42,482 nt of DNA. Source: a virus. The first letter of the stretch is position 1, and each line of letters opens with the position of its first letter. This document shows, one piece after another, positions 1 to 42,482 of this stretch. The position numbers and the translations under genes are program-made. The notes beneath the pieces were generated by a model. It did no database searches and was not told the origin of the DNA. It saw only the letters and a list, made by a program, of their open reading frames with translations. Location of the stretch: IMG/VR virus record IMGVR_UViG_3300011416_000019, positions 1 to 42,482 of that record; one strand, 5' to 3'.

Positions 1-10
1 ATTGCTCCCA

Positions 11-343
11 TTACTCGATCCCCTTAGAAAATACAATGAAATTGTTGCTCGCTGACTCAAGCTTGAAGCCATAGGCTAGCAATACTTTAAGACTAGAGGT
101 AGATCCCCTAGCAGATGGGCTTACGCTGCCGTAGAGCTTCTTACAACCACGTTCCTTAGCCTCAGCTACGATCATGTCAGCCATCTTAGACGCTTCGCCG
201 GAGGCTCTGTGCTCTTCGACAACGAAGATGTCTTCTATATATACGGAATCATTAGTAAAAGAATACGTAGCGAAGCCGATATCAGTCTCGATGATACTCT
301 TGCCTTCTCTTTGCTGGATGTATTGAGAAAATAGGCTCGCCAC
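11..343 (-). CDS. GNAT-family N-acetyltransferase-like protein
   Basis: A 110-residue protein with the core of a GNAT fold. It has a beta-strand pair (IGFATYSF, VYIEDIFV), an acceptor-loop region rich in Gly, Ala and Ser (EEHRASGEASKM), a helix (ADMIVAEAKERG), and a last strand and helix (KKLYGSV, LKVLLAYGFKLES) typical of acetyl-CoA-binding folds. It is shorter than most GNAT enzymes (about 140-160 residues). It starts with GTG; an AGGGAG-like site lies about 12 bases upstream, next to a small hairpin. It is the last gene of the leftward structural run, after the nozzle-like gene. Its substrate is unknown; phage GNAT genes near tail genes could modify virion or host proteins (inference). Confidence 0.75.
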   Translation of the reverse strand: MASLFSQYIQQREGKSIIETDIGFATYSFTNDSVYIEDIFVVEEHRASGEASKMADMIVAEAKERGCKKLYGSVSPSARGSTSSLKVLLAYGFKLESASNNFIVFSKGIE

Positions 344-360
344 GAAAAGGATGCACTCCC

Positions 361-382
361 TAGAGCTGTTATGTTAGCTCTA
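361..382. repeat. Intercistronic inverted repeat (7-bp arms)
   Basis: TAGAGCT, 8-base loop GTTATGTT, AGCTCTA. In the minus-strand transcript this hairpin follows the nozzle-like gene stop and ends directly before the GGGAG that would serve the GNAT gene. It could tune translation of that last gene. It has no T-tract, so it is not an obvious terminator. Confidence 0.4.
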
Positions 383-396
383 ATACTGTTAGACTG

Positions 397-3300
397 TTAA
401 CCGACTGACTTAACTGCACGTAATCTTGGGTACTGAGACTTCATTCCTACAAGGATATCTAAACCAGAAAGAGTCAAGCCTTGGCCCGCTGTGCCTCCAG
501 CGCTATAGTCAAAGTTCTCGCATATAGTTATCTGGAAAGCTTGGCACTTCTGCTGCTGCATGAACACCCGATGCTGCTCTAAGCTGCCTGGGCCTCCCCA
601 TCCTCCATTAGAACCCCACAACTGCTTTCCTCCCCAAGGCGGCGTTGCGTTGTCAGGAACTATCATGGAAGTCTGAGTCGGAGACGGGTTGTAATCGTAT
701 GCTACTTGCACGCATAGCTTATGTGGACTGAAATAAGTACCTAACAGGTAGAAGAAGTAAGCTCTCTCAAAACCTTGTAGTCCTGCTAAGTTAAGCCATG
801 AAGTAGTAAACTTCATTAGTACGGGGTTAGAACCATCTAAATATAGTCCTGGACTTTCTTGAAACACTCTTCCGTGTTCATTAACGTAGGTGTGTAGGTT
901 CTCATATAGCGTGCTTGATATAGCAGGAACGTTAACGAAGGTGCCCCACTGACCGTAGTAGTAGTCGTACATTAAGGTGATGCCAGAGTCTAGGGTAAAC
1001 CGTACTTGGTTAGTTCCTGGGACATTAACGGCACTCTGAACGATGGCGTCTTGAGTAAGACTCTCTACAGGAGCGCCTATGTACTGCGTAGACAGGTCTC
1101 TTCCTAGGAGCCATATGCCCTTATCTGACTGAAACATAAGTCCAGAGGGCATGAAAACTATGCTTTGTTGATTCTCGCTACCTACCGTAGCAGTGATGAA
1201 TACTGGCTCTGAGTATTGGTTATTAGCACCTGTGTTGTCTGGACCTTGTCCTGAGATGTAGTATATAGCGTTACGTTTAAAAATGATGAGTTTATCATCT
1301 AACGCTGCCAACGCCTTCATAGGTCCAGTAGAACCCTGAGCGCCTGCCGTAGGAGCTATGAACATGGTCAGCAAGTCTGACATTTCTACGGGAACAGTCG
1401 GTATCACTTGCTTGGAGAACCATAGATTATCCTTGTTCTCTGCATCTATACCAAAAAGTCTAGATTGAAACAGCGTGATGGAATCTAAGGAAGGAGCTGA
1501 TATGTTCTCCAATACACTGCCGAACGTATATAGGATGTTATTACCTATGATCTGAGCATCAGACAACAAGTCTGTGTATGTGATGTAGTCGATCAAAGGA
1601 TTATTCAATATAGGGATTTGTATCGAGGTAACTTGGTACGGGATGTTCTGCGCTACCGAAGCTCTGTATATGACAATCTTAACCGGATTATCAAGCTTGT
1701 ATGTGAGTCTTAAAGTGGGAACGTTAATCTCGATCGACGACTCACCTGCTCCCGCAGTTACGGTTATAGGTATAGACGGCGCACTCCTGAAGTTGTTGCC
1801 TTGGTTGTCTGACCACTCGTAAGTAGCGTAATAGAAGTAATCCTGCACTGTGACTGAGCCTGTAAACGTTAATGCAGTAGTTGCTAGCGTGCCTGTAGCA
1901 TTAGCACTCATGGTAAGGGAGCTGGCGCCTACGTTTACGGCTATCACCGTAGTGCTTACAGGTATGTTAGTGCCTGCTATGATCATTCCTACCACTATGC
2001 CGGTCATGCTAGATATATTTAATACTTGATCACTTCCTGTGGACACATCACCAGTTGGTGTTGGGTCAGTCACAGCGCTAGCTTCTACGTTGTCGGGCCA
2101 TACGAAAAAACCATGCTCTACTGGTCTGTAGCCATCGTATATCCATAAAAATCCGCCTGACAAGTGCAGGTCATTTGCTATTTCAGCGGGTACCATCGGG
2201 ACTCCGCCTATAGTAAATGAGGCTAGATTGATACCTAGCTGACTGTATATACCAGCCGACACCACTGAGTCTTGAGTCTTATTGACAGACTGTATTAAGT
2301 CCTTGAAGAAGTAAGCTATGCTAGCGATATTGTCAGATACAGACACTGACGGTAGCCCTACGGGATAATACCCACTTCCGTTAGAATAAGCTAACTTTGA
2401 TACTACCTCACCGTCTAGGTTCATGAGGAAGTAAGAAGGTTGGTTCTCTGAACTATAAACCGCCATAAAGTACATGATTGAGTCTATGACGAAGCCCTTA
2501 GAAGCCAATCCTACGGATCTAGCAAAGGTTATTGGTCCTGTAACTACTCCTGCCATAGTTATATAGACTTTTCTTAGATAGTGAGTAGGGATAGCAGCAT
2601 CATAACCATAGTTGTTGTCTATCTCATATACTATATTGGCACCTAGATTAGTCGTAGAAGCTGACGCAAGATTCAATACGTCCTCGTTGTCGATAATCTG
2701 AGTGGGAGCTAGGATGGTGTTCAAGCTCTGATCAAGGATCAAGGTGTAGCCATCCTGAGAGACTGAATCGTAGAAGGAAACGTATACTTGGTTGTTCGTC
2801 ATCGTATGAGAAACAGCAAACATGGTAGCAACTCTACCAGGAAACGTAGTGGTGATGTACTGGTTTAAGAAGGCGTCGATTCGCGTCGCTCTTATCGCTC
2901 CTCCTACATCTGAGCCATTCCACACCAGGTACAAGCTGTTGTTCATCACTACACCGTCGAACGCTACTGTGGGAGCTGGATCATATTGGGCAGACAAGCT
3001 AACACTGGCGGTCACTTGGGTAGGATTGACTATGTTAACCGCTATATAGGCGAGGTGGTAGGTTCCTGAGACATTGTTAGTGAAGACTATGACGAAGTAG
3101 CGGCCTAGCGCGAATACCCTTGGACTTCCTTCGACTACGCCAGCAGCAGGCGTTATAACTGCAGGAGCTACTATATTTTGTCCGGTCACCGAGTCTGCTA
3201 CGACGTACTTATATATGGGAACTATGACGCCATCTACCGGCACGTCATCTGTGAATACAGTGCATACTAGTCCGTTAGATGCGATTGCTGCGTCAGCTTG

Positions 3301-3636
3301 AGACTGATTAGTATTAGACCTTAGCAGTGGTAAGGTGCTTAGTCTCAGCGGTTTAATAGGCCCTTGGTTTACCCACTGCTCGTTACTGGCTGAGTAGGCT
3401 AGCAAATCTGTTCCTAAAGCTGTTAGGTTACCATTGAAGGTTGTTAAGTTAATCGTCTCGGCGTTGGGGAGGTCAGACAAAGAGCCGTATCCATTGCGCT
3501 TCTTTAGTAAGTTACCCTTAGTAAACACTGAGTTCTCAAGTATTAAGAACTTACCTGGTGCTACCTGCTTATCATCGGTCTTCAAGTCTAGACCTTGAGC
3601 AAAGTTCAGATTTAAAGCTTGTTTTTGAAGGGCCAT
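397..3636 (-). CDS. Large tail protein, probable tail nozzle / stabilisation protein
   Basis: A 1079-residue structural protein, the largest gene in the window. The N-terminus (LNLNFAQGLDLKTDDKQV, then FLILENSVFTKGNLLKKRNGY) is a recurrent start of podovirus-type nozzle (T7 gp12-like) or stabilisation proteins. The body is beta-rich with propeller-like segments, for example LDDKLIIFKRNAIYYISGQG and MFQSDKGIWLLGRDL near residues 775-850. An Ig/FN3-like insert of Ser, Thr and Val-rich sequence lies around residues 510-640. It would sit at the distal end of the short tail and hold the packaged DNA. It is flanked by fibre-like and GNAT genes. The assignment rests on family resemblance, not on a catalytic motif. 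Confidence 0.65.
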   Translation of the reverse strand: MALQKQALNLNFAQGLDLKTDDKQVAPGKFLILENSVFTKGNLLKKRNGYGSLSDLPNAETINLTTFNGNLTALGTDLLAYSASNEQWVNQGPIKPLRLSTLPLLRSNTNQSQADAAIASNGLVCTVFTDDVPVDGVIVPIYKYVVADSVTGQNIVAPAVITPAAGVVEGSPRVFALGRYFVIVFTNNVSGTYHLAYIAVNIVNPTQVTASVSLSAQYDPAPTVAFDGVVMNNSLYLVWNGSDVGGAIRATRIDAFLNQYITTTFPGRVATMFAVSHTMTNNQVYVSFYDSVSQDGYTLILDQSLNTILAPTQIIDNEDVLNLASASTTNLGANIVYEIDNNYGYDAAIPTHYLRKVYITMAGVVTGPITFARSVGLASKGFVIDSIMYFMAVYSSENQPSYFLMNLDGEVVSKLAYSNGSGYYPVGLPSVSVSDNIASIAYFFKDLIQSVNKTQDSVVSAGIYSQLGINLASFTIGGVPMVPAEIANDLHLSGGFLWIYDGYRPVEHGFFVWPDNVEASAVTDPTPTGDVSTGSDQVLNISSMTGIVVGMIIAGTNIPVSTTVIAVNVGASSLTMSANATGTLATTALTFTGSVTVQDYFYYATYEWSDNQGNNFRSAPSIPITVTAGAGESSIEINVPTLRLTYKLDNPVKIVIYRASVAQNIPYQVTSIQIPILNNPLIDYITYTDLLSDAQIIGNNILYTFGSVLENISAPSLDSITLFQSRLFGIDAENKDNLWFSKQVIPTVPVEMSDLLTMFIAPTAGAQGSTGPMKALAALDDKLIIFKRNAIYYISGQGPDNTGANNQYSEPVFITATVGSENQQSIVFMPSGLMFQSDKGIWLLGRDLSTQYIGAPVESLTQDAIVQSAVNVPGTNQVRFTLDSGITLMYDYYYGQWGTFVNVPAISSTLYENLHTYVNEHGRVFQESPGLYLDGSNPVLMKFTTSWLNLAGLQGFERAYFFYLLGTYFSPHKLCVQVAYDYNPSPTQTSMIVPDNATPPWGGKQLWGSNGGWGGPGSLEQHRVFMQQQKCQAFQITICENFDYSAGGTAGQGLTLSGLDILVGMKSQYPRLRAVKSVG

Positions 3637-3651
3637 ATGTATAACCCTCTC

Positions 3652-4770
3652 TTAGATCTCGTATGCTACTAGGCGGCAGGCGTTAACTGCCACGCTGTTA
3701 TTACCGTCTGAGCTGCCAGCTACGCTGACGGAGTATGTGTAGGTTCCAGCAGAAGGAATGTCTAAGAATATGATAGACGGAAGTGCGATAAATTGATTAA
3801 TGTTCGATCCATCGCCTGCTGGTCCTGATCGCATTTGAGCGATAATAACTGCATCTCTTAAGAAGTAGAAGTTAAAGTCTTGGCTAGTCTTCGCGGGCTG
3901 TCCGCCTCCTCTAAAAGCATTTATGAACCCGTCTCCGAATGTGCCATCGCCGTCAGCTTGTAGAGATAGCTGAACAGGGCGACCTGTAGTCTGAAGACTT
4001 CCCGTCAAGTTAGTAACAGCAGTGACTGCGTTACCTACCATCGAGAAATTCTCAGAACTAGGAGTTCTCAAGACCTCGCCTATAGTTGCCGTAGCACTCT
4101 CGATCGTTCTAGGCGAAAGCATGGTAAGAGTTATACCCTGAGACACGGCTATGTTAGCTGCTATCTGACCTGAAGAATTTATAGTCATGAATTGTGTAGA
4201 CGCAGGGAGATTAGGTAACGTAATGTCGAAGTCTACCACCATAGCAGCTGGAGGATTAAGCGTAAGTCCAAAGGAATTAACAGCAAAGTTTCTTAGGATT
4301 ATACTCGCGCCGTCGATATAAGCTGGCTTATTAGCATCAGACTGAAAGATGAACGTGCCTGATCCGGAATCATATGCAGCTGAGGCAGGAGCTACTAAGT
4401 TAGCTATAGAGCCCGCAGTACCTGCTACAGCACCATTCTGAGTGAGTCGAATCTGGTTACCGGAGCCATCATTAAAAAATAAGTCATCTAGCACTTCGTA
4501 TAAGCATCCGATGTCAGATAAACCTGCCAAGGGAATATTTTGACTAAAGAACCTGACGCTTCGAAGCGAGATGGCATTGTTGGAATTGAATGGCAAGTCA
4601 TCGTTGATATTTATACCATCTGGATTGATGGGAACGCCTTGTCCAGGTATGTGAGTATGCTGATCTATGAATGTGAAGCAATTATTCACATCGATGGCAT
4701 ACTGAGGTCCATCTTCTGTACCTACCCCTGGTACTGGGAGATTCATATTAGGTGATAGATTAATTGCCAT
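3652..4770 (-). CDS. Tail fibre-like structural protein
   Basis: A 372-residue protein opening with a conserved-looking phage tail N-terminus (INLSPNMNLPVPGVGTEDG, then FTFIDQHTHIPGQGVPI). This segment recurs in virion proteins that dock a fibre or spike to the tail. The middle is low-complexity beta-type sequence (PPAAMVVDFDITLPNLPAST). The C-terminal third (FNFYFLRDAVIIAQMRSG, SIIFLDIPSAGTYTYSVSV) resembles a jelly-roll or head-binding beta-sandwich. It starts 3 bases after the stop of the upstream 100-residue gene and so is probably co-translated with it. A role in host recognition is inference. Confidence 0.6.
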   Translation of the reverse strand: MAINLSPNMNLPVPGVGTEDGPQYAIDVNNCFTFIDQHTHIPGQGVPINPDGININDDLPFNSNNAISLRSVRFFSQNIPLAGLSDIGCLYEVLDDLFFNDGSGNQIRLTQNGAVAGTAGSIANLVAPASAAYDSGSGTFIFQSDANKPAYIDGASIILRNFAVNSFGLTLNPPAAMVVDFDITLPNLPASTQFMTINSSGQIAANIAVSQGITLTMLSPRTIESATATIGEVLRTPSSENFSMVGNAVTAVTNLTGSLQTTGRPVQLSLQADGDGTFGDGFINAFRGGGQPAKTSQDFNFYFLRDAVIIAQMRSGPAGDGSNINQFIALPSIIFLDIPSAGTYTYSVSVAGSSDGNNSVAVNACRLVAYEI

Positions 4771-4773
4771 ATG

Positions 4774-5076
4774 TTAAAAAACCCATAGAGATACGATACA
4801 AGCGCCGCTACTCTCTAACAATAGTGTTAAATTAGACCGCTCATTGCTAGCTTGGCTGTCCCAAATGTCTCGGTTTGTATCTTTTAAAACGATTATATAG
4901 CCTCTGAGCTTGCGTCCTAGTCTATGGTTGATTACGTTCTGCCCTGTAGCAAGTTCTACGTTTTCTAAGAGCTGACCTTGGATGATAGGTAAGCGGATGA
5001 GGGGATTGAGTTCGCCGCTCCACTTGGTTTGCATCATCATGAAATCTTTATCTTCGCTCTTAAATACGGGTAGCAT
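4774..5076 (-). CDS. Conserved small phage structural-region protein
   Basis: 100 residues. The segment LPIIQGQLLENVEL, then NVINHRLGRKLRGYIIVLKD, resembles a recurrent small protein encoded between adaptor and tail genes of many uncultured phages. It has no catalytic motif and is probably a minor beta-sandwich virion component. Its ATG overlaps the stop of the upstream adaptor-like gene as TAATG. This coupling survives even though an HNH gene lies inside the upstream gene. Confidence 0.6.
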   Translation of the reverse strand: MLPVFKSEDKDFMMMQTKWSGELNPLIRLPIIQGQLLENVELATGQNVINHRLGRKLRGYIIVLKDTNRDIWDSQASNERSNLTLLLESSGACIVSLWVF

Positions 5077-6626
5077 TATGACTTGACCTCATCGGCATTA
5101 TATTGTATATAAGCATTATGACCACTTATGAAACTGAATTTTGGAGTAGAGTTGCTAAAGGTACTGGGTGTTGGCTTTGGATTGCTAACAAGGATAGAAG
5201 TGGTTACGGACGATTTAATTTTAAAGGCGTTAGAAAACCTGCTCATAGAGTTTCTTATGAACTCAGTTATGGACACATTGAGTCTAATAATTTTATTTGT
5301 CACAGGTGTGATGAGCCTAGTTGTGTTCGACCGGGTCATTTGTTTCAAGGAACTCAATTCGATAACATGCTTGATATGACTAAAAAAGGTCGACGAGCTG
5401 CTGGCAAGAAAGTTTCTAATCCTGGAGAACTTAATCCAGCTGCCAAACTTACGGTAAGTCAAGTAGCTGATATAAGATACCGCTATTCCAATGAAAAGAT
5501 TAGTCAAATTAAATTGGCTACTCAATATGGAGTTAGCCAACAAGTCATTTCCAATATTATTCTTAGAAAGAATTGGCGCTAAAGCTACAAGCCATCCCCC
5601 GATTCCGCCCTGAGGACCGAAGCCGTGGCCCCATCCCCAGTCGTTTCTAACAGCAGAGACGGTGTCTGGCTGACCTGCATCCCTATTAGATGCGCTCTCT
5701 TCAATACGTTTCTTGAGGAACATTAGTTCTTCGTCGAGCTTAGATGTATCAGATTCTTCCTTGTCTAGCGCGTACTTAGCTGCTCTGATGATAACGTATT
5801 GTAGCCATCCTGAGATGCCTATGTCACTGACATCTGTGTCTTGTAAGAGTTCTGTAAGTCTTGGAACATACCAGAGTCTTAAGATCTGACCGGCTGAAGG
5901 AGTCGGAATGAACTCTATCTTGTCCTTACCCAGCAGCCTATACTGAAGATTAAACACACCGTAAATAGTGCTAGCGGTGTTTGGATAAACAAACCTATTG
6001 CGGTCAATGAAATTAAACTTATTAACTGTAACATATGCGTTGTTGGCGCTGTTTAACGAGAGGTCGACGCCTATTAACTTATAAAATGGTCTAGGAACAA
6101 ACGACTGATTAGCTTGGTTGATGAAGCTCATAACGCCGTCTGGGAGTGGGTATAAGAAAGTAGAGCCATCTGCACTAAATTGAGCTGCTGGAGCTACATA
6201 TAAGTCTTCGTATAGGGTTACTAGGAGGTCGTAGAGCTCGAACATCGCTTGGTTGATGAAGAAGTTCCACTCAGGAACTGTAACAAACTTGCTGTTAACT
6301 CTATCTGCTCTCTGTTGAGCGCGTTGCCTGATCTCACCGAGGGAGAGTTCGCCTGAGGTCGTTGGTACTACACTCTGAGCCTGAGTATAAGGGCTAGTTC
6401 CTGATCCATTGGATGCTGCTATCTGGTACCAGTAGGCTGTTCCTAATGTAACGGCGGTATCCAGGTATTTAGGTACGGATACAGTCGCTATAGTAGCGAA
6501 GGTTACATTGTCTAGAGAACGTTGAAATACGTAAGAAGTTGCACCTGCTGATGGATCACAGGACGAGAAGACCTGCCCATTGGCAGTCTGGATGTAAGGA
6601 TTCGTGGGTGTCGAAGGTATGGCCAT
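5076..6626 (-). CDS. Adaptor-like / FN3-containing structural protein with C-terminal extension antisense to an HNH gene
   Basis: 516 residues. Residues about 1-90 form an FN3-like beta-sandwich (SATSYVFQRSLDNVTFATIA, then AYWYQIAASNGSGTSPYT). Residues about 95-340 resemble a head-tail adaptor or connector protein: LGEIRQRAQQRADR, VPEWNFFINQAMFELYDLL, LRLWYVPRLTELLQDTD, GWLQYVIIRAAKYALDKEESD and the closing NRDAGQPDTVSAVRNDWGWG. From about residue 349 (after GGIGGW) to residue 511 the frame is the exact reverse complement of a plus-strand HNH gene and is rich in Ser, Ile, Asn and Thr, unlike the rest. The last residues, ADEVKS, and the TAATG overlap with the next gene look like the ancestral gene end. 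The extension may be translated; whether it folds is unknown. Confidence 0.7.
   Translation of the reverse strand: MAIPSTPTNPYIQTANGQVFSSCDPSAGATSYVFQRSLDNVTFATIATVSVPKYLDTAVTLGTAYWYQIAASNGSGTSPYTQAQSVVPTTSGELSLGEIRQRAQQRADRVNSKFVTVPEWNFFINQAMFELYDLLVTLYEDLYVAPAAQFSADGSTFLYPLPDGVMSFINQANQSFVPRPFYKLIGVDLSLNSANNAYVTVNKFNFIDRNRFVYPNTASTIYGVFNLQYRLLGKDKIEFIPTPSAGQILRLWYVPRLTELLQDTDVSDIGISGWLQYVIIRAAKYALDKEESDTSKLDEELMFLKKRIEESASNRDAGQPDTVSAVRNDWGWGHGFGPQGGIGGWLVALAPILSKNNIGNDLLANSILSSQFNLTNLFIGIAVSYISYLTYRKFGSWIKFSRIRNFLASSSSTFFSHIKHVIELSSLKQMTRSNTTRLITPVTNKIIRLNVSITEFIRNSMSRFSNAFKIKSSVTTSILVSNPKPTPSTFSNSTPKFSFISGHNAYIQYNADEVKS
5118..5582 (+). CDS. HNH homing-type endonuclease, inserted antisense
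   Basis: 154 residues from the ATG at 5118 (a TTG five codons upstream is a less likely start). The fold matches freestanding phage HNH endonucleases: GTGCWLWIANKDRSGYGRF, then PAHRVSYELSYG (HNH histidine), CHRCDEPSCVRPGHLFQGTQ (Cys pair and following His), and a C-terminal DNA-binding helix-turn-helix (VADIRYRYSNEKISQIKLATQYGVSQQVIS). It is the only plus-strand gene left of 36 kb and lies wholly inside the end of the minus-strand adaptor-like gene. Only about 40 bases flank it on one side and none on the other, leaving no room for a self-splicing intron. No strong ribosome-binding site is visible. The codons of the two strands are in exact register. Confidence 0.85.
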   Translation: MTTYETEFWSRVAKGTGCWLWIANKDRSGYGRFNFKGVRKPAHRVSYELSYGHIESNNFICHRCDEPSCVRPGHLFQGTQFDNMLDMTKKGRRAAGKKVSNPGELNPAAKLTVSQVADIRYRYSNEKISQIKLATQYGVSQQVISNIILRKNWR

Positions 6627-6646
6627 CTAAGTTCCTTTAACATGGA

Positions 6647-6680
6647 CCCCTACAATCCACTGTTTGAACTTTTGTAGGGG
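6647..6680. repeat. Intercistronic inverted repeat (9-bp GC-rich arms)
   Basis: CCCCTACAA (6647-6655) and TTGTAGGGG (6672-6680) flank a 16-base loop between two minus-strand structural genes. In the transcript it would form a stable stem without a T-tract. It is more likely an mRNA-processing or stability hairpin, or a weak attenuator, than a classical terminator. Confidence 0.5.
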
Positions 6681-6706
6681 CCTCTTGGATAACGCCGTTA
6701 AAAAAC

Positions 6707-7381
6707 TTAAACAGGGTTCGTAGACGAGTTTCTTAAATCCATTCGGATGAAAAGGATATCGCCGTTCGCAAGATTCGTAGGCGTAGCGCCTGCGTTCATG
6801 CGGAACGAGATCTCTTGAGCACTAGAAACATCCGAGCTAGCGATCTGAGCTACTAGGTCAACCGGACCTGATGCTCTCTGGATCATGATCGATGCGCCGA
6901 TGAGAGCGACATACGGATCTTGCAGAGAAAGCAGGTACAGTCCTGTTCCAATCTGAGATAACGACATGCTTGCTAACCCAATGGTATCAAAATCGCTATC
7001 GTCTCCGCCAACGAGTGGAGCTGCGGCTGCTGTTGCGACAGTGGCTGCAGACGTTCCCGAAGCAGTAACCAGAGCTGCCGCTGCAGGCGCTGCATTGACT
7101 GCAGTTCTTACTTGAGTAACCGTTGAAACGCCTGATTCAACTTGAATGCTGATAGCGTTTCCAATAACACTGACAACTTCCGCTCCTGCAGTAGCACCAG
7201 GGGTAATCTGGATAGAGATGCTGTTTCCAGCAGATCCCATGATGTTGGCTGTGTAGGTAACACCCTGAGACACGAGGGATGCGAAAGCTCCCACGTCAGT
7301 TTGTTCTGCACTGCCCATCAAACACACTGCAAACTTTTCGAATGAATATTGAAATTGAGAAGTATAACGACGACTTGCCAT
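6707..7381 (-). CDS. Putative virion protein, Ala/Val-rich beta-sandwich type
   Basis: 224 residues if it starts at the ATG at 7381 (ASRRYTSQFQYSFEKFAV, an N-terminus I associate with minor virion proteins of related phages). The middle contains two repeated beta segments (NSISIQITPGATAGAEVVSV and NAISIQVESGVSTVTQVRTA), then a long Ala/Thr tract (AAPAAAALVTASGTSAATVA). The C-terminus (AQEISFRMNAGATPTNLANG, DILFIRMDLRNSS) is beta-rich. An in-frame upstream ATG at 7399 is preceded at long distance by AAAAGGAG and a hairpin, so six more residues are possible. A decoration or minor capsid role is inference from its place between capsid and tail genes. Confidence 0.6.
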   Translation of the reverse strand: MASRRYTSQFQYSFEKFAVCLMGSAEQTDVGAFASLVSQGVTYTANIMGSAGNSISIQITPGATAGAEVVSVIGNAISIQVESGVSTVTQVRTAVNAAPAAAALVTASGTSAATVATAAAAPLVGGDDSDFDTIGLASMSLSQIGTGLYLLSLQDPYVALIGASIMIQRASGPVDLVAQIASSDVSSAQEISFRMNAGATPTNLANGDILFIRMDLRNSSTNPV

Positions 7382-7396
7382 ATAAACACTTAAAAT

Positions 7397-7427
7397 CATT
7401 AGCTTTATTGAGCTAACGACTCCTTTT
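7397..7427 (-). promoter_or_regulatory. Distant Shine-Dalgarno bridged by a hairpin
   Basis: On the minus strand AAAAGGAG (7427-7420) lies 20 bases before the ATG at 7399. The sequence between folds as CGTTAGCT (7418-7411), loop CAATAA, AGCTAATG (7404-7397): 8 pairs including one G-U. Folding would bring the ribosome-binding site next to the start region, as is known for the T4 gene 38 leader. The start codon lies within the stem, so the hairpin could instead repress. Confidence 0.4.
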
Positions 7428-7547
7428 GGTAACCCAGTACGTGTTGCTGGGAGGGTATGGAGTTATATCGTGGTTTTATCCGACGCCCCTGTCTTTCCAC
7501 GGAGAACACAACGACTGTGTCTTCTTACCTGTTAGATTGTATTAGTT
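7428..7547 (-). other. Leader/intergenic region with small hairpins
   Basis: About 120 bases upstream of the 224-residue virion gene without a plausible minus-strand gene. Short hairpins can be drawn (CCCAG/CTGGG around 7433-7451; ACACA/TGTGT around 7507-7521). A plus-strand open frame here runs into the antisense of the next gene and has no family signal. I see no good promoter. Confidence 0.35.
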
Positions 7548-7733
7548 TTAATCGTCTTTATGACGAGCATAAGGATTCGTACTGTCGTCTTCGTAGCCAT
7601 AGACACTGGTATCGACTTCTTCGTCGGTATTCTCTACCTCTTGATTACAGTGCTTGCACTTGTTCCACTCGCCGAAGTAAGGACGTAGTTCTTTTAAGCC
7701 ACAGTATGTGCATTTAACCCAGATCTTTCGCAT
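7548..7733 (-). CDS. Small zinc-ribbon protein
   Basis: 61 residues with two CxxC knuckles: C8-x2-C11 (CTYC) and C26-x2-C29 (CKHC), followed by an acidic tail (ENTDEEVDTSVYGYEDD). This is the pattern of a minimal zinc ribbon. Its ATG lies 2 bases after the stop of the 57-residue gene, so the two are probably coupled. The target (nucleic acid or protein) is unknown. Confidence 0.65.
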   Translation of the reverse strand: MRKIWVKCTYCGLKELRPYFGEWNKCKHCNQEVENTDEEVDTSVYGYEDDSTNPYARHKDD

Positions 7734-7735
7734 AG

Positions 7736-7909
7736 TTAACTAGTAAAAGGAGTAGAGTAGGTGGAATGTAGAGCTCTTAAGGCGTCTACTGCCCGCATAG
7801 CGGTGACTGCGTCTGGGTAAGAGCTGTGAATCTTATTGGTCTTACAGTCAATTATGTAGTAGCAAAACTTATTCCCATTATCTGTAAAGATCACTAGAAT
7901 CTTGTACAT
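7736..7909 (-). CDS. Small uncharacterised protein (57 aa)
   Basis: The ATG at 7909 follows the protease stop by 2 bases, and GGTAGG lies just upstream. The product begins MYKILVIFTDNGNKFCYYII and continues with a DAVTAMRAVDALRAL helix, giving a beta-beta-alpha pattern like a small single-domain protein. The frame fills exactly the space between the protease and the zinc-ribbon gene, with 2-base gaps on both sides. That is the best evidence that it is real. No family recognised. Confidence 0.6.
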   Translation of the reverse strand: MYKILVIFTDNGNKFCYYIIDCKTNKIHSSYPDAVTAMRAVDALRALHSTYSTPFTS

Positions 7910-7911
7910 GA

Positions 7912-8565
7912 TTACCTACCGCCCTCTATAGATGTTAAAACATTAATCAATGATTCTACAGGGATGAAGCTAAGCATAGGTTCTGCCTCAGTAATTACTC
8001 TACGAATACTGTTGACTACGCCTACTAGCTTACCGTTGTCGTCGACAACTGCACTGCCTGAGCACCCGTAGTTGCCTGACATAGTTGTATCTACTAGGTC
8101 AAAGGTTCTTATAGCTTTGCCGTTCGCATCTGAGAAGCTTAGGTTAACGTTACCTCTATGCGTGATGGTACCATCAGACTGGGTTAATTGTCCTCTGTGT
8201 TCGATTGGATAGCCAGATGAGTATACGTGGGTTGAGGTAACTGGAGTTTTATCGCTTAGTTCTAATGGAGTTCCTACAGCTTTAGTTAAATCTTCTGCGA
8301 TTAAAACACATAAATCTATGTTAGGTACACTTTTAAGTACTTTAAGAACAATCTTATGATGTTTATTAAAGTCTGATACACTTGTAGTTGCATCGGTTAA
8401 GCAGACATGGGCATTCGTAACAAAGTAGTTAGTTTTATTCCATTTGACTAAGAAAGCAGTAGCTAAGTCTGTCTTAAACGTAGCATTTTGCAAGTTTCGG
8501 TAAGCTAGAACATCATCGGCATATGTAAAATTCAACAAAGCTGTGAATAATAAAATGATACTCAT
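7912..8565 (-). CDS. Secreted trypsin-like serine protease
   Basis: 217 residues with an N-terminal signal peptide (MSIILLFTALLNFTYA, probable cleavage after Ala16). It has the chymotrypsin-type triad in order: His53 in YFVTNAHVC, Asp84 in VPNIDLCVLIAED, and Ser169 in GNYGCSGSAVVDDNGKLVGV (the usual GDSGGP/GNSGSP loop, with Cys in place of Asp/Asn). Length and motif spacing fit the trypsin-like peptidase_2 group (DegP-type protease domain without PDZ). It would act in the periplasm or outside the cell. The ribosome-binding site is GTAAGAGA before the ATG. It sits in an island of small genes within the structural region. It could process virion or host envelope proteins; the substrate is unknown. 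Confidence 0.85.
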   Translation of the reverse strand: MSIILLFTALLNFTYADDVLAYRNLQNATFKTDLATAFLVKWNKTNYFVTNAHVCLTDATTSVSDFNKHHKIVLKVLKSVPNIDLCVLIAEDLTKAVGTPLELSDKTPVTSTHVYSSGYPIEHRGQLTQSDGTITHRGNVNLSFSDANGKAIRTFDLVDTTMSGNYGCSGSAVVDDNGKLVGVVNSIRRVITEAEPMLSFIPVESLINVLTSIEGGR

Positions 8566-8574
8566 ATGATTCTC

Positions 8575-8658
8575 TTACTTTATAATTACTTTATAGCCTT
8601 TAGCAATTAACTGGTTTAAACTCTTAATTGAAATCTTTTTTACTTGGATCGTTTTCAT
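8575..8658 (-). CDS. Possible microprotein (27 aa, basic)
   Basis: The ATG at 8658 is preceded by AGGAAAGAGAAAA. The product is MKTIQVKKISIKSLNQLIAK plus GYKVIIK: strongly basic, an alternating pattern and then a short hydrophobic end. The stop lies 9 bases before the protease ATG. It is too short to judge by composition; the purine-rich ribosome-binding site and its fit between neighbours support it. Confidence 0.35.
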   Translation of the reverse strand: MKTIQVKKISIKSLNQLIAKGYKVIIK

Positions 8659-8719
8659 ATAGTTTTTCTCTTTCCTACAACTACAGTATCTCAAGACTTA
8701 GATAGAAAAACAAGTGTGT

Positions 8720-8893
8720 CTAAGCTGCTTTCTTATCTTCATCTAATACGGTTTTAGCCAAATGCTCCGCATCATGGGCGACTAGAGAGAGCATTGTAAT
8801 CGTTCCCGTAATCTTTGTATTATCATTCTTTAATGTTTTAAGGGTCTCAATCTCCATTAACAAGACTTCGGCAAGCTCTTTAAGTGACTTCAT
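8720..8893 (-). CDS. Small helical protein (57 aa)
   Basis: The ATG at 8893 has AGGGAG six bases upstream, a strong site. The product (MKSLKELAEVLLMEIETLKT, later ITMLSLVAHDAEHLAKTV) is predicted all-helical with heptad-like Leu/Ile spacing, so it may form a small coiled-coil dimer. It follows the 18-residue microgene by about 10 bases. No family recognised. Confidence 0.55.
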   Translation of the reverse strand: MKSLKELAEVLLMEIETLKTLKNDNTKITGTITMLSLVAHDAEHLAKTVLDEDKKAA

Positions 8894-8903
8894 ATAAGCT
8901 CCC

Positions 8904-8960
8904 TTATTTATCGAGTTTCATTAACAAGTAGAATATGCAAAAACATGCTAGTAATGACAT
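8904..8960 (-). CDS. Possible membrane microprotein (18 aa)
   Basis: The ATG at 8960 is preceded by AGGAG at 8-base spacing, a near-ideal site that serves no other start. The product is MSLLACFCIFYLLMKLDK: one hydrophobic segment with two Cys and a basic end. It lies between two other small genes without overlap. It is one of four such hydrophobic peptides in about 900 bases. Confidence 0.4.
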   Translation of the reverse strand: MSLLACFCIFYLLMKLDK

Positions 8961-8961
8961 A

Positions 8962-9120
8962 TTAATTACTCCTGCTTGCTACGCTACGGTTCAAGTCATA
9001 GGCAGCTTTCTTGGCTTCACTGTAGCTATTCCAGCTACTTTGCGCTAGCTTCGAGTGATAGTTAATCACTAGGTATTTGTTAGTAAACTTACTATACTTA
9101 ATCGAGTATGGGTAATTCAT
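8962..9120 (-). CDS. Small uncharacterised protein (52 aa)
   Basis: I place the start at the ATG at 9120, preceded by AGAGGAACG; an in-frame ATG 48 bases upstream lacks a site. The product begins MNYPYSIKYSKFTNKYLVIN and ends with a basic helix (WNSYSEAKKAAYDLNRS). The pattern YSIKYSKFTNKYLVINY followed by SSWNSYSEAKKAAYDL looks like a small beta-hairpin plus helix. Function unknown. Confidence 0.55.
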   Translation of the reverse strand: MNYPYSIKYSKFTNKYLVINYHSKLAQSSWNSYSEAKKAAYDLNRSVASRSN

Positions 9121-9137
9121 TTTAACGTTCCTCTTAC

Positions 9138-9206
9138 TTATAAAGATTGCAGAAACGATGCCAGCCAATAAACGATATATAAGAGGATCGGGGCATTAAT
9201 TGTCAT
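9138..9206 (-). CDS. Possible membrane microprotein (22 aa)
   Basis: The ATG at 9206 lies one base after the stop of the upstream 25-residue microgene (TAAAATG), so translation would rely on re-initiation. The product, MTINAPILLYIVYWLASFLQ plus SL, is almost wholly hydrophobic and long enough to span a membrane once. It has no ribosome-binding site of its own. A 20-bp palindrome covers the stop/start junction. Confidence 0.35.
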   Translation of the reverse strand: MTINAPILLYIVYWLASFLQSL

Positions 9207-9218
9207 TTTAATGACAAT
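9199..9218. repeat. Palindrome over a stop/start junction
   Basis: Arms ATTGTCATT and AATGACAAT with a 2-base centre. In the minus-strand transcript the stem contains the UAA of the upstream microgene and the AUG of the downstream one, so it could gate re-initiation. As DNA it is also a candidate dimeric operator; a TTGACA motif lies at 9243-9238 but no good -10 follows. Confidence 0.5.
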
Positions 9219-9285
9219 CTATGACTTCAACGACAAATCCTGTCAACAGCATTAAGATTGTTAAAATACATATAAAATTAACCAT
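9208..9285 (-). CDS. Possible membrane microprotein (25 aa)
   Basis: The ATG at 9285 overlaps the last codons of the pyrophosphatase gene by 8 bases (ATGGTTAA). The product, MVNFICILTILMLLTGFVVE plus VIDCH, is a single hydrophobic segment ending in a short polar tail with Cys. It is preceded only by a weak GCGAGA. Coupling to the pyrophosphatase gene is likely if it is made. Confidence 0.4.
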   Translation of the reverse strand: MVNFICILTILMLLTGFVVEVIDCH

Positions 9286-9721
9286 ATAATTGTCTCGCTT
9301 TCTCAATGATTTGCTCAATCGCTTGCTTATCAGTTACAGTCTCGATGATTTCAAATCCTTTCTTATAGTTATTAAGATACGTGATGACCCTGTACTCACT
9401 CTCAATTCTATCAAAACTGCCATATGCAGTCTCGCCATCAAGAATTCCTAAAATCTTATCGTCGCTCTTACCGTTATCATTGCATCTAAATGCAGAGATT
9501 ATATTAAACTTAACTTTTGATAAAGAAACTAAAGGATTCTTCGATACCACGAACACGTCTAATGGGTCACCATCGTCGCATAGCGTATTAGGAATGAAGC
9601 CGTAGTTAGAAGGTATAGCAATTGGAATCCTACGGTCTAATACTAGTAATTTAGAGTCTTTATCGTATTCGTACTTATAATGAGTATTAGCTGGCATCTC
9701 AATAATTGCGTTAAAAATCAT
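9278..9721 (-). CDS. ppa: Inorganic pyrophosphatase (family I)
   Basis: 147 residues from the ATG at 9721; in-frame ATGs up to 9760 exist but add only a Met/Lys/Arg stretch outside the fold. All hallmark residues of soluble family I PPases are visible: IIEMPANTHYKYEYD (Glu, Lys, Glu), DRRIPIAIPSNYGFIPNTL, the metal-binding signature DDGDPLDVFV (DxDxxD), the second Asp cluster NDNGKSDDKILGI, and the late NYKKG that binds phosphate. It is slightly shorter than bacterial enzymes (about 175). It hydrolyses PPi released by DNA synthesis and so pulls polymerisation forward. It lies among structural and microprotein genes rather than beside the polymerase. Confidence 0.9.
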   Translation of the reverse strand: MIFNAIIEMPANTHYKYEYDKDSKLLVLDRRIPIAIPSNYGFIPNTLCDDGDPLDVFVVSKNPLVSLSKVKFNIISAFRCNDNGKSDDKILGILDGETAYGSFDRIESEYRVITYLNNYKKGFEIIETVTDKQAIEQIIEKARQLYG

Positions 9722-9764
9722 ACGGATCATCATCCTCATCTTTTTTATCATTAAAAGCATTCAG

Positions 9765-9839
9765 CTAGATTATTGCTGTACCATAAACTCCGATACCAAA
9801 TAGAAGTAAACAAAAAGTTCCAAAACTAGCTTTATCCAT
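9765..9839 (-). CDS. Possible membrane microprotein (24 aa)
   Basis: The ATG at 9839 overlaps the upstream stop as TAATG, a strong coupling signal, with AGGCG upstream. The product, MDKASFGTFCLLLFGIGVYG plus TAII, is one Gly-containing hydrophobic helix. It ends 4 bases before the first possible start of the pyrophosphatase frame. Confidence 0.45.
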   Translation of the reverse strand: MDKASFGTFCLLLFGIGVYGTAII

Positions 9840-10138
9840 TATACTGCGCCTGACTTGTTGGGATTATCTGACGGTACTTCTTCTGTGCTTGAATCATTAT
9901 TATAAACGTCGCCGTTTGCCGCGATCTTGCTATCTTCATATGGAGACGCATAGCGTCTATAAAACTCTAGTTTAGCTCCTTCTAAGGCACCTAGAATGTC
10001 GTTAATACCTTGGTAATTTCCAGCTTTCTTCGCATATGCTAATATGATTGTAGTGATGAGATAATTAAGTTGCCCTGCAGTTTCGGGCTTTTTGCCTAGG
10101 AACGATTCTAGCCGTTCATAATATGGAATATATGGCAT
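9839..10138 (-). CDS. DUF6899-like conserved phage protein
   Basis: 99 residues. The run GQLNYLITTIILAYAKKAGN, then INDILGALEGAKLEFYRRYA, SPYEDSKIAANGDVY, matches the small conserved phage family I know as DUF6899 (Gln/Leu-Asn-Tyr-Leu, ALEGAKLEFYRR and PYED-NGDVY hallmarks). The C-terminal 20 residues are disordered and acidic. It is probably all-helical and its function is unknown. It starts one base after the upstream zinc-ribbon gene stop. Confidence 0.7.
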   Translation of the reverse strand: MPYIPYYERLESFLGKKPETAGQLNYLITTIILAYAKKAGNYQGINDILGALEGAKLEFYRRYASPYEDSKIAANGDVYNNDSSTEEVPSDNPNKSGAV

Positions 10139-10139
10139 A

Positions 10140-10406
10140 TCAATCTTTCTTCTGTATGATAGGACTTAAAGTGTTACCACTTGAACAATCGTCCGATTTA
10201 GCTTTTCTAAAGTTCTTATAAGAATTACCGCATTGGCAGAATTCATAGTCTTTGATATCAGCTTTACGATTACAATAGGCGCGCTCCTTATCTTCTTTAG
10301 AAAGTGTATCCCAATATTCATTGAACTTACTAACTTCAAATTTAGCATACTCTCTACTAACTGCAAAGTAAACCCACTTACATTTTTTACATGTTACAGC
10401 ATTCAT
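10140..10406 (-). CDS. Zinc-ribbon-like conserved phage protein
   Basis: 88 residues from the ATG at 10406, which overlaps the upstream stop as ATGA; an upstream in-frame TTG adds eight basic residues and is less likely. Cys pairs CKKC (N-terminal) and CQCG (after DYEF) could bind one zinc. The segment WVYFAVSREYAKFEVSKFNE recurs in small phage proteins encoded beside DUF6899-type genes. Function unknown. Confidence 0.6.
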   Translation of the reverse strand: MNAVTCKKCKWVYFAVSREYAKFEVSKFNEYWDTLSKEDKERAYCNRKADIKDYEFCQCGNSYKNFRKAKSDDCSSGNTLSPIIQKKD

Positions 10407-10630
10407 ACGTCTTTTTTCTTTTCTCCGCAATCACAGTACCAATAGACTTCAGTAAAGCCAATATATTTTTTCCAGTCGTGAAAGTGTGAATTGGCAGGTT
10501 TGCTCATGTAATCATGCCCAAACGGATATCGCTTCTTATAGCAGGTAGAACACATGATGCCTTCGTTACCGATCCAGCAAGTATCTACAGGGATAGAACC
10601 TTTACAGTCGAAGCACTCTACGAGAGTCAT
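10403..10630 (-). CDS. Cys-rich zinc-binding small protein
   Basis: 75 residues with C6-x2-C9 (CFDC), C27-x2-C30 (CSTC) and a C-terminal CDCG before a basic tail. VECFDCKGSIPVDTCW, then GIMCSTCYKKRYPFGH, looks like a LIM/FYVE-style or rubredoxin-like knuckle pair. It overlaps the next gene by ATGA. It may bind nucleic acid or act as a protein adaptor; no family assigned. Confidence 0.55.
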   Translation of the reverse strand: MTLVECFDCKGSIPVDTCWIGNEGIMCSTCYKKRYPFGHDYMSKPANSHFHDWKKYIGFTEVYWYCDCGEKKKDV

Positions 10631-10669
10631 CTGTTAATGATAATATAGAGTCGAACTATTTACAAGGAA

Positions 10670-11335
10670 TTAAAAAGTTTCAACGTAAAATGTATTTATA
10701 GAAAAGGTAGCGCCTTCTGCGCTAGGTGAGACATTGATTAATAAAGTTTTACCAGCGGGAACTAGAATTTCTTTATCTAAAGGTAAAATCAATGTAGAAG
10801 TTGGTCCTACTATGCAACTCATTAGTAATTTTCCATCATCAGATGTTGCAGGAACTTTAAAAAACTCCATTAAACTAGGTTTAACTGCGTCATCTAAATT
10901 TAGTGGTAAGATAAGAAGCGCTTCTCCATCATCAGTTATGATAGGATTTATATAAAAATTAAAAATATTACTGCTAGAACTAACGTTCGTAGTAATAATA
11001 AATTTATAGATTTTCATTGTTTTATCACTTCCAACTGGATTCTTTATTAGTAATCGCTGCGGATTCTCTCCTATCGCACCAGAAGATAACTCACCCGTTG
11101 AGCATACGAATCCTAAGTTAAAGGAAGTATCGATAGGAGGAATTTCTTCAAATAACAGTGCTCTGTCTTGCCATACCTGAGAAAACCTGCCTTCATCTGC
11201 GTATTCTTCTGATAAGATACCATTATTCTTTACTATGCGTTTAATACGCCATACAGCATCGGTGTAAGCTGCCTTCTTATTGGCACTTCCATGGTAACTT
11301 ACATAAGAATTAATAGATTCTGATACTTCTTTCAT
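10670..11335 (-). CDS. Putative minor structural protein
   Basis: 221 residues. The N-terminus is helical (KKAAYTDAVWRIKRIVKNNG) and contains WQDRALLFEEIPP. The remainder is beta-rich (MKIYKFIITTNVSSSSNIFN, LLILPLNLDD, LILPLDKEILVPAGKTLLIN), the alternating pattern of a jelly-roll or baseplate-like beta-sandwich. It lies 3 bases after the 512-residue structural gene and is probably its partner. No family recognised. Confidence 0.55.
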   Translation of the reverse strand: MKEVSESINSYVSYHGSANKKAAYTDAVWRIKRIVKNNGILSEEYADEGRFSQVWQDRALLFEEIPPIDTSFNLGFVCSTGELSSGAIGENPQRLLIKNPVGSDKTMKIYKFIITTNVSSSSNIFNFYINPIITDDGEALLILPLNLDDAVKPSLMEFFKVPATSDDGKLLMSCIVGPTSTLILPLDKEILVPAGKTLLINVSPSAEGATFSINTFYVETF

Positions 11336-11338
11336 AGC

Positions 11339-12877
11339 TTAGTACAATTCTCTAAAGTTAAATACCGCACGAGCTGATGCTGCTCCAGTTGTCGACTCAG
11401 CACTTATCGTTATGATGTCAGAAACACCAGCGATGGTTGATCCTAATATAAGATTAGATATTTCAAAAACATTTTGTCCAACTAATTCTGCACTACCAGC
11501 TCCAGTTCCTCTTATGTAGAAGCTATACACTTCTGTCCCGCCTGTCATGGCAGTGGCTGCAGTATCATACTGACTAAAACCTACCGTTGTTGCAAACGTT
11601 GATGCAGTAAGCGTAGCGTTGATAGTTAAGACGATCAACAAATCATCAGTTGTGTCGCAGAATATTGACATGCCGTGTAACTTTACCGGTACTTTGATTC
11701 CAGCTGCTGACTTACGAAGAGAAATAATTGGAATTTTTCCTGTAGCAGCAATTGCTTTCGCAGTAATCCCGCTATTAACTGTTCTGGCGACGCCAGAAAT
11801 TGCATACTCACCTTCAGAGAATATTGAACAGCAAGTTATATGAGACGTGCTACCTGCTCCAGCAACTCCTGTATTCGTTGCCTCCAGTCTTAGTGGTAAC
11901 GTTGCTGTCTGAGAGTATGGGAGCGTCTGCGTGTTAGCGAACAGCATCTGATGAGCATAGATAACCTGACCGCCAATGTTTACTCCAAAGCGAATGCGAC
12001 CGCTACCGAGCCATTGGTAGTCGATCACTAAAACTTGTTGGTTAGTTAGGATCAGCGTTACGCCGCTAGCCCCAGTTCCATCTAACTTGTCTAAGTTCCA
12101 GTTAGCTTGGGCGACTCTAGTATCTACTGGAGATCCGCTAGTTGAGGTTCGAACAGCGACGTATATCGTTGTTCCGTCTAGTTCAAAAAATACACCGTTC
12201 GCAGTGTCGAACTGTCCTATGCGTCTACGAACGTTTGCTTGGGAACTTCCAAAATTGTGAGTAAACAGAAGTGCTTGACTCACGCCTGGGTGATACTTAA
12301 AATAACGTCTGGTTTGAAAGATCGCGCTGTCTCCAGACGCGGTTCCTAAGATAAGGTCTACCGATGCTTTGTTCGCGTTGTATGTGACCGCTCCTGCACC
12401 AACAGTCGAGCTTGTCCACGTTAATGGCTGAGTATCATATAGAAATGTACTATCGAAGATAGAAAAAGGTTCAGATACTCGTAATCGTCCAAACGCGTCT
12501 AAGTTAGGCGTATCTCCAAAACGCGTAGGTACTATTTGGTCAGATGCTATGACAACTGGCGCAGAATTCGCCATAGTATTCTGCCCTAAAGGACTAAACT
12601 TATCGTTTAAAGCAGATAAAGTAAGTTCAGACGCTCTAGTAGATAGATCTACGTCAATGCTAGTATCTATGGAAGATAGATGACTAATTTCAATGACTTG
12701 GTTGGCTGAAGTAGAAGCACCAGCTGGGAGTACGCTGGAAGTTACTGTTACGTCTTGGTTGGCAGGAAAATTGCCTATATCGATTGTGCCGCCTATGACA
12801 GTTACGTCGCCTGTTACGGGTACTCTGCCTAGATCGTCTAGGAGTACACACATCAGGTTTCTATACATTACTGACAT
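11339..12877 (-). CDS. Large putative virion protein (tail/receptor region)
   Basis: 512 residues. Residues 1-120 are low-complexity Val/Thr/Asp repeats (DVTVIGGTIDIGNFPANQDV). Then comes DAFGRLRVSEPFSIFDSTFL, a segment common in phage virion proteins, and a beta-rich domain (RRYFKYHPGVSQALLFTHNF, FELDGTTIYVAVRTSTSGSP) resembling a lectin-like jelly-roll. The C-terminal third is Ala/Thr/Ile-rich. It is the first gene after the capsid terminator and starts a transcription unit with its own 200-base upstream region. Receptor binding is possible but unproven. Confidence 0.6.
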   Translation of the reverse strand: MSVMYRNLMCVLLDDLGRVPVTGDVTVIGGTIDIGNFPANQDVTVTSSVLPAGASTSANQVIEISHLSSIDTSIDVDLSTRASELTLSALNDKFSPLGQNTMANSAPVVIASDQIVPTRFGDTPNLDAFGRLRVSEPFSIFDSTFLYDTQPLTWTSSTVGAGAVTYNANKASVDLILGTASGDSAIFQTRRYFKYHPGVSQALLFTHNFGSSQANVRRRIGQFDTANGVFFELDGTTIYVAVRTSTSGSPVDTRVAQANWNLDKLDGTGASGVTLILTNQQVLVIDYQWLGSGRIRFGVNIGGQVIYAHQMLFANTQTLPYSQTATLPLRLEATNTGVAGAGSTSHITCCSIFSEGEYAISGVARTVNSGITAKAIAATGKIPIISLRKSAAGIKVPVKLHGMSIFCDTTDDLLIVLTINATLTASTFATTVGFSQYDTAATAMTGGTEVYSFYIRGTGAGSAELVGQNVFEISNLILGSTIAGVSDIITISAESTTGAASARAVFNFRELY

Positions 12878-12993
12878 AGGCTACCTACTGTAAGCTGAAG
12901 TAAACTAAAAGAGTATCTTAACGTTTGTTAAGGTTAAGTATATGCTTACAGTAGTGTTAATCAGTCTTTAAGAAAGTGTTAAGACTTATTAAT
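12878..12993. other. Untranslated leader before the 512-residue gene
   Basis: An AT-rich stretch with no gene on either strand. It contains AGTCTT (12963-12968) and AAGACT (12981-12986) as a 6-bp inverted repeat. The right half, TTAAGACTTAT, is also present at 36227-36237 in the divergent control region. No clear ribosome-binding site stands immediately before the ATG at 12877 other than CAGTAGGTAGCCT. Confidence 0.4.
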
Positions 12994-13032
12994 GTTCATG
13001 AATCATGAACTGTGAATTTTTTATGTTGTCAA
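12994..13032 (-). promoter_or_regulatory. Candidate promoter/operator for the distal structural operon
   Basis: A TTGACA (minus strand, 13032-13027) directly follows the capsid terminator T-tract. Sixteen bases later comes a perfect 17-bp palindrome, arms GTTCATGA and TCATGAAC around one T (13010-12994). No good sigma70 -10 lies at 16-18 bases. Either the palindrome is the site of an activator or repressor, or the promoter is not sigma70-like. Confidence 0.4.
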
Positions 13033-13070
13033 AATAAAAACGCCGGCTACTACAAAAATAGTAGCCGGCG
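13031..13070 (-). terminator. Strong intrinsic terminator after the capsid gene
   Basis: A perfect 12-bp GC-rich stem, CGCCGGCTACTA (13041-13052) with TAGTAGCCGGCG (13059-13070), and a 6-base loop. On the minus strand it is followed by TTTTTATTTT. It lies 27 bases beyond the capsid stop, as expected for a highly expressed gene. Confidence 0.92.
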
Positions 13071-13096
13071 TGGATTTATGATCTAACTATGTGAAA

Positions 13097-14395
13097 TTAT
13101 GCCGATAAAGAGACGACGCAATTCCAGCCTGGTGCGCTGCAGATCAAATTTCCGTAATAGCCGATGCGAATTTCTAAAGCATCCGCATTGCCTACGCGAA
13201 GACCTTCTAAGCCTTCCATCCCGTACGTCAAGATGTGAGGAACTTTGCCCAAAGAGCGAAGTTTCCACGTTGACATGGTGAGGAGGTAGCAGGTCTGCGG
13301 TTGGCAGCTACGGTCAGCGAGAACGTTGACTTTGCCGTAAGCACTCTGGAAGATGATACCTTCGAAAGCGACTTCGACTTCGTCGTGGTTAACTTGAACG
13401 TATTGAACCTTTGCGCCTAAGCTGTTCACGAGAGCAGCGTAAGAAGCGAAGTCCATGATCGCGATGTCTGGCTTTCCACCTTCGCGGTTGAGGAATGCTA
13501 ACGCGTTGGTCAAGCCTTCTTCAATCGTGTAAGCAGAAGCGTCAAATCGACAACCCGCCAAGCGAGTTGGATCGATAGAACGGTTAACACCCCAGAAGTT
13601 GTCTGATCCACCTGGTGAGCTGACAGGAAGCCATGCGGCTAAGCCTGAGAGCGCGAGGTAGGAAGACGTTCCTGAAGCGCCTGCGGTCGGAAGATCGCCA
13701 GCGATGCTCAAGTAAGCTGCGCCAGTTCCAATCGCCCACTCGGTATCGAGTGATGCGTCAGATGCCGTACCGTTGATGACGCCAGTAGCTCGGTTAACAG
13801 AGGTGATCAACACCGTGTCGTCCGAGATAGCGCCGCCTGCGGTAGCCGAAGCGACGAGCAACATGCCAACTTCGAAGTTGACGATCTGTTGCGCGTTAGA
13901 GAGCGGGAGGACAGTTCCACCAGCAACTACGCCGTTTTGTGACGAAGCTGAGGTAGAGATGCCGCGTGTTCCAGTTCCATCTCCGAACAACTCGAATGCG
14001 ATGTTGTTGGTGATGTTGCGGAATCCGCCGTCCATCTGAAGCTTTGCAGCGTCAACGAACGCGCCAGCATTGGTCTTGGTTTGCTCCATCAACAGGTTAG
14101 TGATCGTGACTAACTGATAGTCTTGGATCACGTACACGAAGAAGGAAGCAAGGGCCGTAGCCGTCTGCTGACTCTGAGCGTTCGAGAACGAGTGCGAACG
14201 ACCTTGCGGGGTTCCATATTCCAGGGGAACTGGGATATACTTACCAGCAAAGCCATCTGGGCTTTCATTTTTTGGGACGAGTGCAAGGAAAGGATTTTCC
14301 TTGTACACTAGGTCTCTCATGTAGTCTTTGTCGTCAGTGTAGAGTTCTTTAAGAGCTGCTACCTGATTTGAACTGTTAGCAAATACTGCTGCCAT
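13097..14395 (-). CDS. Major capsid protein
   Basis: 432 residues, located between the scaffold gene and a strong terminator, which is the usual place for the coat gene. The N-terminus (ALKELYTDDKDYMRDLVYKENPF) matches an HK97-fold N-arm, and GKYIPVPLEYG with YVIQDYQLVTITNLLMEQTK the spine and long helix. DPTRLAGCRFD, EGLTNALAFLNREGGKPDIA and IMDFASYAALVNSLG form the P-domain region, and SAYGKVNVLADRSCQPQTCY with MSTWKLRSLG the C-terminal A-domain. An inserted beta domain (residues about 165-235) could be an I-domain. Its codon use is more GC-rich than its neighbours, consistent with high expression. Confidence 0.88.
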   Translation of the reverse strand: MAAVFANSSNQVAALKELYTDDKDYMRDLVYKENPFLALVPKNESPDGFAGKYIPVPLEYGTPQGRSHSFSNAQSQQTATALASFFVYVIQDYQLVTITNLLMEQTKTNAGAFVDAAKLQMDGGFRNITNNIAFELFGDGTGTRGISTSASSQNGVVAGGTVLPLSNAQQIVNFEVGMLLVASATAGGAISDDTVLITSVNRATGVINGTASDASLDTEWAIGTGAAYLSIAGDLPTAGASGTSSYLALSGLAAWLPVSSPGGSDNFWGVNRSIDPTRLAGCRFDASAYTIEEGLTNALAFLNREGGKPDIAIMDFASYAALVNSLGAKVQYVQVNHDEVEVAFEGIIFQSAYGKVNVLADRSCQPQTCYLLTMSTWKLRSLGKVPHILTYGMEGLEGLRVGNADALEIRIGYYGNLICSAPGWNCVVSLSA

Positions 14396-14518
14396 GTTCA
14401 GGTTCTCTTTCTATAAAAGGCTTATCGTGAATGATTAATTTGACTCAACCCTGTCACTTACGCCGGAAGTTTAGTCTATAGACTATAATAACCTTATGTT
14501 ATTACAGCTTATAAGCTA
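14396..14518 (-). promoter_or_regulatory. Capsid-gene leader with three tandem palindromes
   Basis: The 123 bases between scaffold and capsid hold AGCTTATAAGCT (14506-14517), TAATAAC/GTTATTA with a 5-base centre (14486-14504) and TAGTCTATAGACTA (14472-14485), immediately adjacent to one another. Further down, TTGAGT, 16 bases, GATAAG is a possible weak promoter. The arrangement suggests a dedicated capsid mRNA start or an RNA-processing site. Confidence 0.5.
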
Positions 14519-15610
14519 TTAATTCTTAAGCTCACCTTTAAAAGCAAGTATAGCGCGTTCCTTAGAGGATAACTTTCTCGAAGTGCCCATATTGTTCGTA
14601 AGGGTTTTATTTTGTGACTGCTTCTGAGCTTCCGGTGACTGTGGTTGCCCTGTCGCTTTAGCCGGTTCAGCTGGAGTTGCCGGCTTCAACCTTTGTTGAA
14701 TTTTCTTGATACGTGCGATTTTAGCGCCTTCTTCTACCAAGTAGTCTTCAACGGCCTGAGCAGCTTCTTCTACAGAGAGAAGTACGCCGTCAGCTTTAAA
14801 AGTCTTCTCGATCAGGTCTGTCACGTCTCTCTCGGAGCGCGTTTCCCTGATCGTTTCAAAATTGTCGTCTGCAGACACCAGGTTCTTAACCTCTCGATGG
14901 ATCTGCTGCACAGCTTGCTGGTACTGAGCTTGGGTAGCTTCATTAGCCAGCTTGCGCTGCTGTTCTAGCTCCGCCTTAACTGCTCTAGTCTCGGCGCGAA
15001 GCTCGTCAAATGCTTGATTCCTAACGATCTCTTCTGGATTTGGTTGATTTAAGAACAGGTTAGTGATCTGCTCGTATGACCATCCAGCATCTTGTAAAGT
15101 TTTGATTGGATCTTTAGCCAAGCGTTCCTTGATGCGGCTATTAAGCGCTTCGTCGGAGTATAAGGAAGTTTCCTTAGCCTTTGCAGCAGCTTCCTGAGCC
15201 TTGACTGCGTCTTCGCGAGCACGAATCTCTTGTGCTTTCGCTCTGATAGCTCGTTCTTTTCTAGCGAGCTGAGCGTAGTGCGCTGACAGCGGTTCAGAGG
15301 CTTTAGGATCAGCTTTCTTAGTTTCTCCTGTATCTGCAGGTGCTTGAGTCTGATCTGAAGTCTGTACATCTGTGTTAGCTTGTATCTCAGTCTGCTCAGA
15401 TTGAGTTCTAACAGCACCTAATTCTTCTGGGGATACTTGACTTGGGTTAGGCACTGGAGCTGAGTTCTGCGTAGCATGTTGGGACGCTTGAGGTGGCTTG
15501 GAGAGGTTATTCTCGAGCATCGTAATGGCACGATCTCTGGCAGAGCTGTTATTAGTCGTTGTCATGGTAACGGGTGAGCCCGCATTAGCGCGCCCTGGGG
15601 TGATCTTCAT
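14519..15610 (-). CDS. Scaffolding protein
   Basis: 363 residues, highly charged, with no Cys and no hydrophobic core. The N-terminal 110 residues are Gln/Pro/Thr-rich and disordered. Residues about 110-180 form an Ala/Lys/Glu/Arg coiled coil (LARKERAIRAKAQEIRARED). A second helical part, LRAETRAVKAELEQQRKLAN, follows at about 195-245. A basic C-terminus (RKLSSKERAILAFKGELKN) would contact the coat protein, as in P22- and phi29-type scaffolds. The place between portal and capsid genes supports this. It forms the internal core of the procapsid and is lost on packaging. Confidence 0.85.
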   Translation of the reverse strand: MKITPGRANAGSPVTMTTTNNSSARDRAITMLENNLSKPPQASQHATQNSAPVPNPSQVSPEELGAVRTQSEQTEIQANTDVQTSDQTQAPADTGETKKADPKASEPLSAHYAQLARKERAIRAKAQEIRAREDAVKAQEAAAKAKETSLYSDEALNSRIKERLAKDPIKTLQDAGWSYEQITNLFLNQPNPEEIVRNQAFDELRAETRAVKAELEQQRKLANEATQAQYQQAVQQIHREVKNLVSADDNFETIRETRSERDVTDLIEKTFKADGVLLSVEEAAQAVEDYLVEEGAKIARIKKIQQRLKPATPAEPAKATGQPQSPEAQKQSQNKTLTNNMGTSRKLSSKERAILAFKGELKN

Positions 15611-15686
15611 TTGATTTTTCCTTACTAGTTAGTTTATTTCTGTTAAGTAGTTATAATTACTACGGTTTTAACTTCAACTTAGAGTC

Positions 15687-17591
15687 TTACTGTGTAGGCA
15701 TTCCTTGGTTAGCATTAGGAATTAAGGGAGACGTTGGTAAAGCTTCTGGCATAGCTTGAGGCAGAATGTTTGTCTGTCCTGGTATTTGTGGTGGCTGTGC
15801 TGAAGACTTAAGTGCTTGAATCTGTTGGAAGAAAGTTCTAAGCATCTCTGCCTTTTCTTCTTCTAACTTAGCTGACATATACAGATTGTAATATTGAACT
15901 ACGAGTTCATTTGCGAGCTCTAAGTCCATGAATGGATCTGGTGGAGTATATCGACTATCTTCCACAATCTGGTCCAAAATCTGGAATATACGTTCTTCTG
16001 AAGCGTTAGCTAATTTTTCTATCTGGTCGAGATCTGGATAATCAAGTAGGCGTCGACCTTCTTTAATAGTAATCATTCCACTTTGAATCATCTCTGTGAT
16101 CTTCTGCATGCGACCGGCTGGGTCACGGGGGAGAGAAGACATGTTGAAGCACTGGATGATGAATGGATTCTTAAGTAACTTGATCTTAGGAAGATCTATT
16201 AACTTCGTACCATTCTTACCTGGGTAAATTGTCTGGTACTCACCTTGCTCTTCAGCGATATCCTTAGCCATATCGATGATGGCATAGGCTAAGTCGATAA
16301 ATACGTTATCGTACTTGCGCGAGAGTGACGCAAAACGGTCTGAAGAGATGTCATCATAACTTCTGATGGCTTCGCCTGAGTTAAGTCCTGCTGGCTTCTG
16401 ACTCGTAGCCTGAAGTGCTGATACGCCTGATTGTTGGTAGCCGTAGTCTATTAGACGCTGTAACTGGGCGTAGAGTTCTTGAGGTACGCATTGTGCAACT
16501 TCGTAGCTTGGTTTGGTGCCTGAGTACGTAACGATTGTGCCGATGTCGTTGTTATGATGAGCTTTTACGACTTTAGAGCCCATCTCTTGGAACACTCTTG
16601 GAACACCTACGAGCTTGATAGCTCTAGAGATGGTAAACAGGAGAGAATTGATCTCCATCTGAGTTCCCATGAGCTGTTCTGCTAGCCCTTGAGACCAGAA
16701 ACCTAAGAGACGCGGTGAGAAGTGTAAGAAGATAAAAGGAAACTTCTGTTTCGTCCACTCTTCATCAAAAATGATTCCTGCTGAGCATGCAATTGTATGT
16801 CTTCCGTCACCTGAGTCGGGTCCTGACGGTAATCTCCAGCCTTCTACGACCATAACTAGGTCGGAGACTGTCTTGGATGAATCAGCTGAGTTATCTGGAT
16901 ATGCTTTATCTGCTTTTAATAAGATCTGCTTATACTTAGGGAACTTGTCCATGAGTACCGCTCTATCGACTAACTTGAGCTGGTAGACCTGTCTTGGCTC
17001 ACCGTAGATGCCTTCGTTTGGATCGATTAGAAGCTCTGTTAATAATACGCGATCCAGCCCTACCTTATGATCGTCAGTCTCGTAGACTTTCAGACATCCT
17101 GTGCCTTCTACTAAGGCATCTCGCAGCATAATGGCTGCCTTCTCATATGTTTTAGTTTGGTAGAACTCGCCTAGAATGAAATTATTGAGCTTTTTGGCTA
17201 AGTTACGTTCTTTATAGTCACCGTTATCTGTGAGGAATACTGGAGCTGGTCTGCTCTGCGATATGCGTGAGATAAGTGTGTCGATGGCGGACTGGATCAA
17301 GTTGAAGGTTGGTCTATCAGATGGTAAACCGTTATTTTGGTCCATCTTCGACGTGTTAGAGCCGATAAAGTTGTACAGAGACATGTTGCCGTATAAGCGC
17401 GCGTATATTGCAGCTTGTCGGTAACGAAAGCTCTGCGATTCCTTTAAGAATGCTGCTGTCGTTAAGAGCTGTTCTGCTAGCTCTGCATCGTCCTTAGCAA
17501 GCCACCACTGTGCCATCTGGCTGGCATCTTTTTGCATCTTCGTGCGCATGGTGACTGAGTTGCTAGGTTTTGGCGACGGCGTAACTCTCAT
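15687..17591 (-). CDS. Portal protein
   Basis: 634 residues, within the range of podovirus-type portals. Segments typical of portals: WWLAKDDAELAEQLLTTAAF, RQAAIYARLYGNMSLYNF, RPTFNLIQSAIDTLISRISQ, YEKAAIMLRDALVEGTGCLK, LLIDPNEGIYGEPRQVYQ, and a central wing/stem region with LMGTQMEINSLLFTISRAIK, SGVSALQATSQKPAGLNSGE and RSYDDISSDRFASLSRKYDN. The C-terminus is a Pro/Gln-rich tail. It forms the dodecameric DNA channel at one capsid vertex, where the terminase docks. Its start overlaps the upstream stop (TAATG). Confidence 0.92.
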   Translation of the reverse strand: MRVTPSPKPSNSVTMRTKMQKDASQMAQWWLAKDDAELAEQLLTTAAFLKESQSFRYRQAAIYARLYGNMSLYNFIGSNTSKMDQNNGLPSDRPTFNLIQSAIDTLISRISQSRPAPVFLTDNGDYKERNLAKKLNNFILGEFYQTKTYEKAAIMLRDALVEGTGCLKVYETDDHKVGLDRVLLTELLIDPNEGIYGEPRQVYQLKLVDRAVLMDKFPKYKQILLKADKAYPDNSADSSKTVSDLVMVVEGWRLPSGPDSGDGRHTIACSAGIIFDEEWTKQKFPFIFLHFSPRLLGFWSQGLAEQLMGTQMEINSLLFTISRAIKLVGVPRVFQEMGSKVVKAHHNNDIGTIVTYSGTKPSYEVAQCVPQELYAQLQRLIDYGYQQSGVSALQATSQKPAGLNSGEAIRSYDDISSDRFASLSRKYDNVFIDLAYAIIDMAKDIAEEQGEYQTIYPGKNGTKLIDLPKIKLLKNPFIIQCFNMSSLPRDPAGRMQKITEMIQSGMITIKEGRRLLDYPDLDQIEKLANASEERIFQILDQIVEDSRYTPPDPFMDLELANELVVQYYNLYMSAKLEEEKAEMLRTFFQQIQALKSSAQPPQIPGQTNILPQAMPEALPTSPLIPNANQGMPTQ

Positions 17592-17851
17592 TATTCAGTC
17601 TCTTTGTGTAATCCAGCGTTGGCTTCAGGAATTGATCCCACACTCCAAAAAAGCAATTCATCTTCAGTTGGGCTGTCGGTATCAACTCGTCCCTGAACGT
17701 CGTTTTTAGAGGCTTTTGATGCCTTATATTGGGACATTGGAGCCTCTTCCGAGAGAGTGAGCTCGATGTTATCGATCTTGATCGTCTTCACACCGGTCTT
17801 ACGGCATAGGGCTATGATGCCTTTGAGTTTCTTGAGATCAGGCAAGTCCAT
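17591..17851 (-). CDS. Conserved small packaging-region protein
   Basis: 86 residues. DLKKLKGIIALCRKTGVKTI, then IKIDNIELTLSE, and later DELLFWSVGS, form a compact pattern seen in small genes directly before portal genes in many uncultured phages. The linker between these parts is polar and likely disordered. TAATG overlap with the portal start implies coupled translation. A virion or packaging accessory role is inferred from position only. Confidence 0.65.
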   Translation of the reverse strand: MDLPDLKKLKGIIALCRKTGVKTIKIDNIELTLSEEAPMSQYKASKASKNDVQGRVDTDSPTEDELLFWSVGSIPEANAGLHKETE

Positions 17852-17856
17852 TAGGA

Positions 17857-18984
17857 TTACCGCCTTTTATACATGATCTTTCGACGAAGCTGTTCAACCA
17901 TATCGTGCTTGTCGCTCTCGATGTCGTCATCGTGTTCGTTAGAATCGCGGGGTTGGTCGCTTAGTTGGTCAAGATCATATAATTCTTTTAAAACTGCTTC
18001 TTCATTGTCATAGTCATATGGACTAGGACGAGCCGGCATTTCGCGCCCATTCTCTTGGATGTCTGCCATCCCGTCTTCTATGATCCCGCCTTTTGCCATC
18101 ATCTTACGTCTGCGCATCACTGCGCCGGAGATGGAGTCGTCGGCATTATCTGCATCAGCCAGTGGGTCTAGCTCAACTCTTCCGCCGTCGGCATAAGCTG
18201 GGCGTCCGTTATTATGCTGATGTTCCATATCTAATGGATTTGAATTCTCGTCATCAGCGAACAGCTCGTCTCTCCATAGTTCAGGCTGTTCTCCATGAAT
18301 AGTCGACGATAAATTGCGTTGCATATCAGCTTCGTCGCGACGCTCTTCAAGCTCTTGGCCATGATCGTCGGGCTCCATGTCGATCATACCGCCCTTAGCG
18401 AACCGTCCTAATGGACTTTGAACCTTCTTCATGCCTGGAGCTGCCATGTCTTCTGAGTACTGGTCTTCTATAGCGCGCTCATAGGGAGCTCTTCGGTTAT
18501 TATGCTGCTTGCTCATGTCTGACACAGAGTTGCCTGAACTCTTAGCGTTGATCTCGTCGTAGCTCTTCTTAGGCTGAGCGCGGTCGCTCTCTGGGTACTC
18601 GGAGTCGATGCGATGAGAATCATCTTCTAACTCAGCTTGGTAGCGGCGATCAAATGAGTCTGAGCCTAACTGCTTAGGACGAACTTCACGTGCTGGGGAG
18701 GGACGCTGAGCCTGCTTGATGGTAGGATTGTCGTCCCACTTGTCGTTAGGCAATGATTTCTTTGCAGAATTTCTACGAACCATAGCCGCGTCATTATTAC
18801 GATCTTCAGGCATAGGACGGCTCTGATTAACCATACCGCCGTTGGCCATACGTTTCTTTTTGCGGGACTGACGTTGTACATCATAAGCAATCGCTAAGCT
18901 TTGATCTTGTGGTTTACCGGATTGCATTTCCGCTTCAACGTTATGGCTAAAAGCTTTTTTTGAGCTCTTCTTAATTAAGGGCAT
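17857..18984 (-). CDS. Disordered phage protein with IKKSSKKAFSHNV motif
   Basis: 375 residues. The N-terminus (MPLIKKSSKKAFSHNVEAEM, then QSGKPQDQSLAIAYDVQRQS) is a very common phage-encoded motif that also occurs as a small standalone protein. The rest is almost wholly hydrophilic and repetitive, with recurring MANGGMV, AKGGMI, ADGGRVE and AKGGII boxes spaced by Asp/Glu/Arg-rich linkers. This suggests short recognition elements on a flexible chain. It is encoded between terminase and portal genes. It may be a scaffold-like or internal virion protein; no direct evidence. Confidence 0.65.
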   Translation of the reverse strand: MPLIKKSSKKAFSHNVEAEMQSGKPQDQSLAIAYDVQRQSRKKKRMANGGMVNQSRPMPEDRNNDAAMVRRNSAKKSLPNDKWDDNPTIKQAQRPSPAREVRPKQLGSDSFDRRYQAELEDDSHRIDSEYPESDRAQPKKSYDEINAKSSGNSVSDMSKQHNNRRAPYERAIEDQYSEDMAAPGMKKVQSPLGRFAKGGMIDMEPDDHGQELEERRDEADMQRNLSSTIHGEQPELWRDELFADDENSNPLDMEHQHNNGRPAYADGGRVELDPLADADNADDSISGAVMRRRKMMAKGGIIEDGMADIQENGREMPARPSPYDYDNEEAVLKELYDLDQLSDQPRDSNEHDDDIESDKHDMVEQLRRKIMYKRR

Positions 18985-18990
18985 TGTAGA

Positions 18991-19242
18991 TTATTCCTCA
19001 TTCTCGTTAATGTGCGGTCCTTCGACGTGGGGCTCACTGTCGAGTATCTCGAAAGCTGCGCGGATAGCAGCAGCTAACTCTCTAGAATCTTTAGAATTTA
19101 TGGCGCGAATGATGTCGTCTGCGCAGGCTTCTAGACCTTGATCTTCAGCAGCTTGTTCGTTTTGTTCGGCGAATCCGCCATCTGGCTTTCGCTCAGAGAT
19201 CATAATTCCAGCTTGGCGCTTAGGTTTAAGAAATGGTAGCAA
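18991..19242 (-). CDS. Small acidic packaging-region protein, TTG start
   Basis: 83 residues. I chose the TTG at 19242 because GGAGG lies 8 bases upstream of it; an ATG 42 bases further upstream has no site and would add unrelated hydrophobic sequence. The product begins (M)LPFLKPKRQAGIMISERKPD and contains LEACADDIIRAINSKDSREL, then AAAIRAAFEILDSEPHVEGP, a helical pair that I recognise from small proteins next to terminase genes. Function unknown. Confidence 0.65.
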   Translation of the reverse strand: MLPFLKPKRQAGIMISERKPDGGFAEQNEQAAEDQGLEACADDIIRAINSKDSRELAAAIRAAFEILDSEPHVEGPHINENEE

Positions 19243-19319
19243 AGGTAAAGACCTCCAAAAGGGGTAGGAGAAGCACTTCAACAATGTTAGATTGTTCTAA
19301 TATTTGGAGATTTTATTGA

Positions 19320-20837
19320 TTATTCTTTAAAATCAGGCCAGATTTTTAGAGATTCCTGCTCGTTCTGCAATCCTTCGAGCTCAGCCTGAAACATGCCGTC
19401 TTCTATAGCCTCAGCCCACTCCTTTGAGCCTATGGGGTGTTTCTTCATAGGTTCCTGATAAGTATACGCTGGCGACTCTTTAAATGCGTATAGAACTGCG
19501 TCGATTATGTCTGAGTGATACTTGTCTGATACCTTGATCTTGTCAGGTCTAGACTTATCCCAATCAATCTCAACGAGTAAGCTATCTTGAGCAAACTTAG
19601 AGGTGTGCTTAGCTTTGAACCTGCTAGTCTTTAAGGCGTCGTTCAAGAAAGCTACGTTCTCCTGCTTACGCATCTTATCGGCTGGGTGAAGCGGCAAAGC
19701 ATGTCGCCTACGCATCTCTTCTGCCATCTTCTTACCAAGGCCGCCTTCGTCTATCACCATTTTATCGATAGTATATTTCTTTTGAAGGTATTGAATCTGA
19801 GTCACTAGGTCGCTCATATCTTGCTTGTCTGTAACAATCTCTTCGACGAGATAAACGCACTTACTGCCTTCTTCCCACGCGAGAAGGGCTAGAGCATCTG
19901 CGTCATTAAATCCTAAGTCGATGCCTAAGATGTAATGCCATTGTTTACGGGCGTCTAACTGATCGTAGTGGTTAAGCTTAGCGTTATACTTTATCCAAAG
20001 AGAATTAGAGTCTAATACCCACTTACCGAAGAACTCTCGTTGTATGGATGGGTCTGTAATAGGAACTCCGCGCATCTTAAGAGCGCGCTTGAGTACCTGA
20101 TCGTGAGTCTTATTGGATTTTAATGCGATGTGAGGATTGTCAAAAAAAGTCCAATGATAAGAAACCCAGTTAAAGTCCGCATCGTCCTCACTGTCTTCCA
20201 TGACGATATCTGATGTCTTCTTAGCCGCGCCTGAGACCTCTGCGAAGTAGCCAGCTGGCACTGGTCCGGGAGTGCCTATTAGAATTAAGCTACCGTCGTA
20301 GTCCATCAAAGCAGGCACTAGTACGTCATCGATAAGTTCTTTTATGTGCGTTCTAAAAGACTGACACTCGTCTATGTATACCTTCTTTAAAGCTAAGCCG
20401 CGAAACTTCTCGATCTCTGATGAGTCCTTAGCGCCTGTACAGTAGATTACCGCTTTGTTTGGAAATGTCATGGACAGTTCCATAAGATCTTCTGTGCCGC
20501 CTAAAGCGTATCTTTCGTTGATCTTCTTTAGCTCTGGCCATAAGATCTTCTTCGCGCTAGTTCTGGCTAAGGTAATGTATAAGCACACCGTGTCGGGGTT
20601 GTTAAGAGCCGTGTTTATTAAGTCAGCAGCGCATGCTACAGTTTTGCCTGCACGACGGCTGCATACTGCTACTTTAAATGGACGTGGGTCTTCAACAAAC
20701 TTTAGTTGTTTATCAAATAAAAAGTCGCTTAATTTAAACGGCCCTTTAGGGGTATCAGGAACGGTTTTACCGTAGAAGCCATTAGCATCTTTTTGTCCTG
20801 ATGGTCCAGGCTTTGGGCCTTGGACTATCTTTCGCAT
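19320..20837 (-). CDS. terL: Terminase large subunit
   Basis: 505 residues. The ATPase domain has Walker A CSRRAGKT (59-66), Walker B KKVYIDECQSF (about 152-162) and the coupling motif LILIGTPGPVPAGYF. The C-terminal RNase H-like nuclease domain has its metal-binding Asp in YILGIDLGFNDADALALL, a second acidic site in MVIDEGGLGKKM, and a last one in HSDIIDAVLYAFK. All three nuclease acidic motifs are present, so it is probably active. It cuts concatemeric DNA and pumps it through the portal. The upstream gene overlaps it as TAATG. Confidence 0.95.
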   Translation of the reverse strand: MRKIVQGPKPGPSGQKDANGFYGKTVPDTPKGPFKLSDFLFDKQLKFVEDPRPFKVAVCSRRAGKTVACAADLINTALNNPDTVCLYITLARTSAKKILWPELKKINERYALGGTEDLMELSMTFPNKAVIYCTGAKDSSEIEKFRGLALKKVYIDECQSFRTHIKELIDDVLVPALMDYDGSLILIGTPGPVPAGYFAEVSGAAKKTSDIVMEDSEDDADFNWVSYHWTFFDNPHIALKSNKTHDQVLKRALKMRGVPITDPSIQREFFGKWVLDSNSLWIKYNAKLNHYDQLDARKQWHYILGIDLGFNDADALALLAWEEGSKCVYLVEEIVTDKQDMSDLVTQIQYLQKKYTIDKMVIDEGGLGKKMAEEMRRRHALPLHPADKMRKQENVAFLNDALKTSRFKAKHTSKFAQDSLLVEIDWDKSRPDKIKVSDKYHSDIIDAVLYAFKESPAYTYQEPMKKHPIGSKEWAEAIEDGMFQAELEGLQNEQESLKIWPDFKE

Positions 20838-21091
20838 TACGCGGCTTCTGACTTAGTCGCTGCCGGATTTGAAGGTTCGTCGTAAACGAAGACTTGTACG
20901 TTCATCATGGGAATAGCCGCTTCTACGCGCTTATTCCCATTTCGAGCTACGAGGATGAGATTAGTTCCACCGTCGTACATAGCGAAGTCTACGATAGTTT
21001 TATTCAAAGGGGGTAAAGTTGATCCAAGACCGCCGATACCTGGGATAAAGGCATCGAGACCTTGTAACTTAGCATAGCTAATTTTTCTCAT
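20837..21091 (-). CDS. Small protein upstream of terminase
   Basis: 84 residues, coupled on both sides by TAATG overlaps. LQGLDAFIPGIGGLGSTLPP, then VDFAMYDGGTNLILVARNGN and RVEAAIPMMNVQVFVYDE, predict a small beta-barrel with a loose Ala-rich end. No family recognised; the tight coupling to the large terminase suggests a packaging accessory role. Confidence 0.55.
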   Translation of the reverse strand: MRKISYAKLQGLDAFIPGIGGLGSTLPPLNKTIVDFAMYDGGTNLILVARNGNKRVEAAIPMMNVQVFVYDEPSNPAATKSEAA

Positions 21092-21318
21092 TATTGTGAC
21101 TCCTTAGACTCGGTTGCAGGCTGTGCTTTCGCTTCATCTTCAGCCTTTTTTGAATTTGCTGCTTCAAGATTAAGATTTCTTAACGTTTCATTATGAAGAC
21201 GTAAATCAGTTTCAAGAGTGTTAATTTGGTACTGGAGATGACCAGCTTGCATACATACTCGTTGATATTCGCGTGTAATTTCATCTATTTTACGGACAGG
21301 TTTAATTTCTTCAGACAT
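21091..21318 (-). CDS. Small coiled-coil protein
   Basis: 75 residues from the ATG at 21318, which has AGGAG at 7-base spacing; the frame is open further upstream but overlaps the GNAT-like gene. It is almost entirely one helix with heptads (VCMQAGHLQYQINTLETDLR, LHNETLRNLNLEAANSKKAE), so it should form a coiled coil. The tail is Ala/Glu/Lys-rich. It is followed by a TAATG overlap with the 84-residue gene. Confidence 0.6.
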   Translation of the reverse strand: MSEEIKPVRKIDEITREYQRVCMQAGHLQYQINTLETDLRLHNETLRNLNLEAANSKKAEDEAKAQPATESKESQ

Positions 21319-21328
21319 TAGTATACTC

Positions 21329-21742
21329 CTAATATAGGTTAAACGGGTTGAACGTAACATCAGGGTATTTCCTAAGAATACTACGGCCCGTATCCGTAAT
21401 ATGTGAAACAACCTTGATATCTTGTGGAACAAGACTTTTTGCAATACCAATCTTTCGCCAAGCTTTTTTCACAAAAGTGAAATGAAGTCTGCCGTTAGAA
21501 TAAACGCTGTATCCTAATATAACACTGGGTTCTTCTTTGAGACATGCGACTTTAATGATGGTGTCTGCACTAGCTAATAGAACTTTAATGGCTTTTTGAT
21601 ACTCAGCGAAATAAATCTTAGCGTCGATTAATAAAAACCAGGAATTACCGTAGCGCAAACCTCTTAGCCACGTCGCTAAGATGAAAACGTTATCGTCTTC
21701 TACGCCATCTCTGACTTCTATTAATTCGTTCTTACTTAGCAT
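21329..21742 (-). CDS. GNAT-like phage protein
   Basis: 137 residues. DDNVFILATWLRGLRYGNSW, then a central VACLKEEPSVILGYSVYSNG and LHFTFVKKAWRKIGIAKSLV, recall an acetyltransferase core: a beta-strand reporting substrate, the strand before the AcCoA loop, and an R/K-x-x-GIAKSL pyrophosphate-binding-like turn. It is shorter than classical GNATs. This family recurs immediately before terminase genes in uncultured phages; its substrate is not known. It overlaps the upstream HTH-like gene by 11 bases. Confidence 0.65.
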   Translation of the reverse strand: MLSKNELIEVRDGVEDDNVFILATWLRGLRYGNSWFLLIDAKIYFAEYQKAIKVLLASADTIIKVACLKEEPSVILGYSVYSNGRLHFTFVKKAWRKIGIAKSLVPQDIKVVSHITDTGRSILRKYPDVTFNPFNLY

Positions 21743-22109
21743 TTTCTTCCAGCATCTTTTTTGCTAACTTCTTTATTACTTGATTAACTTTAAGTAATGA
21801 AGCCCCTTTAGCCTTCTTACTTTTTAATAACTTTATAATATTCCTGATGCTTATACCTTGAGAGTGATGCGTCCAGATAAATTTTTCGTACTCATTGCAA
21901 AATTCATTGTCATACAAAAACCGACCGGCGAGTCTGTAGTAAATCTCTCTAGCTTCGAAGATCGCTTTGTCGTAGTTATGCTTAAATGCAGACGAAGCCC
22001 ATTGTTTTAAATTTTGTTCGTCTTGTTCAATATCGTTAAAGCCTTCATCTTTAAGCTTTCCATACCACTCGTCTTTAAGATCTTGAAATTCTTTACTTTT
22101 GCGGTCCAT
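21732..22109 (-). CDS. Possible small terminase subunit / HTH protein
   Basis: 125 residues, all-helical and basic. The N-terminus is an acidic coiled segment (DLKDEWYGKLKDEGFNDIEQ). The C-terminal half, FIWTHHSQGISIRNIIKLLK, then GASLLKVNQVIKKLAKKML, reads as a helix-turn-helix with a second recognition-type helix, as in DNA-binding small terminases. It lies four genes before the large terminase. The assignment is by context and pattern; a transcription regulator is an alternative. Confidence 0.45.
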   Translation of the reverse strand: MDRKSKEFQDLKDEWYGKLKDEGFNDIEQDEQNLKQWASSAFKHNYDKAIFEAREIYYRLAGRFLYDNEFCNEYEKFIWTHHSQGISIRNIIKLLKSKKAKGASLLKVNQVIKKLAKKMLEENAK

Positions 22110-22443
22110 TTGCTGCCAAATTTTTCTGCGCTTCTATTTCAGCAGCTTTTTGTCTCTCTTTAATATCATGAAATGTTTGACCAGCAACCTGCTTTGCAGC
22201 TCCTGCTTTAAGCGTGAGAGCAAAGTAAAGTTTAGACTTATATGCAGTCTGTGGACCAAGATGCATTACAACCGATGCGAGAGCAAATCTGATAGAATCC
22301 TTATCAGCCGTAGGAAGCTGATAAGTCTGTTCAATGTCAGATGCCCATGCTTCGAATGCGGCGACTCCATTAGGTAATGCTGATGGTAATAGTCCGGCAA
22401 TCTGCTTTAAAATTCTCTTTACTTTTAATACGATAGCTTTCAT
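22093..22443 (-). CDS. Conserved hypothetical phage protein, first gene of the head operon
   Basis: 116 residues. LLPSALPNGVAAFEAWASDI, then LPTADKDSIRFALASVVMHL and TAYKSKLYFALTLKAGAAKQ, form an all-helical pattern shared with small genes that open the packaging module in many uncultured phages. It has no catalytic motif and no membrane segment. It overlaps the HTH-like gene by 17 bases. An AAAGGAAAC site precedes the ATG. It follows the candidate promoter region at 22.5 kb. Confidence 0.6.
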   Translation of the reverse strand: MKAIVLKVKRILKQIAGLLPSALPNGVAAFEAWASDIEQTYQLPTADKDSIRFALASVVMHLGPQTAYKSKLYFALTLKAGAAKQVAGQTFHDIKERQKAAEIEAQKNLAANGPQK

Positions 22444-22479
22444 TAAATGTTTCCTTTAACAGTGAAAAGTTATATTAAT

Positions 22480-22551
22480 AGAGTAGGTCAAAAATGACAT
22501 ATTGTCAATACTATTTTTTTATAATATAAAAAATAAATCTTTACGTTCTAA
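22480..22551 (-). promoter_or_regulatory. Candidate promoter region for the packaging/head operon
   Basis: The 118-base gap between DNA polymerase and head genes is very AT-rich. On the minus strand TTAGAA (22551-22546), 17 bases, TATATT (22528-22523) is a reasonable sigma70 candidate. TTGACA (22508-22503) follows with only a poor -10, TACTCT. A 19-bp all-AT palindrome, TTTTTTATA/TATAAAAAA around one A (22515-22533), overlaps the first -10. GTCA-TTTT-TGAC lies just downstream of TTGACA. Confidence 0.45.
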
Positions 22552-22561
22552 GTAATTGATT

Positions 22562-24649
22562 TTATTTAAGATCTGCTAAATTCTTAGCAATCTTAGGTTC
22601 TGCTACGAGCGAAACGCCTGGTAGAAACACTGTTTTTTCCATGCAGTTTTTAACTACACTTGCCACCTCGGCAGCAATCTCATCTGGAGCTTCGAGTATA
22701 AGCTCGTCATGTACTTGCATAACAATTTTAACTTGTTTCCATAGTTTAGCGTGATCTACCATGTCTTCGATTGTAGCAATTATTGCAATAGCTGCTCTAT
22801 TTATAATAGAAGCGCCTGTAGACTGTATCTTATGGTTCACTGCGAGGTTCAGTAAGTTTCGTACTTCATAAGGTAATTTAGAATGAGCCGTGTTACCGTA
22901 GACTCTTTTTATGTTAAGTGCTTCAGGCATCCTACGAGGTCTACCAAAAAGATTATAAGTTTTTCCAGTAGTCTTTACTTCTTCATGAGTCTTTAGCATG
23001 AAATTAAGAACACTGGGGAAGCGCGTGAAGTAGTTATCTATAACCTCTTGTGCTTCATGAATACTTTTGCCTATAGTGGGTGCGAGTTTAGGCGCTGTAG
23101 TCCCATACGTAGCTGATAGCGCTACGACTTTAGCGATATCTCGTAACTTCTTATATTTTATCCCAAATGCGTCATCAGACCCGTCTTTTTGAGGCGTGCA
23201 GTCGTACTTGTCAAAAACTTCCATTCCAATGGCGGAATAAAAGTCTTCATCGCCGGTGAATGTTTGCAATAAGCGGGCATCTTCGCTGACTGAAGCAAAT
23301 ACTCTTGGTTCTAGTTGAGAGTAATCTGCGCCGATGAATGACTTGCCTGGTCTGGAAACTATGCAGGCTTTAACGCGCTTATCATTTCGTGGTAAGTTCT
23401 GAAAATTAGGCTCTTTGCTGGAATATCGTCCTGAAGTTGTTCCTGCCTGCTTAAATGACGGACGAATAACACCGTACTGTAGGCGCTCTCCAATACCTTC
23501 TACATAAGTATTCAAGATCTTCTTATTCTTAGAATATTCAAGTAACTTTGAAACCCATTTATACTTATCTGCGTACTTCGCTAAAATCTCTTTGCCGCAT
23601 TGCATGTAAGTCCACGGGTCTTTTATAGATGACTTAGGACCTTTATATTTATGTCCTTTACTTGCTATGCATGATTGGATGAACTGTCTCCTAGCTTTAG
23701 GCGTGTACGGTAAGTCTAAACCTAAAGTCTTGCATACTGTACGTCCTTCCTTCGTAAGAGTGCCAAAGTCATTGCCTAATACCATGAATAGGAGCCATGC
23801 TACTTGCTTAGTGGACCCGATATTAAAGCCATTGTTCTTCTTATTTCCTGGATATTCTTTACAAACGTGAGGATAAATTTCCTTATGTATGAACGCTAAT
23901 GCTTCTGAGCACTCGGTCTCTAGTGTTCTCTTTAGGTCTTCTAACTTGTCTTTATCGACTTTTAGCCCGGTAGTGTTTAGATCGTACGTTGGGCCTCTAA
24001 GTAATGGCATCGATTCTTCTTCATAGAAGAATGAATCTAATCCTTGTTCAATAAGCTCTGGTACTAATGTGTAGAATAATTTTAGGGTTAGTAAAGCATC
24101 TTTTGCGCCATACTTTGCTAAGAGATCTGCATCAGCTTTATACAATTCATATTTAGCCTTAGTTAAGAGGCCGGCATTTTTCGTAACACTCTCCTTCATC
24201 TCCGCTTGCTCTTTGCCTGCATCTTCGCCAAATATTGATATGCCCAGATCTTTAAGACCTATGCGCCTATTCTCATCTACGAGATGAGCTAGAATCATCG
24301 TATCCGTATGTACTTTTTTAATCAACTCTACGCCAAAGTTGTTAGCTGTCATAGAACAGTCAAATATAGAGTTATGCATTATCAGTTCTTTGGTTTGTAA
24401 GAACTCTAAGAATTCTCTGGCACCATCTTTTGTTGGTAAAGTTTTTAATGCCTGTGTTTCGGGGTCCCAATATGACAATATTACGTAATAACTGGTCTCT
24501 AAATCAGCGCACACGCTAAATCCTATAATGGTATCTTCTTTAGTTAACCCAGTTGTTTCTGTATCATAAGCAACATACTGCGCATCTTTAAGTGATGATT
24601 GTAGCTGATCTAATTCTTCAAGAGTCCTTATGATCTTAAGTTGTTCCAT
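22562..24649 (-). CDS. DNA polymerase, family A, with 3'-5' exonuclease
   Basis: 695 residues. Exonuclease domain (about 1-200): Exo I VAYDTETTGL, Exo II IMHNSIFDCS, Exo III LLAKYGAKDALLT, so proofreading looks intact. Polymerase domain: TSGRYSSKEPNFQNLPRNDK (template contact), motif A FIGADYSQLEPRVFASVS, motif B RDIAKVVALSATYGTT (O-helix Arg, Lys and Tyr), motif C VMQVHDELILEAP. There is no N-terminal 5' nuclease domain, as in T7 and similar phages. It overlaps the primase-helicase gene by 14 bases and is the replicative polymerase by context. Tyr in the O-helix is compatible with low ribonucleotide/dideoxy discrimination. Confidence 0.95.
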   Translation of the reverse strand: MEQLKIIRTLEELDQLQSSLKDAQYVAYDTETTGLTKEDTIIGFSVCADLETSYYVILSYWDPETQALKTLPTKDGAREFLEFLQTKELIMHNSIFDCSMTANNFGVELIKKVHTDTMILAHLVDENRRIGLKDLGISIFGEDAGKEQAEMKESVTKNAGLLTKAKYELYKADADLLAKYGAKDALLTLKLFYTLVPELIEQGLDSFFYEEESMPLLRGPTYDLNTTGLKVDKDKLEDLKRTLETECSEALAFIHKEIYPHVCKEYPGNKKNNGFNIGSTKQVAWLLFMVLGNDFGTLTKEGRTVCKTLGLDLPYTPKARRQFIQSCIASKGHKYKGPKSSIKDPWTYMQCGKEILAKYADKYKWVSKLLEYSKNKKILNTYVEGIGERLQYGVIRPSFKQAGTTSGRYSSKEPNFQNLPRNDKRVKACIVSRPGKSFIGADYSQLEPRVFASVSEDARLLQTFTGDEDFYSAIGMEVFDKYDCTPQKDGSDDAFGIKYKKLRDIAKVVALSATYGTTAPKLAPTIGKSIHEAQEVIDNYFTRFPSVLNFMLKTHEEVKTTGKTYNLFGRPRRMPEALNIKRVYGNTAHSKLPYEVRNLLNLAVNHKIQSTGASIINRAAIAIIATIEDMVDHAKLWKQVKIVMQVHDELILEAPDEIAAEVASVVKNCMEKTVFLPGVSLVAEPKIAKNLADLK

Positions 24650-26471
24650 TATTAACCCACGTAATTGAGCTGTACTCTACTAGGTCTGTCTTCCTATCTT
24701 TGCCTCTTAAGTTTGTAGCTTTATTGTTCCAAAAAGTAAAGGCTGTTTCTTCCTCTTGTATAAGAGTTCTCAGTCTTTCAGTTTCAGGATCGAAATACAG
24801 TCGATAAATAGCATCTTCTTTTATGTAATCTAAGTTATTCTTCTTATGTCTGATCTTACAGAACTTGAATGCGGTCACCGTGGGGCATCCTTGCTCTTTG
24901 TAGCATCTCTTGAGGGGCTGCCAAATAGTTATTAAATAGTCGCAATAAGACTCAAAAAATACAGTCCCATACGCTGCATCTTTGTCTAATTCAATGTCGC
25001 CGACTCCTGCCTTTTCTCGACTAGATTGAGACTGCATGATCAGCATGGTATTAGTATGATTAGCAAAAGCTTTCATTTCATGGCAAATATCCATTATACC
25101 TTGGTTCTCGCCATCTTTAGTCTTCTTCTTTAAGACGCCAATATGGTCTATTACTACGCAACCTACTTTCTTACCTCTATCCTTTTGAAACTGAAGGATG
25201 TAGTCTTTAATCTCGCTTAGAGATAGGTGACGAAAGGACCCGTCGCTATTATAATTGTCCATGACTTCGACTTTTTCGTGCATCTCTACGGATTCGCCAC
25301 ACATAGTCTTCCACCTATCCGCGATCTCTCTAGCTGGCTGCTCTAGAGAAATGAAGAAGTGTATGTAGTCTGGGTTGTTCTTAACAAAGCCCTCGAACAT
25401 GTTCAAAGCCATGGCAGTTTTACCTACCCCTACTCCTGCTACTAAGCCTATAATTTGGCTTAATCGAAACCCATGTGCTGTAGCATCAAGATAAGAGTGA
25501 CAAGGAAACCTAGTGCCCTTAAGGGTATTAGAGTCGCTTCGACTAAGTATATCTTTAACCGATTGAGATAAAGTTAATACTTCTTTATTATCTTCAGTTT
25601 CAAATTCCCATATCTTATCAGTAATATTTGAAGCGTAGTTAACCCTATGCTGAGGATTTCTACTAATAGCCTTAGCGCTATTTAATAAAACTGAGGTAGC
25701 TTCTTTTCTAGAAAATCCTGCAGCTCGCATAATATGTCCTAAGCGCCAGTCAGAACTACTTCGATCGCTGGTTTTGCCTAACCAAATCTGCTTTGCTTCG
25801 GGACTTTCTTGTATTAAAGTATGAAATTTTTGAGGGATAGTATCATCTAAATTTTGAATTACTTTGTCTATATTATATGTTCTGTCGTAATGCTGTTTAC
25901 AGTACTCCTCGTCTTCAGGCATTAAATGAGGCAATAGCGAGTCTAAGTCTTCAGCAGTATAAGTTTTATCAGAACTATATAACTCGATACAAAGTTTTGG
26001 ATTATTAGGATCTTTTTGATTAACAGATCCCGGTACTCTCATCAGTTGATAAATCTTAGCTACGGCTTCGTCGGTATCAAAATACCGGATTAATCGGCGT
26101 TGAAGCTTCAAGTAAGTCATGGCATCTAAGTCAGACACTTGCCAGTATGCGTGTACGCCGTTTCCGGAGTCCACTATTAGGTTTGGTTCTAACTCTGAAC
26201 TTAAAACAGTTTCAATGAAATGCTCTTTATTTTCATACTTACCTTCTTTTAAGTCCATGTCGATGAAGACATAGTTAAAGGTATTTATATGAGAGCCATC
26301 TACTGTAATTTTTGGATCATAATGCTCTGGAGCATTAGGAAGAAAATAAATATTATAGCCTAATGCATTTAGACGTTTCCATTCTGCTTCAGAATAATTA
26401 CCCTCTTTTACTCTTGGTAGTGAGGGGTTTGATTCAGAAGCCCATGGTGGTAGAATACATCTACAAAGCAT
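24636..26471 (-). CDS. Primase-polymerase (AEP-type) fused to DnaB-like helicase
   Basis: 611 residues. The N-terminal part (about 35-160) has the archaeo-eukaryotic primase / RepB-like pattern: metal-binding VFIDMDL (Asp71, Asp73), SGNGVHAYWQV (His107), and RVPGSVNQKDP (about 145-155). The linker contains WRLGHIMRAAGFSRKEATS. The C-terminal RecA-fold helicase (about 300-580) has Walker A GVGVGKT (346-352), Walker B CVVIDHIG, and the DnaB-type motif LIMQSQSSREKAGVGDIELD. No Cys zinc finger of the T7 gp4 type is present. The ATG at 26471 has AAAGGA at 8 bases. It makes primers and unwinds DNA ahead of the polymerase gene that overlaps it. Confidence 0.88.
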   Translation of the reverse strand: MLCRCILPPWASESNPSLPRVKEGNYSEAEWKRLNALGYNIYFLPNAPEHYDPKITVDGSHINTFNYVFIDMDLKEGKYENKEHFIETVLSSELEPNLIVDSGNGVHAYWQVSDLDAMTYLKLQRRLIRYFDTDEAVAKIYQLMRVPGSVNQKDPNNPKLCIELYSSDKTYTAEDLDSLLPHLMPEDEEYCKQHYDRTYNIDKVIQNLDDTIPQKFHTLIQESPEAKQIWLGKTSDRSSSDWRLGHIMRAAGFSRKEATSVLLNSAKAISRNPQHRVNYASNITDKIWEFETEDNKEVLTLSQSVKDILSRSDSNTLKGTRFPCHSYLDATAHGFRLSQIIGLVAGVGVGKTAMALNMFEGFVKNNPDYIHFFISLEQPAREIADRWKTMCGESVEMHEKVEVMDNYNSDGSFRHLSLSEIKDYILQFQKDRGKKVGCVVIDHIGVLKKKTKDGENQGIMDICHEMKAFANHTNTMLIMQSQSSREKAGVGDIELDKDAAYGTVFFESYCDYLITIWQPLKRCYKEQGCPTVTAFKFCKIRHKKNNLDYIKEDAIYRLYFDPETERLRTLIQEEETAFTFWNNKATNLRGKDRKTDLVEYSSITWVNNGTT

Positions 26472-26586
26472 TAGGCTATCCTTTAATCTTAAAACAGGCC
26501 GTGTGTTTTCATTTAACCCACTTTACAACCCAGGACTTTCGTCTTTCGGTAGGGCACCTGTATTTATTTGTTTTAGCTATTATCTA
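26472..26586 (-). promoter_or_regulatory. Structured leader between SSB-like and primase-helicase genes
   Basis: A 115-base gap, unusual in this packed operon. The minus-strand RNA contains GAC-GAAA-GTC (a GNRA-tetraloop hairpin, 26535-26544). It is enclosed by a possible CAGG/CCTG or CCC/GGG pairing, followed by GTAAAGTGGGTTAA and a 7-codon mini-frame. There is no promoter and no T-tract. It could be an autoregulatory or attenuating leader. AAAGGATAGCCT then serves the helicase start. Confidence 0.35.
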
Positions 26587-27144
26587 TTAAGTCGTTTTGC
26601 GATTACGACCGTTCAACAATGCTTCAACGCGAGCTTTTCGTGCTGCATCAGGAGCAGAGACAGGAGTCTTAGGAGCAACAGATCGTGCTACGACTGGTTC
26701 TTCTTCAACTACTGATTCATTGTTATCGTAAGAATCAGACTCATAAGAAGTGTCTTCATCGTCTGAATCTGTAACTTCGATAGAAGCAGCATTAACTGAC
26801 GAAACATCGATAGTATTTTCTGGATCATGCTCAACCTTGAACAAATAAGCGGGACGGCGGCCTTTCTTAGGCGTACTCATGCCAGTGTACGTTACTCGGC
26901 ACATTTGTCCGACTAGTTCTGATGAAAGAAGTCCATTAAGGTGCGTCTTTCCCCAAACACCTACGTTACCGGTTTCGGTTTGGAAGATGTGAAGTTGTCC
27001 CGGTCCATAGCCAGTGTCTTTAGTAACTTTACTTCCGAGGTAATAACCTTCGACAGAAGTCGGGGCTTTCCCGCCTGTCTGCGTCTTGCCACCGAGTGCG
27101 AAGACGTTGTCTGTTCTCAAGTCTGCTTTAGTTTGAAATGCCAT
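26587..27144 (-). CDS. ssDNA-binding-like protein
   Basis: 185 residues. Residues about 25-110 form an OB-fold-like beta barrel (EGYYLGSKVTKDTGYGPGQL, HIFQTETGNVGVWGKTHLNG, RRPAYLFKVEHDPENT). It continues with an acidic disordered tail (DSDDEDTSYESDSYDNNESV) and ends in a short basic segment. The order OB fold then acidic C-tail is that of phage SSBs, although the extra basic end is unusual. AAAAAAGGAG precedes the ATG. It sits directly before the primase-helicase and polymerase genes. It probably coats single strands and recruits partners. Confidence 0.7.
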   Translation of the reverse strand: MAFQTKADLRTDNVFALGGKTQTGGKAPTSVEGYYLGSKVTKDTGYGPGQLHIFQTETGNVGVWGKTHLNGLLSSELVGQMCRVTYTGMSTPKKGRRPAYLFKVEHDPENTIDVSSVNAASIEVTDSDDEDTSYESDSYDNNESVVEEEPVVARSVAPKTPVSAPDAARKARVEALLNGRNRKTT

Positions 27145-27146
27145 TT

Positions 27147-27476
27147 CTATTTTTCTCCTTTTTTATCTAACTTAAACCTATCATCTAGGTCTTGTCTATT
27201 CTTTTCCATCCAAATAAGAAATAATACGCAACAACCTGCATGCGCTAGGTGAGTAAGTCCAGACTCTGGATCTTTATCCTCACCGTCTTTCCATGCGAGT
27301 AAGTGTCTCATGGCTGCGCCCATAAGTCTACTATAATTAATCCCTTTTCTCCAGTTTTCTGATGAATATTTTTTCGCTCCAAAAGTTAATACTTTTGCTA
27401 TTTCAATTAAGGCATCGGAAGGAAGTAACTCTAAACGAGGTTTATTTTGATCAAATTTAGTCCCCTGTTCATTCAT
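27147..27476 (-). CDS. dATP/dGTP diphosphohydrolase-like protein (DUF5664 / MazG-like)
   Basis: 109 residues from the ATG at 27476, which has GGAG at 6 bases. It has the diagnostic run GTKFDQNKPRLELLPSDALI, EIAKVLTFGAKKYSSENWRK, then MGAAMRHLLAWKDGEDKDPE and SGLTHLAHAGCCVLFLIWME. This matches the phage family annotated as dGTP diphosphohydrolase N-terminal (DUF5664), an all-alpha NTP-pyrophosphohydrolase related to MazG. The Glu and His residues in the last two helices would bind metal. It would shape the dNTP pool by releasing PPi. Related MazZ proteins serve 2-aminoadenine phages, but no PurZ or DatZ is in this window. Confidence 0.85.
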   Translation of the reverse strand: MNEQGTKFDQNKPRLELLPSDALIEIAKVLTFGAKKYSSENWRKGINYSRLMGAAMRHLLAWKDGEDKDPESGLTHLAHAGCCVLFLIWMEKNRQDLDDRFKLDKKGEK

Positions 27477-27477
27477 A

Positions 27478-27693
27478 CTATTCTCCAATTAAGCAATCAT
27501 AACAGTCTTCGCTATCAACTACAACTGCAAGCGACTTACTACGTTTAGAAAAGCGAAGATGCTTACTACATAGGTGCTTGGCATTGATTTTTTTCTTTAT
27601 AATCTTAGTTCTAGTGGCAGAAAACATTAAATAGAACACAACTGAATAACAGGCCAACATAATTCCAAAGATTATATACAATGTTTTATTCAT
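27478..27693 (-). CDS. Small single-pass membrane protein with Cys-rich tail
   Basis: 71 residues. The N-terminus is one membrane helix (TLYIIFGIMLACYSVVFYLM), followed by a strongly basic stretch (TKIIKKKINAKHLCSKHLRF) and a C-terminal DSEDCYDCLIGE. The basic side would be cytoplasmic by the positive-inside rule. ATG overlaps the upstream CYTH gene stop (ATGA). A holin is possible given the nearby transglycosylase, but one membrane segment with a long basic tail is not typical. Confidence 0.55.
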   Translation of the reverse strand: MNKTLYIIFGIMLACYSVVFYLMFSATRTKIIKKKINAKHLCSKHLRFSKRSKSLAVVVDSEDCYDCLIGE

Positions 27694-28256
27694 TTTGGTT
27701 TAAACATCTCAAATAAAGAATCTTTAACTCTAAGTTTAGAGTTAAGTCCAAGGGGTTTACATAGTTTCTCAAACACTATGAGTTGTTTCCAGGCATCGTC
27801 CACAGATCGCCATGGATATGTCTCACTCATTTCAATCTCTATGAATCTGCCTAACTCTTTCATGCTAATATCATAACAAATGTAGTAAACTAGTATATAG
27901 GTATCATACGTATAAATAAAGCAGTTCTTAAATAGAGAAAAACTAGGACTATAGCCAAATTCTTTACACAACGCTTCAATTTGATCTTTTTGAACATTAT
28001 CTTTAAGATCTATATTGTGCTCAGTTCTAATATAGTTGTCTGTGGGTGACTTTTTTCTTTTAAAAGTAAGCTGGTTCATGTCAGGACCTTGTCGGTGCCT
28101 GCAGAATGCGCTGGGGTCTGATTCTAAAGAATAAAAATGATCATATCCAGATGCATTTATAAACTCATTAGGAAGTTTATCTAGACAAAATTCGGTAAAC
28201 TGCGCCATAGGAATCTGATCTGCGCTATACTTAAATTCGATCTCTAATGCCATCAT
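27690..28256 (-). CDS. CYTH-domain triphosphate tunnel metalloenzyme
   Basis: 188 residues. The N-terminal ExExK signature of the CYTH superfamily is EIEFK (Glu5, Glu7, Lys9). Further tunnel residues appear in order: FCRHRQG (two basic residues), NQLTFKRKKSP, NYIRTEHNIDL, and the late acidic strand LGRFIEIEMSET. The family covers ThTPase, class IV adenylate cyclase, tripolyphosphatase and mRNA triphosphatases. All bind a triphosphate with divalent metals inside a beta tunnel. It is encoded between the zincin and the small membrane protein, with ATGA overlaps on both sides. The substrate cannot be told from sequence; simple triphosphatase activity is the most common. Confidence 0.85.
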   Translation of the reverse strand: MMALEIEFKYSADQIPMAQFTEFCLDKLPNEFINASGYDHFYSLESDPSAFCRHRQGPDMNQLTFKRKKSPTDNYIRTEHNIDLKDNVQKDQIEALCKEFGYSPSFSLFKNCFIYTYDTYILVYYICYDISMKELGRFIEIEMSETYPWRSVDDAWKQLIVFEKLCKPLGLNSKLRVKDSLFEMFKPK

Positions 28257-28582
28257 TTGAGTTTATTATATATTCGTTTAGACAACAAAAGCAATTCTTT
28301 TCCGCGTTTGCTCATAAATTCTGCAAAAATCTCTTCAAAATCTTCTTTACTGATGTCGTTTATTGAGCCTAAGCATAGCTCATGCATATATGCATGAACT
28401 AATTCATGCGTTATAGTCTCTTCTGTCACGCCGCTTTCCGATAAGTCTATTAACGCATGGTTAGGGTCTGTAGTACCTACGGACCCTTCGCCATTAGTTA
28501 ATTCATACTGGTCATTTGCAAGAACTCTAATAGTCCACTTTTTATTTAAAATCTTAAAATAATGAATTTTTAGCTCTTCCAT
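28253..28582 (-). CDS. Minimal zinc metallopeptidase-like protein (HExxH)
   Basis: 109 residues. It carries HELVH (59-63) in ETITHELVHAYMHELCLG, with a downstream acidic helix DFEEIFAEFMSKRGKE supplying a possible third ligand (Glu84 or Glu88), the arrangement of gluzincin / IrrE (ImmA)-type domains. The N-terminal half is a beta-meander (WTIRVLANDQYELTNG). It is shorter than most ImmA proteins and has no helix-turn-helix. It overlaps both the transglycosylase and the CYTH gene. It might cleave a host regulator or be a structural remnant; the active-site motif looks intact. Confidence 0.7.
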   Translation of the reverse strand: MEELKIHYFKILNKKWTIRVLANDQYELTNGEGSVGTTDPNHALIDLSESGVTEETITHELVHAYMHELCLGSINDISKEDFEEIFAEFMSKRGKELLLLSKRIYNKLK

Positions 28583-28965
28583 TTTGCAACCACCTTGTCT
28601 ACGTATCGTTGGTTAAGGAATTTACCTGATTTGGAAAACTTAGCGGTGCCCATGTTGTACGCGGATATAGCTTTATACACGTCGCCATTGTAGCGTTTTA
28701 TCTGTTTTTGTAAATACTTAGCGGCATATTTTATATTATATTTAGGATTCATCAGTTGTTCTACTGTTCCTCTAAATCCCATCATTTGAGCCGTGGTTAA
28801 GTGAAGTTGACAAATGCCTAGGCTGTCTTGTCCGCCGTCATCTGCGTGCACAGTGTCTACTCTATGAGTAGACTCTATATAGCATAAGGAGCTGAGTAAA
28901 TTAGACGGTAACTCATACGTAGTGCTAACTGAAGCAAAGAGTGCCATTAGTGCTGTGATACTCAT
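28570..28965 (-). CDS. Lytic transglycosylase (SLT/GH23), probable endolysin
   Basis: 131 residues. The N-terminus is hydrophobic (MSITALMALFASVSTTY) and may act as a signal or signal-arrest peptide. The SLT core has catalytic Glu31 in LCYIESTHR, SLGICQLHLTTAQMMGF (GxxQ motif), YNIKYAAKYLQKQIKRYNGD and AISAYNMGTAKFSKSG. It cuts the glycan MurNAc-GlcNAc bond forming anhydro-muramic ends. It is the only peptidoglycan hydrolase seen in the window, so a lysis role is likely, though an entry-associated role is possible. A 200-base repeat-containing region precedes it. Confidence 0.88.
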   Translation of the reverse strand: MSITALMALFASVSTTYELPSNLLSSLCYIESTHRVDTVHADDGGQDSLGICQLHLTTAQMMGFRGTVEQLMNPKYNIKYAAKYLQKQIKRYNGDVYKAISAYNMGTAKFSKSGKFLNQRYVDKVVAKWKS

Positions 28966-29040
28966 TAATTAATATTATCATAAGCAACATTTGCAGTCAA
29001 TATACCTAAGTGGCCGAAACTATTTACAATTTAGTGCTGT

Positions 29041-29122
29041 AATCAATGGTCCTATTTAACGCTATTATAATAAACTTTTATAATTAATGGTCTTATTTAA
29101 TGCCGTTACAGTGAGTTTCTAT
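29041..29122. repeat. Two tandem 41-bp imperfect repeats upstream of the lysin gene
   Basis: Units 29041-29081 and 29082-29122 share the frame AAT-AATGGTC-TATTTAA-GC and end in TTT/TTC-TAT. They differ at 11 positions, every one a transition (C/T or A/G). They fill part of the 201-base gene-free stretch between the exonuclease and transglycosylase genes. On the minus strand unit 1 contains TATAAT but no matching -35. They are candidate regulator-binding or phage-specific promoter elements. Confidence 0.55.
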
Positions 29123-29166
29123 GACTTTATAAATAGAATATTTTTAAAAGCTTTCGTATTATACAA

Positions 29167-29955
29167 TTACCGAATTGTGCCTTGTTTTAAGGATTTACGT
29201 TTATCTTTAGCTAATAAATTTTCTCTATCTCTTACTTCGGAGCCGCATTTAAGGCAATAATATCTTTGGAACTTGCCTACACTGGTGTAGGAGTGCCCGT
29301 TTCTCTTAAACTGCTTAGACCCACATGTGCAGCGTAAGTCAGTGGACTTATCATATACATTAAAATTAATAGAATTATCCCAAGGGATCAGTTTCTTATA
29401 AAGCTCTTCAAGAGCCAGAACGTCGTACTTATTGTACATCTCCATCTCTTTCCAAGCCTTAATATTACCGGCTAGGCATTCTTTCCACAAATCAAAGCCT
29501 TGGAACTGTTCTGTCTTAAGCTTTTTATACTTAACACACAATTTGTCTGACATGTAGGCTAGCTTGTTACTGGTGAATCCGAAATGTTTCTTAGCGAGCT
29601 GTAATGTGTCTATGTGCTTAAAAGAACTAGGAGGCTTGAAGCCATTTAAGATAAATCGTGCATTCAGCTTCTTCTTATCAAACTGTTTTCCATTTTGCGT
29701 GATCACAATGTCTGCGTCATTCAGAAGATTCCAGATTCCTTTAAGAATCTTTGAGTCATCCTCAATGTTTTTTGCATTGCGCTGGTCCATGTACATGACT
29801 TCTTTAGAGTCAAGCCACTTTGCACTCCAGGATAGTAAGTGCCAGTCAGATTTAACTTGATTCAAAGCAACGTTATTCTCCCAAAGTCCCCATACGTAAG
29901 CGATTATAGGGGCTGTTTCAACATCGAATAAAAGTATTTTTAATTTGTTACTCAT
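29167..29955 (-). CDS. DEDD-family 3'-5' exonuclease with zinc ribbon
   Basis: 262 residues. RNase H-like exonuclease motifs: Exo I LLFDVETAPI (Asp11, Glu13), Exo II DIVITQNGKQFDKKKLNARF, and Exo III MYNKYDVLALEELYKKL. The C-terminal 55 residues form a zinc ribbon (LRCTCGSKQ, YYCLKCGSEVRD) and a basic end (LLAKDKRKSLKQG). This is a common freestanding phage exonuclease resembling the YprB-type. It lies downstream of the SbcCD, RecA and HNH genes in the recombination operon, so it may resect or proofread recombination intermediates. Polarity is inferred from the family. Confidence 0.85.
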   Translation of the reverse strand: MSNKLKILLFDVETAPIIAYVWGLWENNVALNQVKSDWHLLSWSAKWLDSKEVMYMDQRNAKNIEDDSKILKGIWNLLNDADIVITQNGKQFDKKKLNARFILNGFKPPSSFKHIDTLQLAKKHFGFTSNKLAYMSDKLCVKYKKLKTEQFQGFDLWKECLAGNIKAWKEMEMYNKYDVLALEELYKKLIPWDNSINFNVYDKSTDLRCTCGSKQFKRNGHSYTSVGKFQRYYCLKCGSEVRDRENLLAKDKRKSLKQGTIR

Positions 29956-29988
29956 TATCCCTCTTACTGTGTTTTTTAGTAACGGGAA

Positions 29989-30270
29989 CTATGAAGTTGT
30001 TGGAACCACTTCCGCAGGCGCCTCATCTAAAGTCTTCATGTTCTCGAGACTCTTGCGCACTACTAGGTCTTGTACGTCTTTGGACCTGTTATTAATCTCA
30101 GTCAAAGTATCTGAAACGTTCTTTTCCACAATTTGGAATCGTGCTCCAAACTCTGCAGCTAGTTGCTTATAAACAGCGCTGATTAATTCTTGGGTAAGCA
30201 GGTCAGGAAGAATTTCCTTAGTAATCTGCCTAAGTTGTCCTCTAACCTGCTTAATCGTTTTTTCTGACAT
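29989..30270 (-). CDS. Small coiled-coil protein of the recombination operon
   Basis: 93 residues from the ATG at 30270, which has GAAGGAG 7 bases upstream; the open frame extends into the HNH gene but lacks a site there. It is helical and charged (KTIKQVRGQLRQITKEILPD, LLTQELISAVYKQLAAEFGA, VEKNVSDTLTEINNRSKDVQ) with heptad spacing, so it probably oligomerises. The Pro/Thr-rich tail is disordered. It overlaps the HNH gene by 20 bases. No family recognised. Confidence 0.6.
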   Translation of the reverse strand: MSEKTIKQVRGQLRQITKEILPDLLTQELISAVYKQLAAEFGARFQIVEKNVSDTLTEINNRSKDVQDLVVRKSLENMKTLDEAPAEVVPTTS

Positions 30271-30646
30271 CTCGTTGCTCCTTCTTAAACTTTGTACGTT
30301 CTTTTCGCTCTTGTTTGGTCTTTTCATCGTGACATACCTTACATAAAATTTGCAAGTAAATTCGTGGGCACCAGATGCGGTTTATCAGTTCGTCCCATGA
30401 CATGACTTCTAGCGACTTGTCTACTGGCACTACTGGATAGACGTGGTCTACTGCTGCTTTATACTGCGGCGTAGGGTTCTTACAGCCTTCACATATTACC
30501 CACTTTTTGACTCTAGGGCGATTAGGATCTAAATGTTCAATCTTTCCTGAATCTATAACAACTCGTCTTAAATCTGAACGAGAAAATACGCGGCGTATAG
30601 CACCCTTAAGCAGTCCGCGTTCTTTCTTAGAGATAAGACTGTTCAT
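30251..30646 (-). CDS. HNH nuclease-like protein
   Basis: 131 residues. Core: WVICEGCKNPTPQYKAAVDH, then VYPVVPVDKSLEVMSWDELI and LQILCKVCHDEKTKQERKER. The CxxC...DH...CxxCH pattern is the HNH finger with zinc-binding knuckles. It differs from restriction-type HNH proteins by the insert VDKSLEVMSWDELINRIWCP, which is shared by a family found in phage replication operons. The ATG overlaps the SbcC-like stop by 4 bases. The C-terminus is very basic. It is probably a resident nuclease rather than a homing invader, since it is in operon order and strand. Confidence 0.8.
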   Translation of the reverse strand: MNSLISKKERGLLKGAIRRVFSRSDLRRVVIDSGKIEHLDPNRPRVKKWVICEGCKNPTPQYKAAVDHVYPVVPVDKSLEVMSWDELINRIWCPRIYLQILCKVCHDEKTKQERKERTKFKKEQRDVRKND

Positions 30647-32289
30647 GAGCTTTTCTCAATTATACTATAATCGTTAACTAACTCAACTTTATATTGATTA
30701 TCGAATAGCGACCTTAGCTCTGAAGCATGATCAATGACAATTATAGAATCATGCTCTAAACTTAGAGCCTCGAACAATTTGTATGCTTTAAGCTTAAGCT
30801 CAGTATCTAGTCCATCTAAGGCTTCATCAAACATCAATGTATCAAAGTGTTGGCCTATCTTATTTGCACTTGCTTTCATCACGCTAAGACTAAAGCATAG
30901 TTTTAAGATCTGTCTCTGACCTTTAGAAAGCTGAGCATAAACACACTCGTAACCATTCTTATATAACGATACTTCAAGTTTATCAGAGCCTGTTAGCTTA
31001 AAATTTGCCCTAAGCTCGCCATCGAAATAATCTTGTATTAAGTCATTAGTGCGGTCTTCTACGAATTGTACCGAGGTTTGTAGTAACTGACTTCTTAAGT
31101 TAACTGTAAGGTCTCTTACCTGCTCAGTTAGATCAATTTTATGTTTATAAACATAAATTTGCTCTTCTAAGTATTTGATTTTATTAGAAAGCTTATCAAT
31201 ATCCTGTTGACTGCTGCGTGCTTGACGAAGGAATGGATTTTCTTTAACTCTTTCAGCTTCCAACTGAGCTATGTAAGGATTGCACTTCTGTTGTTCATCT
31301 TTAAGGACATTTTTTAGCCCATTATGCTTAGTTAAGTTAACTTTATATTCTGTTTCTATCTTATTGATTTCATTGCGAATGCTTTGGATTAACTTCTGAT
31401 CTTTTGGCGCGCCGCATTCTCTACATTTTGACTGCTCTAACTTGGCATTAAGTTCTGTTTTCAGACACTCGATCTTATGGTTAATATCTAAGCTTAATTC
31501 TAAATACTCTAGCTCTTCGTAAACTGTAGCTAGCTTCTTTTCTCTTTCTTCTTCGTAACTTTTCGCTTTATTCTCAAGACCTTTGATGGTTTTCTCTTGA
31601 TTTTGTTGCCATTCTTCTTTACTTTTTTCATTTGATTCGAAAACGGACTTGATGGCTCGGAATACATCTTGTTGTGCAAGTAGTTGTGACGAATTAATAT
31701 TGGATTCGGATCGCAACCCAGATAAACGTATCTTACTGAGGCTATCGAGCCGTTCTGCGAGGGAAAGATCTGTGAGTTGATTGAAGAGCTCTCGTCTTTC
31801 TTTAGCTTTGGCGGTAAAAAACGCTCCAGTTCTAGAGAACTCATGAAAATATGCGCTCGTGAGATAATCTTCCGCAGTAACTTTAATAATTTGTTCGATA
31901 ATTCTCTGAGTGTCATTGATGTCCTTTCCACGATTAAGCCTAGCACTGCCGTCGGAATCATAAATGAGATAGAGGTCGTTCTGTCCGGGTGATTTGGACC
32001 GAATTCTTGTAATAGTAACCGGGTCTCCGCTAGGAAGCTCAATTGTGATCTCACCCTTAGTGACTTCATCTAAGTTACTCCAATTCCTAATATCATCAAC
32101 GCTACCGTCTTTGGCAGTAATCCCGTATATAACCCATGCTGGTATGTCTTGTAAAGTGCTTTTACCTGAGCCGGTCGGTCCATAGACTAAGGTGAGACCT
32201 TGATTATTGTATTCAAACTCAAGTTCTTTATAACTTCCAAAATTATGAACTTTAGCCTTGAGAATCCTCACTTGAGTAGGTCCCGCCAC
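30643..32289 (-). CDS. SbcC/Rad50-like recombination ATPase (T4 gp46-like)
   Basis: 548 residues, close to T4 gp46 in size. Walker A GPTGSGKS (37-44), Q-loop region ITAKDGSVDDIRNWSN, a coiled coil interrupted by the zinc hook CRECGAP (near 285), the signature motif QLSKGQRQILKLCFSLSVMK and Walker B TLMFDEALDGLD, then a His-containing switch (IVIDHASEL). The coiled coil is short, as in phage versions. With its SbcD-like partner it resects double-strand ends. The two genes overlap by 22 bases, the usual arrangement for this pair. Confidence 0.92.
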   Translation of the reverse strand: MAGPTQVRILKAKVHNFGSYKELEFEYNNQGLTLVYGPTGSGKSTLQDIPAWVIYGITAKDGSVDDIRNWSNLDEVTKGEITIELPSGDPVTITRIRSKSPGQNDLYLIYDSDGSARLNRGKDINDTQRIIEQIIKVTAEDYLTSAYFHEFSRTGAFFTAKAKERRELFNQLTDLSLAERLDSLSKIRLSGLRSESNINSSQLLAQQDVFRAIKSVFESNEKSKEEWQQNQEKTIKGLENKAKSYEEEREKKLATVYEELEYLELSLDINHKIECLKTELNAKLEQSKCRECGAPKDQKLIQSIRNEINKIETEYKVNLTKHNGLKNVLKDEQQKCNPYIAQLEAERVKENPFLRQARSSQQDIDKLSNKIKYLEEQIYVYKHKIDLTEQVRDLTVNLRSQLLQTSVQFVEDRTNDLIQDYFDGELRANFKLTGSDKLEVSLYKNGYECVYAQLSKGQRQILKLCFSLSVMKASANKIGQHFDTLMFDEALDGLDTELKLKAYKLFEALSLEHDSIIVIDHASELRSLFDNQYKVELVNDYSIIEKSS

Positions 32290-33269
32290 GTATCTTTTAG
32301 TTCGTTCTTATGATTATCGTTATCTGATAATGCATCTATGATTTTATCGAATACTTCTTCGCTGGTATTTGCCGCTAAAATAGGTTGAGAGACTTCTGAT
32401 TTATCAGGAATTAGATCAAGTTTATAATTAACATTGTTAAACAATCGTTTACCAAGATCGTTCTTATTTAACTTTTTTAGTTCGCTTAATGGACCATGTA
32501 GCTTAACCCAAACTAAGTCATTAGATTGTATGGCTGCAGTGTTTACGGCGTTAAGTTCATTAATATGTGTTTCTAATATAACGTGTTTTCTTAGATTAGT
32601 TGGTACAAAAGTTAATAATCCGTCGCTATTAAGTATTTGAAACCCCTTTGGACCGTCATTAGCTTCTCCAAAAGTCAGGGTGTATAGATTGCCTATATAA
32701 CTAAATAACCCTACCGCTCCTTTTCGAGGGCGGCCACATTTTATATCCTGCTTTTTGTGGTAGTGACCAGAAATAACTCTAAAATCTTTAAATGTTTCCT
32801 TTGGTAATGATGTTTTATCCTGTATATAATGGCCCATATAAGCTGTCTGTACGCCTTGATGCATTATGATGGTAGATTCGGGTTTAATGTTACTTAACTC
32901 AGTTAATAATTTAGATGTATCTGAAAAATACGGCAATAAAATTCCAACATTTGCGCATGTGGTACTTCTATCTACTATATTAGCGTATGGTCTCAAGAAT
33001 TCTAGAGAATGTTCAGTACCTTTTTCGTTTAATAAACAATGATTACCGACTAGTACGTACGCTTTGGTTTTTACTTGTTTGAAAGTACTTATGATAGCTT
33101 TTACGCATTCGCCTCTAAGCTGCGCTTTAGTATCATGTAGGTCGCCTGCTACTATGAGTGGAACTTTTAGACTGTTTGCCATGTTTATTGCCTGATGCAT
33201 GCCAGCATCTGCTAAAGTTAATGTACTGATATTATAATGAACATCGGCAACAATTACGGCTTTTTGCAT
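32268..33269 (-). CDS. SbcD/Mre11-like metallophosphoesterase (T4 gp47-like)
   Basis: 333 residues from the ATG at 33269 (GAGAGAAGC upstream); a longer frame runs back into the HNH gene but has no site. Phosphoesterase motifs in order: I VADVHYN, II IVAGDLHDTK, III LVGNHCLLNEKG, IV IIMHQGVQTAYMG, V VISGHYHKKQDI. All metal ligands appear present. It is the nuclease of the gp46/47-type complex. It overlaps the upstream HNH gene by 16 bases. Confidence 0.9.
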   Translation of the reverse strand: MQKAVIVADVHYNISTLTLADAGMHQAINMANSLKVPLIVAGDLHDTKAQLRGECVKAIISTFKQVKTKAYVLVGNHCLLNEKGTEHSLEFLRPYANIVDRSTTCANVGILLPYFSDTSKLLTELSNIKPESTIIMHQGVQTAYMGHYIQDKTSLPKETFKDFRVISGHYHKKQDIKCGRPRKGAVGLFSYIGNLYTLTFGEANDGPKGFQILNSDGLLTFVPTNLRKHVILETHINELNAVNTAAIQSNDLVWVKLHGPLSELKKLNKNDLGKRLFNNVNYKLDLIPDKSEVSQPILAANTSEEVFDKIIDALSDNDNHKNELKDTWRDLLK

Positions 33270-33667
33270 GCTTCTCTCGCAGATTTTGCGCTGTTCTCCG
33301 AGTGCGTTAGCCATTGCATATTATCTAATGTATATCCTTTACTTGAATCAATTCTGTCTACAGATGGAGTTTCAGTTCGAGGATACCCTAATGCAGTCCA
33401 TTTATTGAATAAATCTAAGAATTTTATAGAGTTATTTGCCCAATTATAAAACTCTTGTCTAGGCAATAATTCTTTGCCTTGGTATAAGTGAGCTTTTTTA
33501 TGCTGAACCCCAGTTACTCTTGATTGCATATTTCTATATAGCCGCATTAAAAATCCATTAATAGTTTTTTCATATTTAAATGTAGTTTTATTGCCGCTTA
33601 ATTTTCGACGTTCTCTTTGCTTTCTTGCTAACTCAGCATTCCAAGTATATTTACTCTGATTCAACAC
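33254..33667 (-). CDS. HNH-family endonuclease-like protein
   Basis: 137 residues. It has TPSVDRIDSSKGYTLDNMQW, then LTHSENSAKSAREACKKP, the classical 'SxDRID...GYtldNiq' core of a phage HNH subfamily. The N-terminal 60 residues are basic helices (ELARKQRERRKLSGNKTTFK, FLMRLYRNMQSRV) likely to bind DNA. It sits between recA-like and sbcD-like genes with overlaps of 17 and 16 bases. It may be a homing endonuclease that settled between two recombination genes without disrupting either. Confidence 0.8.
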   Translation of the reverse strand: MLNQSKYTWNAELARKQRERRKLSGNKTTFKYEKTINGFLMRLYRNMQSRVTGVQHKKAHLYQGKELLPRQEFYNWANNSIKFLDLFNKWTALGYPRTETPSVDRIDSSKGYTLDNMQWLTHSENSAKSAREACKKP

Positions 33668-34511
33668 AAGATATTCCTTCGGAAGTGATTCTGAGGATAT
33701 GTCGTTTTTTATTATTAGCAGACTTATTCAAGTGATTTTTAAATAAAGTCCATTGTACATCTGCTCCTACACGTACCTTCTCGCCTTTAATAGTCTTTTC
33801 TACCCATCCTTTGCGGGATGTCTGAAAAGTTAAGGAACTAAAGAAATTTACAGCTTTGCCTCCAGCATTAGTCTTACCTGGAGATCCTATGTTATCGTAG
33901 GTATAATTTAAGATTAGTATGGCTGCATTATCTTCATCTCGCTTAGAGATCATCTTAGAAATCGCTAATCGATTAACTTTACCTTTTCCCCCTGGTTTAC
34001 TGTCTTGTTCAGTAAGATCAATCTCTGAATCCCTTTTTGACACCACGTTTCCAATCGAATCGAAGACGACCAGAAGCTTCGAAGCAGGGTAGTGTTCCTT
34101 AAATCGATCCCATGCAGCAAACAGTAATTCAAAAGCTTCCTCTGCAATAGATGATTGTACCAGAAGAATTCCCCCAGGATCCACACCCCAGTTCTTAAGA
34201 TCAGCTTCAGTAGTCTTTCCTTCGGTTTCAACATAAATGATTCCAACGTCTTGCTGCTGCGCAGCGTTCATAGCTTCGATAGCACATGATGTTTTACCGC
34301 TGTCACTGTCTCCTGCGATCATGACGATCTTGCCGAATGGCATGCCTTGAACGCCAGTAATTTGCTGCCACCAGCTTGGCATGGTGATGAAATCTTTATC
34401 TTCTAGCTTAGATAAATTAGAGCCTACGCCTATTCGCTTTGATAGCTTAGGATTATCTTTAAACTGTTTCCGGATATCAGAAGCTAAGTTATTCATGTTA
34501 AACTTAGACAT
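33651..34511 (-). CDS. RecA/UvsX-like recombinase
   Basis: 286 residues, shorter than RecA (about 350) and UvsX (about 390). Walker A GDSDSGKT (67-74), a catalytic-Glu strand IIYVETEGKTTE, Walker B KLLVVFDSIGNVV, an L2-like region AAILILNYTYDNIGSPGKTN, GGKAVNFFSSLTFQTSRK, and a C-terminal strand VQWTLFKNHLNKS with basic residues. It would pair homologous ends and start recombination-dependent replication. It overlaps the UvsY-like gene by 8 bases upstream and the HNH gene downstream. Confidence 0.9.
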   Translation of the reverse strand: MSKFNMNNLASDIRKQFKDNPKLSKRIGVGSNLSKLEDKDFITMPSWWQQITGVQGMPFGKIVMIAGDSDSGKTSCAIEAMNAAQQQDVGIIYVETEGKTTEADLKNWGVDPGGILLVQSSIAEEAFELLFAAWDRFKEHYPASKLLVVFDSIGNVVSKRDSEIDLTEQDSKPGGKGKVNRLAISKMISKRDEDNAAILILNYTYDNIGSPGKTNAGGKAVNFFSSLTFQTSRKGWVEKTIKGEKVRVGADVQWTLFKNHLNKSANNKKRHILRITSEGISCVESE

Positions 34512-34887
34512 TATCGCCCTTCGCCATCTGTCTATAGTATATATGAGCCTGAGAAAATATCTCGAAGTATGCTTTTAGATAACTAAGATCGTTCTCTATG
34601 CGCTCCAATTCTTCTCTTGCAGCAGCATATTCTTTAGAAGCTTCTACGGTAATCTTATTCTCTGTAATCGTCTTCGCAGTGCCTTTTGATAATTCTTCAG
34701 CGTATACTGCTGCTTGAATCGACGTAAACTTGATCTTCTCTTCGTTGAATGTATGCCGCCAGTCTGTAATAGTAGCCATTGCTGATAAGAACTCACCGGC
34801 TCGTCGTTCAGCCTCGGTTAAGCTAATAGACTTATTAAGCGGCAAAAGCTTTGCATACTGATCTAAGTATTCTTTCATATCATGCAT
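34504..34887 (-). CDS. UvsY-like recombination mediator candidate
   Basis: 127 residues, all-helical. Key pattern: TEAERRAGEFLSAMATITDW, KFTSIQAAVYAEELSKGTAK, TITENKITVEASKEYAAARE, ELERIENDLSYLKAYFEIFS, QAHIYYRQMAKGDN. T4 UvsY has 137 residues with similar spacing of an N-terminal helix pair, a central basic segment and a C-terminal oligomerisation helix. It is directly upstream of, and overlaps, the recA-like gene. The identification is by length, fold pattern and context; a search could overturn it. Confidence 0.45.
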   Translation of the reverse strand: MHDMKEYLDQYAKLLPLNKSISLTEAERRAGEFLSAMATITDWRHTFNEEKIKFTSIQAAVYAEELSKGTAKTITENKITVEASKEYAAAREELERIENDLSYLKAYFEIFSQAHIYYRQMAKGDNV

Positions 34888-35364
34888 TCAAAACTCCAAT
34901 CCTACAGAAGCCCCTAGAATCCCTGAACTAAGGCCAAAAAGTCCAATACTAATAGGACCAATAAGATTACGACTAATGTGCGCTCCAATAATACCATTGC
35001 TCAAGTCTACTTTATTTCCTACTAATAATGCAACATTTAAATGAGAACCGCTCTTAACAATTTCTTCATCTTTAGTTCCTTCAATGACCTTATCTTTAAC
35101 GATTGCAGTGTCTTTGTTCTTGACTACATTCGTATCTTCCCTAATTTCGGTCACAATAACTTTCTCGCCGTTAGGTTTTATCGTCTCGGTAATCGTTGTG
35201 GTGCGGTGAATCTCGCGCTTCTCCTGCTCCTTTTTTTCTTTGACTTTCTTTTCGACTTCTACAATCTTCTCGACGGTCTTGATCTTCTCTGGAGCTGAAT
35301 ATCGTCCAAAAGCGAATACTGCTACGAGCAGTATAGTTAATCCTATAACTTGTATCTTAGTCAT
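34888..35364 (-). CDS. Membrane-anchored charged protein
   Basis: 158 residues. A membrane helix (VIGLTILLVAVFAFGRY, about 5-21) is followed by a highly charged extended stretch (KTVEKIVEVEKKVKEKKEQE, ITETIKPNGEKVIVTEIRED) and a Gly/Ile-rich C-terminal region (LSNGIIGAHISRNL, LSSGILGASVGLEF) ending in Phe. This pattern recurs in phage proteins with a KTV-EK... TETIKPNGE core. It probably lies in the inner membrane with its charged part in the periplasm; a spanin-like role is conceivable but the topology is only inferred. Confidence 0.6.
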   Translation of the reverse strand: MTKIQVIGLTILLVAVFAFGRYSAPEKIKTVEKIVEVEKKVKEKKEQEKREIHRTTTITETIKPNGEKVIVTEIREDTNVVKNKDTAIVKDKVIEGTKDEEIVKSGSHLNVALLVGNKVDLSNGIIGAHISRNLIGPISIGLFGLSSGILGASVGLEF

Positions 35365-35376
35365 TTATTTTAAATC

Positions 35377-35745
35377 CTAGCATAGTTGCTTGTTCGCCGG
35401 TTCTGGTATAGGCATGATCTGACAGAAGTACTCCATGTGCCTTCCTATAAACCTGCTCATCTCCTCTTGGAAAGCTTGAGCTACTGCTTCCTGCACGTCT
35501 AACTTCACCATAGCGAAGTTCTTCTGAACGTATTGAATCTTCTCTTCATTAGAAAGTTTCTTAGTAGGCGGTGTGTTTAATGCTGCAAATAAACTAAGTT
35601 GTATGTACTTATTCAGGAACACGACTTCAGGCGTCTTATGAAGCAAGGACTTAGCCTTGACTCCAGTGTTAGCCTTGATGAAGTTGTACACCTCTAAGGC
35701 TAAGTTCTCTAAGGTCGCCTGCTCTTCGTCGTACTTTCTAGTCAT
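35377..35745 (-). CDS. Uncharacterised early protein
   Basis: 122 residues. Helical: QATLENLALEVYNFIKANTG, YIQLSLFAALNTPPTKKLSN, MVKLDVQEAVAQAFQEEMSR. It has no recognised motif. It is the first well-supported gene of the leftward replication operon after the divergent control region (the small frame at 35906-36139 precedes it) and is followed 12 bases later by the membrane-anchored gene. Function unknown. Confidence 0.55.
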   Translation of the reverse strand: MTRKYDEEQATLENLALEVYNFIKANTGVKAKSLLHKTPEVVFLNKYIQLSLFAALNTPPTKKLSNEEKIQYVQKNFAMVKLDVQEAVAQAFQEEMSRFIGRHMEYFCQIMPIPEPANKQLC

Positions 35746-35792
35746 CAGTTAACCTTATCTTAATACCTGTGAGAAGTCCATGGAAAAGATGA

Positions 35793-35845
35793 AGGCTGTA
35801 GCTGAGGTTAGGGGGATTGAGAGATTGGGTCCTCAGCTACAGCCT
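35793..35845. repeat. Perfect 15-bp inverted repeat with 23-base loop
   Basis: AGGCTGTAGCTGAGG (35793-35807) and CCTCAGCTACAGCCT (35831-35845) are exact reverse complements. The loop is G-rich, TTAGGGGGATTGAGAGATTG and then GGT. It lies in the leader of the leftward operon. On the minus strand it is followed by TCATCTTTTCC, a poor T-tract, so it may be an attenuator, an RNA element or a protein-binding site. A 47-codon plus-strand frame (35780-35923) crosses it. Confidence 0.7.
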
Positions 35846-35905
35846 CCTAGGGGTCAGAGGGGATGTATGCGTCTACTTAAACAGAGTAACCCAGGCTTTT
35901 TAAAA

Positions 35906-36139
35906 TTACAACAACAAAATTAGCATTCTTCCTTTTTTATTAAAAAAATACCCTATGTAAGGAGAGCAGTAAATGTCATACTGTATCTTTATTCTTGAAT
36001 ATTTAGAATACCTAAACTTTTTCTTTAATATCCGTACTAAGGAGCTGCTCTTAGCTGCAGCTGACGGATAAATTATTAACGTATTTTTATAATTAAGTTT
36101 TAATGAGCCAGTGATATTAGCAAGTTTCTTAACTTTCAT
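35906..36139 (-). CDS. Possible small basic protein
   Basis: 77 residues from the ATG at 36139. The product (MKVKKLANITGSLKLNYKNT, then LIIYPSAAAKSSSLVRILKK, FRYSKYSRIKIQYDIYCSPY, IGYFFNKKGRMLILLL) is very basic with alternating strands, plausible for a small nucleic-acid-binding protein. No ribosome-binding site is visible, and the region is A/T-rich, so it may be a chance frame. It lies downstream of the strong leftward promoter, which supports transcription. Confidence 0.35.
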   Translation of the reverse strand: MKVKKLANITGSLKLNYKNTLIIYPSAAAKSSSLVRILKKKFRYSKYSRIKIQYDIYCSPYIGYFFNKKGRMLILLL

Positions 36140-36194
36140 ATTAATCATAATAGCATCGTAAGATTACATAGGTAAATAAAAATTTTTCTTCTGT

Positions 36195-36235
36195 AAGTCT
36201 TAAAGTATTACTTTCCTAATTTCCTATTAAGACTT
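36195..36235. repeat. 9-bp inverted repeat in the control region
   Basis: AAGTCTTAA (36195-36203) and TTAAGACTT (36227-36235), 23 bases apart. The right half plus AT (TTAAGACTTAT) recurs at 12979-12989 in the leader before the 512-residue structural gene. A dimeric regulator bound to the two half-sites is a possibility. Confidence 0.45.
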
Positions 36236-36320
36236 ATACTAGATCTTATGAACAAAGACTTAGCCTGGAAAAAACACATAGCTACTATTAACTCACAGGC
36301 CAACCGGCCGTATGTTTCCT

Positions 36321-36370
36321 ATTCTAACACAGATTTGTATATTGTCAAGTAAAAAAGTTATAGCTAAATT
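36321..36370. promoter_or_regulatory. Back-to-back divergent sigma70-like promoters
   Basis: Minus strand: TTGACA (36348-36343), 16 bases, TAGAAT (36326-36321), a near-consensus promoter reading into the replication/structural run. Plus strand: TTGTCA (36342-36347), 17 bases, TAAATT (36365-36370), reading into the rightward operon. The -35 boxes are the two strands of the same TTGTCAA, so RNA polymerase can bind only one way at a time. The rightward leader is about 100 bases. Confidence 0.6.
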
Positions 36371-36472
36371 TTTATATCCTAGTGTTTAAAAGTTAAACAG
36401 TTTAATGCAATATATCAGAGTTAAGGTTGGAATAGCTGTTGCAAGAGTTAAAGGCAAGAAAGGATTAAGATA

Positions 36473-36913
36473 ATGCAAAAATGTAATGACTGCAAGCAGT
36501 GCAACAGGCAATGCATCTGCACCAACGTGGATGATTTCTTTAAAGTTAAGGCTAAAGGTGTGAAGCGTAGAAGCCCGGAGTGGTACAAGCCTTCCGTACC
36601 CTGCTACGTTCACGGTATCCCGGCTCTCAAGCACCATGACTTAGTTGAGTCTGGGATATACGCTTATCAAGCCTTCGGTGCTAAGGGCTTCGTCTATGAA
36701 TTTAGCAAAGAGCTTATAGCTGTGACGATTAAGGGCAGCGCTAAGAAGGCTATCCAAGAGATTAATAAGATCTCCACACAGCCTAAGTCTGATCTCTTCT
36801 ATAAACGATCTGAAGAGGCTTGTTTTCTGGTTCCGAAGGAGTATCATAAAGAAGTGGCCAAGATCCTGGGAATTCCCTCAGAGGTTGGTCGACAGGTCCG
36901 TTGGGTAGTCTGA
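36473..36913 (+). CDS. Cys-rich N-terminal protein, first gene of the rightward operon
   Basis: 146 residues. Five Cys in the first 16 residues (MQKCNDCKQCNRQCIC) suggest a zinc or iron-sulphur knuckle. The body (FKVKAKGVKRRSPEWYKPSV, HGIPALKHHDLVESGIYAYQ, EFSKELIAVTIKGSAKKAIQ) is basic and mixed alpha/beta. AAAGGAT lies 8 bases before the ATG. Not recognised as a family. As the first gene after the divergent promoter it is a good candidate for an early host-takeover or regulatory protein. Confidence 0.6.
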   Translation: MQKCNDCKQCNRQCICTNVDDFFKVKAKGVKRRSPEWYKPSVPCYVHGIPALKHHDLVESGIYAYQAFGAKGFVYEFSKELIAVTIKGSAKKAIQEINKISTQPKSDLFYKRSEEACFLVPKEYHKEVAKILGIPSEVGRQVRWVV

Positions 36914-36949
36914 AAACCCCCAATATTCGACCTCAAAAGGAGTTAAAAC

Positions 36950-37360
36950 GTGCGATCTCTATCAAGTCTATACCCAGCCCTGTTCGTCATGCTACTGAGT
37001 CTTTTATTCACTTTATTTGGCCTTTCTGGATGCGGCTACGACGCCGTGTTCATTCCAGGCCCTAAAGGAGACACTGGAGCTCAGGGTCCTAAAGGAGACA
37101 CAGGCGAGAACGGTAACAACGGTAGCAACGGTGCTGATGCTGTATCAGTCTATGCCGTTCAGCTGTGCCCTAACAACCCTCCAGCTAGTTACCCGAACGT
37201 ATTTCCTGAAGTTGCATTATGTATTCAGCATAAACTTTATGGAGTATATAACGGCAACATCGATTACTTCTCAGAGATTCCCCCTGGAAACTATAGTTCC
37301 ATCGCACCCCAGGGATGTAATCTCCATGTTTATCCCGACTGTGTGGTTACTCAGAACTAA
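36950..37360 (+). CDS. Collagen-like lipoprotein
   Basis: 136 residues with a GTG start behind AAAAGGAG (7-base spacing). It has a lipoprotein signal peptide: hydrophobic LFVMLLSLLFTLFGLSGC with lipobox L-S-G-C (Cys28). Then follow nine collagen-type Gly-X-Y triplets (residues 37-63: GPKGDTGAQGPKGDTGENG and on). The C-terminal domain has four Cys (LCPNNPPASY, ALCIQHKLYGVYNG, GCNLHVYPDC) that could form disulphides. After export the Cys28 lipid would anchor it in a membrane, with the collagen stalk presenting the C-terminal domain. A surface-exclusion or adhesion role is inference. Confidence 0.8.
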   Translation: MRSLSSLYPALFVMLLSLLFTLFGLSGCGYDAVFIPGPKGDTGAQGPKGDTGENGNNGSNGADAVSVYAVQLCPNNPPASYPNVFPEVALCIQHKLYGVYNGNIDYFSEIPPGNYSSIAPQGCNLHVYPDCVVTQN

Positions 37361-37362
37361 GT

Positions 37363-38712
37363 ATGAGTCAAGTTATCTTAACAATTAGCAATAGCATGAG
37401 TCAGGTCCATGGATTGGATCTAATCATGCAAAGAAAACTTAAGAAATTACTTTCTTACATACCTAATGCTAAGGCTTCATACTATAGCGGAGCTTTTGGT
37501 CCTAAACGCACCTACCTGATCTCCAAAGACGGTAGTTTTCCTACCGGTTTGTTGGAAAGAGTCGCCAAGTTTCTTTCTGCTCATGGCTTGCCTAAGATTA
37601 TCAGAGATAACAGAATCGTGCCAAAGCCTATTTTATCTCGATTTACAATGCAATTGGACATTACCCCTTACCCAGAGCAAGAAAACGCCGCTAATGCCTG
37701 TTTAAGAGCCTATAGAGGCATAATTTCAGCGCCTACCGGACTCGGTAAAAGTATCATAGCAGCTTTGATCATAAATAAATTTCAAGTTAAGACTTTAATA
37801 GTAGTTCCAACCTTAGAACTCAAGCGACAGCTTACCAAAAGCTTATCAAAAATATTCGGTACCATTAAAGTTGGCAGCTTAAAGAGGTCTTTTGAGATAG
37901 CCATCGAAAACATTGATGCTCTAGACCCTAATAAACCAGTAAAGGGGTATGAATGTTTAATACTAGACGAATTTCATAGAAGCGCTGCTAAGACCTATCA
38001 AAAGCTAAATAAAAAAGCTTGGAATGACATATACTTCAGGATCGGCCTAACTGCTACGCCATTTCGTACTGACGAGCAAGAAATGATTTTACTTGAGTCC
38101 ATCCTAAGTAAAGTTATATACGAAATTCGTTACCAAGATTGCGTAAAGAATAAGAGGATAGTACCGGTAGAAGCTTATTACTACGATCTGCCTGCTATAG
38201 TTCCTAAAGGTAGGACATGGGCTCAGGTTTACTCAGAGCTAGTTGTTAACAACAAAGATCGTAACGGCATTATTGCTAAAGTATTACAATCATTGGAAGG
38301 CGACTCTAAAAGCGCTCTATGCCTAGTTAAGGAGATAAGACACGGTGAGATACTGTCCGCGCTTACAAGTATTCCTTTTGCTAACGGACAAGACGATGCT
38401 TCTGAAGGTCTTATTGCTGAGTTTAATTCTAGACAATTAAGTTGCTTAATAGGCACTACGGGGATACTGGGCATGGGCGTAGATACCAAACCCTGCGAGT
38501 ACGTTATAATAGCTGGTTTAGGCAAGTCTAAGGTAGCCTTGATGCAGCAAATCGGTAGGGCACTGAGGCTTTATCCTGGCAAAGAGAGCGCTAAAGTCTT
38601 AATCTTCAGGGATTCTTCACATAAGTTTACTAGGAATCATTTCAATGAGCAGGTAAAAGTGATAAGCCAAGAGTACGGTGTGTCAACTTTGAAACTTGCG
38701 CTTACACTATAA
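37363..38712 (+). CDS. SF2 DNA helicase, UvsW-like
   Basis: 449 residues. The N-terminal 95 residues are a small beta-rich DNA-binding region as in T4 UvsW. The RecA1 domain has PYPEQENAANACL (Q-like motif), Walker A SAPTGLGKS (122-130), motif Ia IVVPTLELKRQL, motif II ILDEFHRS (DEFH at 202-205) and motif III GLTATPFR. RecA2 has IGTTGILGMGVDTKP and motif VI MQQIGRALRLYPGK. It would remodel branched DNA, regress forks and unwind R-loops, completing the recombination set. It begins 2 bases after the lipoprotein stop with no clear site. Confidence 0.9.
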   Translation: MSQVILTISNSMSQVHGLDLIMQRKLKKLLSYIPNAKASYYSGAFGPKRTYLISKDGSFPTGLLERVAKFLSAHGLPKIIRDNRIVPKPILSRFTMQLDITPYPEQENAANACLRAYRGIISAPTGLGKSIIAALIINKFQVKTLIVVPTLELKRQLTKSLSKIFGTIKVGSLKRSFEIAIENIDALDPNKPVKGYECLILDEFHRSAAKTYQKLNKKAWNDIYFRIGLTATPFRTDEQEMILLESILSKVIYEIRYQDCVKNKRIVPVEAYYYDLPAIVPKGRTWAQVYSELVVNNKDRNGIIAKVLQSLEGDSKSALCLVKEIRHGEILSALTSIPFANGQDDASEGLIAEFNSRQLSCLIGTTGILGMGVDTKPCEYVIIAGLGKSKVALMQQIGRALRLYPGKESAKVLIFRDSSHKFTRNHFNEQVKVISQEYGVSTLKLALTL

Positions 38713-38744
38713 CTTTAGTAATCTGATCATAGGAGATACGATAT

Positions 38745-39029
38745 ATGCCAAGTATTGATGAGTTTGAGTATCAGTTACCGGATGGTTCTTGGTTATACAT
38801 CAAAGGCTGGGGACAAGTTTCGGCAGATGAAGTTACCTACGTAGACTTCATCCCTTACAAGATCTTAGATAAGAACAGCGCAGATACTGAAGAAATGTCA
38901 CGTAACGATCTCTCAGGCGAGATTCAAAGCGACATAGAAGATGCTATTGCTGAGCGACTTCTACATTCTCTTGAAGAAGACCGCGAGTACGTTGATCACT
39001 TTTATGATTTCTATAATGAAAGAAATTAA
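38745..39029 (+). CDS. Small acidic uncharacterised protein
   Basis: 94 residues, AGGAG 9-10 bases before the ATG. FEYQLPDGSWLYIKGWGQVS, then YVDFIPYKILDKNSADTEEM and an acidic helical end (IEDAIAERLLHSLEEDREYV). Strongly acidic, as are several phage inhibitors of host DNA-binding proteins, but no family is recognised. Confidence 0.55.
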   Translation: MPSIDEFEYQLPDGSWLYIKGWGQVSADEVTYVDFIPYKILDKNSADTEEMSRNDLSGEIQSDIEDAIAERLLHSLEEDREYVDHFYDFYNERN

Positions 39030-39031
39030 AT

Positions 39032-39520
39032 ATGAGTCATATTAAACTAACTGAAGAAGTACTAGATTTAGGATTTATTAAATTATATCGTATTCAGGCT
39101 CTAGTTGACTTACCTAGGCACGGAGTTAAAAAAGGCGATAAAGGTGGATTTGTACAAACTAACGCGCAGGTTTCTGGCAACGCGTGGGTTTCTGGCAACG
39201 CGCAGGTTTCTGGCAACGCGTGGGTTTCTGGCAACGCGCAGGTTTCTGGCAACGCGCAGGTTTCTGGCAACGCGTGGGTTTATGGCGACGCGCATATAGA
39301 CTGCATCTCCGCTATACTAGTAATAGTAATAGCGATGCAATATTCTGTTACTGTTACTAGAAAGCTAGTCTTCATTGGCTGCAAAATACTTAAACGTAAA
39401 GAAATCTTAAAATTAACTGCTAAAGATGCAGAAGAATTAGGTTTACCTCAGCAGTATTATAAACCTTATAAGGCAATGATTTTAGGAGCTTTAGCGCTTG
39501 TTAAGGAGAATAAAGAATAA
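39032..39520 (+). CDS. Beta-helix repeat protein with near-identical hexapeptide units
   Basis: 162 residues. The N-terminus (KLYRIQALVDLPRHGVKKGD, KGGFVQTNAQV) is the start shared by a family of phage and bacterial left-handed beta-helix proteins. Residues about 44-88 consist of NAQVSG / NAWVSG repeats, a hexapeptide rhythm that folds as triangular beta-helix coils. After the repeats comes a hydrophobic strand (ISAILVIVIAMQYSVTVT) and a basic C-terminus. The repeat DNA is almost invariant. Similar proteins are common beside phage early genes; function is unknown. TAATG joins it to the next gene. Confidence 0.65.
   Translation: MSHIKLTEEVLDLGFIKLYRIQALVDLPRHGVKKGDKGGFVQTNAQVSGNAWVSGNAQVSGNAWVSGNAQVSGNAQVSGNAWVYGDAHIDCISAILVIVIAMQYSVTVTRKLVFIGCKILKRKEILKLTAKDAEELGLPQQYYKPYKAMILGALALVKENKE
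39163..39288 (+). repeat. Seven tandem 18-bp units in the beta-helix gene
   Basis: Units CGCGCAGGTTTCTGGCAA (type A) and CGCGTGGGTTTCTGGCAA (type B) run in the order A B A B A A B. The last unit is divergent (TATGGCGA). Six units differ only at two positions. Being a multiple of three and stop-free in all frames, copy number can change without breaking the gene. Confidence 0.9.
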
Positions 39521-39954
39521 TGAAATCTCTAATGACTGTTCTATTAACAATTCTACTGATACTAGCATCCCACAGCGCTCAGGCTCAGATACTTGAGTTA
39601 AAAAAACTTGACCTGAGTTACAAGCACTATGCAGACAGCACCAGAGATCCTTTATTCTATGACTCTACGCCTAAGGAGAGCATAGACCTTAGACTCAATA
39701 TGGACTTAGCAGACATCTTTTTTTGGGACAACCTGGTACACAGCATGACCAACAATAGCCAGTACTACATGATCGGCTGGAATTTCCAGTTTGGTATCCA
39801 TGTAACCGACAACCTAAGTATACAATATGAACACTATTCGAAGCATCTACTAGATGATCGTTATCCTTATCAAAAGTTTCCTGTTGAAGATTCTATCGGT
39901 TTTACATACACTATTTTTAAGTCTAAAACTGGCAGAGGAGCACTATTCCAATGA
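39520..39954 (+). CDS. Exported protein
   Basis: 144 residues with a Sec signal peptide: MKSLMTVLLTILLILASHSA then QAQ, cleavage expected after SQA or AQA. The mature part has Tyr-rich beta segments (KLDLSYKHYADSTRD, YYMIGWNFQFGIHVTDNLSI, SIGFTYTIFKSK) typical of a small beta-barrel or outer-membrane-like protein, and an aromatic C-terminus (GRGALFQ). It may be periplasmic or in the outer membrane. It is the second exported product of this operon. ATGA overlaps the next gene. Confidence 0.65.
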   Translation: MKSLMTVLLTILLILASHSAQAQILELKKLDLSYKHYADSTRDPLFYDSTPKESIDLRLNMDLADIFFWDNLVHSMTNNSQYYMIGWNFQFGIHVTDNLSIQYEHYSKHLLDDRYPYQKFPVEDSIGFTYTIFKSKTGRGALFQ

Positions 39955-40220
39955 ACGACTTCAAGGCCCGCGCGCGGGAGGCGGCTCGAGTACACAGCGA
40001 TAGCGTATCAGACGAAGCTGTAATTACCGGCGGATTCACATTAGCAGAGTCCTTTCAAGAGGGTGCCCTCTGGTCCCGCGCCGAGACGCTGAGGGAAGTT
40101 GTGGAATTGCTTCTGACTCGGAAAGCACCATACGAAGGCGCAGCAGTGATGAAGAACCGGGCCATGTGTGCTGAATTTATCCGCGAACGCTTCGCAGCGG
40201 AGATGGGAGAGGGAAAATGA
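39951..40220 (+). CDS. Small GC-rich uncharacterised protein
   Basis: 89 residues. MNDFKARAREAARVHSDSVS, then LAESFQEGALWSRAETLREV, a helical and charged pattern. Its base composition is clearly more GC-rich than the genes before and after it, suggesting separate origin. ATGA overlaps join it to both neighbours. No family recognised. Confidence 0.55.
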   Translation: MNDFKARAREAARVHSDSVSDEAVITGGFTLAESFQEGALWSRAETLREVVELLLTRKAPYEGAAVMKNRAMCAEFIRERFAAEMGEGK

Positions 40221-40915
40221 TCGCATTTCACGGTAAACAAGAAATCAAAGAAAAATATCTCGCACGCGTTTTGGCACACCAAAAGGCGGATGAGATTATT
40301 AAGGGGCAATACTGGAGTAAAGGCAAAGGCTGCGCAGTGGGCTGTACCATCCATGGATCAGAGCATTCAAAATATGAAACAGAGCTTGGCATTCCGACTT
40401 GGCTGGCTCGAGTCGAAGATCGTCTGTTTGAGGGCATGTCGAGCGGGAAGGCAAAGGAGTGGCCTGCTCAATTTTTAAAGGCGATTAAGCCAGGCGCAGA
40501 TCTTGAACAAGCAAAAGCCCCATTTCTGATTTGCGTTCTGGAATCCGCACTCAAGAGTTTTGCTCACAACAAAAACCCCAAGGTGGTTGAATCCATTCAA
40601 AGCGTAATTGCGCTATGGAAGCGCAAAGACGTAGGCACCAAAGAATGGCGTGCTGCTGCTGATGCTGCTGCTTATGCTGCTGCTGATGCTGCTTATGCTG
40701 CTGATGCTGCTGCTTATGCTGCTGCTGCTGCTGCTGATGCTGCTTATGCTGCTGATGCTGCTGCTGATGCTGCTGTTTATGCTGCTTATGCTGCTGCTGA
40801 TGCTGCTTATGCTGCTGCTGATGCTGCTGCTTATGCTGCTTATGCTGCTGCTCGGACCGCCAGGTTTGATTATTTTGCAGAAGAGCTTTTGAAGATCTTG
40901 AGGAAGTGCAAATGA
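40217..40915 (+). CDS. Alanine-repeat protein
   Basis: 232 residues. The N-terminal 145 residues (KADEIIKGQYWSKGKGCAVG, CTIHGSEHSKYETELGIPTW, LARVEDRLFEGMSSGKAKEW) are a recognisable phage-encoded domain without assigned function. Residues about 146-212 are an Ala tract punctuated by Asp and Tyr (AAADAAAYAAADAAYAADAA), then a basic helix (FDYFAEELLKILRKCK). The tract should be one long helix with D and Y on recurring faces. Its codons are nearly all GCT with GAT and TAT. It is GC-rich upstream of the tract like the preceding gene. Confidence 0.6.
   Translation: MIAFHGKQEIKEKYLARVLAHQKADEIIKGQYWSKGKGCAVGCTIHGSEHSKYETELGIPTWLARVEDRLFEGMSSGKAKEWPAQFLKAIKPGADLEQAKAPFLICVLESALKSFAHNKNPKVVESIQSVIALWKRKDVGTKEWRAAADAAAYAAADAAYAADAAAYAAAAAADAAYAADAAADAAVYAAYAAADAAYAAADAAAYAAYAAARTARFDYFAEELLKILRKCK
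40652..40852 (+). repeat. Trinucleotide-type repeat (GCT with GAT/TAT)
   Basis: About 200 bases of GCTGCT blocks separated by GAT or TAT (one GTT). The purity of GCT codons in a gene that otherwise uses all Ala codons points to growth by slippage or unequal crossing-over. Both strands are open in several frames here; those frames are shadows. Confidence 0.85.
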
Positions 40916-41136
40916 TACCTCCAGGGACTAAGATTACTTGCCCTAAATGTAACAAATTAGCAGCGACTACTCTTGGTTTTGTTGAACTCGGCGTAGACGG
41001 CTGCTTATATCATGATGATTTTCATTGGGAAGATCCAATAAGTAAGGTCAAAGGCGGTAAGTGCCTGAAGTGTAAGACAAACTATAGTGATACCGGGGGA
41101 TGGATACACACTGAGAATGGATGGGAAGAAGTATGA
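40912..41136 (+). CDS. Small zinc-ribbon protein
   Basis: 74 residues from the ATG at 40912, which overlaps the upstream stop as ATGA. Cys pairs CPKC (near residue 12) and CLKC (near residue 52) flank a His-containing loop (CLYHDDFHWEDP), a zinc-ribbon pattern. AT-rich, unlike the gene before it. ATGA overlaps the next gene. Confidence 0.55.
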   Translation: MIPPGTKITCPKCNKLAATTLGFVELGVDGCLYHDDFHWEDPISKVKGGKCLKCKTNYSDTGGWIHTENGWEEV

Positions 41137-41366
41137 ATAATAAAGTTGAGCAGAAGGTATTATATTTAAATAATTCGGAATACCCACCTACCACTAGCGA
41201 TAGTAATTACACTAACTTCTTCTTCCGGCCTGAGTCTAAAAACAGCCTTAAAAGTTATATAGAAAATGGATGGATTCTTAAGACAGCGATCATCAGAGAT
41301 GACACAGATAGCTGGCGCAGATCTGCATGTGTAGTTTTAGAAAGAACTTACCAACTTTATGAATAA
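41133..41366 (+). CDS. Small uncharacterised protein
   Basis: 77 residues from the ATG at 41133 (ATGA overlap upstream). MNNKVEQKVLYLNNSEYPPT, then YTNFFFRPESKNSLKSYIEN, GWILKTAIIRDDTDSWRRSA. Mixed polar sequence with a late strand pair; no family recognised. It overlaps the next gene by 8 bases. Confidence 0.5.
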   Translation: MNNKVEQKVLYLNNSEYPPTTSDSNYTNFFFRPESKNSLKSYIENGWILKTAIIRDDTDSWRRSACVVLERTYQLYE

Positions 41367-41637
41367 GTTAAATGAAGTTATAGAGCAGTACGAAAAGGAT
41401 ATAGCGAAGGTTAGCCTTAAAACTATAGGCTTACTTTTCTTAAGCTCTGTGTTACTCAGCGTATTAGCATCAATCATGCAACTACCTACCATGGCCGTCT
41501 TGGCACTGGGTTTATTTAACGGCTTCTTCATCGTCGGTAAGTACAGCGCGGTTAAGGTTAAGGAATTAGATAAACTTTATCATGATAAGGTTAAGGAAGC
41601 TTTGAAACAACTCACTGTTAAAGATAAAAATGAGTAG
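41359..41637 (+). CDS. Two-helix membrane protein
   Basis: 92 residues. The hydrophobic stretch about 22-58 (TIGLLFLSSVLLSVLASIMQ, MAVLALGLFNGFFIVGKY) makes a helical hairpin with both charged ends on one side (ELDKLYHDKVKEALKQLTVK). This topology is compatible with a class II holin or an accessory membrane protein. It lies in the early-type rightward operon far from the lysin, which weakens a lysis role. Confidence 0.55.
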   Translation: MNKLNEVIEQYEKDIAKVSLKTIGLLFLSSVLLSVLASIMQLPTMAVLALGLFNGFFIVGKYSAVKVKELDKLYHDKVKEALKQLTVKDKNE

Positions 41638-41643
41638 CAATAA

Positions 41644-41904
41644 ATGAAAGACGTAATGATTGATTTTGAGACATTTGGAAATGGAAAACACGCCTGCTTA
41701 TGTCAAATAGGGGCAGTATACTTTGACAGCACTACCGGTGAGCTGGGAGCCGAGTATAAAGCAAATATAGATGCCGCGAATCACTCAAAGTTAGGTGGGG
41801 ATCTCGACGCCGACACCGTGTATTGGTGGCTTGCACAATCCATCGAAGCGAGACAACTAACGGATCGGAACGGGAACGAGGTCTTTCACGATGACCGAAC
41901 CTAA
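41644..41904 (+). pseudogene. Truncated DnaQ-like 3'-5' exonuclease
   Basis: 86 residues. The start is clearly an RNase H-like exonuclease of the Rv2179c/DexA type: DVMIDFETFG (Asp7, Glu9), LCQIGAVYFDSTTGELGAEY, DADTVYWWLAQSIEARQL. The frame then ends in NGNEVFHDDRT with no Exo II or Exo III motif, at less than half the usual family length. Base composition turns GC-rich at about 41.77 kb, inside the gene. A recombination junction probably replaced the 3' part. It could still be expressed as a fragment. Confidence 0.65.
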
Positions 41905-42109
41905 ATTCCCGCCGAAATTAATTGATGACGGCATGGTCACATATATTTCTATCCAAGAGCACGAAGCGCTGATCCGGGAAACGGAAGAAAAGGTAATTGA
42001 AGGACTCACGTTTCACGGTAAAGGCGAGTGCAAGTCCTGTGAATTGGGTCGCATTAATCTCTATTCCATAGTGGATGAATGCACGAAATGCCGAGGCAAA
42101 GATGACTAA
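41891..42109 (+). CDS. Small Cys-containing protein
   Basis: 72 residues. MTEPKFPPKLIDDGMVTYIS, then IQEHEALIRETEEKVIEGLT, and a zinc-knuckle-like end (GECKSCELGRI, DECTKCRGKDD: two CxxC). GC-rich. It overlaps the truncated exonuclease by 14 bases. No family recognised. Confidence 0.5.
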   Translation: MTEPKFPPKLIDDGMVTYISIQEHEALIRETEEKVIEGLTFHGKGECKSCELGRINLYSIVDECTKCRGKDD

Positions 42110-42233
42110 TTCAAAAGAGCGAGATGACAAATGCGAATTTTGCGGAGTTGTTATCTGGCAAGACGACCACAGTGACGACTGCCCAAAATGGACGCCGGAC
42201 GCAACGGAAGTGGACATAGATTTTTATGACTGA
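42102..42233 (+). CDS. Small zinc-binding protein (43 aa)
   Basis: The ATG at 42102 overlaps the upstream gene by 8 bases. The product starts MTNSKERDDKCEFCGVVIWQ, continues DDHSDDCPKWTPDATEVDID and ends FYD. CEFC...HSDDC is a compact zinc knuckle as in many small phage proteins. The stop overlaps the next ATG (ATGACTGA). Function unknown. Confidence 0.5.
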   Translation: MTNSKERDDKCEFCGVVIWQDDHSDDCPKWTPDATEVDIDFYD

Positions 42234-42482
42234 ATCCAAAGAGCGCGATGCGGCGGCTAATGCAGCAATTCAGTCCGCGATCAACAAGAGTGTCTTGACC
42301 AAGGTTATGACTTCGATGGCTGAGAAAAAGGCTTACATCGCAAGCTTTAAGATGGGCTGGAACGCCGCGCTCACGTCGAAGGCGGTGCGGGGGTTGAGGG
42401 AGGCGCTTAAAAGTCTCTCGTGGATCACGGGATACGAAGTTGAACCCAACACAGCTATGGGGAATCGTCAGCTTTGTATTGC
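42226..42482 (+). CDS. Uncharacterised protein, runs off the window (3' partial)
   Basis: The ATG at 42226 overlaps the upstream stop; 85 codons are visible and the frame is open to the last base. MTESKERDAAANAAIQSAIN, AYIASFKMGWNAALTSKAVR, GLREALKSLSWITGYEVEPN. The FKMGWNAAL and LREAL segments recur in small GC-rich phage proteins. The start MTESKERD resembles MTNSKERD of the preceding gene, so the two starts may share ancestry. Confidence 0.5.
   Translation, partial: MTESKERDAAANAAIQSAINKSVLTKVMTSMAEKKAYIASFKMGWNAALTSKAVRGLREALKSLSWITGYEVEPNTAMGNRQLCI

Follow-up and report, generated by a model that had tools for sequence, protein, structure and literature searches.

The window, that is, the whole 42,482-nt stretch analysed, originates from the IMG/VR virus record IMGVR_UViG_3300011416_000019 and contains a long minus-strand operon. 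Within this operon, a plus-strand HNH endonuclease gene was found between an adaptor gene and the following structural gene (Table 1). The adaptor was assigned to SU10_adaptor (PF24175) with 28.9 bits against a Pfam cut-off of 27, and its N-terminus, ahead of this domain, was Fn3-like according to PDB sequence matches to Fn3 domains.

The HNH protein matched HNH_3 (PF13392) in Pfam with 33.7 bits against a curated cut-off of 24.8 (2.7e-8), as well as PHROG endonuclease families down to 2e-26. The catalytic and zinc-type residues H43, H62, C64, C69, H74 and N83 were invariant in alignments of 12 and 14 rows. The AF2 model reached a pLDDT of 87, and its top PDB match, I-HmuI (1u3e), was weak (probability 0.99, E 4e-3, TM 0.38). 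The protein is a putative active endonuclease that would home. Its mode of transcription can be proposed from the sequence only tentatively: the promoter candidate listed in Table 1 was not reported by the consensus promoter scan, and no Shine-Dalgarno site was seen on reading the sequence before the ATG at 5118. Promoter and terminator scans yielded nothing informative, and RNA folding of the sequence around the HNH start showed nothing remarkable.

Table 1. Features at the junction of the adaptor gene and the next structural gene, with positions in the window
Feature	Position	Strand	Basis
Next structural-operon gene, 100 aa, conserved adaptor neighbour, coupled by position	4774..5076	-	Related phages
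TAATG, stop of the extended adaptor overlapping the next-gene start	5074..5078	-	Sequence; same motif in insert-free homologs
Adaptor read-through tail, 171 codons, in-register antisense of the insert	5079..5591	-	No homologs, no Pfam match, no confident fold
Possible HNH promoter (TTGACC, 17 nt, TATATA), weak, chance possible	5083..5111	+	Read from the sequence
HNH endonuclease gene (HNH_3 plus C-terminal helix-turn-helix), 154 aa, without TTA, CTA or TCA	5118..5582	+	Pfam, PHROG, AF2, codon count
Adaptor core, 345 codons, native end ...GGIGGW	5592..6626	-	Pfam, PDB sequence match, alignment with 10 homologs ending here

The original prediction had placed the HNH gene inside the structural gene and had proposed an alignment of homologous adaptors. 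All ten homologs, with 61–71% identity, ended in ...GG(W/F/Y/N), a GGW-type position that matches GGIGGW, and in most of them the stop codon overlapped or nearly touched the next start codon (TAATG, TGATG or TAGATG). Both elements were present in the window, where the last base of the native adaptor end (5592) and the TAATG motif (TAA 5078-5076, ATG 5076-5074) were separated by 513 nt (171 codons). Since the homologs end in GGW, GGF or GGY right before the next start, the insert lies precisely between the last native adaptor codon and the native TAATG. The HNH gene thus interrupted no gene and is not situated inside one, but the predicted preservation of the TAATG coupling was confirmed. No match to the window adaptor was obtained by tblastn against cultured phages, so all adaptor relatives are metagenomic; a scan of genome contigs returned one distant match only.

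Codon register and codon content of the HNH gene

The HNH ORF (5118-5582, plus strand) and the adaptor ORF including the tail (5076-6626, minus strand) share exact codon boundaries, as had been claimed, the distance between 5118 and 5076 being 42 nt or 14 codons. In a frame-0 antisense overlap of this kind, only CTA, TTA and TCA codons of the sense gene make stops (PMC11266595). As these encode Leu (TTA, CTA) or Ser (TCA), a synonymous change suffices to remove any stop of the opposite frame, and the nuclease pays nothing for it.

The codon count agreed with the prediction: none of the 20 Leu and Ser codons of the HNH gene was TTA, CTA or TCA. The eight Leu codons were CTT (5), TTG (2) and CTC (1), and the 12 Ser codons were AGT (6), TCT (3), TCC (2) and AGC (1). 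In the rest of the window, TTA and CTA together made up 51% of Leu codons and TCA 22% of Ser codons, and under the window's own codon usage the absence of all three had a P of about 1.6e-4 to 1.8e-4. Not one of 5743 stretches of 155 codons inside the window's genes was free of these codons, and the two remaining antisense frames across the HNH gene contained 14 and 20 stops. Both the register and the codon avoidance are real and beyond chance.

Antisense inserts in related phages

The scan for adaptor relatives covered 101 distinct loci. An HNH sequence occurred at the adaptor/next-gene junction in six of them, in antisense orientation in the window, L022, L036, L057 and L119 (the latter also the best match of a separate HNH scan) and in sense orientation in L051. 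A further antisense HNH gene was located in L226, at the junction that directly precedes the adaptor gene, giving five antisense inserts in related phages besides that of the window. In all six antisense cases, the open frame of the structural strand was the exact-register frame.

The way in which the structural strand passes the insert differed among the loci. In the window, the adaptor is read through as far as TAATG. In L022, a read-through of about 75 codons covers an HNH remnant (the last ~55 residues) and stops 6 nt before the next start. The strand of L036 runs through TAAGTATATG and is then open until it overlaps the next start by 11 nt, and that of L057 reads TGA|ATG, an open stretch, TAG|ATG and a second open stretch to TAATG. 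In L119, about 26 codons of read-through are followed by TAG|ATG and an open frame to TAG|TTG; in L226, the stop is followed after 6 nt by an ATG and a frame open to an ATGA that overlaps the adaptor start. In all full-length cases, the opposite frame begins on the native stop or directly behind it, and it reaches or enters the next start codon. Only two internal stops remain (L057 and L119), each with an ATG directly after it.

Among the 89 adaptor junctions surveyed, 73 were without an insert and 71 lay within 12 nt of direct coupling. For all 16 junction inserts, sense or antisense, the untranslated remainder was only 0–25 nt. Translatability of the structural strand from the adaptor to the next gene was common to all of them, the sense inserts included.

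Several further observations concern the junction itself. It is a hot spot for other small sense inserts (L020, L021, L034, L030, L040, L059, L073, L002 and L008), among them structural-type genes, small membrane proteins and an unrelated CxxC endonuclease-like gene. Almost all of these inserts are joined to both neighbours by TAATG-type coupling. In L036 (4469-4484), the start codons of the HNH gene and the next structural gene are divergent and 10 nt apart within the near-palindrome CATAGGACCTCCTATG, and the spacer serves each gene as a Shine-Dalgarno site. The Gly-Gly-(Trp/Phe) codons (GGNGGNTTY/TGG) conserved at native adaptor ends, for example in L004, L019 and L027, may have a second role as Shine-Dalgarno site for the gene that follows; inserts shift this candidate site away from the next start.

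Codon depletion in the phage group and in the wider HNH sample

The six antisense HNH genes (window, the L022 remnant, L036, L057, L119 and L226) were pooled, with expectations taken from the codon usage of each locus. They contained two TTA, CTA or TCA codons against 23.6 expected (P 4.7e-10). As the window had been chosen for being open, the calculation was repeated without it and gave two against 16.9 (P 1.2e-6). Four lineage representatives gave two against 14.3 (P 1.8e-5). The depletion is specific to these three codons: in the same six genes, the other A-ending codons were over-used, with 112 against 76 expected for V, G, P, T, A and R and 105 against 73.5 for I, K, E and Q.

The comparison sample consisted of 160 distinct HNH genes, 97 of them in sense orientation. 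Orientation relative to the flanks was assigned with a coding-score gene caller, after length-greedy calling had misclassified the flanks of L122 and L145; L145 was still called sense. The 97 sense genes contained 474 TTA, CTA or TCA codons against 332 expected and showed no avoidance, which disposes of the concern, raised with the prediction, that related HNH genes might avoid these codons regardless of an antisense gene. After adjustment for the bias towards A-ending codons, the values were 474 against 502 for the sense genes, showing the adjusted null to be calibrated, and 2 against 38 for the six. At GC below 0.52, the 45 sense genes carried 301 such codons among 903 Leu and Ser codons, and one or none occurred in only two of the 45, compared with all six antisense genes of the group.

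In a tree built from 157 HNH proteins, the group's five full-length genes represented four lineages: the window together with L119, and L036, L057 and L226 separately. Their closest neighbours from outside the group were mostly sense-oriented. Synonymous codons of the group members matched at the random level only, so recent shared descent is not the cause of the shared depletion. On the evidence of these sequences, codon avoidance arose independently in at least four HNH lineages.

Outside the phage group, antisense HNH genes showed a mild and mixed depletion (140 against 197 expected). L122 and L144 were clear further candidates, other antisense HNH genes kept many stops, and some compact antisense cases, such as L295 and the second gene of L120, showed no depletion; the avoidance is accordingly not a universal rule. 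Neither gap size nor terminators provided a clean rule separating avoiding from non-avoiding antisense genes in the general sample. In L122, L145, L144, L339 and L278, the HNH gene lies antisense in unrelated phage operons, with exact-register open frames that span, or nearly span, the gap between its neighbours. The effect may be wider than this phage group.

Proposed translation across the insert and its relation to known systems

The explanation considered likely is that an HNH gene was inserted backwards into a coupled junction and purged of opposite-strand stops, the structural strand being kept translatable for the sake of coupling and probably against polarity. A free-standing HNH gene of the homing type would insert backwards at the adaptor stop/next-gene start of the structural operon, and ribosomes on the structural mRNA would then have to traverse about 500 nt of antisense HNH sequence before the next gene. 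Selection would purge the stops and leave a crossable frame. Ribosomes would enter this frame where the native adaptor ends, either through read-through or from an ATG that lies on the stop or no more than 7 nt from it, and the frame would finish on the start codon of the next gene. Translational coupling would be kept, and Rho-type polarity on downstream virion genes would probably be avoided. On this view, ribosomes would indeed cross the insert, and downstream expression would depend on the crossing. Most likely, it is the translatability of the structural strand that is selected, with coupling preserved and polarity prevented. Speaking against this explanation, the downstream genes may have Shine-Dalgarno sites of their own and no need of coupling.

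Protection from polarity alone, in which ribosomes need only cover most of the insert to block Rho-type termination and it does not matter whether the frame couples exactly to the next start, is a less probable alternative. Untranslated RNA is where Rho loads (review PMC12548453), and nearly continuous translation is kept in all inserts. Polarity does not, however, require the bridges to end on or over the next start, as they do with TAATG in the window and L057, ATGA in L226, TAGTTG in L119 and the 11-nt overlap in L036.

A functional product of the antisense frame, either a useful addition to the adaptor's C-terminus or a small protein in its own right, is unlikely. It would fit the long tails fused to the adaptor in the window and in L022, where about 75 residues (L022:4038-4266) lie antisense to the decayed HNH gene, so that the tail has outlived the nuclease. 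Four of the six antisense cases nevertheless have no long adaptor tail: L036, L057 and L226 lack a fusion, and the extension in L119 is only about 26 residues long. Over 15 pairs, the similarity of the antisense proteins was no higher than predicted by HNH conservation (z about 0), and conservation of the product beyond the constraint of the sense gene, one criterion for functional antisense gene pairs, was not found. Openness and not sequence therefore appears to be selected. A Pfam search of the tail gave no match, and its pLDDT was about 25–46; the fold of adaptor plus tail was of low confidence even in the core owing to a shallow alignment, so an unstructured tail is weakly supported. In addition, 95 of the 101 adaptor loci have no HNH gene at the junction, and these adaptors end natively except at sense inserts.

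Given an unconserved product, no predicted fold and the four cases without a long fusion, the tail is probably incidental. Selection for an open opposite strand, the first half of what had been predicted, is supported, as the avoidance recurs in five more antisense HNH genes and at least four lineages, is codon-specific and is absent from sense HNH genes; the second half, a virion-protein tail of about 160 residues as the point of the arrangement, is not supported. When the HNH genes were recoded synonymously, an ATG-initiated bridge this complete was seldom kept (P.0025,.0475,.0475,.0075 and.06). Together with the continuity in all inserts, the unconserved product and the mostly missing long tail, this result makes continuity of translation, through termination-reinitiation coupling, protection from polarity or both, the preferred account, ahead of a functional tail.

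An insertion filter, by which only HNH genes with an already open opposite frame survive at coupled junctions and no codon evolution follows, would also account for the association and the multiple lineages. It is similarly improbable, because such frames are rare in donors (the two of 45 sense genes above) and the residual stops each have an ATG precisely after them. Chance combined with ordinary HNH codon bias, noticed since open antisense frames draw attention, is very improbable: single genes other than the window reach P of only about 0.02–0.17 with locus codon usage (L226 alone is weak, 0 against 1.7 expected) and in-register antisense frames of GC-rich genes are open by chance, but the combined P without the window, the excess of other A-ending codons and the comparison with sense genes at low GC argue against it.

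The components are each already known: free-standing HNH genes, TAATG coupling and frame-0 antisense ORFs. Free-standing phage HNH homing endonucleases (T4 mob, T7-like HNH_3) likewise combine HNH_3 with a C-terminal helix-turn-helix and lie between conserved genes. T4 mobE has a UAAUGA overlap with nrdA (review PMC2988022); there the nuclease is in sense and is itself coupled, whereas the present gene runs antisense to the operon and is depleted in TTA, CTA and TCA, so that the other strand stays translatable. TAATG and ATGA junctions between neighbouring operon genes represent termination-reinitiation coupling (review PMC12548453), and here the coupling would be carried through a backwards selfish gene. 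Frame-0 antisense ORFs and overlapping genes show the same exact-register overlap; studies of these ask whether the product is a gene, while here the product is apparently unconstrained and only openness is conserved.

T4 segD, a free-standing GIY-YIG gene antisense between genes 23 and 24, is likewise a backwards endonuclease gene between structural genes. It differs in its insulation, with a terminator upstream and gene 24 preceded by a late promoter. Nine stops occur in the in-register frame opposite segD (nine TTA, CTA or TCA codons kept). It fits as a contrast case, insulated and retaining the codons.

Mobile endonucleases limit host harm by residing in introns, inteins or intergenic gaps. 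We lean towards the view that some homing endonucleases have evolved translational transparency, lying backwards in coupled operons and purging all opposite-strand stop codons, which would let the ribosomes of the host operon pass over them. If true, a selfish gene would have adapted to limit self-harm without an intron or intein, which would amount to a fourth such route, in which the operon stays readable through the back of the gene. Synonymous codons would then be under selection for the sake of the opposite strand, and some long phage antisense ORFs would be explained without functional antisense proteins. Depletion of TTA, CTA and TCA with normal use of other A-ending codons would serve as a signature of junctions where coupling matters. 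A literature search of open-access papers returned no description of endonuclease genes whose recoding leaves the opposite strand of an operon open.

Three other genes of the window were also noted. An 86-aa ORF (7457-7717, plus strand) without a PHROG match lies in a 0.5 kb gap between minus-strand genes. An inorganic pyrophosphatase gene (9278-9760, minus strand; PF00719, 4e-29) is found amid phage structural genes, and SbcC-like and SbcD-like subunits of a palindrome-specific nuclease are encoded at 30643-33314 on the minus strand.
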